Below, piece by piece: positions 1 to 64,000 of a stretch of 64,000 nt of DNA. This stretch comes from Aureitalea marina (GTDB lineage: Bacteria > Bacteroidota > Bacteroidia > Flavobacteriales > Flavobacteriaceae): assembly GCF_002943755.1 (NCBI RefSeq), contig NZ_MQUB01000001.1:2530501-2594500 (forward strand), given 5' to 3'. The notes below the pieces were generated by a model, which was not told the origin of the DNA, searched no databases, and worked only from the letters and a program-made list of their open reading frames with translations. Made by a program: the position numbers and the translations under genes. The stretch's first letter is position 1. Every line of letters starts with the position of its first letter.

Positions 1-913
1 TCATCGGAATAGGACACATCTTATTCCTGTGGTCCGGGGATGTGGTACATATGTATGCCATAATTGGCTTTTTTATTCCATTTATCCACCGTTTTTCCAT
101 GGGAAGCCTGTTAATAGCGTCGGGAATAATTCTTTTAGGATTTACTGAGCTCGGTTCGTGGATTCTCTCTGCTTTGTTAAACCTGTTATCGGCTATTGGG
201 TCTGATCCCATCGCTAATTTTGAAAGACTTTATCCGGTGGATATCATTCCTTCTGTAATTGGTGAAGGGACTTATATGGAAGGGGTGCGCTTTAGGTTCT
301 ATGAATACCTTTTTAACCTGCCCCTGGCTTATTCTTACTTCTTTCCTTTGGCTTTGTCTATGATAGTCCTAGGGGTAGCGATCGGCAAGAGCAGTTTTCT
401 TCGAAATCCCCAGCGTTTTATCGATGGTATCAAAATACCGGTGCTACTGATTACTATTATCAGTAATCTGTATCGATTGTTCTTTCTATATGTGGTTTTG
501 GATCAGGGCTGGCACCACACCGATCAATGGGGCCTTTTCTCTTGTGGTTGATGCCGGTTTGCGATGTATTAATGGGGCTTTTCTACCTATGGTTTATTGG
601 TTGGATCTATCGCTTTGTATTGATCCAGAAGTTGCTGAGCCCGTTATCATATGTTGGAAAAATGGCGTTGACCAACTATCTAGTACAAAGCTTATTCGCT
701 TTGATGCTGTTTACGGCAGTCGGCTATGGTGGGTATATGAAATTCAGCCAGTGGGAAACCCTGTTGATTGCATTGGGATTCTTCCCTTTACAGATCTTGC
801 TCAGTAAGTTATGGTTAAAGGTGTTTAGGTTTGGCCCAATGGAATGGGTCTGGAGGTGCTTGACCTATCGTAAACTCATTCCTATCCGGCAACGTCCGCC
901 GGCCGGATCATAG
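1..913 (+). CDS. DUF418 family membrane protein, 5' partial, frameshifted
   Basis: Integral membrane protein of unknown function whose start lies left of the window. Reading in the frame that begins at base 3 gives several hydrophobic helices and then stops at 551; the downstream half continues in another frame to 913 and carries the C-terminal part typical of DUF418 proteins (GKMALTNYLVQS, then two more helices). The frames join at the GGGG run at 529-532: one extra G would give a continuous QWGPFLLW reading. The break is therefore probably a base missing from the sequence, though a real mutation cannot be excluded. The 3' end overlaps the convergent GNAT gene by 32 bases. Family call is from sequence style and the C-terminal motif. 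Confidence 0.72.
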
Positions 914-1337
914 CCATGTGCGGGATTCCGTCTTCGAGGTACTCCTCTCCTACTGTCTCAAAGCCTAAATCCCGATAAAACTGCAATAAATAGGTTTGAG
1001 CAGATAGCTTTATATCTGTGAGCCCATAGGACGTTTGTAACGCATTTATGGATACCCTCATAATGGCATTGGCCAGGCCCTGCCCGCGGTAATCTTCCTG
1101 AACCACCACCCGACCTATAGCCGGTTGGTCAAAATAAAACCCAGGACCGAAGCAACGCGTATAGGCGGCCAGCTCATCGCCTTGCCACCCCATAATGTGT
1201 AATGCATTCTGATCCTTGTTGTCTATATCTTGGTACACGCAATCTTGTTCTACAACGAAGACTTCGGATCGCAGGCGCAAAAGGGCGTACAATTCGTCCG
1301 TGGAAAGTTCCTGGTATTTCTTAATGATGATCTTCAC
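882..1337 (-). CDS. GNAT family N-acetyltransferase, ElaA-like
   Basis: A 151-residue single-domain acetyltransferase expected to move an acetyl group from acetyl-CoA to an unknown amine. The N-terminal LRSEVFVVEQ followed by YQDIDNKDQ is characteristic of the ElaA branch of the GNAT fold; the acetyl-CoA loop is seen as VVQEDYRGQGLANAIM around residues 76-91. The start codon is GTG and shares its first base with the TAG stop of the cation-efflux gene upstream, so the two are translationally coupled in the minus-strand set rpiB - CDF - GNAT. ElaA proteins have no settled substrate. The 3' end overlaps the convergent DUF418 gene. Confidence 0.85.
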   Translation of the reverse strand: MKIIIKKYQELSTDELYALLRLRSEVFVVEQDCVYQDIDNKDQNALHIMGWQGDELAAYTRCFGPGFYFDQPAIGRVVVQEDYRGQGLANAIMRVSINALQTSYGLTDIKLSAQTYLLQFYRDLGFETVGEEYLEDGIPHMAMIRPADVAG

Positions 1338-2242
1338 TAATCCTGTACTATGATGTCCTTAGGGTCATCGCGTTGATATTCAGGCTGAATGTTGACGTGG
1401 TTGATTCCAAATTTTTCATCTAGAACCCTCTCGATCTCCACCATGATAAGGTCAAATTGGGATAAACTTATATCCTTATTGAATTCGATATGTGCTTCCA
1501 AGTGTACTTCTTGCTCGTTGAGTTGCCAAACATGTACGTGATGTACATTATCCACTTCTTCTAAAATAGTTAACTCTTGCCGAATATGATTTAGATCTAC
1601 GTCCTCCGGCGTAAATAACATCAATACCTTGAACGAATCCTTGAGCAGGTCATAACCAACTACAATTAAATAAACAGCAATGCAAACTGTTAGAACACTG
1701 TCTACCCAGAACCAGCCAAAATACCTCATCAACAAACCACCAACCAGGACAGCAACCGATGCCAACATATCAGACATCAGATGTAAATAAGCCGAACGAA
1801 TATTCATGTTGTGGTCAGAACCGCTTTTCAACAGTAGTACACTAATACCATTGGCAATTATTGCAATAGCCGCTAACCAGATCACCAGGCCGCTTTCGAT
1901 GGGTTGGGGATAAATAAATCGAACTATGGCCTCATAGATCAAATAGGCCGCGACGATCAATAAAGTAGAGGCGTTTACAAAGGCTGCTATTATTTCGGCC
2001 CGTTTATATCCAAATGTTCTACGGGATGAAGCCTTTCGCTTTACCAGGCGATTGGCAAAAAAACTGATCAATAATGAAAGGACATCTGAAAAATTGTGCA
2101 GTGCATCCGAAAGCAATGACAAACTTCCAGAGATCAGTCCGCCAATCACTTGTGAAACGGTGATCACCACATTCAAAATGACAGCGATCAGCATGTTCTT
2201 TCCCTTCATATCATGGTGGTGATGATGATGGGAATGACTCAT
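1337..2242 (-). CDS. Cation diffusion facilitator, zinc/cobalt efflux (CzcD/ZitB type)
   Basis: Inner-membrane metal/proton antiporter of 301 residues that exports Zn2+ or similar divalent ions. It starts with a histidine-rich tail (six consecutive His at residues 5-10), has six predicted membrane helices, and a cytoplasmic C-terminal domain with HHVHVWQL. Both metal-site motifs are of the His-x3-Asp type: H49/D53 in helix 2 and H154/D158 in helix 5, the arrangement linked with zinc selectivity in this family. It lies 12 bases after rpiB and overlaps the GNAT start by one base, which suggests one transcript. No metal-sensing regulator is visible nearby. Confidence 0.93.
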   Translation of the reverse strand: MSHSHHHHHHDMKGKNMLIAVILNVVITVSQVIGGLISGSLSLLSDALHNFSDVLSLLISFFANRLVKRKASSRRTFGYKRAEIIAAFVNASTLLIVAAYLIYEAIVRFIYPQPIESGLVIWLAAIAIIANGISVLLLKSGSDHNMNIRSAYLHLMSDMLASVAVLVGGLLMRYFGWFWVDSVLTVCIAVYLIVVGYDLLKDSFKVLMLFTPEDVDLNHIRQELTILEEVDNVHHVHVWQLNEQEVHLEAHIEFNKDISLSQFDLIMVEIERVLDEKFGINHVNIQPEYQRDDPKDIIVQD

Positions 2243-2254
2243 AATCGCGATTAA

Positions 2255-2686
2255 TTATTGGCAGGCTATTTTGTCTACCCGTCTTTGATGACGTCCTCCT
2301 TCAAATGGAGTATTCAGGAAGGTGTTTACTATATTGATTGCCTGGGGTTGGCTGGTAAATCGTGCGGGAATACTAATGATATTAGCGTCATTGTGTTCTC
2401 TGGCCAATTGGGCAATCTCCGCTGTCCAGCAAAGGGCAGCCCTAATTTTCTGGTGTTTGTTGGCTGTCATTGAAACTCCATTACCACTTCCACAGATCAA
2501 CACACCAAAATCAGCTTGACCAGAGGAGACGGCTTCCGCTACCGGGTGAACAAAGTCGGGGTAATCAACACTATCACTTAGGTCTGTACCTACATTTTGA
2601 ACCTCGTGTCCTTGTTCTTCAAGAAATTCGACGACAGACATCTTATAATCCGTACCCGCATGGTCATTTCCAATTGCTATTTTCAT
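2255..2686 (-). CDS. rpiB: Ribose 5-phosphate isomerase B
   Basis: Cytosolic enzyme of the pentose phosphate pathway that interconverts ribose 5-phosphate and ribulose 5-phosphate. The 143-residue length fits the RpiB/LacAB family. Visible family features are the N-terminal MKIAIGNDHAG with Asp8 and His9, the catalytic cysteine in LICGSGNG (Cys65) and the active-site histidine in AREHND (His98). I chose the ATG at 2686 over the TTG directly before it because the family starts MKIAIG. It is the first gene of a minus-strand set with the CDF transporter and GNAT, and it borders the candidate replication origin. Confidence 0.95.
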   Translation of the reverse strand: MKIAIGNDHAGTDYKMSVVEFLEEQGHEVQNVGTDLSDSVDYPDFVHPVAEAVSSGQADFGVLICGSGNGVSMTANKHQKIRAALCWTAEIAQLAREHNDANIISIPARFTSQPQAINIVNTFLNTPFEGGRHQRRVDKIACQ

Positions 2687-2689
2687 CAA

Positions 2690-3196
2690 AGGATTTTAGT
2701 TTAATGCAAATATACAATCTTGGCTCCCAACGGGAGAATGATCCTCTTCTAATTCCTTTTTAAAAAACAGTTGATAATTCTGTGAATTGTTGATAACTGA
2801 ATAGGAAAACTATTCTGTCAAAACTCAATTGTTTTTTCCAATAGAAAAAATGAATAAATCATCCAATTATTCTTTTTGTGATTTATCCTAATTGCATTTT
2901 GATGAGAAAGCGCAATTGCTAACATTTTGTTAAAGCCTAGTTATGAAGAATACCAATTGATTCTAACTTATCAACGGTTGTGAATTTCTATTTGGAGTAC
3001 ATTGCTCTACAAGGCATTAAGCAGTGTAGAGTTTGTCGATAAGTCCTAATAATTGATTAAAAATGGAAATTACAAGTCCTTTTCAAAAAACTTATTGCGG
3101 TTTTCAACAAGCTATAATAAAGATCATTTTTAATTAAATAATCTTTAGAAATAACTAATTATAATGTTAACTATGTGAATTGTGGAAAAGGTAATC
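2690..3196. other. Candidate replication origin: AT-rich gene-free region with DnaA-box-like sites
   Basis: This 507-base stretch has no credible gene and is clearly richer in A+T than its surroundings. Compared with the DnaA box TTATCCACA it contains three single-mismatch matches: TTATCAACA (2788-2796, minus), TTATCGACA (3034-3042, minus) and TTTTCCACA (3181-3189, minus). Weaker two-mismatch sites lie at 2769-2777, 2883-2891, 2968-2976 and 3101-3109. A very AT-rich run at about 3120-3175 could serve as the unwinding element, and a 7-base inverted repeat lies at 3005-3011 / 3025-3031. The parS-like sites near 19.4 and 21.4 kb fit an origin-proximal position. Origin function is inference. Confidence 0.45.
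2707..2714 (-). promoter_or_regulatory. Putative -7 promoter element of rpiB operon
   Basis: The minus strand reads TATATTTG, matching the Bacteroidota -7 consensus TAnnTTTG, about 20 bases before the rpiB start. No clear -33 TTTG is seen. Confidence 0.45.
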
Positions 3197-3436
3197 TTAA
3201 ACTATCTTGAGGTCGGACGCGCTGTTGAGATCGTTCAATATCTCTTTCGTTAATTCAATGTCATTCGGGTGAACCAATAGACGTATACCTCCTACCGCAT
3301 TTGAGTGAAAAGGAAGAACACCGACCATGGTTGCGTTTTGGAAGACATAGCGGATCTCATTCTGCTGCAGGAGTAATTCCAATACTGCATATTCGCTGGG
3401 ATAAGTAAAAATCGCAACCAACTGATAGTTCTCCAT
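3197..3436 (-). CDS. DUF2007-type small protein (putative signal transducing protein)
   Basis: A 79-residue soluble protein resembling the DUF2007 family: an alpha/beta sequence with TYPSEYAVLELLLQQNEI near the start, a central GGIRLLVHPNDIELTKEIL segment, and a ferredoxin-like predicted fold. These proteins are common in Bacteroidota and have no established biochemical role; the family name putative signal transducing protein is not backed by function. The gene stands alone on the minus strand between the candidate origin and rnr, and is transcribed toward the origin. The ATG at 3436 is the only reasonable start. Confidence 0.75.
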   Translation of the reverse strand: MENYQLVAIFTYPSEYAVLELLLQQNEIRYVFQNATMVGVLPFHSNAVGGIRLLVHPNDIELTKEILNDLNSASDLKIV

Positions 3437-3490
3437 ATCCTAATTTAGTAATAATTATACAGATAACCTTCGGTATTGCTCTAATAGCTG

Positions 3491-3498
3491 TACTTTTG
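3491..3498 (+). promoter_or_regulatory. Putative -7 promoter element of rnr
   Basis: TACTTTTG fits the Bacteroidota -7 consensus TAnnTTTG, 19 bases before the rnr start. A TTCG at 3469-3472, 18 bases upstream, is one mismatch from the -33 TTTG element. Confidence 0.5.
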
Positions 3499-3517
3499 GG
3501 CACAAGACTTAACCTCT

Positions 3518-5725
3518 ATGCCCAAACGAAAAAAGCGCAACAAAAAACAGTGGGGAAATGAAATTACCTCACGGATCACAAGCCTTTTGCGCAGTCGTAG
3601 GAACACTCCCCTCAATTATAAGCAGATATCAGCAAGTCTGGGATTGGATGACCCCAGTTCCAGAAATCAGATCATCAAGACCCTGAAGCGATTAGAGCAG
3701 AAAGGCGAAATCGTTCAGGTAGATAGAGGAAAGTACACTTTACCAGTCAAAATGAACTATTACACTGGTGTTCTGGATGTCAATTCCAGAGGTCAGGGAT
3801 ATGTAGTGGTGGACGAATTAGAAGAAGACATACTGGTTCAGAAAAAGAACCTGAACAAGGCGCTGCACAAAGACGTGGTAGAAGTATATGTCTTTAAACG
3901 TAGAAGACAAGGGAGACAAGAGGGTGAGATCACCAAGATCCTACAGCGTAAGCGGAACGAATTTGTAGGTGTAATTCACTTATCTGATAGGTTTGCCTTT
4001 GTGGAATGCTTTGGATACAATATGTACACCGACATTTTTGTTCCGAAAAGCCAGGTAAATAAGGCAAAGGATGGAGATAAAGTATTGGTCAAGATACAAG
4101 GTTGGGAGGCACATTCTGAATCGCCAGTGGGTGAAGTGATCAAAGTGCTTGGAAAGGCTGGAGAGCACAATGCCGAGATTCATGCTATCCTGGCTCAATA
4201 CGGTCTGCCTTATGAGTTTCCCCATGAGGTTGAGCATTATGCAAATTCTCTGGACACGAGTATAAGGGAAGATGAAATTGCCAAAAGGCGGGATATGCGG
4301 GAGGTACTGACCTTTACCATAGACCCCAAAGACGCCAAGGATTTTGACGATGCCTTATCTTTTGGAGTGCTTGATGATGGTCATTTCGAGATCGGAATCC
4401 ACATAGCAGATGTTTCTCATTACTTGAAAGAAGGAACTGTTTTGGACGATGAGGCCTACAATCGAGCCACTTCAGTCTATCTTGTGGACAGGGTGGTTCC
4501 CATGCTCCCTGAAGTACTGTCAAACAATGCTTGTAGTCTGAGGCCCCAGGAAGAAAAATATACCTTTTCCGCTATTTTCAAACTAGATTCCAAGGCAAAG
4601 ATCTTGGATCAATGGTTTGGAAGAACAGCGATATACAGTGATGCTCGGTTTGCTTATGAAGAAGCCCAGCACCTGATAGAGAATCCCAAATCGAACGAAA
4701 TACCGGCCAAGACATCACTAACCGGGAAAAAATATCAGGTGGATACTTCCATTCAGAAGGCTATACTGGAGATGGACAGATTGGCTAAGATTCTTCGTGC
4801 AGATAGAATGAGGCAAGGCGCTATTTCATTCGATAAGATAGAAGTGAAGTTCAAACTGGACGAACAAAATGAACCGGAGGGAATTTACTTCAAGGAAAGC
4901 AAGGATGCCAATAAGCTGATCGAAGAGTTTATGTTATTGGCTAACAGAAGAGTTGCTCAGTTTATTGCCAAACAAGATCCACCCAAGACCTTCGTATATC
5001 GGGTACACGACGAACCCGACGATGAGAAGATCGCAGCCTTGGAACACATCATAAAACGATTTGGCTACAAACTGAACACCTTGGACAGACAGTCCACATC
5101 CAGTTCGTTGAATAAACTTCTCAAGGATGTGCAGGGCAAGAAAGAGCAGAACCTGATCGACACTCTGGCCATTCGCTCCATGAGTAAGGCGATCTATAGT
5201 ACACAAAACATTGGTCACTACGGTTTGGCTTTCGATTATTACACCCACTTCACCTCCCCTATTCGCCGTTATCCGGATGTGATGGTACATCGCTTACTGC
5301 AACATTACTTGGATGGTGGAAAATCGGCCAGCCAGGATGCTTTCGAAGAGAAATGTGGTCACAGCAGCGATATGGAATACCTGGCAGCCAACGCCGAAAG
5401 GGATAGTATCAAATATATGCAGGTGAAATATATGCTGGACCATCAGGACGAAGAGTTCCTAGGGGTGATCTCCGGGGTTACGGAATGGGGTATCTATGTG
5501 GAGATCATATCCAATAAATGCGAAGGGATGATACGCATGCAGGACATGCAGGACGATTATTATGTATTTGATCGGACTGAGTTCGCCGCTGTAGGAGAGC
5601 AAAGCAAGAATACCTACCAGCTGGGGGATGAGGTTTATGTAAGGATGAAAGGAGCCGACCTGTTCAAAAAGCAGATCGATTTTGAGATGTTGGGACACCG
5701 GGAAGAATATTTACCACGAGTGTAA
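3518..5725 (+). CDS. rnr: Ribonuclease R
   Basis: Processive 3'-to-5' exoribonuclease that degrades structured RNA and helps in RNA quality control. The 735 residues show the family order: an N-terminal winged-helix segment (about 10-70), cold-shock/OB domains (about 75-230), the RNB catalytic domain (about 255-600) with the metal-binding aspartate cluster in TIDPKDAKDFDDALS (Asp269, Asp275, Asp277, Asp278), and a C-terminal S1 domain (about 645-725). HFTSPIRRYPDVMVHRLL is a strong RNB signature. The gene has its own promoter-like element. The next gene begins 46 bases after the stop. The end of the product lacks the long lysine-rich tail of the E. coli enzyme. Confidence 0.97.
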   Translation: MPKRKKRNKKQWGNEITSRITSLLRSRRNTPLNYKQISASLGLDDPSSRNQIIKTLKRLEQKGEIVQVDRGKYTLPVKMNYYTGVLDVNSRGQGYVVVDELEEDILVQKKNLNKALHKDVVEVYVFKRRRQGRQEGEITKILQRKRNEFVGVIHLSDRFAFVECFGYNMYTDIFVPKSQVNKAKDGDKVLVKIQGWEAHSESPVGEVIKVLGKAGEHNAEIHAILAQYGLPYEFPHEVEHYANSLDTSIREDEIAKRRDMREVLTFTIDPKDAKDFDDALSFGVLDDGHFEIGIHIADVSHYLKEGTVLDDEAYNRATSVYLVDRVVPMLPEVLSNNACSLRPQEEKYTFSAIFKLDSKAKILDQWFGRTAIYSDARFAYEEAQHLIENPKSNEIPAKTSLTGKKYQVDTSIQKAILEMDRLAKILRADRMRQGAISFDKIEVKFKLDEQNEPEGIYFKESKDANKLIEEFMLLANRRVAQFIAKQDPPKTFVYRVHDEPDDEKIAALEHIIKRFGYKLNTLDRQSTSSSLNKLLKDVQGKKEQNLIDTLAIRSMSKAIYSTQNIGHYGLAFDYYTHFTSPIRRYPDVMVHRLLQHYLDGGKSASQDAFEEKCGHSSDMEYLAANAERDSIKYMQVKYMLDHQDEEFLGVISGVTEWGIYVEIISNKCEGMIRMQDMQDDYYVFDRTEFAAVGEQSKNTYQLGDEVYVRMKGADLFKKQIDFEMLGHREEYLPRV

Positions 5726-5771
5726 CGTTTACCAGAAAATCTTGTCTTTGAAGAAAATAAACAGGGATAAC

Positions 5772-6443
5772 ATGAAAAAACTTCTATTTGTACTAGCGCT
5801 GATCGCCTGTTCTGCCCAGGCCCAAAGGACCATCACCAAAGACGTTGGTGATTTTGACATGCTAAAAGTTTACGATTTGATCGAGATAAATTTGATACAA
5901 TCGGACGAGAACAGAGTGGTTATCAAAGGACATAATACGGACGATGTACGGGTGATCAATCAGAATGGAAAATTAAAACTTCGCATGGAGATTGATACAC
6001 GTTTTGACGGAAGCAGGACATTTATCGAGGTTTACTATACGGATATCAAGACCATAGACTCCAATGAAGGGGCAAGAATTGTAGTGAACCAGGTGATCGA
6101 ACAGGACGAGATCGAACTCAGAGCCCAGGAGGGCGGAATGATTAGGGTTGGCTTGGATGTAGATCGAGCCAACATCAAGGCGGTCACTGGCGGTATCATC
6201 GAGGCTAGGGGCCTGGCCAAATCTCAGGAAATTTCCCTGAATACCGGTGGTATATTTGAAGGCATGGATCTAAGGACAAAACGCACCAAGATCGGTATCA
6301 TGGCCGCAGGAGAGGCTGAGGTGAATGCCTCTGATCTTGTAGACCTGAAGATCACAGCTGGAGGAGATATCTACATCTATGGCAACCCCAAGGAGATCGA
6401 TGAGAAGCGATTTGCTGGTGGCCGGGTTAAGGTCATGAACTAG
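5772..6443 (+). CDS. Secreted DUF2807 (GIN domain) protein
   Basis: A 223-residue exported protein of unknown function. It begins with a signal peptide (MKKLLFVLALIACSAQAQ, cleavage expected after the AQA) and continues as a series of short beta-strand repeats of the DUF2807/GIN type, rich in Gly and alternating hydrophobic residues, which predicts a right-handed beta-helix. I chose the ATG at 5772 because upstream codons would place 30 charged residues before the signal peptide and overlap rnr. Such proteins are frequent in Bacteroidota envelopes. Position after rnr is not informative about its job. Confidence 0.82.
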   Translation: MKKLLFVLALIACSAQAQRTITKDVGDFDMLKVYDLIEINLIQSDENRVVIKGHNTDDVRVINQNGKLKLRMEIDTRFDGSRTFIEVYYTDIKTIDSNEGARIVVNQVIEQDEIELRAQEGGMIRVGLDVDRANIKAVTGGIIEARGLAKSQEISLNTGGIFEGMDLRTKRTKIGIMAAGEAEVNASDLVDLKITAGGDIYIYGNPKEIDEKRFAGGRVKVMN

Positions 6444-6501
6444 ACGGGTTTAATGATATTTGTCTCCATTCAAGACTAAAGTAATTCGTACTTTTACTTG
6501 A

Positions 6502-7193
6502 ATGTTCGATGGCTTAATATATGCAGCTTTATACGGGTTCCTACTAGCTTTCGCTATAGGACCTGTTTTTTTTACCCTGATGGAGACCAGCATCACCAAG
6601 GGGTTCAAAGCAGGCTTGTTTTTTGACCTTGGAGCCATCTTTGCGGACATCATATTCATTCTTATAGCTTATTTCTCGACCAGCAAGCTCTTGGATCGGG
6701 TTAAGGATGATCCCGGCCTGCTAATTTTTGGGGAGTTGTGCTGATCGCCTATGGTGTTATATCTTACATTCGCACCTCCAAATCCTTTATTAAGATTGTT
6801 CGGGAGCATTATGCCGTAAAGGTGAAAAAGAACCTGGGAGGCCTGTTCCTCAAAGGTTTTCTGCTCAATTTTGTCAACTTTGGAGTACTTGCAGGATGGA
6901 TTGGCACCATCATCATGGCCAATGCCTTGACCACTTCGGAGAACGGGGTGTTTCTCTTTTTACTAACGGTTCTGGTGGTGTTCTTTTTAACAGACCTGAT
7001 CAAGATCTCATTGGCCAAAAAACTAAAGAACAGAATGACCCCTCGATTTATCATTCGCACCAAGAAGTGGGTCAGTATACTGATCGTGGGCTTCGGTGTG
7101 TTATTGTTGATTGAAGGTATTTTTCCCAGCCAGGTCCAAAAAGGCTTGGACCGTATTCCCAAGGTAAACCCAACCTTTGAACAAGCAGAATAA
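6502..7193 (+). CDS. LysE family transporter, frameshifted in this sequence
   Basis: Inner-membrane exporter of the LysE/RhtB superfamily, which generally moves amino acids or related small molecules out of the cell. The N-terminal half (6502-6744) has the family start GFLLAFAIGPVFFTLMETSI with the GPVFF motif, and the second half continues in another frame to 7193 with three or four more helices. The frames join at the GGGG run at 6730-6733; one extra G gives LLIFGGVVLIAYG and a 230-residue protein, normal for the family. A missing base in the sequence is the likeliest cause. The stop codon lies inside the A-run of the tRNA-Cys terminator. Confidence 0.8.
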
Positions 7194-7218
7194 AAAAACC
7201 CCCATTACAATGGAGGTT
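7191..7218 (-). terminator. Rho-independent terminator after tRNA-Cys
   Basis: On the minus strand a hairpin AACCTCCAT / ATGGGGGTT (one G-U pair) is followed by a run of seven T. It lies 7 bases after the tRNA 3' end. Read on the plus strand it also gives a weaker hairpin at the end of the LysE gene. Confidence 0.7.
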
Positions 7219-7224
7219 CTTTTG

Positions 7225-7295
7225 AGGCATCGAGCGGATTCGAACCGCTGTACAAGCTTTTGCAGAGCTCTGCCTAGCCACTCGGCCACGATGCC
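7225..7295 (-). tRNA. tRNA-Cys (anticodon GCA)
   Basis: The minus strand folds into a full cloverleaf of 71 bases: acceptor GGCATCG / CGATGCC, D arm with GAGTGGCTA loop, anticodon stem GAGCT / AGCTT with loop CTGCAAA giving anticodon GCA, and T arm AGCGG-TTCGAAT-CCGCT. The discriminator base is U, as expected for tRNA-Cys. CCA is not encoded. It has its own -7 element 11 bases upstream and a terminator directly after it, so it is a single-gene transcript. Confidence 0.95.
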
Positions 7296-7305
7296 TTGAG
7301 GAGGG

Positions 7306-7313
7306 CAAATATA
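7306..7313 (-). promoter_or_regulatory. Putative -7 promoter element of tRNA-Cys
   Basis: The minus strand reads TATATTTG, an exact TAnnTTTG match, ending 11 bases before the tRNA 5' end, the spacing expected for a short leader. Confidence 0.55.
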
Positions 7314-7332
7314 AAAAGTTTTGGCCTTAAAT

Positions 7333-7352
7333 GCCCTAATTCGGGCTTTTTT
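7333..7352 (+). terminator. Possible plus-strand terminator between tRNA-Cys and folB
   Basis: A short GCCC / GGGC hairpin with a six-base loop is followed by six T on the plus strand. It would stop transcripts running from the LysE gene across the tRNA antisense strand into folB. The stem is short, so this is weak. Confidence 0.3.
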
Positions 7353-7707
7353 AGCGCTTAGCCTTCATGCTTACGCTTACATCTTCCACATCTCCGCCAA
7401 TGGGAGGATTCATTTTAGACACTCTCACCTTAACATCGCTAACCAGAGGAATCTGCTCGAAGATGGAGTTGATGATACGCTGACCCACGTGTTCCAGTAA
7501 TTTGGACCGGATAGCCATTTCCTCTTTGACGATCTTATTCAAGTGAACATAGTCTACCGTTTCGGAGAGTTTGTCCGATTGGGCCGCACGGCTCAAATTA
7601 GCTTTTACGGTGAGGTTGACCAGATAATCACTACCGATCTTTTCCTCTTCCGTCATACAGCCGTGGTTGGCAAATATTCTTATGTTTTTCAGCTTGATGC
7701 TGCTCAT
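7351..7707 (-). CDS. folB: Dihydroneopterin aldolase
   Basis: Cytosolic enzyme of tetrahydrofolate synthesis that cleaves 7,8-dihydroneopterin to 6-hydroxymethyl-dihydropterin and glycolaldehyde. The 118-residue length and sequence fit FolB: IKLKNIRIFANHGCMTEEEKIG at the N-terminus with the family F-x-x-H-G segment, SETVDYVHLNKIV in the middle, and KLLEHVGQRI near the active-site lysine region. The gene is divergent from glnS, with two facing -7 elements in the 67-base gap (7722-7729 minus and 7749-7756 plus). Confidence 0.93.
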   Translation of the reverse strand: MSSIKLKNIRIFANHGCMTEEEKIGSDYLVNLTVKANLSRAAQSDKLSETVDYVHLNKIVKEEMAIRSKLLEHVGQRIINSIFEQIPLVSDVKVRVSKMNPPIGGDVEDVSVSMKAKR

Positions 7708-7721
7708 GTAAAAACTTTTCG

Positions 7722-7729
7722 CAAAGATA
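7722..7729 (-). promoter_or_regulatory. Putative -7 promoter element of folB
   Basis: The minus strand reads TATCTTTG, an exact TAnnTTTG match 15 bases before the folB start. Confidence 0.5.
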
Positions 7730-7748
7730 CTTTTTTAGCGCGTTTTGG

Positions 7749-7756
7749 TATCTTTG
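7749..7756 (+). promoter_or_regulatory. Putative -7 promoter element of glnS
   Basis: TATCTTTG matches TAnnTTTG, 19 bases before the chosen ATG of glnS. That it lies inside the longer open reading frame supports the downstream start at 7775. Confidence 0.55.
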
Positions 7757-7774
7757 TTGCCTTATTTATTAGCC

Positions 7775-9454
7775 ATGAGCGAGACTAGGGAATCACTTAA
7801 TTTTATAGAACATATCATCGAGGATGATCTTGCAGGAGACTACGTGCACGATCAATTGTGTTTTCGATTTCCACCTGAACCCAATGGCTATCTTCATATT
7901 GGTCACGCCTCTTCCATTTGTTTGAATTTTGGTCTGGGTCTGAAATACGACGCGCCGGTCAATCTCCGTTTTGACGACACCAATCCTACCAAGGAAGAAC
8001 AAGAATTTGTAGACGCCATCAAGAAGGACGTGGCCTGGCTAGGGTATGAATGGGCGAATGAGTGTTATGCATCCGATTATTTTCAGCAGCTATATGATTG
8101 GGCGGTTCAATTGATCAAGGACGGCAACGCCTATGTGGACTCTCAATCTTCTGAAGAGATCGCAACACAAAAAGGGACACCTTCCGAGCCGGGTCAGGCA
8201 AGTCCTTATCGCGACCGTTCTGTAGAGGAGAACCTTGAACTCTTTGAGCAAATGAAAAACGGTGACACCCCAGAGGGACAGCACGTCTTAAGGGCAAAGA
8301 TAGATATGGCCTCTCCTAATATGTTGATGAGAGACCCAGTAATGTATAGGGTGCTTCACAAGCACCATCACCGCACAGGGACAGACTGGAAGATCTTTCC
8401 GATGTACGACTGGACCCATGGTGAAAGCGATTATATAGAGCAAGTGTCTCATTCCCTTTGTACCCTCGAATTCCAGCCGCACAGGGAACTCTATGATTGG
8501 TTTTTAGATCAGGTGCATCAACCAGCTAAACTCAGACCGAAGCAGCGCGAATTCGCAAGAAGGAACCTAAGCCATACCGTTGTTAGTAAGAGAAAACTAG
8601 CTCGTTTGGTGGAGGAAGGAATTGTCAATGGTTGGGACGATCCACGGATGCCGACCATCTCCGGACTCAGGAGGCGTGGTTATACCGCTACAGCAATAAG
8701 GAACTTTGCCGACAGCATAGGCGTGGGTAAAAGAGAGAACCTAATCGATGTATCCCACCTGGAGTTTTGTGCACGTGAGGACCTTAACAAGACATCGCCT
8801 CGAGTGATGACGGTCTTAGATCCGCTGAAGGTGGTAATTACGAATTATCCGGAAGGACAAGAGGAATTTTTGATCTCTGAGAACAATCCGGAGGACGCTT
8901 CAGCAGGAGAGCGAGAAGTGCCCTTTTCCAGGGAGATCTACATTGAACGTGCCGACTTTCGAGAGGAAGCAAACCGCAAGTTCTTCCGTCTAAAATTGGG
9001 TCATGAGGTCCGTCTTAAAAATGCCTACATCATAAAGGCCGAAAAAGCCATCAAGGATGAGGATGGAAATATTCTGGAGGTTCATTGTACCTACGATGAG
9101 GATAGCAAAAGCGGAAGCGGCACCGAAGCCTCTTTGCGGAAAGTCAAAGGAACCTTGCATTGGGTTTCGGCATCACACGCACTGCCCGTGGAGGTCAGGC
9201 TTTACGACCGCTTGTTTTCGGAGGCTGCACCGGATGCGGACAAAGACAAGGACTTTTTAGAATTTGTAAACCCAAATTCTCTTGAAGTTGTTACGGCTTT
9301 CGCAGAGCCGAGCTTAAAGGATGCTAAGGCCGGAGACCGATTCCAGTTTCAGCGCCTGGGGTACTTTGTGGTTGATCCCGATTCAAAACCAGAAAAAATT
9401 GTGTTCAATCGGACTGTCGGCCTGCGAGACACCTGGGCCAAATTAACCTCTTAA
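7775..9454 (+). CDS. glnS: Glutaminyl-tRNA synthetase
   Basis: Charges tRNA-Gln with glutamine using ATP. The 559-residue class I synthetase shows [14 protein letters not shown] with the HIGH motif at residues 41-44, and VVSKRKL near residue 270 as the KMSKS-type loop, followed by the two C-terminal beta-barrel anticodon-binding domains. The ATG at 7775 is preferred over upstream codons because it gives [10 protein letters not shown], close to other GlnS starts, and fits the promoter element. Its presence with gltX implies direct Gln-tRNA formation. The stop overlaps the stop of the convergent gene at 9451 in a shared TTAA. Confidence 0.97.
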
Positions 9455-11082
9455 TCCCCGAGTCCTGTTTTGGGCCGGAGATCAAAATCTTCACCATCAT
9501 TAACAAACCGTTGTTTTACCTGGAATTCGGGGTTAAAAACGCTTTTTGACGGATCCCATTCCAGGAAACGGATATTGGTCAGTTCTGCAAAACTGTGGAT
9601 GAAGTCATCCAACAGATAAGGCCTGTCCTGCCAACTGGGATTAATTGATGAACTTGGCGACCAAACCAGAAATGGCACCTGGTACATAGGGGAAGTGGCC
9701 CAATATTCATTATGCCCGGCCATCTCCATGGTGTCATAGACTTCGTCCCCGTGGTCGGAAAGATAGAGCAACGACCGCTTTTCAGCTCGTGCATCAAGGA
9801 ATTGGATCATGCTGTCGATTATCATGTCGTTATAGAGTACAGCGTTGTCATATTCATTGATTTCGCGACTGGCGTCCTCGGACTTGAATTTGGAGGGATA
9901 ATCTTGTCCTTGGAAGACGCTGAATTCCTTTGGATAGCGTTTGTAGTACCTAGCATGGGTGCCGATCAAATGGACAAAAATGATCTTCCTTTCTGCCGGA
10001 TCACTAAGCGCCTCTTGAAATGGCTTAAATAATGCTTCGTCATAAACAGTATACTGGTATCCATTGGTAGACAAGTATTTTTTTTCATCTGCAGCACTTC
10101 CAATGATAGTAGAAATACTTTCATGCAAACCAACTGGTTGTTGATTGGATACCCAAAAGGTCTTATAGCCAGCCTGATTGGCTAACTGAACCACCGAACC
10201 GTTGACGGCTGGCTTAGGGTCAGAGTTACAGGCCATTGTTAGAATTTTCTCCAAGGCCAATAAGGTGTGGACATGTGGCGTGATGATATCGTTGAACGCC
10301 AATAGTCCTGCTCTCTTGTTGAGTAAAGGATTGGTTTGCCGGCCATATCCATACAGCTGCATATGCCAGCTTGAGGTAGATTCTCCGATAACGATAACAT
10401 GAGTTTGTTTTGTCGAATCGGCCACCACCTCATCGAAGGCAGTGGAAAGCGGTTTGGCCAGAGCATCACTTAAGTTCTGTCTGACTTGCTGAAACTCTTT
10501 ATAGGCGCTAATCGACGTCAGGGCAATATTCTCATTGGCATACCGCTTTTTGATTGTCCATGCAGAGCCGAGGATAAGGACTGTTACTAACACCAATAGC
10601 AAGACAGGCTGTTTTTGCCGTAAGGAGCCCCTCAAACGAGCAAATCCTCGGTTGGTAAAGGCGATGAACAGGCTGGCAACGAAAGGAATGGCCAAAATCA
10701 CCACTAATAGCAATAATGGGCCATTGATATAAGCTGTGACAAAATCACCCACTTCTTCCGTGTTCGTTTCGAAGATCACAAATAGGGCGGAAGCACTATA
10801 GCGTGTCTGATAGAGCAAGTAAAAGCCCATCTTCAAACAGGCACTGAGACTACAAAAACCTAAAACTAACGGCAGTAAGTGTCGTCGGGCGCGGACAGGA
10901 AATAGGACCAGCAACCCATATCCTATACTGGATAGTAGAAAGAATGCAATGACCTCTCTGGAGTATTCTAACCAATGCGTGATCAGGAAGACACCAGAGG
11001 CGGAAACAATGAGAAAGGGAAGGTAAACCAATAAGGCCAGCGGCCATAGTCTATCAAAGCTCTGGCGTATGTTTTGAACCAT
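9451..11082 (-). CDS. Sulfatase-fold membrane enzyme, phosphoethanolamine transferase (EptA/CptA-like)
   Basis: A 543-residue inner-membrane enzyme with about five N-terminal helices (residues 15-190) and a periplasmic alkaline-phosphatase-superfamily domain. The nucleophile region is [11 protein letters not shown], followed by [10 protein letters not shown], which closely matches the phosphoethanolamine transferases that modify lipid A or LPS core; [11 protein letters not shown] supplies metal ligands. A phosphoethanolamine or related phosphoalcohol transfer to an envelope glycolipid is the likely reaction; the acceptor cannot be told. I use the ATG at 11082 rather than the GTG two codons upstream. 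It has its own full promoter and is convergent with glnS. Confidence 0.85.
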
Positions 11083-11093
11083 GCTCACATAGG

Positions 11094-11123
11094 CAAAAGT
11101 AGCAATCCGATAGGGATATCAAA
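11094..11123 (-). promoter_or_regulatory. Full -33/-7 promoter of the sulfatase-fold gene
   Basis: The minus strand has TTTG (11120-11123), an 18-base spacer and TACTTTTG (11094-11101), the best complete Bacteroidota-type promoter in the window. The -33 element is embedded in the T-run of the terminator of the gene upstream. The -7 end is 11 bases from the ATG, so the leader would be very short. Confidence 0.65.
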
Positions 11124-11145
11124 AAAGCCCTTCCGAAGAAGGGCT
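11121..11145 (-). terminator. Rho-independent terminator of the SPFH gene
   Basis: On the minus strand a perfect 8-base stem AGCCCTTC / GAAGGGCT closes a TTCG tetraloop and is followed by T-rich sequence. It starts 5 bases after the SPFH stop. Confidence 0.85.
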
Positions 11146-11149
11146 ATCA

Positions 11150-12115
11150 TTAAAATTCGACATCATCGAGATTATCGGAATCGCTTTTCTTGCTTTTCCT
11201 GGTGTTTTGTTTTTTCATCTCCTCCCCTATCTGGTTGCTGGCTACAAAGGACGCGATCATGTCGTTCAGCATGTCGCTTCCAGCTTGTGGGCTGTTAGGT
11301 AAGAGAATGAGATTGGTGTTGGTTTCCTCGCCTATGGATTGCAGCGTGTCGTAGTGCTGTGTGACTACGATCAGAGCGGAGGCTTCCTGGGAATTGATCC
11401 CTACATTGTTTAGGACTTCTACACTCTCCTCTAGTCCGCGAGCGATCTCGCGCCGTTGATCTGCTATACCTTGTCCCTGCAAGCGTTTGCTCTCTGCCTC
11501 TGCTCTAGCCTTGGCTACGATCTTGATTCGTTCAGCCTCGGCCTCATATTCGGCGGCAACCTTTTCCCGTTCTGCGGCATTGATCCTATTCATGGCTGCT
11601 TTTACTTGTACATCGGGATCGATGTCAGTCACCAGCGTCTTAATAATGTCGTATCCGTAATCGACCATGGCGTCGTTCAGCTCTGCTTTAACTGCTATGG
11701 CGATATCGTCCTTGCGTTCAAAGACATCGTCCAGTTTCATCTTTGGGACCTCCGCCCTTACAACATCAAAAACATAAGAAGTGATCTGATCCTGTGGAGA
11801 CTGAAGCTTGTAGAAGGCGTCATACACCTTCAAGGGAATGACCTGGAACTGAACAGAGATCTTAAGCCGTACGAATACATCGTCCTTGGTCTTGGTCTCT
11901 ACCAGTACATCCAATTGCTGGATTTTTAGACTCAAACGCCCTGCAATTCTTTGAACTACGGGAATTTTTAGCTGTAATCCAGAGTTTCGGATACTACTGA
12001 ATTTACCGAAGGTTTCAATAACAACGGCGGTCTGCTGTTTCACAATAAAGAATGCGCCCAGTAACAGGAAAAATCCTAGCAGTGCGACCGGGACCCAATA
12101 AAAAACTTGTGTCAT
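11150..12115 (-). CDS. SPFH/band 7 (stomatin/prohibitin-like) membrane protein
   Basis: A 321-residue protein anchored by one N-terminal helix (VALLGFFLLLGAFFIV, about residues 9-24) with an SPFH domain (about 25-200) and a helical, Ala/Glu-rich coiled-coil (AEREKVAAEYEAEAERIK and following, about 185-250). This is the layout of QmcA/stomatin proteins, which assemble into large membrane microdomain rings and often work beside NfeD proteases; no nfeD gene is adjacent here. The ATG at 12115 is chosen because it places the membrane helix directly at the N-terminus. A strong terminator follows. Confidence 0.9.
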   Translation of the reverse strand: MTQVFYWVPVALLGFFLLLGAFFIVKQQTAVVIETFGKFSSIRNSGLQLKIPVVQRIAGRLSLKIQQLDVLVETKTKDDVFVRLKISVQFQVIPLKVYDAFYKLQSPQDQITSYVFDVVRAEVPKMKLDDVFERKDDIAIAVKAELNDAMVDYGYDIIKTLVTDIDPDVQVKAAMNRINAAEREKVAAEYEAEAERIKIVAKARAEAESKRLQGQGIADQRREIARGLEESVEVLNNVGINSQEASALIVVTQHYDTLQSIGEETNTNLILLPNSPQAGSDMLNDMIASFVASNQIGEEMKKQNTRKSKKSDSDNLDDVEF

Positions 12116-12197
12116 GAGAGAAAATTTAAATAAAGTTGATGCGTTCCTATTTCTAGATATCAAAATAGGATTATTTTTAGCGCTTTGCCACGATTAT

Positions 12198-12860
12198 ATG
12201 ATTAGTCTACTAAAAACCACAATTGTTACTTGCTTGATGTTCAGCACGGTGTTGGTCTATGGCCAATACCGGGACAACGAGTACAGTTATTTGGGGGTAT
12301 CTGGAGGTGTTTCCCTTTTCGACATCAACACTTCCGATCTAGCCACTAAGCAGGGAACATCATTTGTGGGAACTCTTTCCAACAGAGGGGCTTTTTACAA
12401 CGCCTTCGATCTGGTTTGGGAAATTGGATTTGTTCAGAGCAAGATCGATATTCTGGCCAATTCGGCTTCGGGTAATGGAGAGGAATACGTCGGCTATAAC
12501 ATGCAGTCCGGACAAGTTAAACTCTTGGGAAGTTACAATATCATCTTGGAGCGTTTGTCGCTGGAGTTTGGGCCTGTGCTTAACCTGAACGGCAAGCTGA
12601 ATCTAGATGAGGATGACCAGAAGAATCTGGTCATTGCCGGTTATAACAACATGACCGCAGAGGACATTCGGGATATTACTAATGTCAATTTCAGATTGCA
12701 GGCTGGAATTACGGGAGGGATACGTCATGTACGGTTAAGCGCACAATATCAATACGGCGTGACCAACATGCTAAACAATCTGAATGATGACGGATTGGAA
12801 GTGGATAACCTGAAAGGAAATAGCTCCACCATTTTACTTATGGCCGTGGTCTATTTTTAA
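12198..12860 (+). CDS. Outer-membrane beta-barrel protein (porin-like)
   Basis: A 220-residue exported protein with a signal peptide (MISLLKTTIVTCLMFSTVLVYGQ, cleavage likely after VYG) and alternating hydrophobic strands with aromatic turns, ending in a strand that closes with VVYF, the usual C-terminal aromatic of outer-membrane barrels. The size suggests an 8-stranded barrel. Function is unknown. The start at 12198 is the one that begins the signal peptide. It diverges from the SPFH gene and its stop overlaps the stop of gltX by four bases (TTAA). Confidence 0.75.
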   Translation: MISLLKTTIVTCLMFSTVLVYGQYRDNEYSYLGVSGGVSLFDINTSDLATKQGTSFVGTLSNRGAFYNAFDLVWEIGFVQSKIDILANSASGNGEEYVGYNMQSGQVKLLGSYNIILERLSLEFGPVLNLNGKLNLDEDDQKNLVIAGYNNMTAEDIRDITNVNFRLQAGITGGIRHVRLSAQYQYGVTNMLNNLNDDGLEVDNLKGNSSTILLMAVVYF

Positions 12861-14368
12861 GAAAGGGTGGAGACGGCAAAATTTATTCGCCTGACCGTTT
12901 CTTCTCTGCCCAGAACTTCTGCTATATCGAACACGTCCGGACCCTTCATTGCGCCAACCAAAGATAAGCGCAAAGGCATCATAACCTTACCAAAACCTAT
13001 TCCCTGTTCACCTATCCAGGGTTTTATTACATCGCTAAGATTCTGGGCATCAAATGGTTCTGTAGTGTTGATAAGTTCGACGACAGAATTCATAATGTCT
13101 TGGGTGTCCTCTTTAAATGCCTTTTTTGACGCCTTTTCATCAAAATCTTTTGGTGGCGTAAAAAAGAAGTTGCCCTGGTCATAAAGCTCGTCTACAAAGC
13201 TGGCTCTTCCTTTGACCAGAGGGATTACCTTGGAGAGCTCAACATCCGTGGTTATTCCTTTGTCCTTTAATACATTTTCCAGCTGTGCGACCAGCTGCTC
13301 ATTGTCAAGCAATTGAAAATAATGATGTTGAAACCATTTTGTCTTCTCCGGATCAAATTTAGCCCCAGCTTTGTTCACCCGCTCCAATTTGAACTCCTGG
13401 GTTAACTCTTCCAAACTGAATATCTCCTGTTCTGTACCGGGATTCCAGCCCAATAAGGCAAGCATGTTGACCACAGCTTCCGGCAGGTAACCAGCTTCTC
13501 TATATCCTGAAGACAAATCTCCATCCTCAGATATCCAGTCCAACGGAAATACCGGGAAGCCCATCTTGTCTCCATCTCTTTTGCTTAGCTTTCCTTTGCC
13601 TACCGGCTTCATGATCAGAGGTAAATGAGCAAATTCTGGACTTTTCCAACCAAAGGCTTCGTAAAGCAGAACGTGCAGGGCAAGTGAAGGCAACCACTCC
13701 TCTCCTCTGATCACATGTGAGATCTGCATGAGGTGATCGTCTACGATATTGGCCAGGTGATAGGTAGGCATACCATCACTTTTAAACAAGATCTTGTCGT
13801 CCAGAAGTTTGGTATTTACAGACATCTTACCCCTTACCTGATCACTTAGCTGCAAGTCTTCAGTAAGCGGCATTTTAAACCTCACAACATAAGGCGTTCC
13901 CTGCTCCAACAGTGTAGTGACCTCTTGAGTGTCCATAGAAAGTGAATTCTTTAATGAGCCCCGGCTCTCCCAATTATAAATAAAAGTCTTTCCTTCAGCT
14001 TCTAATTCTTTGCGTATCTGATTCAGCTGGTCTGGAGTGTCGAAGGCGTAATAAGCCTTTCCTTCATCCAACAGTTTTGTAGCATATTGCCGGTACATCT
14101 CTTTCCGCTCGCTTTGTCTGTAGGGCCCAAAGCCAGCTTCCTTTGAAGGGCTTTCATCGAAGGGAATATTTAGCCAATCAAGGGCTTCGATGATATAATC
14201 CTCTGCACCCGCCACATAGCGGTTCTGATCGGTATCCTCTATCCTTAGGATAAACGACCCTCCATGCTTTTTCGCAAAAAGGTAATTGAACAATGCTGTG
14301 CGAACGCCGCCTATGTGAAGCGGCCCTGTTGGGCTTGGCGCAAAACGTACTCGAACGGGAAGGTCCAT
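12857..14368 (-). CDS. gltX: Glutamyl-tRNA synthetase
   Basis: Charges tRNA-Glu with glutamate; the product also feeds tetrapyrrole synthesis. The 503-residue class I enzyme begins MDLPVRVRFAPSPTGPLHIG with the HIGH-type motif HIGG at residues 18-21 and has KLSKRDGDK as the KMSKS loop near residue 258, followed by the helical anticodon-binding domain. I take the ATG at 14368; a TTG two codons earlier is less likely. It lies 33 bases downstream of the AlkB gene on the same strand and may be read from the same transcript. Confidence 0.97.
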   Translation of the reverse strand: MDLPVRVRFAPSPTGPLHIGGVRTALFNYLFAKKHGGSFILRIEDTDQNRYVAGAEDYIIEALDWLNIPFDESPSKEAGFGPYRQSERKEMYRQYATKLLDEGKAYYAFDTPDQLNQIRKELEAEGKTFIYNWESRGSLKNSLSMDTQEVTTLLEQGTPYVVRFKMPLTEDLQLSDQVRGKMSVNTKLLDDKILFKSDGMPTYHLANIVDDHLMQISHVIRGEEWLPSLALHVLLYEAFGWKSPEFAHLPLIMKPVGKGKLSKRDGDKMGFPVFPLDWISEDGDLSSGYREAGYLPEAVVNMLALLGWNPGTEQEIFSLEELTQEFKLERVNKAGAKFDPEKTKWFQHHYFQLLDNEQLVAQLENVLKDKGITTDVELSKVIPLVKGRASFVDELYDQGNFFFTPPKDFDEKASKKAFKEDTQDIMNSVVELINTTEPFDAQNLSDVIKPWIGEQGIGFGKVMMPLRLSLVGAMKGPDVFDIAEVLGREETVRRINFAVSTLS

Positions 14369-14401
14369 AAACAAAGAATTTCGGGCGCCAAAGATACGAT
14401 T

Positions 14402-15448
14402 CTAAGGCCGCATTTCCATCGGTATACGCTTGTTCATTATGGCGTACCAAAGCGGGGGAAATAAGCTCAACACCATGGAGGTAGGATAACCATAAGGCAT
14501 TTGCGGACTGACCTCGTGATATTCCAGCAATTGGTATTTCTTGTGGGCCCGGTAATGATGATCGCTGTGCCTGGTCAGTTCGTACAGCATCACCCGTCCT
14601 AGAACGTGATTGGAATTCCAGGAGTGAACCTCTCTTACTCGCTCATAGCGCCCACTGGGAAGTTTCTTGCGGCTAAGGCCATAGTGTTCGATGTAATTGA
14701 TGGTTTCCAGGAGAATTGCACTGGATACCCCAATCAGAACCGCGATCAGGAGGGCGGTTTCCCCGAACATCAGAAAGACTGCTAAAAGGTAAAGCCCCTG
14801 GATGATCAAATACCAGAGCATGTCGTTCTTCATAGAAATAAAGCCTAGTCCATCCCGTTTAAGGAGGTCCAGTTGGATCCTCCAGGCACTGAGGTATTGC
14901 CTGCTGATCGACGTGAACCAAAAAGAGTAAACGCTCTGATTGTAACGAGCACTTGCCGGATCTTCCCTGGTGGCCGCGTGCAGATGATGTCCGTAGTTAT
15001 GTTCAATGTAGAAGTGCATATATAGAGAGGGGATAAGCAAAATTTTACCCAAGGTCCGCTCCCAGGAAGTTTTCCGATGACCCAGCTCGTGTGCCACATT
15101 GATACCATTTGACCCAAGTGCGATCCCAACGGAAAATGTAAGTCCTATCAACTCGGAGGTGCTATATCCAGCCCAGCTGATACTCCAGAGGTACCAACCG
15201 ACCAAGCCAAAGACTATCGGTAAATTCAAATAGAGCAGCCAATCGAAAAACTTGCTTACTGCCTTTTGTTCCTGCTCCTTATCTTCGAGATTGTCGCTGT
15301 CAATGGGCATCAGTGTCTCTATTATGGGCACGAGCACAAAGGCATAGACGGGTGTTAGATAAGCCCAGGGTCCTTTTAATAAAAGCCCTATTACAACAGT
15401 CAAAGGGAGTGTATAGGCGGTCAGGTACTTAAGATCAGTGTTACGCAT
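14402..15448 (-). CDS. AlkB-type alkane 1-monooxygenase / fatty acid desaturase superfamily
   Basis: Inner-membrane di-iron hydroxylase expected to oxidise terminal methyl groups of medium-chain alkanes or fatty acyl chains. The 348 residues show about six helices and all histidine boxes of the family: HELGH (120-124), HNYGHH (150-155), the AlkB signature NYIEHYGL (251-258) and HSDHH (294-298). Canonical AlkB needs rubredoxin and rubredoxin reductase; neither is adjacent. The nearest redox gene in the window is the PaaE-like reductase about 45 kb away. The true substrate in Flavobacteriaceae is uncertain, and related membrane-lipid hydroxylation is possible. Confidence 0.88.
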   Translation of the reverse strand: MRNTDLKYLTAYTLPLTVVIGLLLKGPWAYLTPVYAFVLVPIIETLMPIDSDNLEDKEQEQKAVSKFFDWLLYLNLPIVFGLVGWYLWSISWAGYSTSELIGLTFSVGIALGSNGINVAHELGHRKTSWERTLGKILLIPSLYMHFYIEHNYGHHLHAATREDPASARYNQSVYSFWFTSISRQYLSAWRIQLDLLKRDGLGFISMKNDMLWYLIIQGLYLLAVFLMFGETALLIAVLIGVSSAILLETINYIEHYGLSRKKLPSGRYERVREVHSWNSNHVLGRVMLYELTRHSDHHYRAHKKYQLLEYHEVSPQMPYGYPTSMVLSLFPPLWYAIMNKRIPMEMRP

Positions 15449-15487
15449 AAGGTTTGTCGGGTAAAGCGTTATATATTTTCTAACATT

Positions 15488-15519
15488 ATGCCCTTCATTT
15501 ATGTTGTACTTTAGGGCAT
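15488..15519. repeat. 7-base inverted repeat between AlkB and DUF4175 genes
   Basis: ATGCCCT (15488-15494) and AGGGCAT (15513-15519) flank 18 bases in the divergent promoter region. TACTTTAG at 15508-15515, one mismatch from TAnnTTTG, overlaps the right arm, so this could be an operator for the DUF4175 promoter. Weak evidence. Confidence 0.3.
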
Positions 15520-15537
15520 GGAATAGGATGTAGAGCT

Positions 15538-18500
15538 ATGAGTTCGTATGACCAGGTCCAGCTCAAGCTGGAACAATTTATAAAAAAATACTATGTCAAC
15601 TCCTTGCTTCGAGGAGTGATTCTTTTTGCAGCCATTGGTTTGCTTTACCTAATCGTTACGCTGCTAGTAGAACACTGGCTATGGCTGGATGTAGGTGGCC
15701 GAACCGTTTTGTTCTGGGTGTTTGTGGCGGTAGAATTTGGCCTCTTTGTCCGCTTGATCCTGTATCCGCTGCTTCAATTGTTCAGCCTTAGAAGGGGGAT
15801 TGAACAGGAAGAAGCTGCTAGGTTGATAGGGAGCCACTTTCCAGAGGTCAGCGATAAGCTTCTGAATGTCATTCAGCTTAAACAAGAATCTGTAGAGTCT
15901 GAACTGCTTCTAGCGAGCATAGACCAAAAGGCAGCCCAATTACGACCGATTCCGTTTAAAAAGGCTATCGATCTAAGTGCCAACATTCACTATACCAAGT
16001 ATTTGGCATTACCACTTGCCATTGTCGCTGTAGTGGCTCTCTTAGGTCAGTTAAACATCTTCTCGGACAGTTATGAGCGCGTACTCAATTACGATGTAGC
16101 TTACGAACCGCCTGCTCCCTTCAGTTTTGTGCTGCTCAATGAGGATCTGACCGCCCTTGAGAATAGAAATTTTACGATCAGGGCCCGGACGGAGGGAAGT
16201 GTTATCCCTGAGGATGTTAGGATAGTGTTTGGTGGAGAACAGTATGTTATGATAGAGAATGCTCCAGGCATCTACGAGTTCACTTTTCTGCAACCATCAA
16301 ACCCGATCGAGTTTCAGTTGACGGCCTCTGGCGTCAGTTCGTTATCCTATCTGCTCAATGTAGTGAAGACCCCGTCAATACTTGGGTTCAGCATGAACTT
16401 AGACTATCCCGATTACACAGGAAAAAGAGACGAGAACTTAAGCAGTACGGGTAATGCTTCAGTACCTGAAGGAACCAGAATTAACTGGGAGATCAACACC
16501 CGGAATACTGAGAAGATTCAGCTGATCTTTCCTGACACAAGTGTGGTTTTTAAACGCGACGAGGCGAAGTTCATAGCAGAAAAGACTGTATATCGTTCTG
16601 CCGATTACTCTCTAAGCACATCAAATGAAGAATTGACGGACTTTGAACGGCTAGCCTTCAGCTTGAATGTGGTCAGGGATCAGTACCCTGAAATAGAAGT
16701 GCAGACACGTCAGGACAGCATGGACAGTCAGCTGGTCTATCATTTGGGTCAGGTAAGTGATGACTATGGATTGACCGCTCTAAAGCTGATCTATTATCCT
16801 TCTGGAGAACCCAATCGGGCGGATAATCGTTCTATTCCTGTCGCGGAAACCAGTTTTGATCAGTTTGTTTATCTATTTCCAGGCGACTTGCCATTGGAGG
16901 CGGGCACTGCTTATGAATACTACTTTGAGGTAACTGACAATGACCGGATCAATCGATTTAAATCTACCAGGTCTGATGTGTATTCGTTCAGGAAGCTGAC
17001 AGAAGATGAACTGAAACAGGAACAATTAGAAAGTCAACAACAGAATATAGAGGGACTGGATCGGTCCTTGGAAGAATTAAAGGATCAGGAGAAGACCTTG
17101 GAGGAATTGTCCAAAATACAAAAGGAGAAGGATAATTTGAATTGGAATGACCGCCAAAAGCTGCAGCAGTATTTGCAGCGACAGCAGGCCCAAGAGCAGA
17201 TGATGAAGAACTTTTCCAAGGAATTGAAGGAGGACCTACAGGAGTTTAACCCCGATCAACAGAGCGATCCATTCAAACAGGAATTGGAAGAACGCTTGGA
17301 GGAGAACGAAAAACGCTTGGAGGAGAACGAAGATTTGCTGAAAGAACTGGAGAGACTGCAAGACAAGATCCAGAAGGAAGAGCTAACAGAGAAACTGGAG
17401 CAACTGGCCAAACGGAATAAGAATCAAGAAAAGAACCTGGAGCAATTGGTAGAATTGACCAAACGGTATTACGTGGCCAAAAAGGCAGAGAAGTTAGCCG
17501 AGGACATTATGAAGCTGGGGCAAGAGCAGGAGAAGTTAGGAGAAGAGGACCCATCTGATAACACCTTGGAGAAGCAAGAAGAGCTCAACGATCAGTTTGA
17601 GGAATACATGGAGCAGATGGAGGAGTTGAGAAAAGAAAATGAAGCCCTGAAATCTCCTATGGAGGTAGGGGAGGATAAGACGGGCGAGAAAGTAGTGGAG
17701 CAAGAGCAACAAAAGGCTACAGAACAACTTCAGCAGCAGAATCCACAATCTGCCTCACCTAGTCAGAAGAAGGCGGGCCAGCGCATGCAGCAAATGGGAA
17801 GCCAAATGCAGATGCAGATGATGGGCGGACAGATGGAGACCATAGAGGAGGACATTGAGATGTTGAGACAGATCTTGGACAACTTGATCGTTTTTTCCTT
17901 TGAGCAGGAGTCTCTTATGGAGGAATTCAAGACCATTGAATACGGGAATGCCGTGTTTGGTAAAAAGCTAAACGCACAAAATGACTTAAAGCAAAATTTC
18001 CAGCATGTAGACGACAGTTTATTTGCGCTTTCTTTACGTCAACCGATGATCGCGGAGCCGGTAACAGAAGCCATAACGGAGGTTCAGTTCAATATGGACA
18101 AGGCTTTGGAGCGACTGGCAGAGAATGAGTTGAGACAGGGAATCGGTAGCCAACAGTACACCGTTACAGGCGCTAACCAGTTGGCAATTATGTTGAGTGA
18201 ATTGCTAAACAGCATGCAGAATCAAGCGAATGCCATGGGAATGGGCCAGGGCCAGGGTCAAAGCCAAGGTCAAGGTTTTCAACTTCCGGACATCATCAAG
18301 AAACAGGAGAGTCTGAATCAACAGATGCAAGAAGGCACGGAGAAGGGAGAACAACAGGGCCAGGGACAAGAAGGTGAGTCTGGACAGGAAGGAAAACAAG
18401 GCCAGGAGGGAGAAGGTCAACAAGGAAGTGAAGGTCAGAATGGAAGTGAGGGACAAAACGGTAAAGAGGGCCAGGATGGTAATGGCGGCGATAGCGAAGG

Positions 18501-18912
18501 ATTGAACGGAGAATTGTACGAGATCTATAAGCAACAGCAAATGCTGCGATTGGAGCTTGAAGACCGCTTAGGTAAAGAGGGCATCAGCGGTAGGGCAGGA
18601 GATCTGCTCAAGGAAATGGAGAACATAGAGCAGCAATTATTAGACAAAGGTTTTGATCAGCGCACATTGGAGCGCATGCTTAATTTAAAATACGAGATGC
18701 TGAAGTTGGATGAGGCGGAGTTTGAGCAGGGACAGGAACAGAGAAGGGAAGCGACTACCAATACGGAGGATTTTATCAATACTAGGAGAACAGATCCGAA
18801 CGAACTCAAGAAATACTTCAATCAGACAGAAATTCTAACCAGGGACCCCTTACCTTTGCGGGAGAAATACAAGAAGCAAGTTAAGCAGTATTTCACCCGG
18901 GATAATGATTGA
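15538..18912 (+). CDS. DUF4175 family membrane protein with long coiled coil and Gln/Gly-rich region
   Basis: A 1124-residue envelope protein typical of Bacteroidota. Two N-terminal helices (about 22-45 and 55-80), another near 160-175, then a periplasmic beta-rich part (about 190-490). From about 490 it becomes a charged coiled coil rich in Glu, Lys and Gln, with a two-copy heptad-like duplication at RLEENEKRLEENE. A low-complexity Gln/Gly/Glu tract covers about 898-985, followed by another helical part. Function is unknown. It overlaps ybeY by 8 bases and precedes mnmG, a gene order I recognise from other Flavobacteriaceae. Confidence 0.85.
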   Translation: MSSYDQVQLKLEQFIKKYYVNSLLRGVILFAAIGLLYLIVTLLVEHWLWLDVGGRTVLFWVFVAVEFGLFVRLILYPLLQLFSLRRGIEQEEAARLIGSHFPEVSDKLLNVIQLKQESVESELLLASIDQKAAQLRPIPFKKAIDLSANIHYTKYLALPLAIVAVVALLGQLNIFSDSYERVLNYDVAYEPPAPFSFVLLNEDLTALENRNFTIRARTEGSVIPEDVRIVFGGEQYVMIENAPGIYEFTFLQPSNPIEFQLTASGVSSLSYLLNVVKTPSILGFSMNLDYPDYTGKRDENLSSTGNASVPEGTRINWEINTRNTEKIQLIFPDTSVVFKRDEAKFIAEKTVYRSADYSLSTSNEELTDFERLAFSLNVVRDQYPEIEVQTRQDSMDSQLVYHLGQVSDDYGLTALKLIYYPSGEPNRADNRSIPVAETSFDQFVYLFPGDLPLEAGTAYEYYFEVTDNDRINRFKSTRSDVYSFRKLTEDELKQEQLESQQQNIEGLDRSLEELKDQEKTLEELSKIQKEKDNLNWNDRQKLQQYLQRQQAQEQMMKNFSKELKEDLQEFNPDQQSDPFKQELEERLEENEKRLEENEDLLKELERLQDKIQKEELTEKLEQLAKRNKNQEKNLEQLVELTKRYYVAKKAEKLAEDIMKLGQEQEKLGEEDPSDNTLEKQEELNDQFEEYMEQMEELRKENEALKSPMEVGEDKTGEKVVEQEQQKATEQLQQQNPQSASPSQKKAGQRMQQMGSQMQMQMMGGQMETIEEDIEMLRQILDNLIVFSFEQESLMEEFKTIEYGNAVFGKKLNAQNDLKQNFQHVDDSLFALSLRQPMIAEPVTEAITEVQFNMDKALERLAENELRQGIGSQQYTVTGANQLAIMLSELLNSMQNQANAMGMGQGQGQSQGQGFQLPDIIKKQESLNQQMQEGTEKGEQQGQGQEGESGQEGKQGQEGEGQQGSEGQNGSEGQNGKEGQDGNGGDSEGLNGELYEIYKQQQMLRLELEDRLGKEGISGRAGDLLKEMENIEQQLLDKGFDQRTLERMLNLKYEMLKLDEAEFEQGQEQRREATTNTEDFINTRRTDPNELKKYFNQTEILTRDPLPLREKYKKQVKQYFTRDND
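17293..17331 (+). repeat. Two-copy 21-base tandem repeat in the DUF4175 coiled coil
   Basis: The 18-base block CGCTTGGAGGAGAACGAA occurs twice, 21 bases apart, and encodes RLEENE twice in the coiled coil. It keeps the frame and the heptad pattern, so it is an internal duplication rather than a mobile repeat. Confidence 0.7.
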
Positions 18913-19324
18913 GTACAATTACCAAAAAGAAGACTTTACGTTAGAACATGGCCATGATATCCAGTTTTGGCTGGAAGGTCTTATCCAACAGGAAGCACAT
19001 TCCCTAGGTGAGGTTTCGTTCGTATTCTGCGATGACGAGTATCTACTAAAGATCAATCAAGATTTTTTAGGTCATGATTATTACACGGATATTATCAGTT
19101 TTGATTATGGCCTAGGCAGGCAAGTCAATGGAGAAATTTATGTTTCAATTGACCGTGTTGCGGATAATGCTGAGGATTTGGGCGTAGAATTTACAAACGA
19201 ATTGCATCGTGTGATGGCCCATGGGATATTGCATTTTTTAGGCTTTAAGGATAAATCCGATTCCGAGGCAAAGGAGATGCGCAAGAAGGAGAATGAAGCC
19301 TTAGAGAGCCGTAGTTTTATATAA
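18905..19324 (+). CDS. ybeY: Endoribonuclease YbeY (rRNA maturation)
   Basis: Metal-dependent RNase acting in 16S rRNA 3'-end maturation and ribosome quality control. The 139 residues fit the family. The zinc-site motif is AHGILHFLGFKDKSD: His106 and His110 match the first two ligands, while the position of the third His of the E. coli enzyme is Asp116. I believe this Lys-Asp form is common in Bacteroidota. The ATG at 18905 overlaps the DUF4175 stop by 8 bases, indicating coupling. Confidence 0.92.
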   Translation: MIEYNYQKEDFTLEHGHDIQFWLEGLIQQEAHSLGEVSFVFCDDEYLLKINQDFLGHDYYTDIISFDYGLGRQVNGEIYVSIDRVADNAEDLGVEFTNELHRVMAHGILHFLGFKDKSDSEAKEMRKKENEALESRSFI

Positions 19325-19379
19325 TTAGTTGATAATCAACACAATATCTTGTAATAGGCTGATATTGAATTGATTAGAG

Positions 19380-19387
19380 TATCTTTG
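19380..19387 (+). promoter_or_regulatory. Putative -7 promoter element of mnmG
   Basis: TATCTTTG matches TAnnTTTG. The mnmG start is 81 bases downstream, so the leader would carry both upstream parS-like sites. Confidence 0.4.
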
Positions 19388-19402
19388 CGCTCACTTATTT
19401 GG

Positions 19403-19418
19403 TGTTCCACGTGAAACA
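19403..19418 (+). promoter_or_regulatory. parS-like centromere site 1
   Basis: TGTTCCACGTGAAACA matches the near-palindromic 16-base chromosomal parS sequence bound by ParB/Spo0J (consensus close to TGTTTCACGTGAAACA). It lies in the gap before mnmG. Such sites cluster near oriC and load ParB and SMC. No parA or parB gene is in the window. Confidence 0.85.
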
Positions 19419-19435
19419 GGCTGCTGCCGAAAGTA

Positions 19436-19451
19436 TGTTCCACGTGAAACA
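19436..19451 (+). promoter_or_regulatory. parS-like centromere site 2
   Basis: A second exact copy of TGTTCCACGTGAAACA, 33 bases after the first, in the same orientation and just before mnmG. The half-site TGTTCCAC recurs at 19470-19477 within the mnmG start. Confidence 0.85.
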
Positions 19452-19468
19452 GTAAGAGTTTAAAATTT

Positions 19469-21340
19469 ATGTTCCACAAAGAATATGATGTAGTAGTAGT
19501 TGGAGGGGGGCACGCTGGTTCTGAGGCGGCTGCGGCTGCGGCCAATATGGGTTCCAAAACATTGCTTGTAACCATGAATTTGCAAAACATTGCACAGATG
19601 TCTTGCAACCCTGCTATGGGCGGAATAGCTAAAGGACAAATTGTAAGGGAGATTGATGCACTCGGAGGATATAGCGGGATAGTATCGGACAAGACAGCGA
19701 TTCAGTTTAAGATGCTGAATAAATCCAAGGGGCCGGCTATGTGGAGCCCAAGGGTCCAAAGCGACAGAATGCGTTTTGCCGAGAGCTGGCGTTTAATGCT
19801 GGAGGCTACTCCTAATTTGGACTTTTATCAGGAGATGGTCCAAGGATTGATCATTGAGGGAGACAAAATCAGGGGCGTCAGAACATCGCTTGGATTAGAG
19901 ATAAGGGCGAAGTCTGTGGTCCTGACTAACGGTACTTTCTTAAACGGCTTGATCCATATTGGTGAAAAGAATTTTGGAGGAGGACGCGCTGGAGAAAGAG
20001 CTGCCACTGGGATTACCTCCGAACTTGTCGCCTTAGGATTCGATTCGGGCCGGATGAAAACAGGAACGCCACCTCGAGTTGACGGGCGCTCGCTTGATTT
20101 TAGTAAGATGGTTCCTCAGCCCGGAGATGAGGATCCAGCAAAGTTTTCATACCTGGACGACACAAAACCCCTAACTGAACAGAGAGATTGCCACATGAGC
20201 TATACCAGTCTGGAAGTTCATGATTTGCTACGGGAGGGATTTGATCGCTCTCCTATGTTCAATGGAGCCATTCAGAGTGTGGGCCCACGTTATTGCCCTT
20301 CTATAGAGGATAAGATTCATCGATTTGCTGATAAGGAAAGGCATCAACTCTTTGTTGAGCCAGAAGGATGGGATACTGTGGAGTACTATATCAATGGATT
20401 TTCTACCTCGTTACCCGAAGATGTGCAGTATAAGGCGTTAAAGGCTTGTGCGGGGTTTGAGCATGTGAAATTCTTCCGCCCAGGTTACGCGATAGAATAC
20501 GATTATTTTCCACCAACTCAGCTGAAGCATACTCTTGAGACAAAATTGGTAGAAGGACTTTACTTTGCGGGCCAGATCAATGGTACTACGGGTTATGAAG
20601 AAGCCGCCTCTCAAGGCTTAATGGCTGGTATAAACGCACATCTGAAGTTAAATGAGCGCGATCCATTGGTTTTAAAACGCGATCAGGCCTATATAGGAGT
20701 GCTTATAGACGACCTGATCACGAAGGGGACAGAAGAGCCGTACCGTATGTTCACTAGCCGGGCAGAGTACAGAACGCTCCTTAGGCAGGATAATGCGGAT
20801 TTTAGGCTAACACCGCTAAGCCACGAATTAGGCCTCGCTTCTGATGCTCGAATGGAAAAAATGGAGCAAAAACAGTCAGGGTCTGAAAATTTTGTGCGCT
20901 TTTTCAAGAAAACAAGTGTTCTGCCTGAAGAAATAAACCCAATTTTAGAAGAAAAAGGGTCGGCTTTGGTCTCGCAAAGTGACAAAATGTTCAAATTATT
21001 CGCTAGGCCGAAGCTGAATATGCAGGATATGCGAAGAATTAAAGAGGTAGAGGGCTATATCCAAGACAACGAATTGGACCAGGAAGTTCTCGAACAAACG
21101 GAAATTCAGGTAAAATATGCGGGCTACATAGAAAAGGAGCGGCAAAATGCGGATAAGTTACAGCGCTTAGAAGGCATACGGATACCGGATAACTTCAATT
21201 ATGATCAGCTGAAATCACTTTCTTATGAGGCTAGGGAAAAGTTAAAGGAAATTCAACCTACCAGCATCTCTCAGGCTTCCCGAATTAGTGGAGTTTCACC
21301 CAACGATATCTCGGTAATGCTGGTGTATATGGGCCGTTAG
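19469..21340 (+). CDS. mnmG: tRNA uridine-5-carboxymethylaminomethyl modification enzyme MnmG (GidA)
   Basis: FAD enzyme that, with MnmE, installs the cmnm5 group on U34 of several tRNAs. The 623 residues start with the FAD-binding DVVVVGGGHAGSEAAAAA (Gly12-x-Gly14-x2-Gly17), contain MSCNPAMGGIAKGQ and the family cysteine motif GPRYCPSIEDKIHRF, and end with the helical MnmE/tRNA-binding domain (SYEAREKL, SQASRISGVSPNDIS). The gene is flanked by parS-like sites, as gidA often is in bacteria near the replication origin. A G6 run at 19505-19510 is read in frame. Confidence 0.97.
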   Translation: MFHKEYDVVVVGGGHAGSEAAAAAANMGSKTLLVTMNLQNIAQMSCNPAMGGIAKGQIVREIDALGGYSGIVSDKTAIQFKMLNKSKGPAMWSPRVQSDRMRFAESWRLMLEATPNLDFYQEMVQGLIIEGDKIRGVRTSLGLEIRAKSVVLTNGTFLNGLIHIGEKNFGGGRAGERAATGITSELVALGFDSGRMKTGTPPRVDGRSLDFSKMVPQPGDEDPAKFSYLDDTKPLTEQRDCHMSYTSLEVHDLLREGFDRSPMFNGAIQSVGPRYCPSIEDKIHRFADKERHQLFVEPEGWDTVEYYINGFSTSLPEDVQYKALKACAGFEHVKFFRPGYAIEYDYFPPTQLKHTLETKLVEGLYFAGQINGTTGYEEAASQGLMAGINAHLKLNERDPLVLKRDQAYIGVLIDDLITKGTEEPYRMFTSRAEYRTLLRQDNADFRLTPLSHELGLASDARMEKMEQKQSGSENFVRFFKKTSVLPEEINPILEEKGSALVSQSDKMFKLFARPKLNMQDMRRIKEVEGYIQDNELDQEVLEQTEIQVKYAGYIEKERQNADKLQRLEGIRIPDNFNYDQLKSLSYEAREKLKEIQPTSISQASRISGVSPNDISVMLVYMGR

Positions 21341-21350
21341 TCCAAGATTT

Positions 21351-22232
21351 ATGGCAGTTGTTCCACGTGAAACATTCCAAAAGACCTGGCCAGATACGGT
21401 ATCGGATCATATGGTGAGCCAGGAAGTATTCCAACTCAGGTATGAGGCCCGGTGGGATCTGCTGCGCACTGAACCGGTTCCGACACCAGACAGGCTTTCT
21501 TCTTATTATCAGAGTGGCGAGTATCTATCACATAAAGACGAGGACACCTCCTTGTTTGGGCGTGTTTACATGATGCTTCGCAAGTGGTCTATCAAACAAA
21601 AATACAAACGTATTTCAGCTCTTGGTGGCAGCTCGAAGCGGTTGCTAGATATAGGATGTGGCACAGGAGACTTTCTTTATTTCGCCAATCGGTCGGGTTG
21701 GAACGCAACAGGGGTAGAACCGGATAGTGGTGCTCGTTCATTGGCGCTTGACAAATCATTGGATGTTCGTTCTCAGTGGGCAGATCTCGATGAGCCCAAA
21801 TACGATGTGATCACCATGTGGCATGTGCTGGAGCATATTCCGGAGTTGGAGGCTTGTTGTAAGAAGCTCGTAGATCTGTTGAAACCTGGAGGAACTTTGA
21901 TCATTGCCGTGCCGAATTATCGGTCCTGGGATGCTGTTCATTATGGGCCTCATTGGGCCGCATATGATGTCCCCCGACACCTCTGGCATTTCTCCAAAAA
22001 CAGTTTTGGTCTTCTCTTTCAAGACTCGCTCTCACTGGATGATAATTCACCCATGTATTTGGATCCATTTTATGTTGCGTTGTTATCCGAACGGTATCGT
22101 GGGAATAGAATGATATGGGTCAGAGCAGTGATTAGTGGATTACGCTCCATAATCTTTGGATGGAGAAAAGGCGAGCACTCTTCCCATATATATACTCTGA
22201 CCAAGCCGAAGATGCAGAATAAGCCCCTCTAA
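21351..22232 (+). CDS. Class I SAM-dependent methyltransferase
   Basis: A 293-residue cytosolic methyltransferase. The SAM-binding motif I is LLDIGCGTGDFLYF near residues 100-113, followed by GVEPD, WHVLEHIPE and LKPGGTLIIAVPN, all standard for the Methyltransf_23/11 type. The substrate is unknown. It is the usual gene after mnmG in Flavobacteriaceae and is separated from it by 10 bases, so probably cotranscribed. Its first codons contain the third parS-like site, read as VVPRET; the start could also be a later Met. Confidence 0.85.
   Translation: MAVVPRETFQKTWPDTVSDHMVSQEVFQLRYEARWDLLRTEPVPTPDRLSSYYQSGEYLSHKDEDTSLFGRVYMMLRKWSIKQKYKRISALGGSSKRLLDIGCGTGDFLYFANRSGWNATGVEPDSGARSLALDKSLDVRSQWADLDEPKYDVITMWHVLEHIPELEACCKKLVDLLKPGGTLIIAVPNYRSWDAVHYGPHWAAYDVPRHLWHFSKNSFGLLFQDSLSLDDNSPMYLDPFYVALLSERYRGNRMIWVRAVISGLRSIIFGWRKGEHSSHIYTLTKPKMQNKPL
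21359..21374 (+). promoter_or_regulatory. parS-like centromere site 3, inside a coding region
   Basis: Third exact TGTTCCACGTGAAACA, in codons 3-8 of the methyltransferase gene. Three identical 16-mers within 2 kb and none elsewhere in the window point to a real ParB-binding cluster. Confidence 0.85.
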
Positions 22233-22356
22233 GGCCGCGAACAACCCGTTTGGACTCCTAGGGTGTAACAAGGTAAATACGGGCTAAATGCCCTAGTAAT
22301 TGAGCTCAAAATTAATCGAACATATCAATTACACTTAAAAAACCAATAAGTTTTGC

Positions 22357-23511
22357 TTATACCGTTGCGGGTCTGTGGATAAGCTTGGTCAATTGTATGC
22401 TGAGGTCGGTAAAGACCAATCGACTGTTCCCATTTCGTTCCAAATGGAAATAGGCTTTCTCTAGTGCATCGCGAATATCTTCAATATTGTTCTGATGAAT
22501 AAAGGGAGCAAACTTATCCAGTTGGAAAGAAGTTTTGACGGCTCTATGGTAAACTAATTCTGAAGCGCCATAATTCTGTAGCAAGGCTTGTCGAAAGAGT
22601 TCAAGACAATAGAGTACGAATTTCTTTTGTGTTTCGCGCCCTTCGGTGGCCATTCCCTCACTCCACTGGATCAACTCGTTTATGACTTGCTTGTCCTTTT
22701 TCGCTCGGTAGGCCGATCGTACCCAGGTAACGAACCAGTCCTCAAAGAATTCGTCCTCACTATCGTGGGCTGCATAATGCATGGCTTTGCTGAGGTCCCC
22801 CTGAGCCTGCAGGCACAACCGCCTGGCCTGGGTCTCGTCCAACGAGAATCTTTTCTTTAATTCCTGGACCACGACGTGTTCAGACAGGGGAGGTATATTG
22901 AGGAATTGGCACCTGGACCGAATGGTGTTCAATATGCGTTCTGGGTTTTCGGCCATCATGATCAGTACCGTCTTCTCCGGTGGTTCCTCAACTAATTTCA
23001 AGATAGTGTTGGCACACTCCTGGTTCATGAATTCAGCCATCCAGATCAACATGATCTTAAATCCGCCTTCATATGATTTCAAGGACAACTTCCTGGAAAT
23101 GGAAAGCGCCTCTTTCTTGATAATATTTCCTTGCTTATTCTCAATCCCCAATGATCTCAGCCAATCGAAGAGGGATCCGTAGGGTTGGTTCTCCACAAAT
23201 GCTCGCCATTCTTCTGCAAAGTCGTCAGAGACCGCATCCTTTTTGATCTTATCATTGCTATTGACCGGATACACAAAGTGTAGATCGGGATGTGCAAAGT
23301 GGCGGATCTTACTTAAGCATTGTTCTTGTTCTGGGCTGCCTTCAGGGTAGCGGGCACAAAGGAGTTCAGAGGCATAAGCCAAAGCAACAGGGAGGAGACC
23401 ACTCCCGGTTTTACCGCTTAACAATTGAGCATGGGCAATACGACCGTTGACGATGGTTTGCCTCAGGTGATTCACGATATTTTCCTGCCCGATTACCTCA
23501 CTAAAACGCAT
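22357..23511 (-). CDS. holB: DNA polymerase III delta' subunit (HolB-like clamp loader ATPase homologue)
   Basis: Part of the replication clamp loader. The 384 residues start MRFSEVIGQENIVNHLRQTI and have an AAA+ core with HAQLLSGKTGSG, LIWMAEFMNQECANTILKLVEEPP and NTIRSRCQFLNIPPL, the delta' hallmarks (arginine finger in RSRC). The Walker A loop is GKTGSGLL, without the Lys-Ser/Thr pair, so it should not hydrolyse ATP, as in E. coli delta'. I use the ATG at 23511, not the TTG before it. It is convergent with the methyltransferase gene. Confidence 0.88.
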   Translation of the reverse strand: MRFSEVIGQENIVNHLRQTIVNGRIAHAQLLSGKTGSGLLPVALAYASELLCARYPEGSPEQEQCLSKIRHFAHPDLHFVYPVNSNDKIKKDAVSDDFAEEWRAFVENQPYGSLFDWLRSLGIENKQGNIIKKEALSISRKLSLKSYEGGFKIMLIWMAEFMNQECANTILKLVEEPPEKTVLIMMAENPERILNTIRSRCQFLNIPPLSEHVVVQELKKRFSLDETQARRLCLQAQGDLSKAMHYAAHDSEDEFFEDWFVTWVRSAYRAKKDKQVINELIQWSEGMATEGRETQKKFVLYCLELFRQALLQNYGASELVYHRAVKTSFQLDKFAPFIHQNNIEDIRDALEKAYFHLERNGNSRLVFTDLSIQLTKLIHRPATV

Positions 23512-23568
23512 AGGCAAAACTAATCAAATTAAGAAGAGCCTCCCAAGCCTAGCCATACCCAAATCAGT

Positions 23569-23576
23569 TATCTTTG
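23569..23576 (+). promoter_or_regulatory. Putative -7 promoter element of pgk
   Basis: TATCTTTG, an exact TAnnTTTG match, 21 bases before the pgk ATG. Confidence 0.55.
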
Positions 23577-23597
23577 TATTTCCTAAAATTGGAGCTC

Positions 23598-24784
23598 ATG
23601 CAGACAATCGATCAATTTGATTTCAATCATAAAAAAGCACTTATTCGAGTAGATTTCAACGTTCCATTAAACGAACAGTTAGAAGTTACCGACACTACCC
23701 GTATCGAAGCAGCTAAACCTACCATCATCAAAGTCCTTGAGGATGGGGGCAGTTGTGTGCTCATGTCCCACTTGGGGCGCCCGAAAGGGAAAGAAGACAA
23801 GTTCTCTTTAAGCCATATTGTATCTACTGCCAGTGAGATCCTTGGTGTGAATGTAAAATTTGTAGCCGATTGTATCGGGCCGGAAGTGCAGGATGCTGTT
23901 GCTTCCTTAGAAGACGGTGAGATCTTGTTGCTGGAGAACCTTAGATTTTATGGAGAGGAGAAAGCCGGAGATACGAACTTCGCACAGCAATTGTCCAATT
24001 GGGGGATATATATATAAACGATGCTTTTGGTACGGCCCATAGGGCGCATGCTTCAACGGCTGTAATTGCCCAATTCTTTGAAGGTAAAAAATGCTTCGGA
24101 TATTTACTGGCACGTGAGATCGAGAACGTGAATAAAGTACTCCAGGATAGTGAAAAACCTGTCACTGCGATTATTGGCGGCGCCAAGGTATCTTCCAAGA
24201 TCACCATCATAGAGAACATATTGGATAAAGTGGACCACCTGATCATTGGCGGAGGAATGGCTTTCACATTTGTGAAGGCGCAAGGAGGAAAGATCGGGCA
24301 GTCCCTGGTAGAAGACGATAAGTTAGATCTGGCCCTGAGCATATTGACAAAGGCCAAGGAAAAAGGAGTGGAGTTTCATTTACCTACCGACACCCTAGCT
24401 GCTTCTGAGTTTTCTTCGACAGCGGAAACAGTTGTTCAACCCATAGACCAGATTGACGATGATCGAATGGGCCTGGACGCAGGACCGGATTCAAGAGCGA
24501 ATTTCACAACAGTTATCATGAATTCTAAGACCATATTATGGAATGGTCCGGTAGGTGTTTTCGAAATGGAGAAATTCTCTGGCGGTACAATTGAGTTAGG
24601 AGAAGCTATAGCCCGTTCCACGGCTAACGGGGCATTCTCGTTAGTTGGAGGAGGTGACTCTGTCGCTGCAGCCAAACAGTTCGGACTATCCGACCAGATG
24701 AGTTATGTCTCTACTGGTGGAGGAGCGATGCTGGAGATGCTGGAAGGTAAGGTTCTGCCAGGAATCAAGGCGATTCTGGACTAG
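23598..24784 (+). CDS. pgk: Phosphoglycerate kinase, frameshifted in this sequence
   Basis: Glycolytic enzyme converting 1,3-bisphosphoglycerate and ADP to 3-phosphoglycerate and ATP. The first part reads [20 protein letters not shown] and ends prematurely at 24017 after QLSNWG; the second part continues in the next frame with [14 protein letters not shown] to 24784 and contains GGAKVSSKI and [11 protein letters not shown] of the nucleotide site. The frames meet at the G5 run at 24001-24005: one more G gives [11 protein letters not shown] and a 395-residue enzyme of standard size. Since pgk is normally indispensable, a base lost in the sequence is far likelier than a real mutation. The ATG at 23598 follows the promoter element. 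Confidence 0.93.
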
Positions 24785-24880
24785 GCACTACAAGTTGTTA
24801 TTGAAGAGTTAAATACCTGGAATTCCTTTCAATCCGGGCAGGAATCCTTATTTTTAGCCCGAATACTTTGCTTGCCCAGC

Positions 24881-26464
24881 ATGAGACGATACGCGAACTT
24901 GGCCTTATTTCTGCTCCTTTCAGGAGTTTTATTTTCCCAGGATACCCTGGTTGTTGATTCCCTCAGACCACAGGAATTTACCATCATCGATTCGGTACTG
25001 GTTCAAACCTTAGACGGAGATGTACCCGTGGAACAATGGACGGTTAATCGCAGGGATACCCTAATGTTTCAGCTACAGGATGATCCCTTGGCCCAGCAGA
25101 TCGATAGTGTTTGGCTTAACGAGTTGTATACCAACGAATTATTTGAGGAGATCTATGGTTCCATAACCCAAATGGAGTTTAACGAGGAGGAACCCCTGGA
25201 GCCTTATGAAGAGCTGCCAACCGAACTACTGAAACAGCGGTTGGAAGAACTCAATGCACGTACACCCTTCAATATTGAATACAACCCTTCTTTAGAACAG
25301 GTAATCCGAAGATATTTGAAGAATAGAAGAAAGACCATGGCCAGACTGATGGCCTTGAGTGATTACTATTTTCCGATGTTCGAGGAGACCTTGGATCGCT
25401 ATGATCTACCCCTGGAGATGAAATACCTGGCAGTGGTGGAGTCTGCCCTGAATCCTAGGGCCCGATCACGTGTTGGAGCCAAAGGTCTTTGGCAGTTCAT
25501 GTTCAGCACAGGTAAGTTGTTTGACCTCAGTGTTAGTTCATACGTGGACGAGCGCAACGATCCTATTCGAGCGACTGAAGCTGCGAGTCAATACCTAAAA
25601 AGCCTGTACGAAAATCTAGGCGATTGGGACCTCGCCCTGGCAGCTTACAACTCCGGTCCCGGTAATGTTTCCAAAGCTATCCGCCGCTCAGGAGGACACA
25701 CAAACTACTGGAATATCAGGTCTCATTTACCTAGAGAGACTGCAGGATACGTCCCGGCCTTCCAAGCGACCATGTACATTTTTGAATATGCAGAGGAGCA
25801 CGGCTTCAAAAGTAACGGGCCAAGCATACCTTATATAGCTACAGACACAGTTAGGGTTAAAAAGATGATCACCCTTGAACAAGTAGCTGTTGTCACCAAT
25901 ATGGACGTGGCCGAATTGGAATTATTGAACCCATCGTATAAACTGGGTATCATCCCGGTGATCGATGGGAAAGATTATACCCTGCGCCTACCTGTGTATG
26001 CCATAGGACGCTTTGTGCAAAATGAAGAGGCTATTTATGCCTATGCCGAAGCCGAATTCAATAAACGAGAAAAGCCGTTACCCCGATATTATGATCAGAA
26101 CGATAGGATAAGATACCGGGTTCGCAGCGGAGATTACCTCGGCAGGATCGCTAGTCGTTACGGAGTGAGTGTTCGGCAGATCAAGAACTGGAACGGCCTT
26201 AAAAGTAATAATATTCGGGTCGGTCAGCGGCTGACCATTTATCCCCGAAAGTTCGATGAGCAAGTCCCTGCAACCAAAGCTACGGCGACTGCTAAAGCAG
26301 ATTCCGGTTCGGGCTCGGACACCTACACCGTTAAAAGCGGGGACTCATTGTGGAGTATTTCTCAAAAATTTCCTGGAGTTTCTGTAGACAACATTAAAAA
26401 GTGGAACGATATTAGCGGTACTAAGCTAAAACCCGGCATGAAGCTCAAAATTCACAAAGGGTAG
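24881..26464 (+). CDS. Membrane-bound lytic murein transglycosylase D-like, with LysM domains
   Basis: Exported peptidoglycan-cleaving enzyme of 527 residues. After a signal peptide (RRYANLALFLLLSGVLFSQ) and an N-terminal region, the SLT domain appears with the catalytic glutamate in VVESALNPRARSRVGAKGLWQFM (Glu187) and LAAYNSGPGNVSKAI. Two LysM modules for glycan binding follow at about 405-450 (YRVRSGDYLGRIASRYGVS) and 482-527 (YTVKSGDSLWSISQKFPGVS). A TTG three codons upstream is an alternative start. The following DUF4837 lipoprotein starts 14 bases later, probably the same transcript. Confidence 0.92.
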   Translation: MRRYANLALFLLLSGVLFSQDTLVVDSLRPQEFTIIDSVLVQTLDGDVPVEQWTVNRRDTLMFQLQDDPLAQQIDSVWLNELYTNELFEEIYGSITQMEFNEEEPLEPYEELPTELLKQRLEELNARTPFNIEYNPSLEQVIRRYLKNRRKTMARLMALSDYYFPMFEETLDRYDLPLEMKYLAVVESALNPRARSRVGAKGLWQFMFSTGKLFDLSVSSYVDERNDPIRATEAASQYLKSLYENLGDWDLALAAYNSGPGNVSKAIRRSGGHTNYWNIRSHLPRETAGYVPAFQATMYIFEYAEEHGFKSNGPSIPYIATDTVRVKKMITLEQVAVVTNMDVAELELLNPSYKLGIIPVIDGKDYTLRLPVYAIGRFVQNEEAIYAYAEAEFNKREKPLPRYYDQNDRIRYRVRSGDYLGRIASRYGVSVRQIKNWNGLKSNNIRVGQRLTIYPRKFDEQVPATKATATAKADSGSGSDTYTVKSGDSLWSISQKFPGVSVDNIKKWNDISGTKLKPGMKLKIHKG

Positions 26465-26478
26465 TTTAATAAGCAACT

Positions 26479-27462
26479 ATGGTCTTTAGAAACTTCACAT
26501 TAGCATGCCTGGCGATCGGGATGATGCTGTCCTGCGAGTCGTCAGGTAAACGCGACACCTCCTTTCTCCAGGATTCTGTTGGAAACATCAATTCACTTCA
26601 AGTCGTTATGACCGACGCCCTCTGGAATGGGGAAGTTGGCGAGGAAGTCCGAAATTATCTGGCGGCACCAACCGATGGGTTACCCCAAGAGGAACCGCTT
26701 TATGCCATGAATCAAATGGCTCCTGAGATCTTCACTGATTTTGCCAGGATCAACCGTACCTTTTTACGAGTGGACCTGGGAGACACGGATACGGTGATGA
26801 TCAAGAAAAGTGTATATGCGAAACCTCAAACCGGTGTGTTCATCACCGGGACATCAGAGCAAAAGCTAATTGAATTGATTCGAGAGAATCAGGAAAGGAT
26901 AATAGCCGCTTTCTATATTACCGAGATCAAGGAAAAGCAAAAGCGAATAAGGATCTCTAAACTAGACATCGATTCTCTCCAACAACGGTTTGGTCTTTCA
27001 CTCGATGTTTCTTCAGCCTACAGGATTGCTCAATCCAATGAGGATTTTTACTGGATTCGTAAGGACCTGAAGTCTTCCGGTAGTACCAACATTTTAGTCT
27101 ATGAGGTGCCCTTGGATTACATTGGTCAGGACAGTACCCTCATTACTGATATCATCCGGATGCGTGATTCCATAGGAGGATCCTACCTACCGGTAGAAGA
27201 CGATGGCCGTTTCATTACAGAGGCCGCTTATGCGCCTTTGTTATTCTCTACCACCCTGGACGGTCGCTTTGCATATCAGACCAAGGGGACTTGGGAGGTG
27301 AAGGACCAATACATGGCAGGTCCGTTTGTGAATTATGCCGTGAGAGATGAGGCCAAGAACAGATACCTCATTATTGAAGGATTTACCTATGCCCCTTCCA
27401 TGCGAAAGAGAAATTTGCAGTTTGAGTTAGAAGCCATAATTCAATCGGCCAAGATTGAATAG
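26479..27462 (+). CDS. DUF4837 family lipoprotein
   Basis: A 327-residue predicted lipoprotein with signal sequence and lipobox MLSC (Cys19), followed by an Asp/Ser-rich linker and a conserved soluble domain; DALWNGEVGEEVRN near residue 45 and the closing GFTYAPSMRKRNLQFELEAI are typical of DUF4837 proteins, which are restricted to Bacteroidota. Function is unknown. The gene follows the lytic transglycosylase closely, suggesting an envelope role, and is ended by a strong terminator. Confidence 0.83.
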   Translation: MVFRNFTLACLAIGMMLSCESSGKRDTSFLQDSVGNINSLQVVMTDALWNGEVGEEVRNYLAAPTDGLPQEEPLYAMNQMAPEIFTDFARINRTFLRVDLGDTDTVMIKKSVYAKPQTGVFITGTSEQKLIELIRENQERIIAAFYITEIKEKQKRIRISKLDIDSLQQRFGLSLDVSSAYRIAQSNEDFYWIRKDLKSSGSTNILVYEVPLDYIGQDSTLITDIIRMRDSIGGSYLPVEDDGRFITEAAYAPLLFSTTLDGRFAYQTKGTWEVKDQYMAGPFVNYAVRDEAKNRYLIIEGFTYAPSMRKRNLQFELEAIIQSAKIE

Positions 27463-27470
27463 AAATAGAA

Positions 27471-27497
27471 AAACCCGCTCAATGAGCGGGTTTTTTA
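27471..27497 (+). terminator. Strong rho-independent terminator after DUF4837 gene
   Basis: A perfect 10-base stem AAACCCGCTC / GAGCGGGTTT with a three-base loop is followed by TTT on the plus strand and preceded by an A-rich stretch, so it can also end tatA transcripts arriving on the minus strand. Confidence 0.85.
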
Positions 27498-27512
27498 TGG
27501 GTAGAAGAACGA

Positions 27513-27701
27513 CTAGTTCTGTTCGTCCAGTTTCTTGTCTTCCGGGTCTTCTTTGGAAGCATCTTTAAATTCTTTGATACCGCTTCCCAATCCGCGCATC
27601 AATTCCGGGATCTTTCGACCTCCAAATAGTAGAAGAACAATAACTACGATAAGAACGATTTGCCAGGGTCCGATGGCCAAAGGGAGAATAAGTGCGTTCA
27701 T
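27513..27701 (-). CDS. tatA: Twin-arginine translocase subunit TatA/E
   Basis: A 62-residue membrane protein forming the protein-conducting part of the Tat pathway. It has one N-terminal helix ([19 protein letters not shown]), the hinge motif [21 protein letters not shown], and a short charged tail, the standard TatA layout. I chose the ATG at 27701, since longer starts would add 28 unrelated residues and the -7 element at 27721-27728 would lie inside. Other Tat genes are not in the window. It diverges from the M23 peptidase gene. Confidence 0.92.
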
Positions 27702-27720
27702 ATTATACTTGTTTGATAGG

Positions 27721-27728
27721 CAAATGTA
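27721..27728 (-). promoter_or_regulatory. Putative -7 promoter element of tatA
   Basis: The minus strand reads TACATTTG, matching TAnnTTTG, 20 bases before the chosen tatA start. Confidence 0.5.
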
Positions 27729-27790
27729 AGGAGAATTCCTCATATAGCGGGCTTTTAAGAAGGACATTAAACGCAAGCCGCCCATTGTTT

Positions 27791-27798
27791 TATATTTG
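27791..27798 (+). promoter_or_regulatory. Putative -7 promoter element of the M23 peptidase gene
   Basis: TATATTTG matches TAnnTTTG, 20 bases before the start at 27819. Confidence 0.5.
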
Positions 27799-27818
27799 TA
27801 TCAGACAAGGCGACACCT

Positions 27819-28685
27819 ATGGAAATCAAGGAGAGAAGAGGGAAGAAGATCAAGAAGAAGCTACTGAATAAGTATCGCCTGGTAGTACTGAACGAAGACA
27901 CTTTTGAAGAACGATTCTCGTTTAAACTTAACCGGCTCAATGTCTTTGTTTTTAGTACGATTTTCGCCGTACTGCTCATTGGATCTACCATACTTTTAAT
28001 TGCCTTTACCCCGCTTAGGGAATACATCCCAGGGTACTCTTCAACCTCCTTGAAGAAGCAAGCCAACGAGCTGACCTATCGAGCAGACTCTTTGCAACGA
28101 TCCATGGAATTGAACGAACAATACATTGCCTCCATACGCAGTGTTTTGACCGGTGATGTCTCTAGTTCAGATCTGGACAAAGATTCACTGCTTCAGTCAA
28201 TTCAAGCCGAAATAGATGCACGTTCTTTATCTCCTTCCAGAGAGGATTCACTGCTGCGGGACATTGTTGCGAGGGAAGATCGGTATAATCCTTTGTTAGA
28301 AGATAACGAGGTGAACTTTGCTCTTTTTACCCCAGTCAATGGAACGGTGACCGCGACCTATGACCTGGAGGCCAAACACTATGCCGTAGATATAGCAACG
28401 TCAAAAGGGGCTCCAGTAAAGGCCGTTGCGGAAGGAGTAGTCATTTTTGCTGAATGGACTGCACAAACAGGCTTTGTCATGATCATCCGACATCCAAATG
28501 ATCTGATCTCCGTCTACAAACACAATGAATCCTTGACCAAGGGTCAGGGAGACCTGGTCAAGGGAGGTGAAGTAATTGCCACCGTTGGTAATACAGGAGA
28601 ATTCACTACCGGGCCCCATCTTCACTTCGAGCTTTGGAGCGATGGATATCCGATCAATCCACAAACCGTAATCAATTTTGAGTAA
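27819..28685 (+). CDS. M23 family peptidoglycan endopeptidase (LytM domain)
   Basis: A 288-residue membrane-anchored zinc peptidase expected to cut peptidoglycan cross-bridges or act as a hydrolase activator. A basic N-terminus is followed by one helix (about 45-65), a short coiled coil (about 75-165) and the LytM domain. The zinc ligands are visible: His187 and Asp191 in HYAVD, and His269 in GPHLHFEL (with His267), so the domain should be active. It is three bases upstream of the GH3-family gene and likely cotranscribed with it. Confidence 0.92.
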   Translation: MEIKERRGKKIKKKLLNKYRLVVLNEDTFEERFSFKLNRLNVFVFSTIFAVLLIGSTILLIAFTPLREYIPGYSSTSLKKQANELTYRADSLQRSMELNEQYIASIRSVLTGDVSSSDLDKDSLLQSIQAEIDARSLSPSREDSLLRDIVAREDRYNPLLEDNEVNFALFTPVNGTVTATYDLEAKHYAVDIATSKGAPVKAVAEGVVIFAEWTAQTGFVMIIRHPNDLISVYKHNESLTKGQGDLVKGGEVIATVGNTGEFTTGPHLHFELWSDGYPINPQTVINFE

Positions 28686-28688
28686 TCC

Positions 28689-30188
28689 ATGATGTCACTC
28701 AAGGCTTTAGGCGCTAAGATCTTTGCCCGAAACGTCAAACGGAAAATGGACAAGTGGTCCAGCAGACCGCGGGAAACACAACTACGCGTTTTACGAGAGT
28801 TGGTTGCCGATGCAAGGAACACATCCTTTGGCCAAGATCATCACTTTGATCAGATCGGCTCGCCTACAGATTTTTCAAATCGGGTACCCATAAGGGACTA
28901 TGAGGCACTGAGAACTTATGTGGACCGGATGGTAGAAGGAGAGGCTGATGTGCTTTGGCCAGGAAGACCGCTGTACTATGCCAAAACCTCCGGAACTACT
29001 TCTGGGGCCAAGTACATTCCTATCAGCAAACAATCCATGCCATACCATATTAAAGCTGCCCGAAATGCCATCCTGAGCTATGTGGCCGAAACGGGCAATA
29101 CGGATTTTGTTGACGGTAAAATGATCTTTTTACAAGGAAGTCCGGAAATGACCACTAAAAATGGGGTGCAATTGGGAAGACTTTCAGGTATAGTGGCTCA
29201 TTATGTTCCAGGTTATCTGCAGCGTAACCGCATGCCAAGTTGGGAGACCAACTGCATATCCGATTGGGAGGAAAAAGTGGATGCAATCGTGGAGGAAACC
29301 AAGGTTGAGGATATGCGAGTGATCAGTGGAATACCCTCCTGGATCCAAATGTACTTTGAACGCCTGATCGACTCTACGGGTAAACAGGTAGGAGAGCTAT
29401 TTCCAAGGTTCTCCCTCTTCATTTATGGAGGGGTAAATTATGAGCCCTACAGAAAGAAATTGGAAGGTCTTATTGGCCGGTCAGTAGATAGCATTGAACT
29501 CTATCCGGCTAGCGAGGGCTTTTTTGCCTTTCAGGACAGCCAGAAGGATAAGGGCATGCTACTTCAATTGGATGCTGGGATTTTTTACGAATTTATTCCG
29601 GCCGACAAATTCTTTGAACAAGATCCTCCCCGCTATCCGGTTTACGAGGTGCAGACCGGGGTCAACTATGTGATGATCATATCAACCAATGCTGGGCTTT
29701 GGGGATACAATTTAGGCGACACAGTCATGTTCACATCGACCAAACCATACCGCGTTGTAGTTACAGGCAGGATCAAACATTTTATCTCAGCCTTCGGAGA
29801 ACATGTCATTGGGAAGGAAGTGGAAACGGCTATGGAACTGGCCCAAAAGGAATTTGATTGCGTGGTCTCAGAATTCACTGTAGCACCACAGGTCACTCCC
29901 TCGGCCGATGAGCTTCCTTATCATGAGTGGCTGATCGAATGGGAGAGCAGTCCGCAGAATCCGGCTCAACTTGCTGCATTTCTGGACCAGCAGATGCAAC
30001 ATCAGAATGCCTATTACTTTGACCTGATCCAGGGCGCTATTCTTCAGCCCCTAAAGATCACCGATATACCCAAGGATGGATTTAACAACTTCATGAAATC
30101 CCAGGGAAAGTTGGGAGGTCAGAATAAGATCCCTCGATTGTCTAACGACCGCAAGATTGCTAACCAAATCTTAAACTCCGACGGATAA
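28689..30188 (+). CDS. GH3 family adenylate-forming ligase
   Basis: A 499-residue member of the GH3 (auxin-responsive promoter) family of the ANL superfamily. Plant members join amino acids to jasmonate or auxin; bacterial members are widespread in Bacteroidota with unknown substrates. The ATP-binding loop YYAKTSGTTSGAKYIPIS is at about residues 97-114, SIELYPASEGFFAFQ at about 268, and NLGDTVMFT near 340. Likely reaction: adenylation of a carboxylic acid and transfer to an amine. It sits between an M23 peptidase and a DUF6909-like gene, at the edge of the polysaccharide locus. Confidence 0.88.
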   Translation: MMSLKALGAKIFARNVKRKMDKWSSRPRETQLRVLRELVADARNTSFGQDHHFDQIGSPTDFSNRVPIRDYEALRTYVDRMVEGEADVLWPGRPLYYAKTSGTTSGAKYIPISKQSMPYHIKAARNAILSYVAETGNTDFVDGKMIFLQGSPEMTTKNGVQLGRLSGIVAHYVPGYLQRNRMPSWETNCISDWEEKVDAIVEETKVEDMRVISGIPSWIQMYFERLIDSTGKQVGELFPRFSLFIYGGVNYEPYRKKLEGLIGRSVDSIELYPASEGFFAFQDSQKDKGMLLQLDAGIFYEFIPADKFFEQDPPRYPVYEVQTGVNYVMIISTNAGLWGYNLGDTVMFTSTKPYRVVVTGRIKHFISAFGEHVIGKEVETAMELAQKEFDCVVSEFTVAPQVTPSADELPYHEWLIEWESSPQNPAQLAAFLDQQMQHQNAYYFDLIQGAILQPLKITDIPKDGFNNFMKSQGKLGGQNKIPRLSNDRKIANQILNSDG

Positions 30189-30196
30189 ATTCCGCT

Positions 30197-30204
30197 TATC
30201 TTTG
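30197..30204 (+). promoter_or_regulatory. Possible -7 promoter element just before the DUF6909-like gene
   Basis: TATCTTTG is an exact TAnnTTTG match ending only 5 bases before the ATG at 30210. If used, the transcript would be nearly leaderless or translation would start later. Confidence 0.35.
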
Positions 30205-30209
30205 GTCGG

Positions 30210-31880
30210 ATGACCGCCCTGACAAGACATACCAGAACCAGAGCCCAGGAAAGTAGTGGAGCCATTGAACGCATATACATAACCATGCGTCACTTGCTCA
30301 ATCAAGGTTACTACCAACCCATGGGTCCGGCCGGCGAATCCCTCCGCGAGTCCCTGCTGGTTTTAAGACCTGAGATCTATGGCAGTATAGCCGAAGAAAA
30401 GATCGAGTTACGAGGCTTGCTGTACGTGATAGACCGATTGCCGTTTGGGATAGAGGAATGCCGTTATATCAACCTGACCAGCGACGAAGGTTACCAGGGT
30501 ACTCATTTCGAATCTATTATCCCAAAAAAGCGCCGCCGAAATTGCTATCGCATAGACGATGAGCAAATGAATATCGAAATTACCCGGGGACGAAGTGAGA
30601 TCTACGATATACTGACTCATCTGACCTTCCTCTACATTGAATCTCACAAGATCATGGAGCAGGTTATCGTTCATGAGGAGGGCACTTTGATACGGGATTG
30701 GATCAAATTAGAAGAAACAGTCTTACAGCAGGGTGATCCAAGCCAGGACCAATTGGAGATTGCCTTAACCCATACCGCGAATTTCCTGGGGCGCACTTAT
30801 GAAGAGGTGGCGGACATCTACCCGGAATTTGCCTGTGAGGAGAACCCACACCGATTCCTTAACATCATTTATTACCTCGGCAAACTGGCCTTGGCCGAGA
30901 TGAAGAACAATGAGCATCGCCTGATCACATTCACGGCAGTTCTTCGTGAGCGCCTGGGTCAACACATACACGGAGAGAAGTGGGCTCTGGATGTCAAGGC
31001 AAGCCTTTACGATCAGGGCATAATAGGCCGACCTTTGCATATCATCAGTGCCAATATGCATTCTGTGATGAATTCTCTGTTTGCAAGAAAAGCATTGGAT
31101 AGTAGCTTTAAGAACAAGAGTGACCTGGAGGTCTACGAGGCGCTTTCACAGGATGACAATGGTCTATTGCGAGAAAAGGTTAGTAAACTAGCCCACAGTC
31201 ATGGAATGACCTATCTGAAGGATGAAAGCGGCACAAATATCGATGTACAGCTTTTCGATACCGCCAAACTAGACGATTCGGTCGATCTAACAGAGGAAGA
31301 TGCACCGGTTATCATTGTGATGGATTATGCATTTGGTGAGCAGGCCTATGAAACTATGGATGAGTTGCTTAAACCATATCCCCTGGATGGCGAGCTCATC
31401 CGATTGGATGTGGAATCGATCTCCATTATGGGGAAGGCCGGTATTCTGAGTGGTGGTAAAGGGGATATCATGATTCCATCTGCCCATTTATTTGAAGGAA
31501 CGGCAGACAACTACCCTTTTATAAATCGCTTGAAGAAATCCGACTTTGAGGAGGAAGGCATACACGTTGAGACTGGTGCCATGATCACTGTATTGGGTAC
31601 TTCCCTTCAAAATAGGGATGTGTTGCAGTTCTTCCACGAATCGACCTGGAATGTGATCGGTCTGGAAATGGAGGGGGCGCATTATCAAAAGGCCATCCAG
31701 GCAGCTTCTATGATACGAGGAAGTATTAGCCCTGAAGTGGAGATCCGTTATGCGTACTATGCCAGTGACAACCCGCTGGAGTCCGGAAGCACCTTGGCAT
31801 CAGGTGGTTTGGGAACTTCGGGTGTATTTCCGACCTACAGTATTACACAAAAGATTTTAAACGTAATTTTGTCCCGATAA
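30210..31880 (+). CDS. Conserved protein, DUF6909-like, with nucleoside-phosphorylase-like C-terminus
   Basis: A 556-residue soluble protein conserved in Bacteroidota; I assign DUF6909 tentatively from the N-terminal style (TRAQESSGAIERIYITMRHL). The N-terminal 330 residues are helical and unassigned. The C-terminal part (about 360-556) resembles the PNP/MTAN phosphorylase fold: MGKAGILSGGKGDIMIPS near 403-420 looks like the strand-loop before the phosphate site, and GLEMEGAHY near 484 like the ribose-binding Glu-Met-Glu motif. AMP-nucleosidase-like activity is conceivable but unproven. It lies 21 bases after the GH3 gene and 9 before rfbB. Confidence 0.65.
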   Translation: MTALTRHTRTRAQESSGAIERIYITMRHLLNQGYYQPMGPAGESLRESLLVLRPEIYGSIAEEKIELRGLLYVIDRLPFGIEECRYINLTSDEGYQGTHFESIIPKKRRRNCYRIDDEQMNIEITRGRSEIYDILTHLTFLYIESHKIMEQVIVHEEGTLIRDWIKLEETVLQQGDPSQDQLEIALTHTANFLGRTYEEVADIYPEFACEENPHRFLNIIYYLGKLALAEMKNNEHRLITFTAVLRERLGQHIHGEKWALDVKASLYDQGIIGRPLHIISANMHSVMNSLFARKALDSSFKNKSDLEVYEALSQDDNGLLREKVSKLAHSHGMTYLKDESGTNIDVQLFDTAKLDDSVDLTEEDAPVIIVMDYAFGEQAYETMDELLKPYPLDGELIRLDVESISIMGKAGILSGGKGDIMIPSAHLFEGTADNYPFINRLKKSDFEEEGIHVETGAMITVLGTSLQNRDVLQFFHESTWNVIGLEMEGAHYQKAIQAASMIRGSISPEVEIRYAYYASDNPLESGSTLASGGLGTSGVFPTYSITQKILNVILSR

Positions 31881-31889
31881 ATCAAGATT

Positions 31890-32906
31890 TTGAAAAATAA
31901 GACCGTACTAATTACGGGCGGGGCCGGTTTCATCGGCTCCAACTACGCCCACATGATCATACAGGATCCGGATGTGCATATAGTCATCCTGGATAAGCTG
32001 ACCTACGCAGGAGACCTGAGAAATTTACAGTCGCTGGAAGGACACCCCAGGTTGGATTTCGTTGAAGGCGATATTTGTGATGAAGCCTTGGTCAAAGACC
32101 TCTTTGAAAAGTATCAATTTGATCAAGTCGTTCATTTTGCTGCAGAATCCCATGTTGATAATTCCATAACTGGACCTGCTGAGTTTATTCGCACCAATAT
32201 TGTAGGGACATTTACCTTGATCCATCGCGCCTATTTGACCTGGATGGAGGGTCCATTCCATTTAAAAGAAGCATTTGATCACGCCAGATTCCTCCATGTA
32301 TCTACAGATGAGGTATATGGCTCACTCGGGCCTACTGGTTTGTTCACCGAAGAGACAGCTTATGCTCCGAATAGTCCCTACAGCGCGTCCAAGGCTTCCT
32401 CAGATTTCGTAGTGAGGAGTTATTTTCACACCTATGGCATGCCGGTGGTAACCACCAACTGTTCTAACAATTACGGGCCCCATCAACACAAGGAAAAGTT
32501 GATTCCCACTATTATCCGATCGGCTATTGGCGGACAGCCTATCCCTATCTACGGTGATGGAAAGAATGTAAGGGATTGGCTCTATGTAGGTGATCATTGC
32601 GAAGGCATCAAACTGGCTATCGACAAAGGGCGAACCGGAGAAACTTACAATATAGGTGGCCATAACGAAAGGGAGAATATCTATATCGCCCATACCATCT
32701 GTGATCTGCTAGATGAACTTCATCCTGCGCAGAGCAGTTATAGAGATCAGATCACTTATGTGAACGACAGGCCCGGCCATGATTTTAGATATGCGATCGA
32801 CCCGGACAAAATAGTCAACGAATTGGGCTGGAAGGCCCAAGAGAACTTCGAATCCGGAATCCGTAAAACGGTACAATGGTACCTGGACAACACAGATAGA
32901 TTATGA
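31890..32906 (+). CDS. rfbB: dTDP-glucose 4,6-dehydratase
   Basis: Second step of dTDP-L-rhamnose synthesis, making dTDP-4-keto-6-deoxyglucose. The 338-residue short-chain dehydrogenase has the NAD motif [14 protein letters not shown] near the start, the active-site [10 protein letters not shown] (about 138-147) and the catalytic YSASK. The start is TTG: no ATG lies before the Rossmann motif. It opens the rfbBACD block and overlaps rfbA by four bases (ATGA). Confidence 0.96.
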
Positions 32907-33760
32907 AGGGAATAATCCTTGCCGGAGGTTCTGGCACCCGACTCCACCCATTGACCATTGCCGTCAGTAAACAGCTGATGCCGGTCTATGACAAACCCAT
33001 GATCTATTATCCCTTGTCTACCCTTATGTACTCAGGTATTCGGGAGATACTGATCATATCGACCCCTCAGGATTTGCCACTGTTCCGTAAATTGTTGGGA
33101 ACAGGGGAACAGTTGGGTTGCCGCTTTGAGTATGCGGTACAGGAAAATCCCAATGGTTTGGCGGAGGCCTTCATCATCGGGGACTCCTTTGTAGGCTCGG
33201 ACAAGGTTGCTTTGATCTTGGGGGACAATATCTTTTATGGTTCCGGCCTGAGCGCAAAATTACAAGACAACAGTAACCCGGAAGGCGGGATAATCTATGC
33301 CTATCACGTAAACGACCCGGAGCGATATGGAGTGGTTGAATTTGATGGTAATGGCAAGGCCTTGTCCATTGAGGAGAAACCGGCCCATCCTAAATCGAAT
33401 TACGCTGTACCTGGGATTTACTTTTACGATAACCAGGTTATTGATATTGCCAAGAATATCGAGCCCAGTGCTCGAGGAGAACTGGAGATCACTGACGTGA
33501 ACAATGTCTATTTGCAAAAAGGCGAGCTTGGGGTTAGCATCCTGGATAAAGGAACAGCCTGGCTGGATACAGGAACTTTTTCTTCGCTGATGCAGGCATC
33601 CCAATTTGTTCAAGTGATCGAAGAACGGCAAGGACTTAAAATTGGAGCCATTGAAGAGGCGGCTTACCGAATGGGCTTTATAGACCGTGAAACGCTACAT
33701 AAATTGGCGCAGCCGCTGTTAAAAAGCGGTTATGGCCAACATCTATTACAACTGGATTAA
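32903..33760 (+). CDS. rfbA: Glucose-1-phosphate thymidylyltransferase
   Basis: First step of the dTDP-rhamnose pathway: dTTP and glucose 1-phosphate give dTDP-glucose. The 285 residues begin [18 protein letters not shown], the nucleotide-binding signature, and contain [18 protein letters not shown] and LGDNIFYG, diagnostic of RfbA/RmlA. Its length is standard. It overlaps rfbB by four bases and rfbC (if the ATG at 33732 is used) by 29. Confidence 0.97.
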
Positions 33761-34307
33761 ATTGGAACGGATAGAAACCCCTTTAGCCGGTAGTTTTATC
33801 ATTCGGCCGCGTGTTTTTGAGGACGAAAGAGGCATATTCTGCGAGACCTTTAAAGACGATAAATTCAAAGAATTTTCCGGGATCGACCGCCCATTTGTGC
33901 AAGACAACCAATCTGCCTCCACTTACGGTGTTCTGAGGGGTCTGCATTTTCAGCGCGGTGAAATGAGCCAATCCAAACTAGTAAGGGCTGTAGTAGGAGA
34001 GGTGCTGGACGTTATTGTGGACATACGCAGGGATTCACCCACTTTCGGTCAAAGCTTTTCGGTTCGATTATCCGATAAGAATCATCTTCAATTGTACGTA
34101 CCAAGAGGGTTTGCCCATGGTTTTGTCACTCTTTCTCCCAGGTCCGTATTCGCCTACAAGTGCGATAATTATTATGATAAATCTTCCGAGGGAGGCATCA
34201 TATACAATGATCCGGAATTAGCCTTGGATTGGGAATTGGATGCCTCAGAGCTGATCATTTCAGAAAAGGACTTACTATTGCCCAAATTTCAGGACGCATC
34301 ATTATGA
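33732..34307 (+). CDS. rfbC: dTDP-4-dehydrorhamnose 3,5-epimerase
   Basis: Third step of dTDP-rhamnose synthesis. The cupin protein of up to 191 residues shows [15 protein letters not shown], the catalytic-His motif [20 protein letters not shown] and [15 protein letters not shown]. The start is uncertain: ATG at 33732 overlaps rfbA and adds about ten residues; a TTG at 33762 (then MERIETPL) matches the usual family N-terminus better and falls just after the rfbA stop. It overlaps rfbD by ATGA. Confidence 0.95.
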
Positions 34308-35152
34308 AGAAGGTTCTGGTAACCGGTTCACAAGGACAGCTAGGGCATTGTATTCGCGAGATAGCAGCGGATTATCCACAATTGAATTTTGTGTTCACCG
34401 ACAAAGATGAACTGGATATTACCGACTCCACAGCTGTTGCTCAATTCCTTGCCTCGAAAAAATTTGATTATTGTATCAATGCGGCCGCTTACACCCTTGT
34501 GGAACAAGCAGAGGAGGATGAAGAAACGGCCTATCTGGTGAATGCTAAAGCGGCGGGGATCTTAGCCGGGGAATGTGACCGATCAGATTGCGTATTGATT
34601 CACATCTCTACCGACTACGTATTTGATGGCAAAAAGACATTGCCCTATACAGAGGATGATCCGACCGCTCCATTGAGTGTTTATGGAGCTTCTAAGTTGG
34701 CCGGAGAGCGATTGGTTCAGAAGAATTGCCGCAAGCACTTTATTTTCAGAACTTCCTGGCTGTATTCTTTATACGGCCACAATTTTTTACTTTCCATTAG
34801 TAAATGGTTGGCAGAGGGCCGATCCCTGAATATCACAACGGAGCAAACAGGCACTCCAACAAATGCCCACGAGTTGTCATCGAAAGTACTGGGACTTATA
34901 TCTGGTCAGAATCAAGCCTATGGACTATATCACCTAAGTAACGAAGGAGAGGCCACATGGTATGATTTTGCCCGTCAGATAGCCATCAATACAGCTGGTG
35001 TTGATTCCAGCCTGATCGGATCGGTGGACCACTATCCAACCAAGGCCAGACGGCCGGATTACAGTGTGCTCAGTAATGAACGGGCCAAAAATGCCCTGAA
35101 TATGGTCATGGACCCTTGGGAAGTCAGCCTTCAGAAACTGCTGGAAAGATAA
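34304..35152 (+). CDS. rfbD: dTDP-4-dehydrorhamnose reductase
   Basis: Last step, NADPH-dependent formation of dTDP-L-rhamnose. The 282 residues start [17 protein letters not shown], with AAYTLVEQAE, the active-site STDYVFDG and the catalytic YGASK followed by LAGE, all standard for RmlD. The ATG at 34304 overlaps the rfbC stop. A gap of 240 bases follows, with a promoter-like element for the Wzz-like gene. Confidence 0.96.
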   Translation: MKKVLVTGSQGQLGHCIREIAADYPQLNFVFTDKDELDITDSTAVAQFLASKKFDYCINAAAYTLVEQAEEDEETAYLVNAKAAGILAGECDRSDCVLIHISTDYVFDGKKTLPYTEDDPTAPLSVYGASKLAGERLVQKNCRKHFIFRTSWLYSLYGHNFLLSISKWLAEGRSLNITTEQTGTPTNAHELSSKVLGLISGQNQAYGLYHLSNEGEATWYDFARQIAINTAGVDSSLIGSVDHYPTKARRPDYSVLSNERAKNALNMVMDPWEVSLQKLLER

Positions 35153-35301
35153 GGTCCTTGTCACTTTCAGGATCGGTCAGGATGTTGCCCATACTCAGCT
35201 GGGCCATACGCAACCTTTCCTTGGATTATCCTTCTAATGTAAACAAGGTTCTTAAATCGTCGAATTCCTGTTGTATTTCATGGTTTAAGCCATTAAAAAT
35301 G

Positions 35302-35309
35302 TACTTTTG
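35302..35309 (+). promoter_or_regulatory. Putative -7 promoter element of the Wzz-like gene
   Basis: TACTTTTG matches TAnnTTTG in the 240-base gap 35153-35392, 84 bases before the chosen start. It may be an internal promoter for the long downstream polysaccharide operon. I see nothing else in the gap. Confidence 0.45.
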
Positions 35310-35392
35310 CAGCGTTGTCAATTAGCCTGTTAAGAGTGGGAGCTAATGGGTTCTCACAACAGCATTGGAAACCAAAAACTAAACAATCTACT

Positions 35393-36382
35393 ATGAGTAC
35401 ACACGATCAATCGAGTGGCGAAATGGACTTGGGGGCAATTTTTGATCTAATCAGAAAAGGATTCCTAAGCCTGGTCCGAGAGTGCTTCGAGGCAGTTGGT
35501 TTTGTATTGAAAAGATGGTGGATCATCTTGCTTCTTATCGGAGCAGGAGTTGCTCTGGGACTTTGGAACAAGCCAGAACCGACCTATACTGCATCGGTCA
35601 TTGTTAAGACCAATTTTGGCACTCAACCCATTGTATACAACACAGTTAGCCAGATCAGTTCCAATCTCTATAATTCGGAGTTCCTTAGGAAAAATGAGGT
35701 GGATACAGCATCCTTTTCGGTAATGGATGTTCAGATCAAACCTGCCGTGAACGTCCTGGAGTTGATGTCCAAGATGGAGAATACCAATAGCAGGAATTTT
35801 GAGGTCATACTTCGGAACCTGGAAGTTAGTGATGAGGTCAATGTGATGGCAAGTGGGCAGTTCCTGGCCAGTTACGACTACCACACCATGGAGATCAGTT
35901 TGGGAAGAGAGAACGCCTATGATGATGTGGAAAAGATCATCGAGATCATCAACAATAACGAGTTGATCCAACGACTAGCTGTGCAGGAGATCAAGGGGAT
36001 GGAGACCAAGATCAATCGGTTGGATTCGACCATAGCCCAGATCGACTTTATTTTGGATCAGTATATGGAGGTTGTCGGCATGGGCAATCAACAGATCGAT
36101 AATCTGTCTTTTTACAACAGCCAGAATAACCTGAACATTAATGGGCTTATCACCAATAAGGCGGAATACTTCCTGGAGGTTGAACAACTCAAAGTGGACC
36201 TGGTAACATCTCAAATGGCCGTTGTCGCTGTAAGTAATGTCGAGTTTGCAGAGGTTTCCTCCTTGAGGGATAGAAAAGAGCTGCTCTATCCTGTTGCACT
36301 TGTGGGTATTTTCCTTTTACTGGCGTTTGGCCGATACCTGTATTTCATTCTTAAACGCCAGATCGACAAAGAACTGTCCTAA
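35393..36382 (+). CDS. Wzz-like polysaccharide chain-length/co-polymerase protein
   Basis: A 329-residue inner-membrane protein with two helices, near 37-56 and 297-316, enclosing a periplasmic helical domain, the topology of Wzz/PCP proteins that control polymer length. There is no C-terminal tyrosine-kinase domain, so it is not a full Wzc; the PxxxPxxP pattern near helix 2 is not obvious. The ATG at 35393 (MSTHDQSSGE) is preferred to the far upstream codon. The flanking genes for dTDP-rhamnose and GDP-fucose support a role in polysaccharide export or polymerisation. Confidence 0.72.
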   Translation: MSTHDQSSGEMDLGAIFDLIRKGFLSLVRECFEAVGFVLKRWWIILLLIGAGVALGLWNKPEPTYTASVIVKTNFGTQPIVYNTVSQISSNLYNSEFLRKNEVDTASFSVMDVQIKPAVNVLELMSKMENTNSRNFEVILRNLEVSDEVNVMASGQFLASYDYHTMEISLGRENAYDDVEKIIEIINNNELIQRLAVQEIKGMETKINRLDSTIAQIDFILDQYMEVVGMGNQQIDNLSFYNSQNNLNINGLITNKAEYFLEVEQLKVDLVTSQMAVVAVSNVEFAEVSSLRDRKELLYPVALVGIFLLLAFGRYLYFILKRQIDKELS

Positions 36383-36403
36383 TATACCATTGCACCAAAA
36401 CCT

Positions 36404-37522
36404 ATGTCACAAAAGACTGCACTAATAACTGGAGTTACAGGTCAAGACGGAGCCTACCTCAGCGAATTCCTACTGAAAAAGGGATATCTGGTTCACGGGA
36501 TAAAACGCCGTTCCTCCTTATTCAATACAGACCGGATCGATCATTTGTATCAGGATCCTCATGTGGATGATCGAAATTTCTTTCTGCATTACGGGGACCT
36601 TACCGATAGCACAAACCTCTTGAGGATCATTCAGGAAGTACAGCCGGATGAGATCTACAACCTGGGGGCGATGAGTCATGTAAAGGTGTCTTTTGAAATG
36701 CCTGAGTATACGGCCAATACCGACGGACTTGGAGCACTGCGTATCCTGGAATCGGTTCGAGCTCTGGGACTGGAAAAGAAGACCAGGATATACCAAGCTT
36801 CTACTTCCGAGCTCTATGGGAAGGTTCAAGAGGTACCTCAGACCGAGGAAACACCATTCTACCCACGTAGCCCATACGCTGTTGCCAAGATGTATGCCTA
36901 TTGGGCGACCGTCAATTACAGGGAAGCCTATGATATGTTCGCTTGTAATGGGATACTGTTCAATCACGAATCACCTATTCGGGGAGAAACTTTCGTAACC
37001 CGAAAGATCACCCGTGCTACCTCTCGAATTGCCTTGGGGCTGCAGGAAAAGATGTACCTGGGAAATCTCGATGCCAAACGGGATTGGGGCCACGCTAAGG
37101 ATTATGTGAAGATGATGTGGATGATCCTTCAAGCCGATGAGGCCGAGGATTGGGTCATTGCCACAGGGACTACCACCACCGTTAGAGATTTTGTTAGAAT
37201 GGCCTTCCAACACATTGGTGTTAACTTGGAATTCAAAGGAGAAGGAGTAGATGAGAAGGGGATAGTCATTGCCTCAGACAATCCGGATTACGCCCTGGAA
37301 GTTGGGAAGGAAGTGGTTGCAGTAGATGAAAAGTATTTCCGTCCAACCGAGGTCGATCTGCTGATCGGTGATGCCTCTAAAGCATATCGAAAACTGGGTT
37401 GGGAACCAAAATATCAGCTGAAGGACTTAGTAGACGACATGATGCAGAGCGACCTGAAACTAATGAAGAAGGATAGTTACTTGCGGGATGGTGGATATAC
37501 CACCCTGAACTATTTTGAATAG
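36404..37522 (+). CDS. gmd: GDP-mannose 4,6-dehydratase
   Basis: Converts GDP-mannose to GDP-4-keto-6-deoxymannose, the first step to GDP-L-fucose. The 372-residue enzyme starts with [19 protein letters not shown], has the catalytic [13 protein letters not shown] region, [10 protein letters not shown] and [16 protein letters not shown], all diagnostic of GMD. It is followed at seven bases by the GDP-fucose synthase gene, so the pair forms the fucose module. Confidence 0.97.
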
Positions 37523-37529
37523 ATAATCC

Positions 37530-38570
37530 ATGGACAAGAACGGGAAGATATTTGTAGCCGGCCACAGAGGACTGGTGGGCAGTGCTATTGTTAAGGACCT
37601 CAAGGCAAAGGGATATCAGAACATAATTACCCGTACACGCAGGGAACTTGATCTGACAGATCACCTGGCGGTGGCTGAGTTTTTTAAACAGGAAAAGCCT
37701 CAATATGTTTTTCTCGCAGCTGCCAAGGTAGGAGGGATCGTCGCCAATAATACCTATCGGGCAGATTTTCTCTATGAGAACCTGCAGATACAGAACAATG
37801 TGATCCACAATAGTTACCTCAACGGGGTGGAGAAGTTATTGTTCTTGGGGAGTACCTGTATCTACCCAAAAGAAGCCCCGCAACCCATGCCGGAGGACTC
37901 CCTTTTAACAGGTCCTCTGGAATACACCAACGAACCTTATGCGATCGCTAAGATCGCCGGGATTAAACTCTGTGAGAGTTATAACCTACAATATGGGACC
38001 AACTTCATTGCCGTTCAGCCCACCAACCTGTATGGTCTAAATGATAATTTCGATTTAGAAAAGTCCCACGTGCTTCCGGCATTGATCCGTAAGATGCATC
38101 TGGCCAAGTTATTATCAGAAGGGGATCATCAAGGAGTAATGACCGATTTAGGTGTAACAGATCATGTTGAAGCTCAGCAGATATTGGACCGATTTGGGGT
38201 CAGTGCTTCTTCGGTCGAAATATGGGGAAGCGGTAAACCAAGAAGAGAATTCTTGTGGAGTGACGACATGGCAAATGCCTGTGTATATGTGATGGAGAAG
38301 GTCGATTTTGCGAATGTATCTTCTGGCATGGATGATGTTCGAAATACCCATATCAACATAGGTACTGGTCAGGACATTTCCATCAGGGAATTAGCCGAAC
38401 TCATACAAAGAATCGTCGGTTTTACAGGTGAGCTTAAATTCAACACTTCCAAACCAGACGGGACCATGAAGAAACTGACGGATTGTTCTAAGATCCATTC
38501 CTTGGGATGGAAGCACTCGGTCGAACTCGAGGAAGGCATACAACGCTTGTATGACTGGTATGTAAACTAA
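37530..38570 (+). CDS. fcl: GDP-L-fucose synthase
   Basis: Epimerase-reductase turning GDP-4-keto-6-deoxymannose into GDP-L-fucose. The 346 residues begin with IFVAGHRGLVGSAIV, contain FLGSTCIYPKEAPQPMPE, the catalytic YAIAK and PTNLYGLNDNFD. There is a residue stretch around 190-215 (EGDHQGVMTDL...) that is slightly longer than in E. coli, common in Bacteroidota. No mannose-activating genes (manB, manC) are in the window. Confidence 0.96.
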   Translation: MDKNGKIFVAGHRGLVGSAIVKDLKAKGYQNIITRTRRELDLTDHLAVAEFFKQEKPQYVFLAAAKVGGIVANNTYRADFLYENLQIQNNVIHNSYLNGVEKLLFLGSTCIYPKEAPQPMPEDSLLTGPLEYTNEPYAIAKIAGIKLCESYNLQYGTNFIAVQPTNLYGLNDNFDLEKSHVLPALIRKMHLAKLLSEGDHQGVMTDLGVTDHVEAQQILDRFGVSASSVEIWGSGKPRREFLWSDDMANACVYVMEKVDFANVSSGMDDVRNTHINIGTGQDISIRELAELIQRIVGFTGELKFNTSKPDGTMKKLTDCSKIHSLGWKHSVELEEGIQRLYDWYVN

Positions 38571-38579
38571 GAACCTCAT

Positions 38580-40049
38580 ATGCTTTTTAATTCGCTGGAT
38601 TTTGCCTTGTTCTTTCCGGTAGTTTTTCTACTCTATTGGGCATTTTCTGGCAACATCAGGAGCAGGAATTTTTTCCTGACCCTGGCCAGTTATTTCTTTT
38701 ATGGCTGGTGGGATTGGCGTTTCTTGTTCTTGATCGCAATTAGTTCTGCGGTCGATTTTCTGGTCGGTCGACGTCTGGACCAGGAAACCCAAAAGTACAA
38801 GAGACAACTACTGCTCTGGCTGAGTATTTCTGTCAATATAGGAGCGCTGGTTTACTTCAAATACGCCAACTTCTTTGTAGAGTCATTTGTATCTGCTTTC
38901 CGGCTTTTTGGAAAGGAAATCGAAGCTTCGACCCTGGATATTATTCTTCCAGTAGGAATTAGTTTTTACACCTTCCAGACCCTGAGTTATACCATCGATA
39001 TTTATCGCAAAAAGATCCATCACACCAAAGACGCGGTGGCCTTTTTTGCCTTTGTGTCTTTTTTCCCACAGCTGGTTGCGGGACCAATTGAGCGGGCCTC
39101 CCATTTGCTGCCCCAATTCATGAAGAAACATCATTTTGACTACCAGGCCGTGCGGTCAGGGATGATACTGGTCTTTTTTGGTCTGTTCAAAAAGATGGTT
39201 GTGGCGGACAATGTAGCCATGGTTGTCAATCATGTTTACGAAGACCCCTCCTTGTTTGGAGGGTTGAGTGTGATTATCGCAACCCTTTGTTTTGCCATTC
39301 AGATCTATTGCGATTTTTCCGGCTATTCGGATATAGCTATCGGGCTGGCAAGGACCATGGGCTTTGACCTGATGAAGAACTTTGATAGCCCTTATTTTTC
39401 TCGCTCCATTACGGAGTTTTGGAGGAGGTGGCACATCTCACTCTCAACCTGGTTTCGGGATTATGTCTACATCCCATTGGGAGGTAGCAGGCATGGTAAA
39501 GGCAAAACCTACCTAAACCTGATGACGGTGTTCCTCGTCAGTGGATTGTGGCATGGTGCCGCCTGGACTTTTGTGATCTGGGGAGGAATACACGGTTGTA
39601 TAATTGTGGCCGAAAAAGCATTGGGGAAACAGCTTCATCAACTAAAGGCCGGTTTTAAGTCTGTACGTCTTGGTTGGTTACATGCGACCAGTTCAGTAGT
39701 CCTGACATTTGCTATCGTTTTAGCGGCGTGGGTATTTTTCCGGGCGACCAATGTAGATCACGCTACCGCCATATTTGATCAATCCTGGAGATTTTACTTA
39801 CAAGATTTTTCTGTCGATTGGTTCCCTGGATTGGATTTCTCTGACGACAAGTTCATCGCTATGGCGGTATTTGTGGTCGCACTAATGTTCTTTGAACTGT
39901 TCCACCGGGATTACGGATTTAGCCAGCGCTTGCTAAAAAGCCCGGTCTATGTCCGTTGGCCTTCCTACCTCCTGATCGTATTTGTGATCGTCATTTTTGG
40001 AGTGTATGGAGAAGATCAGATTTCTGAATTTATCTATTTTCAATTCTGA
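38580..40049 (+). CDS. MBOAT family O-acyltransferase (AlgI-like)
   Basis: Polytopic membrane enzyme of 489 residues expected to pass acetyl groups across the membrane for O-acylation of the polysaccharide. It has about ten helices, the FFPQLVAGPIERA motif (about 160), FWRRWHISLSTWFRDYVYIPLGG (about 280) and the catalytic histidine in SGLWHGAAWTFVIWGGIHG (His near 324). In alginate-type systems such a protein works with an SGNH-fold partner; here the next gene, two bases away, encodes one. Confidence 0.93.
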   Translation: MLFNSLDFALFFPVVFLLYWAFSGNIRSRNFFLTLASYFFYGWWDWRFLFLIAISSAVDFLVGRRLDQETQKYKRQLLLWLSISVNIGALVYFKYANFFVESFVSAFRLFGKEIEASTLDIILPVGISFYTFQTLSYTIDIYRKKIHHTKDAVAFFAFVSFFPQLVAGPIERASHLLPQFMKKHHFDYQAVRSGMILVFFGLFKKMVVADNVAMVVNHVYEDPSLFGGLSVIIATLCFAIQIYCDFSGYSDIAIGLARTMGFDLMKNFDSPYFSRSITEFWRRWHISLSTWFRDYVYIPLGGSRHGKGKTYLNLMTVFLVSGLWHGAAWTFVIWGGIHGCIIVAEKALGKQLHQLKAGFKSVRLGWLHATSSVVLTFAIVLAAWVFFRATNVDHATAIFDQSWRFYLQDFSVDWFPGLDFSDDKFIAMAVFVVALMFFELFHRDYGFSQRLLKSPVYVRWPSYLLIVFVIVIFGVYGEDQISEFIYFQF

Positions 40050-40051
40050 TT

Positions 40052-41536
40052 ATGATCAAGTTACTCCTCAAATCACTTCTTTTTTCTGCAGTATTTCTTT
40101 TACTGCTGCATTTCGTGGTGGATCCTTTGTTTGTTACCCGTTCGCCTTTCCAAATGGCAATGGGGGAGATAAAGGACTATCAAAAGGACGAGGTCGGAAT
40201 CATCTTTGCCGGGAGTTCTCATGTATATACCACCTATAACCCCGAAATAATTGATGCTGAGCTTAAGACCACAAGCTTTAATTTAGGTAGCGGTGCCCAA
40301 CGCATGAAGACCACCGTTGGTCTTGTAGATCAGATGACCCAACGATATCAACCGGAATATGTAATAGTCGATGTCTTCCCGGGCTTGGTCTATTTGGACA
40401 AAGGGGAGAAGTCCAGGAGCCTGCAGGTCAATGTCATTGATCAAATGCAACCGGGTTCAGAGACTCTTGATCTGATTGAGACCTACTATCAGCCGCGAGA
40501 ATTGACCAGTGTGCTGAGTCCAACAATTCGGAATCACCATGAATGGGATACACGCTTGCTACATAGGGACAGGGATGAGGCTCGACTCAAACGCAATGTC
40601 CGAGGTTATGGCAGCAGCAATAGATCGCTATTCAATTCCAACAACGATACCATCGAGGAGCTGAAAAAATATGCCGACTTCAATGCTGGAATTTTTGCTT
40701 ATTCATCGGATGAGGCGAAGAGGTGGCCACAGCATTGGCCTCTTCTGATAGAGTTGAATGAAATGTTGAAGGAGAGAGGGATTAGGTTGATCTTTACCAC
40801 GACCCCCTATATCAATTGGAATCAGAATAAAGACTTTGTTCAGTACACTTCAAAAGTCCGTAAGATCTCAGATAGCCTGGGGGTAACCTACCTCAACTTT
40901 GTAGATGTCATCGACCAACTGGACTTGGAATTCGAGGACTTCAGGGATTATGGCCACCTGAACAACAAGGGTGCTCAAAAGGCGAGTGAGTATTTTGTCC
41001 AATTCTTCAAGCAAAACAAACTTCCGCTGCGGGATCGCTCCGGAGAGTCCAGTTGGATAAAGAACCAAGAGTTCAATTTTGAATTCTTGCTCCAGAGCTA
41101 CGCTGGCAACTTGCCCTTTACGTTTTACCCCGGCAACTATCAGATTACCGATTCAATTGGGCTGGACGGCTTATACCTTATAGAACAACAAAATGGCCGG
41201 CGTAATGCAGTTATTAAAGGCCGCGGCTTGAATCAATTTGTTCAAGGCCAATGGTGGGTTCATTTTCATGAGATCCCATACGATAATGATCAGGACCGTC
41301 TCTCTGAAATATCGAAAACAAAGGGTCTAAACAGAGAGGTGTATTTTAGACAAGGGGAAACTGTTGAAGGCTCCGAAGACTCCTTGATGACGATTTCTTT
41401 ACCTCCGTCCTCGATTGAGGAATTCAAACGAATCATTCTGTTTTTCGAGAATAAGGAGACTGGCCAGCGATGTTCAGATGGACTGATTCTGGACGAGTTG
41501 TCTGCTGAAAAATTATCCGATTTAAACAAAGAATAG
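40052..41536 (+). CDS. SGNH/GDSL-like membrane-anchored protein, probable partner of the MBOAT
   Basis: A 494-residue protein with an N-terminal anchor helix (about 4-24) and an SGNH-like domain: FAGSSHVYTTYNP at residues 52-64 replaces the GDS motif (Ser55 or Ser56 as nucleophile candidates), and DYGHLNNKG at 299-307 supplies Asp299 and His302. The C-terminal 150 residues look like a beta-rich extra domain without a clear family. By analogy with AlgJ/AlgX/DltD it may transfer the acyl group to the sugar in the periplasm. The following gene starts with GTG directly after its stop. Confidence 0.68.
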   Translation: MIKLLLKSLLFSAVFLLLLHFVVDPLFVTRSPFQMAMGEIKDYQKDEVGIIFAGSSHVYTTYNPEIIDAELKTTSFNLGSGAQRMKTTVGLVDQMTQRYQPEYVIVDVFPGLVYLDKGEKSRSLQVNVIDQMQPGSETLDLIETYYQPRELTSVLSPTIRNHHEWDTRLLHRDRDEARLKRNVRGYGSSNRSLFNSNNDTIEELKKYADFNAGIFAYSSDEAKRWPQHWPLLIELNEMLKERGIRLIFTTTPYINWNQNKDFVQYTSKVRKISDSLGVTYLNFVDVIDQLDLEFEDFRDYGHLNNKGAQKASEYFVQFFKQNKLPLRDRSGESSWIKNQEFNFEFLLQSYAGNLPFTFYPGNYQITDSIGLDGLYLIEQQNGRRNAVIKGRGLNQFVQGQWWVHFHEIPYDNDQDRLSEISKTKGLNREVYFRQGETVEGSEDSLMTISLPPSSIEEFKRIILFFENKETGQRCSDGLILDELSAEKLSDLNKE

Positions 41537-42862
41537 GTGCGAAAAAGGCTTTTTGACAGACTACTTTCTGATTCCAGCTTTGCAGAGATTGCAAACAAGG
41601 GCGGAGCCTTTTTTGTATTCAAGATCCTGGCCCTCTTGCTCAACTATGCTTTTTCGGTGGTTGTAGTTCGCCATTTTGGTGATAGCGTCTTTGGTTTTGT
41701 CACACTTGGATTTACCATCCTAATGATGACTTCGGCCTTTTCCCGTTTCGGTTTTGACATTGTCCTGACCAAGATCTTTGCCCTGGAAGATGATCTCAAT
41801 TATAAAAGTATCTACTACAAGTCACTCGGATTAACGGGGGCAATGTCTGTAGTCCTGGCTGCTATAATCTATTTTAATGCCGGGTGGATTGCCGGCGCAA
41901 TTTTCTCCAAACCGGACTTCGAGGTCTATTTGCGATGGACGGCCATAGCCATCCCGCTTTGGACCTTGATTCCAATCAATGCTTCGGTCTTCAGAGGTCT
42001 CAAAAAAAATAACTTGTTCGCGTTCTTTGGGGGGTTTGGGCGCTTTTCCTTAACCTTGGTCATTTTCCTGGCTTATACCTTATTCCTTTTTGACGAAAAC
42101 CAGGTGGAAAGCCCTTTGATCGCCCACTTTTTGGCTCTTGGCGTGCTGCTGCTTTTGTCTTCGGCCCTGGTGCAGCGATATTTTGGCGGAATGAACTATA
42201 GCAAAGCGGCTTCTTTTCTTAAGCAACTTGCGATCAGTTTCCCCATCTTCATATCGACCACGGTGATGATCGCTTTATTATGGGCGGACAAATTGCTGTT
42301 AGGGATCTATGTGAGTGAAGATAATGTGGGGATCTATGAGATCTCGGCAAAACTGGCTTTTTTAATTGGATTCAACCTGGAAGCACTGAATTCCATACTG
42401 TCACCAAAGATCTCTAGGGCCTTCGCCAAGGGCGAGATCAAACGAATGCAGGCAGACATTAGCTTTTCTGTCCGTCTTTCTGCAGCTATATCGGTGTTGA
42501 CCCTAATAGGCCTGGTCTTGTTTTCTGACCTGCTTTTGAGTTTCTTTGGTCCGGAATTCGCTCGGGGTAAACCGGTCATCCTGATCGTTTGTATTGGTCA
42601 GATGTTCAATGTGCTGTGTGGGCCAGTTGCCAACATCATGCAGATGACGGGTTATCAAAGCCTGCTCTCCAGGGTAATAGTAATAGCGTTGATCGTCAAT
42701 ATTGGCCTGAATATCTGGTTGATCCCCGTATATGGAATTGTTGGGGCAGCCTGGGCAACTACTATCACTTATACATTTTGGAATGTTAGCTGTGCTTACC
42801 TCATCCAGAAGAATTTAGGGATAGTGTCGTATTTTAATCCTATGCAGTTGTTTAAGAAATGA
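41537..42862 (+). CDS. Wzx-type flippase (polysaccharide transporter, MOP superfamily)
   Basis: Integral membrane protein of 441 residues with about 12-14 helices that should flip undecaprenyl-linked repeat units to the periplasm. Features include the N-terminal GGAFFVFKILALLLNYAFSVVV, RGLKKNN in the middle and the C-terminal GYQSLLSRV, normal for the Polysacc_synt family. The start is GTG immediately after the previous stop (no gap), and it overlaps the next sulfotransferase by four bases (ATGA). A G6 run at 42030-42035 is read in frame. Confidence 0.9.
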   Translation: MRKRLFDRLLSDSSFAEIANKGGAFFVFKILALLLNYAFSVVVVRHFGDSVFGFVTLGFTILMMTSAFSRFGFDIVLTKIFALEDDLNYKSIYYKSLGLTGAMSVVLAAIIYFNAGWIAGAIFSKPDFEVYLRWTAIAIPLWTLIPINASVFRGLKKNNLFAFFGGFGRFSLTLVIFLAYTLFLFDENQVESPLIAHFLALGVLLLLSSALVQRYFGGMNYSKAASFLKQLAISFPIFISTTVMIALLWADKLLLGIYVSEDNVGIYEISAKLAFLIGFNLEALNSILSPKISRAFAKGEIKRMQADISFSVRLSAAISVLTLIGLVLFSDLLLSFFGPEFARGKPVILIVCIGQMFNVLCGPVANIMQMTGYQSLLSRVIVIALIVNIGLNIWLIPVYGIVGAAWATTITYTFWNVSCAYLIQKNLGIVSYFNPMQLFKK

Positions 42863-43812
42863 ACGATAAACTGATTTTTCCAAATACCATCCTACTCGGG
42901 GTTCAGAAGGCAGCGACTACCTCATTGCAGCGGTGGCTGGCACAACATCCGGATGTATGCGCCCCGGACGTGCTCAAGGACTATCCCTACTTTTACAACG
43001 ATTCCATCTACGAGAAAGGCCCGGAACACATTTCCAGGATCTATCGCAAATCATTTCATGGCGAATCCGTCATACTGCAAGGATTTGTGAGCTATATCTT
43101 TGACGAAAAATCCCTTCTGCGGATTAAGAAGGACTGCCCTGATGCCAAATTTCTGTTGGTACTGAGAAACCCAGTCGAGCGAGCAATTTCCGCCTATTAT
43201 TTTACACGTCAGCGCGGTTTGGAAGAGCGTTCATTGGAACAAGCGTTTGCCGATGAAGATCGTATCCTTCAGGAAGGATCCGAGCAGGAAAAACTCGAGT
43301 TGACCTACAAACTCAGAGGCCTTTACTACAAACAGATACAAGTCTTTCTGAAGTATTTTGATATGGATCAACTCTGTATTTCATTCTTTGAACACATCAA
43401 AGAAGATCCCAATGCAGAATTGAGAAAGGTGTTCAATTTCCTGGAGATCGACCCCGATTTCCAACCCAATCTGGTGGTCGAAAATAAAACCAAGGTGCCC
43501 AAGAACGGGAAGATACTTGGTTGGATCTACAGGGACACCAAGGTCAAGAAATTCCTGATCGAGAACATAGTCGATAAACTATTCCCGGTAGACCTGAAGA
43601 TCAAGATCAAGTGGGCCATTGTAGACAAGTTGGTTCAAAAAGACGGTCCATCGATAAAAAAGGATATACCAGAGGCGTTGAGAAAGGAGCTTTATGAGTA
43701 TTATGCGCAGGATGTCGATAGCCTGGAGCAATTACTTGATACTGATCTCACGCACTACAAATATCAACCCATTGATCAAGCACCTGAAAAACAGCTGGAG
43801 AACCATGGTTAA
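42859..43812 (+). CDS. Sulfotransferase (PAPS-dependent), first of two
   Basis: A 317-residue cytosolic sulfotransferase expected to transfer sulfate from PAPS to a sugar hydroxyl. The 5'-phosphosulfate loop is LGVQKAATTSL (residues 13-23), and the 3'-phosphate motif LVLRNPVERAISAYYFTRQRG is around residues 96-116. Overall it looks like heparan-type sulfotransferases of the Sulfotransfer_1/3 families. It overlaps wzx by four bases and the second sulfotransferase by 8, so all three are coupled. Confidence 0.9.
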   Translation: MNDKLIFPNTILLGVQKAATTSLQRWLAQHPDVCAPDVLKDYPYFYNDSIYEKGPEHISRIYRKSFHGESVILQGFVSYIFDEKSLLRIKKDCPDAKFLLVLRNPVERAISAYYFTRQRGLEERSLEQAFADEDRILQEGSEQEKLELTYKLRGLYYKQIQVFLKYFDMDQLCISFFEHIKEDPNAELRKVFNFLEIDPDFQPNLVVENKTKVPKNGKILGWIYRDTKVKKFLIENIVDKLFPVDLKIKIKWAIVDKLVQKDGPSIKKDIPEALRKELYEYYAQDVDSLEQLLDTDLTHYKYQPIDQAPEKQLENHG

Positions 43813-44626
43813 GGTCATAAAGAGCAAAATTGAACAATTGATCCGGTTGGTCTATATCAACTCGGTCAGTATCAAGAACGATTCGTTACTGGTCATGGAG
43901 TTTCCTAAATCTGGAGGCACCTGGTTAGGACAGCTGATCGCTGGATATTTGGAAGTGCCATTCCCTCGAAACCGCATCCCCAGCCGGAAGCGATTGCTGT
44001 ATCACGGGCACTATTATCCAAAGAATCGAATAACCGAGAACAGGAAGATCGTACTGTTGGTTAGGGATGGGAGAGATGTGCTGGTTTCATTGTACCATCA
44101 TCAGTTGATGTGGAACCCCAAGAATAAAGAGAATCCCAGTAAGATCAACTATTATCGAGAAACCCTGGGGTTTGAAGATTATGACGATGTCCGCGGTAAC
44201 CTGTCGGCCTTTATGGATTATGCCTATACCCACAAGCCTTCAAAACTTAGGCACTTTTTGTTTTATGGAAACTGGTATCAGTTCAATTCAGCCTGGCTTG
44301 ACCAAAAGGAACGATCAGATAACATTTATATGGTCAAGTACGAGGATTTGCTCGAGGATACAGTTGGGACCATGAAGAAGCTATTGACCGAGTTTTTAGA
44401 AGTCGAGCAGCTGGATGAAGATCGATTAAATGATATTGTCAAGCAGTTCTCCTTCGAGAATCAGACCAAAAGAAAGCAGGGAGAAGAAGACAAGGCCAGT
44501 TTTTTGCGCAAAGGGGTTAGCGGGGATTGGAAGAATTATTTTGGAGAAGAGCAAAAGCAGAAATTTAAAGAGTATACCGGGGATATGTTGTTGAGACTGG
44601 GGTATGAGAAGGATTCAAATTGGTAG
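43805..44626 (+). CDS. Sulfotransferase (PAPS-dependent), second of two
   Basis: A 273-residue sulfotransferase of a different subtype from its neighbour: the 5' loop is MEFPKSGGTWLG (residues 31-42), the 3' motif VLLVRDGRDVLVSLYHH (about 80-97), and the C-terminal RKGVSGDWKNYFGEEQKQKF (about 235-255), as in cytosolic SULT-like enzymes. It probably sulfates a different position or sugar. The ATG at 43805 overlaps the previous stop by 8 bases; longer starts would intrude deep into the first gene. No PAPS synthesis genes are in the window. Confidence 0.9.
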   Translation: MVKVIKSKIEQLIRLVYINSVSIKNDSLLVMEFPKSGGTWLGQLIAGYLEVPFPRNRIPSRKRLLYHGHYYPKNRITENRKIVLLVRDGRDVLVSLYHHQLMWNPKNKENPSKINYYRETLGFEDYDDVRGNLSAFMDYAYTHKPSKLRHFLFYGNWYQFNSAWLDQKERSDNIYMVKYEDLLEDTVGTMKKLLTEFLEVEQLDEDRLNDIVKQFSFENQTKRKQGEEDKASFLRKGVSGDWKNYFGEEQKQKFKEYTGDMLLRLGYEKDSNW

Positions 44627-44639
44627 AGGCTGAATAAGA

Positions 44640-45110
44640 ATGAGTAGTAAATTAAAGATTATACGAAGTCTTGGTTTTGCACTTTTGCTGTTAACGTTTA
44701 GCTGTGACGATACACCTTATGATCCCACTATTTACACCATACAGGATGCTGATCTGCAAGATGGAAGACGCACGCTGATCGCACATCCTTATATTTTTGA
44801 AGAAGAAGGCCTCAAGCTGATCGAATTGAGTTATAAACGAAGAGATTCTGTTATCGATGTCCGTGCTGTATTACAAGGCGCAGTGGAGCCCTTTAAAGAA
44901 TGTAATTTTTTCTTACATGCCTACCCAAATGCGGAGATCCAGGAAATGGATAATTTGGGAGGAGCTGTAACCATGGAGTTGGACCGATTGATCCATGAAC
45001 GATCGGAAGTCATAGCTAGCCAGCAGGTTTATGATGAGCTGAGGTTTGGCCTGGCATGCGAATCAAAGCGGTTTATAACTCGGGCAGTAGAAAATATCAG
45101 GTTTGAATAG
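44640..45110 (+). CDS. Hypothetical lipoprotein inside the polysaccharide locus
   Basis: A 156-residue predicted lipoprotein, family not recognised. The signal sequence ends in a lipobox-like LTFSC (Cys22), followed by DDTPYDPTIYTIQD. The mature part is mixed alpha/beta with three further cysteines (near 88, 139 and in the signal-proximal part). It lies 13 bases after a sulfotransferase and 41 before a polymerase-like gene, in the same direction, so it belongs to the locus by position. A role in export or surface retention of the polymer is only a guess. Confidence 0.6.
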   Translation: MSSKLKIIRSLGFALLLLTFSCDDTPYDPTIYTIQDADLQDGRRTLIAHPYIFEEEGLKLIELSYKRRDSVIDVRAVLQGAVEPFKECNFFLHAYPNAEIQEMDNLGGAVTMELDRLIHERSEVIASQQVYDELRFGLACESKRFITRAVENIRFE

Positions 45111-45151
45111 GACAAGAATATCGCCCGTATAAAAGCACTTTGTAAGAACTC

Positions 45152-46474
45152 ATGAGAGCAGTCTTATTGATCATCTCCTTTCTGTGTCTGACATTTTTCA
45201 GGCCGTTCTTGCTGTTCCTGTATCCAGTCCTGGTGCTTGTGCTTTTTAAAGGACTTAATCTTAAGATAGACAAGACGATCTTTCTTCATTGTATCGGGAT
45301 GGTCGTATTTGGGTTATTATCCATGGTTCTGGAGGGCTTTTTTCTATTTAACCTATTGCTGTCCCTCTACTTGGTGCTGATCCCTTTCCTGTTGATCACA
45401 TCTGTACCCAAGAGATCAGAAGGTGGCTCATCCAAGGAATACTTTAAAACCTTTCTGAATTACTTCAGTATCATCTTGTTTGTAGTTAACATTTCGGCGG
45501 TCTTCTATTCGCTTTACATGTTGACCACCAGCGCTAATCCCGAGGATATCTTTACTGGGCTTTACGGAGGTTCAGGTTTTGGCTCTCACAGCTTATCCAT
45601 CATCAACCTTTTTGTTGCCACCTATTACTTTTTCCATAAACGATACCCGTTCTTTATCTTCTTTTTTATCTGTGGAATTCTAGGATTTTACGGACAGGGA
45701 CTGGTCGTTTTCTTACTGGCATTTGGAATAGTCATGTTGCCATTCCTGATTCGCAACATCGGTCTTACTCTTAAGATTGGGGTCGCCACATTGGTCTTCT
45801 TTGCCGTGGTTACAGCGATAAACCCTGGAAACCTGACCTATATCCAGAACAACACCAATTTCTTTAAGACCATATTCGACGATTACGACTATGACGAGCA
45901 GATGGAGCGGATAGCTTCCTACCGAAGGACCATTGTCCCAAGGTATTACACCTTCTTGGTGGGCACCGAACGATTGTATCTGTCCAATCCTAAAGTATTT
46001 TTGTTGGGGACTTCACCCGGCACCTATAATTCCCGAACAGCTTTTTATATGAACGGTGATTTTATAGGCAACAAGTACGTCCGCAAATACTTCAATTACA
46101 GGACTACCTACCATTCAGAATATGTCTTTCCCATTCTCAACAGGCACTATGTGGAATACCTGCCATGGAATGACGGCACCAGGAATCAACCTTTTTCTTC
46201 TGTTGTTTCCATGTTAGTGGAGTATGGTTTTGTTTTCGGAGGATTGTACCTGTTCTTTTTTTTCAGGGCAATCTATAGAATTCGGAGTCAATTAGATAAC
46301 AAACCGGATAAGACCTTCGTTCTTTTTGCAGGCTTATACATTTTCTTTTTGTTCGTTTTCCAATATTATCTGGAAGTGGTCGAGATCATCCTGCCACTGC
46401 TCCTAATGATCAAACTGTTACAGGTGGACCAACTTAACCAATCCAATAAGATTGAAGAAACTATTCCAAAATAG
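45152..46474 (+). CDS. Wzy/O-antigen polymerase-like membrane protein 1
   Basis: A 440-residue protein with about ten helices and a large loop (about 240-345) containing many Tyr and Arg, the usual topology of O-antigen polymerases. The sequence matches no subfamily that I can name. It overlaps the next gene by 23 bases. It may polymerise repeat units in the periplasm. It is one of four such proteins in this locus, and which of them acts as polymerase or as ligase cannot be told from sequence. Confidence 0.68.
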   Translation: MRAVLLIISFLCLTFFRPFLLFLYPVLVLVLFKGLNLKIDKTIFLHCIGMVVFGLLSMVLEGFFLFNLLLSLYLVLIPFLLITSVPKRSEGGSSKEYFKTFLNYFSIILFVVNISAVFYSLYMLTTSANPEDIFTGLYGGSGFGSHSLSIINLFVATYYFFHKRYPFFIFFFICGILGFYGQGLVVFLLAFGIVMLPFLIRNIGLTLKIGVATLVFFAVVTAINPGNLTYIQNNTNFFKTIFDDYDYDEQMERIASYRRTIVPRYYTFLVGTERLYLSNPKVFLLGTSPGTYNSRTAFYMNGDFIGNKYVRKYFNYRTTYHSEYVFPILNRHYVEYLPWNDGTRNQPFSSVVSMLVEYGFVFGGLYLFFFFRAIYRIRSQLDNKPDKTFVLFAGLYIFFLFVFQYYLEVVEIILPLLLMIKLLQVDQLNQSNKIEETIPK

Positions 46475-47693
46475 CACATGGGAGTACCTGTTCATTCTGT
46501 TGGGAATGACCTTGCCATTCGGTCCTGCCTTGCCTAATCTGGCCATTGGCCTGATCGGATTGGTTTGGCTTATCCAGCTACTCATGGGGAAATGCCGGAT
46601 GGACCGATCCCATTGGATCGCCTTTTTCATACTATCGGCATACACCTTCTATTGCGTCTCCACCTATTGGTACTCTGAGAATCATGGATATTTTTGGAAA
46701 AAGGCCGGGCTACAGTTATTGATACCCTTGCTGGCCATGGTCTGCCTTTCTATTCCATTTAGGGCCTCAGGCCGAAGCGTAAGACGAGTCCTTCGAGCCT
46801 TTATTTTTTCACTCGCCTTGCTGGCTGTGTTATCCCTGGGCAAACAAATCTGGTCCGTTATCAGCGAAGAGAGCTCCAGTTGGTCGTTGCTTTTATTTGA
46901 TCAATTGGCATCTGCGGTTGGGTCCATCCACTATCTGACCTTGTCCTTGTATACCTGCTTCGCAATAGCAGCAGGGTTTTACCTTCTTTTTTTGGACGGC
47001 ACCGCCTGGAGACCTGATCGTTACCGGCGGATCATCCGCGTATGTATGTTCTTACTAACGGTATTTCTGTTTCTGCTTGGAAGTCGGATTGCCATCGTAA
47101 CGGCCATCGCATTGGTCTTGATCATTCTCAGCATTCAGGCCAGACGAGCGGGCAAATACATGACCCTTATATCGGCGATAGCCATACTAGGTGTGCTAAC
47201 CGCTATTACCCTGACCAGCGAAACCATGCAAGACAAATGGAAGGAAGTCTATCAATTTGAAGATGATAGTTCTGGTTCCGGTTATTGGGGTGGAACTGGG
47301 ATGAGAGTTCTTATCTGGGATTGTGCCTGGAAGGTCATACAGAATAACCCTGTTTTAGGCGTTGGGATGGGAGATGATCTGGATCAAATGACCCTCTGTT
47401 ATCGGGTATATAGTCGAAATCAACTCCTGGTCGAAGGGAATAGCTTCCACGCTCACAATATTTTCTTACAAGCTTGGGTCAGAAGCGGTATCATAGGCCT
47501 TCTCTTGTTGATGGGCTCACTGGTTTGGACCATCGTATATTCCGTTCGCTATCAAAATCCTGTTTACCTCCTCTTTATTGCGACCTTTGTACTTCTGGGT
47601 ATGACCGAATCCTTCTTCCAGATCAATGCCGGAGTGCTCTTCTTTGCCTTTTTTAGCGCATTTTTGTTCTGTTATAAATTCAGGTCGGAATGA
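46452..47693 (+). CDS. O-antigen ligase/polymerase (Wzy_C-type) membrane protein 2
   Basis: A 413-residue polytopic protein. It has the Wzy_C/WaaL signature: hydrophobic helices (FLFLLGSRIAIVTAIALVLIIL), then the loop with NPVLGVGMGDDLDQM and SFHAHNIFLQAWVRSGIIGLLLLM, whose His and Arg are typical of O-antigen ligases. The start is TTG, with the first helix right after it; a later ATG at 46506 is an alternative. It overlaps the GT4 gene by four bases (ATGA). Confidence 0.85.
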   Translation: MKKLFQNSTWEYLFILLGMTLPFGPALPNLAIGLIGLVWLIQLLMGKCRMDRSHWIAFFILSAYTFYCVSTYWYSENHGYFWKKAGLQLLIPLLAMVCLSIPFRASGRSVRRVLRAFIFSLALLAVLSLGKQIWSVISEESSSWSLLLFDQLASAVGSIHYLTLSLYTCFAIAAGFYLLFLDGTAWRPDRYRRIIRVCMFLLTVFLFLLGSRIAIVTAIALVLIILSIQARRAGKYMTLISAIAILGVLTAITLTSETMQDKWKEVYQFEDDSSGSGYWGGTGMRVLIWDCAWKVIQNNPVLGVGMGDDLDQMTLCYRVYSRNQLLVEGNSFHAHNIFLQAWVRSGIIGLLLLMGSLVWTIVYSVRYQNPVYLLFIATFVLLGMTESFFQINAGVLFFAFFSAFLFCYKFRSE

Positions 47694-48847
47694 GGGTGCT
47701 CCAAATACACAATAGCTATCAGCATCGTGGGGGAGAGGACGTCGTGGTGGATATCGAACAAGACTTGCTTCGTCGTCATGGAGTGAAGGTGGAGCAATTG
47801 ATGTTCTCCAATGACCAGTTGAACCCGGTTAATCTCTATTTCAATAAGTCTGCTGCGGTTGAGCTCAGGCAGAAGATCCAGAGTTTTCAACCTGATGTCA
47901 TTCATGTTCACAATCTCTTTTACCAGGCTTCTCCGAGTGTCTTGTACGAAGCCAAAAAGCACCGTGTTCCGGTTGTCATGACGCTGCATAATTTCAGGCT
48001 TATTTGCCCCAATGCGATGTTCATGCGGAATAATGGGGTCTGTACCCAATGTCTCGATCGGAAATTCGCCACACCAGCCATACGGCATGCTTGCTTCCAG
48101 GATTCTGGCATAAAGTCTGCGGCTCTGGCCTCTGCGCTTTTCTATCACAATCTAAGAGGTAGTTGGAGAAAGAAAGTGGATAAGTTTCTGGTCCTTACCC
48201 CATTTATCAGGAACTTGATCCTATCCTCCTCCTTAAATCTGCAACCTGATCAAGTAGCGGTTAAACCAAATAGCACCGACGACCTGGCGCCAATTTTCCC
48301 TCCGGAAGATCGCAGTGGTCCATATGTCTGCATTGGCCGTTTGTCCAAGGAGAAGGGGTTGAATACACTGATCGAAGCCTTTAACCGGCTACCAGAACTC
48401 AAACTGTGCATAATCGGGGATGGTCCTCAAATGGAGGAGCTCAGTGAATTAGCTGGACCTAATATCCAGTTTGTCGGCCCAAAGGATCGCCAGTCTGTCC
48501 AGCAAGCACTTAAGAGGGCTCCAGCGCTTATTTTTACTTCCGTTATTTACGAAGGACTTCCCAACGGTATCATCGAATCGTTTTCGGCAGGCACCCCGGT
48601 AATTGCGTCCGACGTTGACAATATCAATCAGATCGTCAATCATAAGCAGAACGGTCTGCTATTCGAATCAAAGAACACCGACGATTTGGTCAAAACTATT
48701 CAATACTTTAATGACCACCGGGATGATAAGCTCTATAGAGGAGCAAGAGATACTTACGAGCAGAAGTATACCCATCAGCAAAATTTTGAAGCCCTGATGA
48801 ACGTTTATCACTCTGTTGCCAGCAGCTATGAAGAAAAGAATACTTAG
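47690..48847 (+). CDS. Glycosyltransferase family 4
   Basis: A 385-residue GT-B retaining glycosyltransferase of the cytosolic face. The N-terminal IHNSYQHRGGEDVVVDIE and HVHNLFYQASPSVLYEAKK are typical acceptor-side motifs, and the C-terminal domain has CIGRLSKEKGLNTLIEAF, IIGDGPQMEEL and SVIYEGLPNGIIESFSAGTPVIAS with the E-x7-E pair of GT4. There is a four-cysteine cluster (CPNAMFMRNNGVCTQC and later Cys) seen in many such proteins. The sugar is unknown. Confidence 0.92.
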   Translation: MRVLQIHNSYQHRGGEDVVVDIEQDLLRRHGVKVEQLMFSNDQLNPVNLYFNKSAAVELRQKIQSFQPDVIHVHNLFYQASPSVLYEAKKHRVPVVMTLHNFRLICPNAMFMRNNGVCTQCLDRKFATPAIRHACFQDSGIKSAALASALFYHNLRGSWRKKVDKFLVLTPFIRNLILSSSLNLQPDQVAVKPNSTDDLAPIFPPEDRSGPYVCIGRLSKEKGLNTLIEAFNRLPELKLCIIGDGPQMEELSELAGPNIQFVGPKDRQSVQQALKRAPALIFTSVIYEGLPNGIIESFSAGTPVIASDVDNINQIVNHKQNGLLFESKNTDDLVKTIQYFNDHRDDKLYRGARDTYEQKYTHQQNFEALMNVYHSVASSYEEKNT

Positions 48848-49562
48848 ATCCAATATCACCCAGGGAAGCCTGGAGGAGCATATCCCAGACTTGATCAGAT
48901 TGGCCAGGGATCGATCCTCTGCTTATGTGTGTATGGTCAATGTCCATATGTTGATAGAGGCCTACAACTCCCAAGAGTTTCAGCAGGTGGTCAACGATGC
49001 GACCTATGCTTTTCCAGATGGTGCCCCGGTGGCCAAGATGTTTAAACGAGTGTATGGAATTCAACAGGAAAGGATAGCAGGCATGGATTTCTTTCCCTAT
49101 TTTCTGGAGGTATGTAACAAGAACAGCTTTAAAGTGGCCCTGATCGGTTCTACAGATGATATCTTGGATAAGATTTGCCAAAAGATCAACCAAGAGTTAC
49201 CCCAGGTAGAGATTTCCTGTGCCATATCCCCACCTTTTGGTCAACCGTGGGATAATGAGGCCTACATAAGGGCGATTAACGAGTCTGGAACCAATGCGGT
49301 CTTCGTGGCCTTGGGATGCCCCAAGCAAGAAAAATGGATGAATCAGTTCACGGATCAGATCAAGGCTCCACTTTTTGGAGTAGGCGGGGCTTTCCCGGTC
49401 TATGTGGGCGAGATCAAAAGGGCTCCTGCATGGATGCAAAATACAGGCTTGGAGTGGCTTTACCGTTTATTGCAGGAACCCAGGCGTATGTTTAAGCGTT
49501 ACTTTTATACCAACAGTTATTTTATTTTCCTGGCGACCAAACAGATCCTGACTAAAAAGTGA
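48828..49562 (+). CDS. WecG/TagA/CpsF family glycosyltransferase (GT26)
   Basis: A 244-residue glycosyltransferase of the type that adds the second sugar on an undecaprenyl-linked primer (for example ManNAc or a glucosyl residue). Family motifs: VNVHMLIEAYN, TYAFPDGAPVAKMF (with the catalytic Asp in FPDG), RIAGMDFF, IGSTDDILDKI and VFVALGCPKQEKWM. The ATG at 48828 starts MKKRILRSN; a TTG at 48816 is possible. It overlaps the GT4 gene by 20 bases and the next gene by GTGA. Confidence 0.92.
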   Translation: MKKRILRSNITQGSLEEHIPDLIRLARDRSSAYVCMVNVHMLIEAYNSQEFQQVVNDATYAFPDGAPVAKMFKRVYGIQQERIAGMDFFPYFLEVCNKNSFKVALIGSTDDILDKICQKINQELPQVEISCAISPPFGQPWDNEAYIRAINESGTNAVFVALGCPKQEKWMNQFTDQIKAPLFGVGGAFPVYVGEIKRAPAWMQNTGLEWLYRLLQEPRRMFKRYFYTNSYFIFLATKQILTKK

Positions 49563-50785
49563 ATCAGATAGAAGAAAATACCTTCCTGACACGCTCCCTA
49601 TTCGGCGCTTTTATAGCCACTATTCTGATCTTTTTTCTGGGCGATGTAGGCCGGAACCTGGCCATGTCGGACGAAAGCTCTTTTATCCGATATACGGCGA
49701 TCTCCAAAGGTTTGGTGTTGGCCATTTACGTGGTCGTTTTCTCCTTGAATTTTAAATTCTATCGTTCGGATAAGCGAGCCAGGAATTGGTCCCTGGCATT
49801 GGTGATACTGCTCTCTTGTTTTCTATTGGCCCAACTGCTTGGTGACTTCGAAGACAATAAATTGGAAGGGATCAAGAAGAATCTGGTCTATGTTTCCCGT
49901 TTCCTGTACATGCCCGTTACCTTTCTCTTATTCTACCCTTTGTTGACCAGGACTGACAAGACTTGGAAACTATTCCGTCTGTTCGAGATATTCTTCTTTA
50001 TTAACTGTGCCCTTATTGTTCTGGGCGCCATCTTCGATATAGCTGCATTCAGGACTTACGACATATTTACTCGCTTTGGGTATATGGGAATTTACAATTC
50101 CAACAATCAGGCCAGCTATTATTTCATCCTGATGATGATATTCTACTACTATCAGGTCAGCCAGGGATCAAAGCCTTATAAACTGATAGCGGTGATCTTG
50201 TGTTCCCTGCTTCTAGGTACCAAGAAGATCTATTTGTTCCTGCCCTTGCTATTTGCCTATAATTTTTTCCGATATAGGCGCTATCGTAACAAATGGCTGG
50301 TCATCTCTATGCTCTCCCTGATCGGTTTACTTTTTTTGCTCCGAGACAAGGTCCTTGCCTTTCTTGAGGAGTATTTCAATGCCTTGGTCGTGCTGCAGAG
50401 AAAGAAAGGTTGGTTATCTATGCTATCCAGTACCAGGGACGCAGAATTAAAGGCTACGTATGAGAACGTAGTGGTTGCCAAGTGGGAATGGTATAATTAT
50501 CTCATAGGTGGGGCCGACTTTTACAACAATCGCTCTGAAATGGAATTGTTCGACATATTTTTCTTCTTTGGCTTATTCGGACTCTTGGTCTACGCCTGGT
50601 TTATCAGGGATATCATGAATTATTTCCGCAACCTGAACTATTTGTGGGTTATGCTTGGTTTTCTACTTTTTATCGCCGCCCTGGCTTCTGGTTTTCTGGT
50701 TAGTGCAAATCAACCTATTGTCTGGTTACTTGTATATTCTCTTATAGCTTTCGGCTCAAAAAAAGTATCTTCGTCTGCTGTTTGA
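49559..50785 (+). CDS. Wzy-like polytopic membrane protein 3
   Basis: A 408-residue membrane protein with about ten helices, large aromatic content and no sharp family signature; the loop with YNYLIGGADFYNNRSEMELFDIFFFFGLFG (in two parts, about 315-345) resembles the GxGxxxx and long-loop region of O-antigen polymerases. The start is GTG, overlapping the GT26 stop in GTGA. It could be the repeat-unit polymerase. It ends 88 bases before the next, similar gene. Confidence 0.68.
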   Translation: MNQIEENTFLTRSLFGAFIATILIFFLGDVGRNLAMSDESSFIRYTAISKGLVLAIYVVVFSLNFKFYRSDKRARNWSLALVILLSCFLLAQLLGDFEDNKLEGIKKNLVYVSRFLYMPVTFLLFYPLLTRTDKTWKLFRLFEIFFFINCALIVLGAIFDIAAFRTYDIFTRFGYMGIYNSNNQASYYFILMMIFYYYQVSQGSKPYKLIAVILCSLLLGTKKIYLFLPLLFAYNFFRYRRYRNKWLVISMLSLIGLLFLLRDKVLAFLEEYFNALVVLQRKKGWLSMLSSTRDAELKATYENVVVAKWEWYNYLIGGADFYNNRSEMELFDIFFFFGLFGLLVYAWFIRDIMNYFRNLNYLWVMLGFLLFIAALASGFLVSANQPIVWLLVYSLIAFGSKKVSSSAV

Positions 50786-50873
50786 GCAACTGGAAAGCGG
50801 AGGCTAAGAATTTTTGTCACAGGCCTAATTGACATATTCTTAGTAACTTTCTTTCCCGATCCTTAACCCGGTT

Positions 50874-52109
50874 ATGCGAATCGTTTTATCCTCTTTATAT
50901 CCTTACGCTTACATGCTCCTGTATTTCATCATTCCTTTTGATGATTACATCCGGGCCTTACCGAATATTTTGATGGGTGTTCTGGTGGTGGCCTTCCCTT
51001 TTGTTGTGTCCCGCTCAGATTTCGTCAAGATCAAGAGATTACCCATGTTGGTGCTTTTGGGGTTTTTCGCCTACCTGGTTTTAAACGCCCTTCTGGCTGG
51101 ACGATTGGAGGAGGACCTGTCTGTGCTTAAGAAGGTGTTGATCACCGTGGGGCTTGTTTTTTTGTACATACCGGTTCAGGGAGTTAAGAAGGTGGAGAAG
51201 GCTATTGTCTTTTCTGCTTTGGCCGCTATTTTGTTCTCTGCAATTAACATTATAATACTGGCAAATTCTGGTACTGGTTTTGAATTTGGAGATTCCGCCA
51301 TGCTTATCGAAGGGCTGTTAATTGACAGAATTTACCTCGGGATGTTATGCCTATTGAGCATATTGGCGTCCTATTCTTCCCTGCAATCCAGATATCATCC
51401 GGATAATCGATACTATGTCGGAAATATTATCATCAATGTGATCTTCATACTTTTCATTGTTTCCAGGATCACCATTGTTGCCTTTGTCGTACTGTTCCTG
51501 ATGGGTCAGCTGTATCGATCCAGGAGAGGACCGCAGATGATGGTTGTTACCGGGACCTTGGTGTTGATCATTGCCGGAGCTTTTATCCTGAATCCGGATT
51601 TCAGACACAAATTGCTGTATACCAATCAGGATGACAGTTCAAATTCCTGGACCAGCATCGCCCTGCAGAATGAGCCGAGGGCCATAATTTGGGACAGTGC
51701 TTACGAGATTGCCATGGAAGAAGGACTAACCTTAGGTGGAATTGGGTTTGCCGAAACAAATCGCCGATTGATGGAGCAGTATGACAAGCGCATTGATGAC
51801 CCGGAGGTGCTCCAGAATTTTCAGACCAAAAGATACAATACGCACAACCAGTATATCGACTTTTACCTGGCAACCGGTCTTGTGGGTGTAGTCTTTTTTT
51901 TAAGCTTGCTAGGGGTGTTCTTTTATCGCCATTACCGCTTGTTATACCCAACGGCTCTATTGGCTACATTTATGATCTATGCCTTCGTGGAAAATGTTTT
52001 TCACCGGCAGATCGGGGCCTACTATGCTGGATTTATTTTTATCCTATTGTGCCTGCATTTCGGACAAAATGGTCCAAAGGAAGAAGCTGATCAACCCTTA
52101 ACTCAATGA
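50874..52109 (+). CDS. O-antigen ligase-like membrane protein 4
   Basis: A 411-residue polytopic protein with the Wzy_C/WaaL layout: FILFIVSRITIVAFVVLFLMG, then a periplasmic loop with AYEIAMEEGLTLGGIGFAE and YNTHNQYIDFYLATGLVGVVFFLSLLG, where the HNQYID region with a His is the ligase-family signature. It is preceded by an 88-base gap holding TAACTTTC at 50843-50850, one mismatch from a -7 element, so it may have its own promoter. It is followed in three bases by the sugar-phosphate transferase gene. Confidence 0.82.
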   Translation: MRIVLSSLYPYAYMLLYFIIPFDDYIRALPNILMGVLVVAFPFVVSRSDFVKIKRLPMLVLLGFFAYLVLNALLAGRLEEDLSVLKKVLITVGLVFLYIPVQGVKKVEKAIVFSALAAILFSAINIIILANSGTGFEFGDSAMLIEGLLIDRIYLGMLCLLSILASYSSLQSRYHPDNRYYVGNIIINVIFILFIVSRITIVAFVVLFLMGQLYRSRRGPQMMVVTGTLVLIIAGAFILNPDFRHKLLYTNQDDSSNSWTSIALQNEPRAIIWDSAYEIAMEEGLTLGGIGFAETNRRLMEQYDKRIDDPEVLQNFQTKRYNTHNQYIDFYLATGLVGVVFFLSLLGVFFYRHYRLLYPTALLATFMIYAFVENVFHRQIGAYYAGFIFILLCLHFGQNGPKEEADQPLTQ

Positions 52110-52112
52110 TGC

Positions 52113-53468
52113 ATGCTCTTTAGGACAGGAAGATTTTCAGGATTTATCAGGCCGATCTCTTATTTGATCGACCTGTCGGCGATTCACTGGCTGGCCTTTA
52201 TGATGTTTGAGGACAATTTTCCGGCCATCAACTTTCTGTTCTTCATCACCCTGGCCTGGGTCATACTTTCGGTAAGGTCTCACTTTTACGAGATATACCG
52301 GTTTACCCATGTGACCAAGATATTGACCCTATTGGCCAAACAGTCCATCATTTTTACGCTCATTGTTTATGCCTTCTTTGGGGTACATAGAACGTACGAT
52401 GTCGACCCGATTCAAATACTGAGATATGTGGTCCTTGTGATGGGAATCATCTCTTTGTTCAAATTCTCTATTTTCTTCCTGCTAAAGAAGTATAGAAGGG
52501 TCCTTGGAGGAAATCACAGAAGGGTTGTCATAATTGGACTCAATCAAAAGACAGATCAATTGAGGAAGTTCTTTGACGACTTCCCTCAATACGGATACGA
52601 GCTTAAAAGGACCTTTGACCTGAACAGTCAGCATGCAGTCCCGTTAGAAGAGTGCTTTGATTACATTTCCAACAACCATATCGAAGAGATCTACGCCTCT
52701 GTGGGACAATTGGACAATCACCAGTTGATCAAACTCATCGATTACGCAGACAATAACCTGAAGGTCCTGAAGTTCTTGCCAGACAACAAAGAGATATACA
52801 GCAAAAGACTCGATTTTGACTATTACGGGGTGCTACCTATTCTCTCCATGAGAAAGATCCCGATCGATGAACCCTTCAACCAGTTCATCAAACGCAGCTT
52901 CGACATCTTGCTGTCCCTGATCGTGATCGTAGGTATATTGTCTTGGCTCACTCCAATTCTGGCCATTTTGATCAAGCTGGAATCAAGAGGCCCCGTATTC
53001 TTTAAACAAAAGAGGAATGGTTTGGATTATGAAGAATTCTACTGTTACAAATTCCGCTCGATGCGTCCCAATCCTGAGGCACACCTCTATCAGGTAACTC
53101 GGGGTGATGAACGCATTACCAAGGTTGGTCGCTTCATCCGGAAAACCAGTATAGACGAATTACCCCAGTTTATCAATGTGCTGAAGGGCGAGATGTCCGT
53201 AGTTGGGCCCAGACCTCACATGGTCAGTCATACCGAGATGTACGCAGAACGGATCGATAAATTCATGGTGCGGCATTTTGTAAAACCAGGGATCACGGGT
53301 CTGGCGCAAGTGAGCGGATACCGCGGGGAGGTAGAGAGCGAATCGGATATCGTCAATCGCGTCAAATACGACATCTTTTACCTGGAGAACTGGTCCTTGC
53401 TGCTGGATCTGAAGATCGTCTTCCAAACAGTCTACAATGCCATCAAAGGGGAGGACAAAGCATATTGA
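52113..53468 (+). CDS. Undecaprenyl-phosphate sugar phosphotransferase (WcaJ/PssY-like)
   Basis: Initiating enzyme that loads the first sugar phosphate onto undecaprenyl phosphate. The 451 residues have four N-terminal helices (about 12-130), a Rossmann-like CoA-binding-type domain (about 135-245), a fifth helix (SFDILLSLIVIVGILSWLTP, about 265) and the catalytic bacterial-transferase domain with FFKQKRNGLDYEEFYCYKFRSM, TSIDELPQFINVLKGEMSVVGPRP and GITGLAQVSGYRG. The first sugar may be glucose or galactose; unknown. It overlaps the GT2 gene. Confidence 0.94.
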   Translation: MLFRTGRFSGFIRPISYLIDLSAIHWLAFMMFEDNFPAINFLFFITLAWVILSVRSHFYEIYRFTHVTKILTLLAKQSIIFTLIVYAFFGVHRTYDVDPIQILRYVVLVMGIISLFKFSIFFLLKKYRRVLGGNHRRVVIIGLNQKTDQLRKFFDDFPQYGYELKRTFDLNSQHAVPLEECFDYISNNHIEEIYASVGQLDNHQLIKLIDYADNNLKVLKFLPDNKEIYSKRLDFDYYGVLPILSMRKIPIDEPFNQFIKRSFDILLSLIVIVGILSWLTPILAILIKLESRGPVFFKQKRNGLDYEEFYCYKFRSMRPNPEAHLYQVTRGDERITKVGRFIRKTSIDELPQFINVLKGEMSVVGPRPHMVSHTEMYAERIDKFMVRHFVKPGITGLAQVSGYRGEVESESDIVNRVKYDIFYLENWSLLLDLKIVFQTVYNAIKGEDKAY

Positions 53469-54249
53469 TGACTTTGTGCCAGGCTTGGTTTCTGTAGTAA
53501 GCCCGGTTTTCAATTCGGCTCCATACCTGCAAGGGTGTATCCAGAGTGTGTTGGATCAGACCTATACGCAGTGGGAAATGCTCCTGGTAGACGACGCCTC
53601 AACGGATGGTTCATCTCAGATCATGAAGAAGGCCGCAGCTATGGATAAGCGAATACGGATCTTTTTTAATCAAGAGAATCAAGGAGCGGCACACAGCCGG
53701 AATAAAGCCACTGAGGAAGCCAAGGGAGAATACATTGCTTTTTTGGATAGCGACGATCTTTGGGAGCCCGATAAGCTCAACCTACAAATTCAACAAATGG
53801 AATCGACTGGTAACCCCGTTTGTTTTAGCAACTACATCCGGATCGACGAGCAAGGTCATGAGTTGGGAATTCGTATAAAGGCCATCCCGGAATTGAGCTA
53901 CCAAAAACAGTTGAGGAACAACTACATCGGCAACCTGACCGGCATCTATCGCGTTTCTTCCATAGGTAAGATTATGTCACCTGCCATTCGTAAACGGCAG
54001 GATTGGGCCGTTTGGCTAGAGGCAATACGTAGAAGTAGCACTCCTGCATTGGGACTGGACCATGATCTGGCCAGATACCGGGTGGGTCAGACCTCTATCA
54101 GCTCCAAAAAATGGAGACTTTTAAGTCACAATTACCGTTTCTACAGGGAATACCTTCACTTCTCAGGAATCAAATCCTTCACTTATCTCTTGATCTTTCT
54201 GTGGGAGTATTTCCTGAACAGGCCGCGATGGATTGAGCGTTACAGATAG
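53437..54249 (+). CDS. Glycosyltransferase family 2
   Basis: A GT-A type glycosyltransferase of up to 270 residues. Motifs: VSVVSPVFNSAPYLQGCIQSVLDQTY, MLLVDDASTDGS and AFLDSDDLWEPDKL (Asp-x-Asp metal site), followed by the catalytic Asp in RKRQDWAVWLE. The start is uncertain: the ATG at 53437 overlaps the previous gene by 32 bases, while a GTG at 53476 gives MPGLVSVVSPVF, closer to the family. It is the last plus-strand gene of the locus and overlaps the convergent CapK-like gene by 10 bases. Confidence 0.93.
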   Translation: MPSKGRTKHIDDFVPGLVSVVSPVFNSAPYLQGCIQSVLDQTYTQWEMLLVDDASTDGSSQIMKKAAAMDKRIRIFFNQENQGAAHSRNKATEEAKGEYIAFLDSDDLWEPDKLNLQIQQMESTGNPVCFSNYIRIDEQGHELGIRIKAIPELSYQKQLRNNYIGNLTGIYRVSSIGKIMSPAIRKRQDWAVWLEAIRRSSTPALGLDHDLARYRVGQTSISSKKWRLLSHNYRFYREYLHFSGIKSFTYLLIFLWEYFLNRPRWIERYR

Positions 54250-55547
54250 GAAATGAACTGCTTGAGCTTCCCCCTTCTTGATCTGTCCATGACCTCTACT
54301 CGTTCTATGGATAACTGGACTTGCTGCCCTAAATAGGTTAGAATAGCTCCCTCTATAGCCTTTGTTTCAGATCGGTCCAGATCCCGCTGGGAAGTGTATA
54401 GAATTTTAAAGACGTCGGCTTGGTGCTGCTCGATCACAAATTCCTCCACTGGAGAATTGTCCTCGATCAGACTTTTGGTCACGTAATAAAAAGTCAGTCC
54501 GGGCACACGCTTCCCATCGGGAAGAATGGCTACGTCGTTGGTTCGGCCAATGAGTTGATCCAGACCAGGCCTTAAAATGTGAGTTGAGGGGGCAATTATA
54601 CCGGTATCACCGATGTCGTATCGGATCATTGGATGAGCCCAATTGTAGAAATTAGTGATCACAATTCTGCCTGCCTGGCCAGCAGGCAAAGGATGATCAT
54701 TCTCGTCCAAGATCTCCACATATTGCGTTTCGTTGTTCAGGCGAAAGTCCCCATCCGGATGCGAAAATGCGATCAGGTCTAATTCGCTGGCTCCATACTC
54801 ATTGATCACCGGAACTTGCAACACCCGCTCCAGTAATTCCTTATCCGAGTCGAAGAGCATTTCACTGGTTACAAAACAGTGGGTCAGGGTAGGGCAAAGT
54901 GATTTTATCTGGATGTTTTCGCGTTCCAGGTATTTGGCAAAAAGTACGATAGAACTGGTATATCCATTAATGTAGACAAATGGACGTTTAGCGAATATTC
55001 CGACGAATTCCTCCATCTTTTGATCCGACAAGTCGAAGATGGGAAAGCGATATCGGGAACTTAGCCGATCTTTAAGCCGTTCTTTTTGATAGCCCTTCCA
55101 GTCTAGGGGTATTCCATAGAACCGGGCCTGTAGGTCTTTATTTTGATCTATGCCGTGCCATCCAAACCTGTTCTGGTTCACAGCCCAGGCCATGGCATGG
55201 CAGAATTTGTCTTTGGCAAAGATCAATGGGTGTCCGCTGGAACCAGAAGTCTTGTGGATATGAACGTTATGCCTGCCAAAACCTTTAGAGAGGCGCTTGC
55301 TCAGGGGCAGTCTGAGATCCGCTTTGGTCAGAACCGGAAGTTTGTCCCAATCGTTAACTGGACCAGACCCCAAAAAGTCCCGATAAAAGGGGTTGTTCTC
55401 CAAGTGGTAATTCAAGATAGATTGTCGGCGGCGGTGCAAATGGCCGCTGCGTTCCAATTCTCCCTGATGTTGAATGGCCCTGAGTACGGATATGGCTCTC
55501 TTGATGGGGTAGCCGTTTACCTTCAGGCTGAGGTCGAGCAAGTTCAA
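54240..55547 (-). CDS. CapK/phenylacetate-CoA ligase-like adenylate-forming enzyme
   Basis: A 435-residue ANL-superfamily enzyme of the CapK group, found in capsule and O-antigen loci. The ATP loop is IHKTSGSSGHPLIF (Thr100-Gly105), NEYGASELD lies near residue 250, and MIRYDIGDTGII near 310. The expected reaction is adenylation of a carboxylate, perhaps to amidate or acylate the polymer; the substrate is not known. The start is TTG (MNLLDLSLKVNG); no in-frame ATG is near. It is the only minus-strand gene of the locus and converges on it. Confidence 0.87.
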   Translation of the reverse strand: MNLLDLSLKVNGYPIKRAISVLRAIQHQGELERSGHLHRRRQSILNYHLENNPFYRDFLGSGPVNDWDKLPVLTKADLRLPLSKRLSKGFGRHNVHIHKTSGSSGHPLIFAKDKFCHAMAWAVNQNRFGWHGIDQNKDLQARFYGIPLDWKGYQKERLKDRLSSRYRFPIFDLSDQKMEEFVGIFAKRPFVYINGYTSSIVLFAKYLERENIQIKSLCPTLTHCFVTSEMLFDSDKELLERVLQVPVINEYGASELDLIAFSHPDGDFRLNNETQYVEILDENDHPLPAGQAGRIVITNFYNWAHPMIRYDIGDTGIIAPSTHILRPGLDQLIGRTNDVAILPDGKRVPGLTFYYVTKSLIEDNSPVEEFVIEQHQADVFKILYTSQRDLDRSETKAIEGAILTYLGQQVQLSIERVEVMDRSRRGKLKQFISYL

Positions 55548-55580
55548 AACGATTTATTAGCAGTTCAAATTACAAACATT

Positions 55581-55588
55581 TATTTTTG
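55581..55588 (+). promoter_or_regulatory. Putative -7 promoter element of purD
   Basis: TATTTTTG matches TAnnTTTG, 26 bases before the purD ATG. Confidence 0.5.
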
Positions 55589-55614
55589 TGCACTAATTCT
55601 AGAAACACCCGAAA

Positions 55615-56886
55615 ATGAACATCCTGATAATTGGTTCCGGAGGCCGTGAGCACGCATTCACCTACATGATCAGCCAGAGTGATCACTGTGAGAATTTATA
55701 CGTAGCACCTGGTAATGCCGGTACTGAAGCCATAGCGACTAATCTGCCACTTTCGGTAACCGATTTTGACGCGATCAAAGCTGCGGTTCTGGAGCATCAG
55801 ATCGATATGCTGGTTGTTGGCCCTGAAGATCCGCTGGTCCAGGGAATCTATGATTTCTTCAAGGCCGACGAAGCACTACAAGGAGTACGGGTGGTAGGTC
55901 CTTCTGCTAAGGGAGCTCAATTGGAAGGCAGTAAAGAGGCTGCCAAGGAATTCATGAGCCGCCACCAAATCCCTACTGCGGCCTATCAGAGTTTTACCGC
56001 TGAAACTTTGGAAGCGGGAAAGCAATTTCTGGAAACACTCAATGCGCCTTACGTCCTTAAAGCAGATGGCTTAGCGGCAGGTAAAGGAGTGCTTATTCTA
56101 AATGATCTGGATCAAGCCAAGATAGAATTGGAGCAGATGTTGGCCGAGGCTAAGTTTGGAGCGGCCAGCAGCAAGGTGGTCATTGAAGAGTTCCTTTCAG
56201 GGATAGAGCTTAGTGTCTTTGTGCTTACAGATGGAAGCAGCTATAAGGTATTGCCAACCGCCAAGGATTATAAACGTATAGGCGAAGGCGATACAGGTCT
56301 GAATACCGGTGGGATGGGAGCCATCTCGCCTGTTCCATTTGCCACAGAGGAGTTCATGCAAAAGATCGAAGATCGCATAGTTAAGCCTACAGTTGAAGGA
56401 ATCAAAAAGGAAGGTATCGTATATAATGGTTTTGTCTTCATCGGTTTGATCAAAGTAGGAGATGATCCCTATGTGATCGAGTACAATGTCCGGATGGGAG
56501 ATCCTGAGACCGAGGCGGTACTACCGAGAATTAAAACTGATCTTGTCGAGCTACTGATGGCAACTACAGATGGAAAGTTGGATGAGATAGAATTGGAAAT
56601 GGATTCCCGGTCAGCATCTACGGTGATCCTGGTTTCAGGAGGATATCCGGAAAGTTACGAGAAAGGCAAGGCCATCGACGGATTGGATCGAGTAGATGGT
56701 TCCATCGTTTTCCATGCCGGCACAAAAAAAGATGGTGATCAGGTTGTAACCAGCGGTGGTCGTGTCTTGGCCATAACCAGCTTGCACCAAGACTTTAGAC
56801 AAGGCCTAAGTAAGTCCTATACAGAAATAGAGAAGATTTCCTTCGATAAGATGAACTATCGAAAGGATATAGGATTTGATCTTTAG
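55615..56886 (+). CDS. purD: Phosphoribosylamine-glycine ligase
   Basis: Second step of purine synthesis: ligates glycine to phosphoribosylamine with ATP. The 423-residue ATP-grasp enzyme starts MNILIIGSGGREHAFTYMI, and shows VVGPEDPLVQGIYDFF, the ATP-grasp loop VLKADGLAAGKGVLIL, NTGGMGAISPVPF and EYNVRMGDPETEAVLPR, all diagnostic of PurD. It opens a conserved flavobacterial neighbourhood (purD, DUF6341, DUF6427, DUF4254, GT9). Confidence 0.97.
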   Translation: MNILIIGSGGREHAFTYMISQSDHCENLYVAPGNAGTEAIATNLPLSVTDFDAIKAAVLEHQIDMLVVGPEDPLVQGIYDFFKADEALQGVRVVGPSAKGAQLEGSKEAAKEFMSRHQIPTAAYQSFTAETLEAGKQFLETLNAPYVLKADGLAAGKGVLILNDLDQAKIELEQMLAEAKFGAASSKVVIEEFLSGIELSVFVLTDGSSYKVLPTAKDYKRIGEGDTGLNTGGMGAISPVPFATEEFMQKIEDRIVKPTVEGIKKEGIVYNGFVFIGLIKVGDDPYVIEYNVRMGDPETEAVLPRIKTDLVELLMATTDGKLDEIELEMDSRSASTVILVSGGYPESYEKGKAIDGLDRVDGSIVFHAGTKKDGDQVVTSGGRVLAITSLHQDFRQGLSKSYTEIEKISFDKMNYRKDIGFDL

Positions 56887-56896
56887 AACAGGGAGT

Positions 56897-57133
56897 TTAT
56901 CCCAGATAGGAGTGTGAAGTCTGAGAGCGGTCCTCTTCACCACGTTCATTGATGGCTTTCAACTCTCTCATCCAATAGATAAAGGCAACGAAACCGATCA
57001 GTAGAAACAACCAAGACATTACGTTGGCTCCCCACCAGCTGCTGAGTTCCATACTTCTAAGGGCTTCGAATGGGGCAAAAGCGACTTCTTCGAAAAATGA
57101 CTGGATACCTTCAAAAAAACCTTTCCAAGACAT
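56897..57133 (-). CDS. DUF6341 family small membrane protein
   Basis: A 78-residue protein with one central helix (WLFLLIGFVAFIYWM, about 39-53) and a conserved N-terminus MSWKGFFEGIQSFFEE; the tail ENRS/EEDRSQTSHSYLG type is shared by DUF6341 proteins of Flavobacteriaceae. Function is unknown. I choose the ATG at 57133, since the upstream codons would read through the promoter element at 57152-57159. It lies between purD (convergent) and DUF6427 (divergent), its usual place in the family. Confidence 0.78.
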   Translation of the reverse strand: MSWKGFFEGIQSFFEEVAFAPFEALRSMELSSWWGANVMSWLFLLIGFVAFIYWMRELKAINERGEEDRSQTSHSYLG

Positions 57134-57151
57134 AACGGTATATTTATATTG

Positions 57152-57159
57152 CAAAAGTA
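57152..57159 (-). promoter_or_regulatory. Putative -7 promoter element of DUF6341
   Basis: The minus strand reads TACTTTTG (TAnnTTTG), 18 bases before the DUF6341 start and 13 bases from the divergent DUF6427 start, so the two genes share a 39-base gap. Confidence 0.5.
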
Positions 57160-57172
57160 TAAATAAAGCCAA

Positions 57173-58120
57173 ATGCTCACAAGCTTTTTTGGGAATTCCA
57201 AGCCGGTAACCCTGGTTATAGCCATTGCGTATATGCTTGTGTTCTACTTGCTCTCCTTTTGGCTTTTTGACAGCCTCCCACAGGATGGCCAAGCATGGTT
57301 GAGATTAGCTGCCCTGGGAGTCGCATTGGTGATGGCTATGTTGGTCTTCAATTTCATCATTCGGAAGAATGTGTTGACCGCAGGGAACAGTTTCGGTATT
57401 ATTGCTATGGCGGTATTGATATCGCTCATCCCTGTACTTCTGCATGGCTGGGATAAGGTTTGGTCTGTCTTATGTCTGCTTTTTGCCTGCCGGCGAATCT
57501 TTAGTTTGCGATCTGAGCGCAATCTGGAGCGAAAAATATTAGATGCTTCTCTTTGGATAGGAATAGCAGGCTTGTTCAGTTCTGCCAGCGTGTTATTTGT
57601 CTTTCCGCTGTTCTGGTCTATTTCGATGAGAAGCTTCAGTGTACCTAGACTCTATATCATTCCATTGTTTGGCCTGGGTTCGGTTGGGGTTCTGGCTTGG
57701 ACCTATTCCCTGCTTCGGTATGGAGATAATTCATGGTTGAATGGACGGTTACCTGAATTGAGTTTTGATCTTTCGCCTTATTTGGAATGGCCCTTGATCT
57801 ACTCCGTAATGACCCTGATGATATTACTGCTGCTGGTCGGACTATTTCTCGCAATCACTTACAATCGAGAAGCGCGCAAGGACAGACCGACCATTCTACT
57901 TTATGGAATATGTATCGTAACCCTCTTGTTGATAGGTGCCTTATCTGGCAAGTTTGACGGAACCGAGTGGCTATTTCCGGCGATTTTACTGGGAGTGGGA
58001 TGGGGGAATCTGATCGACCGACTAAAGCGCAAGGAATTCAAGGAAGTGGTACTCTGGTTGTTGTTACTCTTACCTTTACTACCCTATTTGATCAAAATAT
58101 CCGGGCTTCAACAGTCCTAA
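57173..58120 (+). CDS. DUF6427 family polytopic membrane protein
   Basis: A 315-residue integral membrane protein with about ten helices and no charged motif that suggests transport chemistry. The start MLTSFFGNSKPV is the hallmark of DUF6427 proteins. Function is unknown. It stands between DUF6341 and DUF4254; in relatives I recall a uracil phosphoribosyltransferase gene after it, which is absent here. The ATG at 57173 is the only suitable start. Confidence 0.78.
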   Translation: MLTSFFGNSKPVTLVIAIAYMLVFYLLSFWLFDSLPQDGQAWLRLAALGVALVMAMLVFNFIIRKNVLTAGNSFGIIAMAVLISLIPVLLHGWDKVWSVLCLLFACRRIFSLRSERNLERKILDASLWIGIAGLFSSASVLFVFPLFWSISMRSFSVPRLYIIPLFGLGSVGVLAWTYSLLRYGDNSWLNGRLPELSFDLSPYLEWPLIYSVMTLMILLLLVGLFLAITYNREARKDRPTILLYGICIVTLLLIGALSGKFDGTEWLFPAILLGVGWGNLIDRLKRKEFKEVVLWLLLLLPLLPYLIKISGLQQS

Positions 58121-58147
58121 AAGAGGTTTAAACAGGAAAAAATAGGG

Positions 58148-58155
58148 TAACTTTG
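58148..58155 (+). promoter_or_regulatory. Putative -7 promoter element of DUF4254
   Basis: TAACTTTG matches TAnnTTTG, 41 bases before the DUF4254 start. Confidence 0.45.
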
Positions 58156-58196
58156 CCATTTAGCAATTACTATTATTCTTATTCCATATTTCGTTT

Positions 58197-58805
58197 ATGT
58201 TTACGCAGTCGGCCAATCAGCTCTTTCAAGAAGTTATCAAGAAGTACCACGTCCTGGACAGTGTGGACCAACCCTTTGAAAATCCGTACGATGCCGGCCA
58301 GGATCTTTTAAATCATCTGCTTTATCGCAAGTGTTGGATTGATACTGTGCAATGGCATTATGAGGACATCATCCGGGACCCTAACATAGACCCGGTGGCT
58401 GCCCTGACCCTAAAGCGCCAGATCGATGCCTCCAACCAGGACCGAACAGACACGGTAGAGTATATCGATAGCTACTTTTTAGAAAAGTATGATGATGTAA
58501 CTGTCGATGCCAATGCAAGGATCAATACAGAAAGCCCCGCCTGGGGCATTGATCGTCTATCCATACTTGCGCTGAAGATATATCATATGAACGAAGAAGC
58601 TACCCGGACAGACGCTTCCCAAGAGCACAGGGATGCCTGTCAGAAGAAACTGGATGTACTGCTGGAACAGCGGGTAGACCTAAGTACGGCCATTGAGCAA
58701 CTTCTGGACGATATCGCTCATGGTCGCAAGTACATGAAGGTGTACAAACAGATGAAGATGTATAACGACGACGAGCTAAACCCGGTTCTTCGCCAACAGA
58801 AATAG
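58197..58805 (+). CDS. DUF4254 family protein
   Basis: A 202-residue soluble, mostly helical protein. FHYED-like QWHYEDIIRDPNIDP (about 57-71), LKRQIDASNQDRTD (about 80-93) and the closing GRKYMKVYKQMKMYND are conserved in DUF4254 proteins of Bacteroidota. Function is unknown; the constant linkage to a GT9 glycosyltransferase, three bases downstream here, suggests a part in lipopolysaccharide or surface glycan assembly. Confidence 0.85.
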   Translation: MFTQSANQLFQEVIKKYHVLDSVDQPFENPYDAGQDLLNHLLYRKCWIDTVQWHYEDIIRDPNIDPVAALTLKRQIDASNQDRTDTVEYIDSYFLEKYDDVTVDANARINTESPAWGIDRLSILALKIYHMNEEATRTDASQEHRDACQKKLDVLLEQRVDLSTAIEQLLDDIAHGRKYMKVYKQMKMYNDDELNPVLRQQK

Positions 58806-58808
58806 AAC

Positions 58809-59846
58809 ATGCCCGGACAGGATCATATCGGGATCATACGGTTGTCGGCCCTTGGTGATGTGGCCATGACCGTTCCCGTGATCAGGGTTCTTCGCGCTAC
58901 TTATCCCAATCTTGAAATTACCATTATTTCGAGATCCTTCTTTAAACCATTTTTCCAGGAGCTGGATGGTGTTCATTTTATTGAGGCCGACGTTAAAGGC
59001 GAGCATAAGGGTATCCCCGGACTGCTTAAATTGGCCGGTCTTATCCGTCAGTCCGGAGTGACCGCAGTAGCCGATCTGCACGATGTGATCCGATCTAAGA
59101 TATTGGTCACCTCTTTGCGATCAAGGGGACTACGCTGTGCGGTGATCGATAAAGGCAGGAAAGAAAAAAGACAACTTATCCGAAACAAGGGGGCCAAATT
59201 AGCCAATCTGAAAAGCACCCACCAGCGTTATGCGGATGTTTTGGCCGGACTCGGTTACCCTATCGATCTGGACAAGCACCAATATCCACAAAGACCTTCC
59301 CTGACCCCACGTCTTTCTAACTGGATCAATGCGGATGGTAACAAGTTAATTGGGATCGCTCCTTTTGCCGCTTATCGCTCTAAGACCTATCCCCTGGACC
59401 TGATGCATGAAGTTCTTTCTGGTTTGGATCAGAAGGGTAAATACCAGATTCTGTTATTTGGTGGAGGAAAACAAGAAGTAGAACAATTGGACGCCCTGGC
59501 TAATGGCCTTGACTCTGTAGTCAGTGTTGCGGGAAGAATGACCCTGGCAGAGGAGTTGATCCTGATTGCTAATCTGGATCTGATGGTGGCTATGGACAGT
59601 GGCAATGGTCACCTAGCGGCTATGTTCGATCTACCCGTGATAACTCTTTGGGGGGTTACCCATCCTGCAGCCGGTTTTACACCTTTTGGTCAGTCTGCGG
59701 ATAACCAATTACTCAGCGACAGGGAGCAGTTCCCGCTTATCCCAACTTCGGTCTATGGGAACAAGTATCCTGAAAGTTATATGGAAGTGATGAGGACGAT
59801 CAGCCCCGAGCAAATTGCAACACTGATTAGCAAAAGGCTGAGCTAG
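58809..59846 (+). CDS. Glycosyltransferase family 9 (ADP-heptose:LPS heptosyltransferase-like)
   Basis: A 345-residue GT-B enzyme related to WaaC/WaaF heptosyltransferases. The N-terminal IGIIRLSALGDVAMTVPVIRVLR and the C-terminal GIAPFAAYRSKTYP, LFGGGKQEVEQL and MDSGNGHLAAMFDLPVITLWG are the GT9 signature. The donor may be ADP-heptose or another sugar in the LPS core. It is coupled to DUF4254. Its stop directly abuts the stop of the convergent reductase gene. A G6 run at 59650-59655 is read in frame. Confidence 0.93.
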   Translation: MPGQDHIGIIRLSALGDVAMTVPVIRVLRATYPNLEITIISRSFFKPFFQELDGVHFIEADVKGEHKGIPGLLKLAGLIRQSGVTAVADLHDVIRSKILVTSLRSRGLRCAVIDKGRKEKRQLIRNKGAKLANLKSTHQRYADVLAGLGYPIDLDKHQYPQRPSLTPRLSNWINADGNKLIGIAPFAAYRSKTYPLDLMHEVLSGLDQKGKYQILLFGGGKQEVEQLDALANGLDSVVSVAGRMTLAEELILIANLDLMVAMDSGNGHLAAMFDLPVITLWGVTHPAAGFTPFGQSADNQLLSDREQFPLIPTSVYGNKYPESYMEVMRTISPEQIATLISKRLS

Positions 59847-60893
59847 TTAGACATCGTCGTAATCCACAACCACTTTTTGGGTAACTGGAACGGCCTGGCA
59901 GGTCAGCACTAATCCATCTGCTACTTCGGCATCGGTCAGGATCTGGTTCTTCTGCATTTCTGCACGTCCTTCGGTCACCTTGGCAATACAAGAACTACAG
60001 ATACCACCCTGGCAGCTGTAGGGAGCATCTATACCCTGGTCTAATACAGCCTGAAGGATAGTTGTACCAGAAGTACAGCTGAAATTATCTGTTTCATCAT
60101 CTACGATCACCGTCATCTCGATCTGACCTTCTGCTCCTGCAACTTCTTCTCCTTCTTCGGAGGCCGTGAAGCGCTCAAATAAAATGGCGTCTTGATCAAT
60201 TCCTCTTTCGGCGAGGGTGTCTGCGACCTCATCGATCATTTCACCCGGACCACAAATAAAGAATTTGTCAAAGTTCCATTCGCTGTATTTATTCTTCAGC
60301 AAATAATTGACCACTGACCGTTGGATCCGTCCAAAAAGCGCATTGTTTTGCTTTTCACGGCTGTACATCCATTCTATCTTGAACCGTTCCGGGTAGCTAG
60401 TAAGTAGTTCCTCGAGGTCGGAACGGAACATGGTATCGTTTAAGCTGCGATTACCATATACCAGAACGAACTTATTCAGATCACTGGCCTTTAGTGCCGA
60501 TTTGATCATGGATAGTACCGGGGTAATTCCACTGCCCGAAGCAAAGGCACAATAGGTGCCAGACTCCACGGAAGGATCCAGCACGAATCTGCCTTCCGGA
60601 AGGTGCACCGATAGCTGATCACCAACAGCTAGCTGATCATTTACAAAGCTCGAAAACACTCCATTTGGCACCTTTTTAACGCCTACTTCCAGGGCGGTTT
60701 GCTCAGAGGCTGAGCAAATGGAATAAGCACGTCGCACTGACTGTCCACCGATCTCGGTCTCCAGACTCAGATACTGACCGGGTAAGAATGAAAAATCGGA
60801 CTTAAGGTCCGCAGGAATATCCAGTGTCAGACGGACAGAGTCCGGAGTCAACCGCTGAATGGCAGACACTTTTAGGGCGTGAAATTGATTCAT
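59847..60893 (-). CDS. Ferredoxin-NAD(P)H reductase with C-terminal 2Fe-2S domain (PaaE-like)
   Basis: A 348-residue electron-transfer protein. The FAD domain has RRAYSICS (Arg55, Tyr57, Ser58), the NAD(P) domain GSGITPVLSMIKSAL, and the C-terminal plant-type ferredoxin has Cys294-x4-Cys299-x2-Cys302-x29-Cys332. This is the PaaE/HCR layout that feeds electrons to oxygenases. No phenylacetyl-CoA epoxidase genes are adjacent, so the name paaE is not justified; the partner oxygenase is unknown. A -7 element TATTTTTG lies at 60908-60915. Confidence 0.92.
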   Translation of the reverse strand: MNQFHALKVSAIQRLTPDSVRLTLDIPADLKSDFSFLPGQYLSLETEIGGQSVRRAYSICSASEQTALEVGVKKVPNGVFSSFVNDQLAVGDQLSVHLPEGRFVLDPSVESGTYCAFASGSGITPVLSMIKSALKASDLNKFVLVYGNRSLNDTMFRSDLEELLTSYPERFKIEWMYSREKQNNALFGRIQRSVVNYLLKNKYSEWNFDKFFICGPGEMIDEVADTLAERGIDQDAILFERFTASEEGEEVAGAEGQIEMTVIVDDETDNFSCTSGTTILQAVLDQGIDAPYSCQGGICSSCIAKVTEGRAEMQKNQILTDAEVADGLVLTCQAVPVTQKVVVDYDDV

Positions 60894-60907
60894 GACAATT
60901 TTTTTGG

Positions 60908-60915
60908 CAAAAATA
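60908..60915 (-). promoter_or_regulatory. Putative -7 promoter element of the PaaE-like gene
   Basis: The minus strand reads TATTTTTG (TAnnTTTG), 14 bases before the start at 60893. Confidence 0.45.
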
Positions 60916-61080
60916 AGTAAACTAGGGCAGCTAAATGGGTTTTTGACAGCCTGGTCTGTTTAGTTTGCAAAAATCGCTGTCAAGCCTTGTAAAACGGCTA
61001 ATTTTTACCCCATTAAGGGCTATAATTCAAAAAGAAACGTATTTTTACCCTCCCTTGGTATTTTCTTAAATCCCGGGCAT

Positions 61081-61102
61081 ACTAAAATGGTTTCATTTTA
61101 GT
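61081..61102. repeat. 8-base perfect inverted repeat before porW
   Basis: ACTAAAAT and ATTTTAGT flank a six-base spacer, 26 bases before the porW start, in a 234-base divergent gap (60894-61127). It could be an operator or an mRNA hairpin in the leader. It lacks a T-run, so it is not a terminator. Confidence 0.5.
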
Positions 61103-61127
61103 TAGTATCATACCAAACCGATAAATT

Positions 61128-63746
61128 TTGAGGTTCGCCAAGCTATTCTTTTCCAGCCTGCTGATCGTATTATTACTCGCGGCTTGTTCTCGCAAAAAGA
61201 GCACCTTCTTTACTCGTAATTATCACGCCGTAACGGCGGAGTATAATGCTTTGTACAATGGTAATAATGCCTTTGTAGATGGTCAGGAACAACTGGCCAA
61301 CGCCTATCGGGATAATTACTGGGAGATCCTTCCCATCGAGCGTATGGAGCAGGAGGACGAGGAAACCAAACCGGGATACGATAAGAACCCGAATTTTGAA
61401 CGTGCTGAGGAAAAGGCTACCAAGGCCATTCAGAAACATTCTATCGTAGTAGACGACAAAGAGCACAATCCACAGATCGACGAGGCTTATATCCTTTTAG
61501 GAAAGGCCAGGTATTTTGACGGACGATTCATCCCTGCCCTGGATGCTTTCAACTATGTGCTGAACCGCTATCCTACCAGTAACAATATCAATCGTGCCAA
61601 GATGTGGAAGGCCAAGACCAATATCCGTCTGCGATATGAAGAGATTGCCTTGCGGGACCTGGGCGGTTTGATCAATGCTGTGGATAACAAGAACATCAAG
61701 ATGAAGGATGATGAGTATGCCGATGCCAATGCTATTATGGCCCAAGCCTGGGTCAACCTGGATTCACTGGAGGCTGCTCTACCTTACATAAAGATAGCTT
61801 CAGAAGTTGTGCCAGACAACGAACTCAAAGGCCGGTATTCCTACATCAAAGGTCAGATCTATGATCGTTTATCTGAAGTAGACAGCACCAGGGCCGCCTA
61901 CAGAGATAGTGCGAATATGGCCTATGATGAGGTGATTGCGCTCAACCGGAAATCACCTAGGGTATATATGATCAATGCGTATATATCCAAGGCGAAGAAC
62001 TTTGACTACGAAGGCGGAGACCGGATTGCCTTTTTGGAACTCTTGGAAGACCTGGAAGAGAACTGGGAGAACCGACCATATCTGGACAAGATCTACAATC
62101 AGATCGGGGAGTATTACCTTAAGACGGAGAATGTTGATACGGCCGTGGCTTACTTCAACAGATCCATCCGAGCCTATGATCAGGACCGTACCTTACAATC
62201 TGTCAATTACAACACTTTGGCCGAGATCAATTTCGATGCGGCGGACTATAAGACCGCTGGAGCTTATTATGATTCTACTCTTGCCTTTGTCGAGCCAAAA
62301 TCCAAAGTGGGACGGAGAGTCCAAAAGAAAAGAGATAACCTGGAAGTGGTCATCAAGTTGGAGGAGTTTACTACGGTAACGGATTCTATTCTCAAGATCG
62401 CCAATATGAGCGAAGAAGATCAACTGAGGTACTTCACCTTCTATACTGATGAACTTCGCGCCAAGGCCATAGCGGATTCTGTGGAAAGGGCTAATGAGGA
62501 TCGAGAGAAGATTGCAAACCAGGAATTCTACAGCAAACCTGCCAATAAGGAGAAGAGCAGCGGCCCTAACGCCGGCCCATTCTATTTTTATAATACCTCC
62601 ACGGTAGCCTACGGAAAGCAACAGTTCCGTAATATTTGGGGAGATAGAAAGCTGGAAGACGGTTGGCGTATCTCTAGCAGTACACCTAAATTCAAAGAAG
62701 AGGGTCAGTTGGCTAAAGAATTACAAGAACCGACCATTGCAGGGAATCCCCTCTACGATCCTGAGACTTACCTGGTTCAGATCCCCAAGGATAGAAAGAT
62801 CATCGATTCTCTAGCACGTGAAAGGGACATGGCCTACTATGAATTAGGTCTGATCTACAAAGAGAAGTTCAAGGAGCTCCCCCTGGCAGCCGACCGTTTT
62901 GAGACCTTGCTGGGTCACGAACCCATAGAACGATTGATACTTCCGGTCAATTACAACTTATATAAGATCTACGAGGAGTTGGAAAGACCGGCCCTTGGAG
63001 AACCTTACAAGAACAGAATATTGGACGATTTCCCGGATTCCCGATATGCATCCATCATCCGAAACCCGGAACAAGTGGTCGATCTGGAAGAATCCGCACC
63101 GGAGTACAAGTACAACCAACTATATAAGCGGTTTGAGGCCTTTGAGTATACGGAAGTGATCCATCTATGCGACAAGTATGTTTCTGAATATTTTGGGGAT
63201 CCTATCGTTCCTAAGTTCGAATTCCTTAAAGCAACAGCGCTAGGGCGCAGGAACGGTTTTGAATCCTATAAATACAGCATCAATTATGTAGCTACTACCT
63301 ATCCCAACACAGACGAAGGACGCCAAGCCAGGGAAATCTACGCCACTACGATTCCAGCTTTGGAAAAGAAGGATTTCAAACCGGAATCCGGTAATGAAAA
63401 ATGGAAAGTGGTCTATCGATTCGATAAGGACGAGCGGGAAGAGGCAGAGGAGCTCTTGCTAAAACTCAAAGAGTCCATTGCCTATTACAATAATCAGCGG
63501 GATATGAAGGCATCTCTGGACTATTATGACCAGGAGAATTGGTTTGTAGTCCTTCATGGATTGCGCACCAAGCTTGGTGCAAGGAACAGGGCAGATGCTC
63601 TGAGTGAAAACAAAAACTTTAAGATCACCCATCCATTCTTCGAAATTTCAACTCCCAACTATAAGATCATTCAAGTACACAAAAACCTGAAGGAGTATCT
63701 GGCATCAGATCCAACTCTGCAAGAAAACGGTAATCCCCAAAAGTAA
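61128..63746 (+). CDS. porW: Type IX secretion system lipoprotein PorW/SprE
   Basis: A large (872-residue) periplasmic TPR lipoprotein needed for type IX secretion and, in gliding species, motility; it links the PorK-PorN ring to the translocon. The signal peptide ends in LAAC (Cys20), and the mature start SRKKSTFFTRNYHAVTAEYNALYNGNNAF (in part) is strongly conserved in SprE/PorW. Repeated helical pairs fit TPRs through about residue 400 and again toward the end. The start is TTG: no ATG lies upstream of the lipoprotein signal. A bactofilin gene follows after 6 bases. Confidence 0.93.
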   Translation: MRFAKLFFSSLLIVLLLAACSRKKSTFFTRNYHAVTAEYNALYNGNNAFVDGQEQLANAYRDNYWEILPIERMEQEDEETKPGYDKNPNFERAEEKATKAIQKHSIVVDDKEHNPQIDEAYILLGKARYFDGRFIPALDAFNYVLNRYPTSNNINRAKMWKAKTNIRLRYEEIALRDLGGLINAVDNKNIKMKDDEYADANAIMAQAWVNLDSLEAALPYIKIASEVVPDNELKGRYSYIKGQIYDRLSEVDSTRAAYRDSANMAYDEVIALNRKSPRVYMINAYISKAKNFDYEGGDRIAFLELLEDLEENWENRPYLDKIYNQIGEYYLKTENVDTAVAYFNRSIRAYDQDRTLQSVNYNTLAEINFDAADYKTAGAYYDSTLAFVEPKSKVGRRVQKKRDNLEVVIKLEEFTTVTDSILKIANMSEEDQLRYFTFYTDELRAKAIADSVERANEDREKIANQEFYSKPANKEKSSGPNAGPFYFYNTSTVAYGKQQFRNIWGDRKLEDGWRISSSTPKFKEEGQLAKELQEPTIAGNPLYDPETYLVQIPKDRKIIDSLARERDMAYYELGLIYKEKFKELPLAADRFETLLGHEPIERLILPVNYNLYKIYEELERPALGEPYKNRILDDFPDSRYASIIRNPEQVVDLEESAPEYKYNQLYKRFEAFEYTEVIHLCDKYVSEYFGDPIVPKFEFLKATALGRRNGFESYKYSINYVATTYPNTDEGRQAREIYATTIPALEKKDFKPESGNEKWKVVYRFDKDEREEAEELLLKLKESIAYYNNQRDMKASLDYYDQENWFVVLHGLRTKLGARNRADALSENKNFKITHPFFEISTPNYKIIQVHKNLKEYLASDPTLQENGNPQK

Positions 63747-63752
63747 AACACG

Positions 63753-64000
63753 ATGTTTTCAGACAAAAACAAGAGGACTATGGAACAAGCAGCAAGTCAA
63801 AACAGAATTAACGAAGGGACCAAATTAAAAGGAGATATCGTTTCCAGCGGTTTCTTCAGAATTGACGGAAGGATAGAGGGCAACATAACCAATCCGTCTA
63901 AAATTGTTTTAGGGAAGACCGGGGTTATTGTAGGTAAGATGATCTGCCAGGACGCCGATATAGAAGGCCGCTTTGAAGGCAATCTGGAAGTTGCCGGAAC
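63753..64000 (+). CDS. Bactofilin (polymer-forming cytoskeletal protein), 3' partial
   Basis: The first 82 residues of a protein cut by the window end. After an N-terminal tail (MFSDKNKRTMEQAASQN) the beta-helical bactofilin repeats begin: GTKLKGDIVSSGFFRIDGRIEGNI, then GKTGVIVGKM and DIEGRFEGNLEVAG. Bactofilins form cytoskeletal filaments involved in cell shape and envelope complexes. It is 6 bases after porW and probably cotranscribed with it. Confidence 0.92.
   Translation, partial: MFSDKNKRTMEQAASQNRINEGTKLKGDIVSSGFFRIDGRIEGNITNPSKIVLGKTGVIVGKMICQDADIEGRFEGNLEVAG

Follow-up and report, generated by a model that had tools for sequence, protein, structure and literature searches.

Genes and features of the rpiB-upstream gap

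The window analysed here is a stretch of 64,000 nucleotides (G000:C1:2530501-2594500, G000 being the own genome) from a contig of 3.04 Mb. Towards its left end lies a gene-free gap, bounded by the leftward gene rpiB on one side and on the other by a small leftward ORF, which is followed by the rightward gene rnr:

2255..2689, minus strand: rpiB, left neighbour (LacAB_rpiB, E 1.8e-60 for 2258-2689)
2690..3196, no strand: gene-free gap upstream of rpiB, the candidate oriC by its size, AT content, retention in relatives and box cluster
3200..3439, minus strand: small ORF of 80 aa, right neighbour (tblastn match in 30 of 80 related loci)
3518..5725, plus strand: rnr, ribonuclease R (RNB, E 9.3e-112)

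With ORFs of at least 75 aa masked, no ORF-free run in the window is longer than the 433-bp core of this gap (2764-3196), the second longest being 254 bp at the window end. The gap is 72.0% AT, compared with 54.8% for the window, and the non-overlapping 507-bp stretches are all less AT-rich. The first-pass annotation, which had read the gap as a chromosomal replication origin, was thus right to describe it as the largest gene-free and AT-rich stretch. Its name for the small ORF, DUF2007, found no support, as Pfam gave no match to 3200-3439 at E<=1e-3. It had also argued from genes diverging on either side of the gap. This is true of the nearest genes; farther out it fails, the plus strand being dominant to the left of the gap, where long-ORF codons are 100% on that strand at 2475-2495 kb and 69% at 2510.5-2530.5 kb. 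Divergence was therefore rejected as an argument for an origin beyond the nearest genes.

The gap could be no more than a long regulatory region of rpiB, or an RNA gene, and the rpiB promoter is probably inside it because rpiB starts at the gap edge. Against this, Rfam gave no match at E<=1 within 2200-3700, promoter-like matches in 2600-3300 were not in excess (3 versus 3.5 in shuffles), a terminator search of 2600-3300 found none, and blocks that align among relatives occur at both gap ends and in the middle. We find this explanation hardly credible.

DnaA-box-like sites

Sites in the gap were compared with the DnaA box TTATCCACA and with a variant, TTATYAACA, that was derived from the gaps of relatives as described below:

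2769..2777, minus strand: left array, box-like TTATCAACT, 1 mismatch to TTATYAACA, aligned with a conserved AGTTAACAA-like block
2788..2796, minus strand: left array, TTATCAACA, an exact variant box (aligned block TGTTNATAG-like)
2968..2976, plus strand: middle array, box-like TTATCAACG (aligned block TTRTTNACAR-like)
3034..3042, minus strand: TTATCGACA, 1 mismatch to both box forms (aligned block TGTTNATAA-like)
3101..3109, plus strand: box-like TTTTCAACA, adjoining the AT-rich stretch (aligned block TATTAACA-like)
3110..3179, no strand: AT-rich stretch, the presumed unwinding element, 86-88% AT in 50-mers, with conserved CTATAATAA-like and CATCATTTTTATTT-like blocks
3181..3189, minus strand: right end, TTTTCCACA, 1 mismatch to TTATCCACA (aligned block TTGTTGAAAAG-like)

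The three 9-mers one mismatch away from TTATCCACA that had been reported at 2788-2796, 3034-3042 and 3181-3189 are indeed there, each on the minus strand. Of 1000 order-2 Markov shuffles, 2 had at least three such sites; the reversed gap had 0. Across the contiguous 2.325-2.665 Mb the gap is the sole 500-bp window with three one-mismatch TTATCCACA boxes, while three other places equal its count in a 1.04-Mb sample of the chromosome. Exact TTATCCACA is absent from the gap, and exact TTATNAACA occurs in it once, an ordinary number, a window at 2.6075 Mb having two. Within the contiguous 340 kb its seven one-mismatch TTATNMACA sites are more than any other 500-bp window has. For TTATYAACA there are five sites within one mismatch (one exact and four others), a result seen in 6 of 1000 shuffles, the reversed gap having three; the one exact site is a count reached in 75 of 1000 shuffles. 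Taking these shuffle tests together with the counts in relatives, the gap holds a cluster of DnaA boxes above chance. Its boxes are weak and more worn than those of relatives, yet they lie inside aligned blocks, and the 9-mers make better sense as forms of a lineage variant, TTATYAACA, than as degraded boxes of the E. coli kind.

The AT-rich stretch directly adjoins the box at 3101-3109, and its composition agrees with the earlier description of a stretch suited to unwinding. A repeat at 3165-3189, which contains the TTTTCCACA site, is 80% like 2772-2796. In a check for DnaA-trios in 67 gaps (the own gap and those of relatives), 30 had a box with a CTATAATAA-like block no more than 4 bases after it, against 0 on the other strand and 0 in reversed gaps; by eye, there were at most two TAA triplets, without a clear trinucleotide run.

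Conservation in relatives

A scan of genome contigs for Rnr gave 80 loci, the nearest named relatives by Rnr being Flavobacteriaceae. The arrangement of rpiB, gap and rnr, with the small ORF present or absent, is retained in most of them, and 66 of the 80 have an AT-rich rpiB-upstream gap of 100-2000 bp. Once that of the window is counted there are 67 gaps, of which 54 are 485-701 bp long and the longest 1,922 bp, the gaps in these counts being unscreened for other ORFs. The 14 loci excluded comprise 10 without rpiB in the flank examined, three with gaps of more than 2 kb and one with a gap of 36 bp.

With no box assumed, the four most enriched 9-mers in the 67 gaps were TGTTAATAG, GTTAATAAC, TGTTAATAA and TGTTGATAA, and AACAACTGT and TATACCGCT were also among the enriched words. 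TGTTAATAA is present in 48 of the gaps (5.3 expected) and TGTTGATAA in 31 (1.7 expected); the two correspond to TTATYAACA on the opposite strand, that is, to a DnaA box with YA instead of CC at positions 5-6. Exact TTATYAACA occurs 1.63 times per gap, versus 0.21 for reversed gaps, and at least once in 61 of 67, an excess that is partly circular because the motif was derived from these gaps. As far as TTATYAACA is concerned, the same partial circularity applies to a ranking of the 70 loci with rpiB, in which the densest TTATYAACA window falls at the gap in 68 and the densest TTATCCACA window in 47, with ties counted as hits and the gap making up 7% of locus length. Genome-wide, TTATYAACA is more frequent than the reversed pattern in three of eight genomes and less frequent in five; there is no consistent excess, so the signal is one of local clustering. 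From these words, the box of the Flavobacteriaceae seems to be TTATYAACA instead of TTATCCACA.

Aligned with its 11 closest loci, the window shows blocks at the left end of the gap, in the middle, and at the right, where a box is followed by the AT-rich stretch. Blastn of the gap against 98 relatives returned short matches only, none of them strong, the best outside the own genome having E 3.4e-5. Conservation in relatives had been put forward as a check on the origin reading, and the cluster of box-like words does recur at the rpiB-upstream position. Position and blocks are conserved, with the gap absent in L170 (Flavobacterium enshiense), where 36 bp lie upstream of rpiB and no box cluster was seen within the 10 kb examined; this lineage may have relocated its origin.

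A free search for a 13-column motif ended on an AT-rich palindrome, and k-mers and alignment were used in its place; this search alone left out three further long gaps. The region upstream of dnaA was likewise set aside, both as an origin and as independent proof of the box: neither exact TTATYAACA nor exact TTATCCACA occurs in any of 31 such regions, and one-mismatch TTATYAACA is in weak excess there (1.32 versus 0.69 shuffled and 0.52 reversed).

Nucleotide skew and the position of dnaA

Skew on the own chromosome was fitted to 1.04 Mb sampled in stretches out of 3.04 Mb (906 ORFs), using four-fold sites and separating gene strand from replichore. A model with two replichores was better than one with none by 46 (GC) and 35 (TA) scaled units. 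With both skews, the bootstrap 95% interval for the change from minus to plus is 2.39-2.58 Mb, which includes the gap at 2.533 Mb, as the first-pass annotation had anticipated. GC skew alone gave a bootstrap median origin of 2.53 Mb. With the terminus fixed, the best origin was 2.5225 Mb (GC), 2.480 Mb (TA) or 2.460 Mb (GC+TA), the penalty at 2.53 Mb being 4.7 units for GC+TA and 6.9 for TA alone, and a free 25-kb grid over the whole circle gave 2.525 Mb (GC), 2.575 Mb (TA) and 2.475 Mb (both). These optima are scattered on either side of the gap. The terminus by GC falls at 1.0-1.25 Mb, about half a circle from the origin; TA prefers 0.7-0.9 Mb. The gap therefore lies at the skew sign change at a resolution of tens of kb, not of single genes, and skew by itself does not favour it over its neighbours, including mnmG 16-27 kb off.

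The dnaA gene is at C1:676963-677448, off the skew change and about 1.19 Mb from the gap if C1 closes on itself. It is thus absent from the window, as had been stated, and the common layout of oriC beside dnaA does not apply here.

Three relatives assembled as single contigs (G014, G059 and G056) were sampled for skew at 11-13%. The origin fit for G014 was 875-950 kb (gap 911 kb, rnr 912 kb, dnaA 0.4 kb), that for G059 was 375 kb (gap 388 kb, rnr 386 kb, dnaA 2615 kb), and that for G056 was 2575-2725 kb (gap 2740.5 kb, about 15 kb outside; rnr 2740 kb, dnaA 1222 kb). The gap is within the fitted range in one of the three, and all three fits are far from dnaA. In each, the flip misses the gap by 12-16 kb and lies downstream of rnr, which is the side of mnmG where mnmG was placed; it could have been displaced by that distance through local gene content or rearrangement.

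parS sites and mnmG as a rival origin site

Three parS sites and mnmG lie to the right of the gap:

19404..19417, no strand: parS 1, GTTNCACGTGNAAC
19437..19450, no strand: parS 2, exact parS match
19469..21340, plus strand: mnmG (gidA), rival origin site, with parS on both sides (GIDA, E 4.2e-159)
21360..21373, no strand: parS 3, exact parS match

These are the only exact parS in the genome (2.550-2.552 Mb, 16-18 kb right of the gap; reversed control pattern 0), and the first-pass annotation had placed them correctly at about 16 kb. Proximity to parS is usual for oriC and not required of it. Among the matches listed, rnr and parS are 5-62 kb apart in all 22 same-family genomes that have both on one contig, the own genome included, are on different contigs in eight further genomes, and are 54 and 195 kb apart in two genomes of other families; the 34 genomes listed supplied 32 for this count, G035 and G058 being left out for having parS but no rnr match. 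This closeness supports the region rather than the exact gap. The parS sites that bracket mnmG (19404-21373) are about 1.9 kb apart, and paired parS about 1.9-2.4 kb apart occur in many relatives among the matches listed, so that parS may be tied to mnmG itself. The sole ParB_N match of the genome is at G000:C1:1543437-1543715, about 1 Mb from the parS cluster.

An origin beside mnmG and parS (about 19324-21373), with the rpiB gap being something else, would suit the parS on both sides of that gene and the position of the skew flips in the three relatives. Ori-Finder 2022 moreover calls oriC by mnmG, away from dnaA and at the skew change, in two other Flavobacteriaceae, Mariniflexile litorale (text of PMC11278836, whose figure legend marks mnmG as ter, unlike the text) and Algorimicrobium (PMC12843772). 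Finer skew fits failed as a means of separating the two sites. For G014 the fit was 928 kb, nearer mnmG, with penalties of 6.9 for the gap and 2.6 for mnmG, and mnmG was preferred to the gap in 231 of 300 bootstraps. For G059 it was 376 kb (95% 368-377), between mnmG and the gap, and mnmG was preferred in 164 of 300 bootstraps; skew in this genome nevertheless penalises mnmG (12.2, 16 kb off) about as much as the gap (13.1, 12 kb off). On the own chromosome, the gap flanking mnmG (19325-19468) is only 144 bp long and has two parS inside it.

Of the 59 other same-family genomes, 17 were compared for box density over as much as 38 kb running from rnr in the direction of parS; they were 15 with parS within reach of rnr plus G054 and G025. 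In the own genome and in 16 of the 17, the densest 500-bp TTATYAACA window is at the rnr/rpiB-upstream gap, which holds 5-20 boxes in the relatives. As regards independence, G029 is locus L113 and G054 is 96% identical to L100, which leaves 14 of the 16. In genomes that have rpiB and rnr at separate places, the boxes cluster beside rpiB (G003, G024 and G059) or beside rnr (G002 and G023). In G025, the one exception among the 17, the single contig is cut within the rpiB-rnr gap, hence its cluster is unreadable. By contrast with the gap, mnmG has the densest TTATYAACA window in none of 12 genomes with both flanks covered (own included) and none of four with one flank covered, the motif having come from rpiB gaps, mostly of other species. 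The E. coli box, at no more than one mismatch, puts the gap clearly on top in the own genome and in five of the 17 others (G002, G027, G003, G023 and G030), gives a tied or overlapping result in G008, G012 and G039, and has its top window at or beside mnmG in G014 and G054. On this evidence, we consider it unlikely that the origin is at mnmG.

The linearisation of G025 (G025:C1: rpiB 3532809-3533231, rnr from 573, contig end 3534456) falls in the rpiB-rnr gap, and the cut may reflect a depositor's choice of origin, in which case the site is possibly known to some.

The origin could also be at some other, unrecognised place within the skew interval, one unlike a classical box cluster. The own-genome skew optima at 2.460 and 2.480 Mb and those of G059 and G014 between gap and mnmG would fit such a site. 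In the contiguous 340 kb, however, no window equals the gap's one-mismatch count, though the one at 2.6075 Mb exceeds it in exact TTATNAACA, and no other gap with a similar cluster recurs in the regions examined of other family genomes, though in G033 a second cluster, of 8 boxes, lies beyond rpiB. We regard this possibility as distinctly improbable.

Interpretation of the gap as a probable oriC

We consider it very likely that 2690-3196 is the chromosomal oriC of a Flavobacteriaceae chromosome, located far from dnaA. This reading, and with it that of the first-pass annotation, is well supported, not proven, by the composition, the box cluster that recurs in relatives, the aligned blocks, the replichore structure with a sign change that covers the gap, and the parS nearby. 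A cluster of boxes alone does not prove firing, and DnaA-titrating and DnaA-reactivating clusters, known as datA and DARS, are not origins. A role of that kind here has very little to recommend it, as in the genomes tested neither the skew sign change nor parS is far from the gap, and its AT-rich stretch adjoins a conserved box.

If the gap is oriC, DnaA would bind the left array (about 2769-2796), the middle array (about 2968-3042) and the box at 3101-3109, and would open the AT-rich stretch at 3110-3179. Two forks would depart from the gap in opposite directions, and ParB at the parS sites 16-18 kb to the right could then help to separate the chromosome copies.

Comparison with known origins

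An oriC remote from dnaA is of an ordinary kind; what is new here is the place beside rpiB and the box variant. According to the section of PMC10225481 on Yersinia pestis, oriC in that species neighbours gidA and mioC, 'like that in E. coli'. The candidate resembles the E. coli type in having an intergenic DnaA-box cluster with an AT-rich side and no adjacent dnaA, and differs in its neighbours, rpiB and rnr, in the distance of 16 kb to mnmG (gidA), and in its variant box. It likewise shares remoteness from dnaA with the Ori-Finder origins of Flavobacteriaceae cited above, whereas the neighbour there is mnmG. The default box of the Ori-Finder server is TTATCCACA (PMC10225481), which is the default only and not necessarily the setting used in PMC11278836 or PMC12843772. 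In Elizabethkingia meningoseptica, the Ori-Finder oriC is 649 bp with three boxes at no more than one mismatch from TTATCCACA and dnaA elsewhere (PMC8994065); by this description alone it is like the candidate, which also has three near-TTATCCACA boxes and is remote from dnaA. In the portions of the literature available to us, DoriC being outside the search, no report of a Flavobacteriaceae oriC beside rpiB or rnr was found.

Species-specific DnaA boxes are already known, as the relevant section of PMC10225481 describes for cyanobacteria (TTTTCCACA) and Thermotoga maritima (AAACCTACCACC). TTATYAACA, like these, departs from TTATCCACA by lineage; unlike them, it was recognised from sequence alone, and its change is at positions 5-6 (YA for CC).

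Were the reading true, a single landmark, upstream of rpiB and usually by rnr, would place oriC in many Flavobacteriaceae genomes. It would correct software calls of oriC at mnmG as well as the custom of starting genomes at dnaA, and methods that estimate growth rate from read depth would gain a correct zero point. Together with a possible matching residue in DnaA, the change in the box would offer a testable case of initiator-box co-evolution in a large lineage.

DnaA and its box

Among the best-scoring 31 of 94 genomes with a DnaA match, the helix-turn-helix signature is DHATV in 30 of the 31 Flavobacteriales proteins (the own one and 29 of 30 others) and DHSTV in one. The solved DnaA chains 8btg and 1l8q, when aligned, have DHTTV, and 2z4r has SHPVV; we take these to be the DnaA of B. 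subtilis, Aquifex and Thermotoga, respectively. The Thr of DHTTV presumably contacts the DnaA box, a point on which a literature search found nothing. The pairing of Ala for Thr with YA for CC amounts to no more than a correlation within a single lineage. We offer tentatively, as an idea that may prove right nearly as readily as wrong, that TTATYAACA is a box of the family's own that co-evolved with its DnaA, and that predictors set to TTATCCACA miss the oriC beside rpiB and default to mnmG.

Elsewhere on the own chromosome, three exact TTATCCACA lie in 900 bp at G000:C1:359961-360860, about 0.87 Mb from the gap and away from the skew change; DnaA may bind this cluster for some other purpose.
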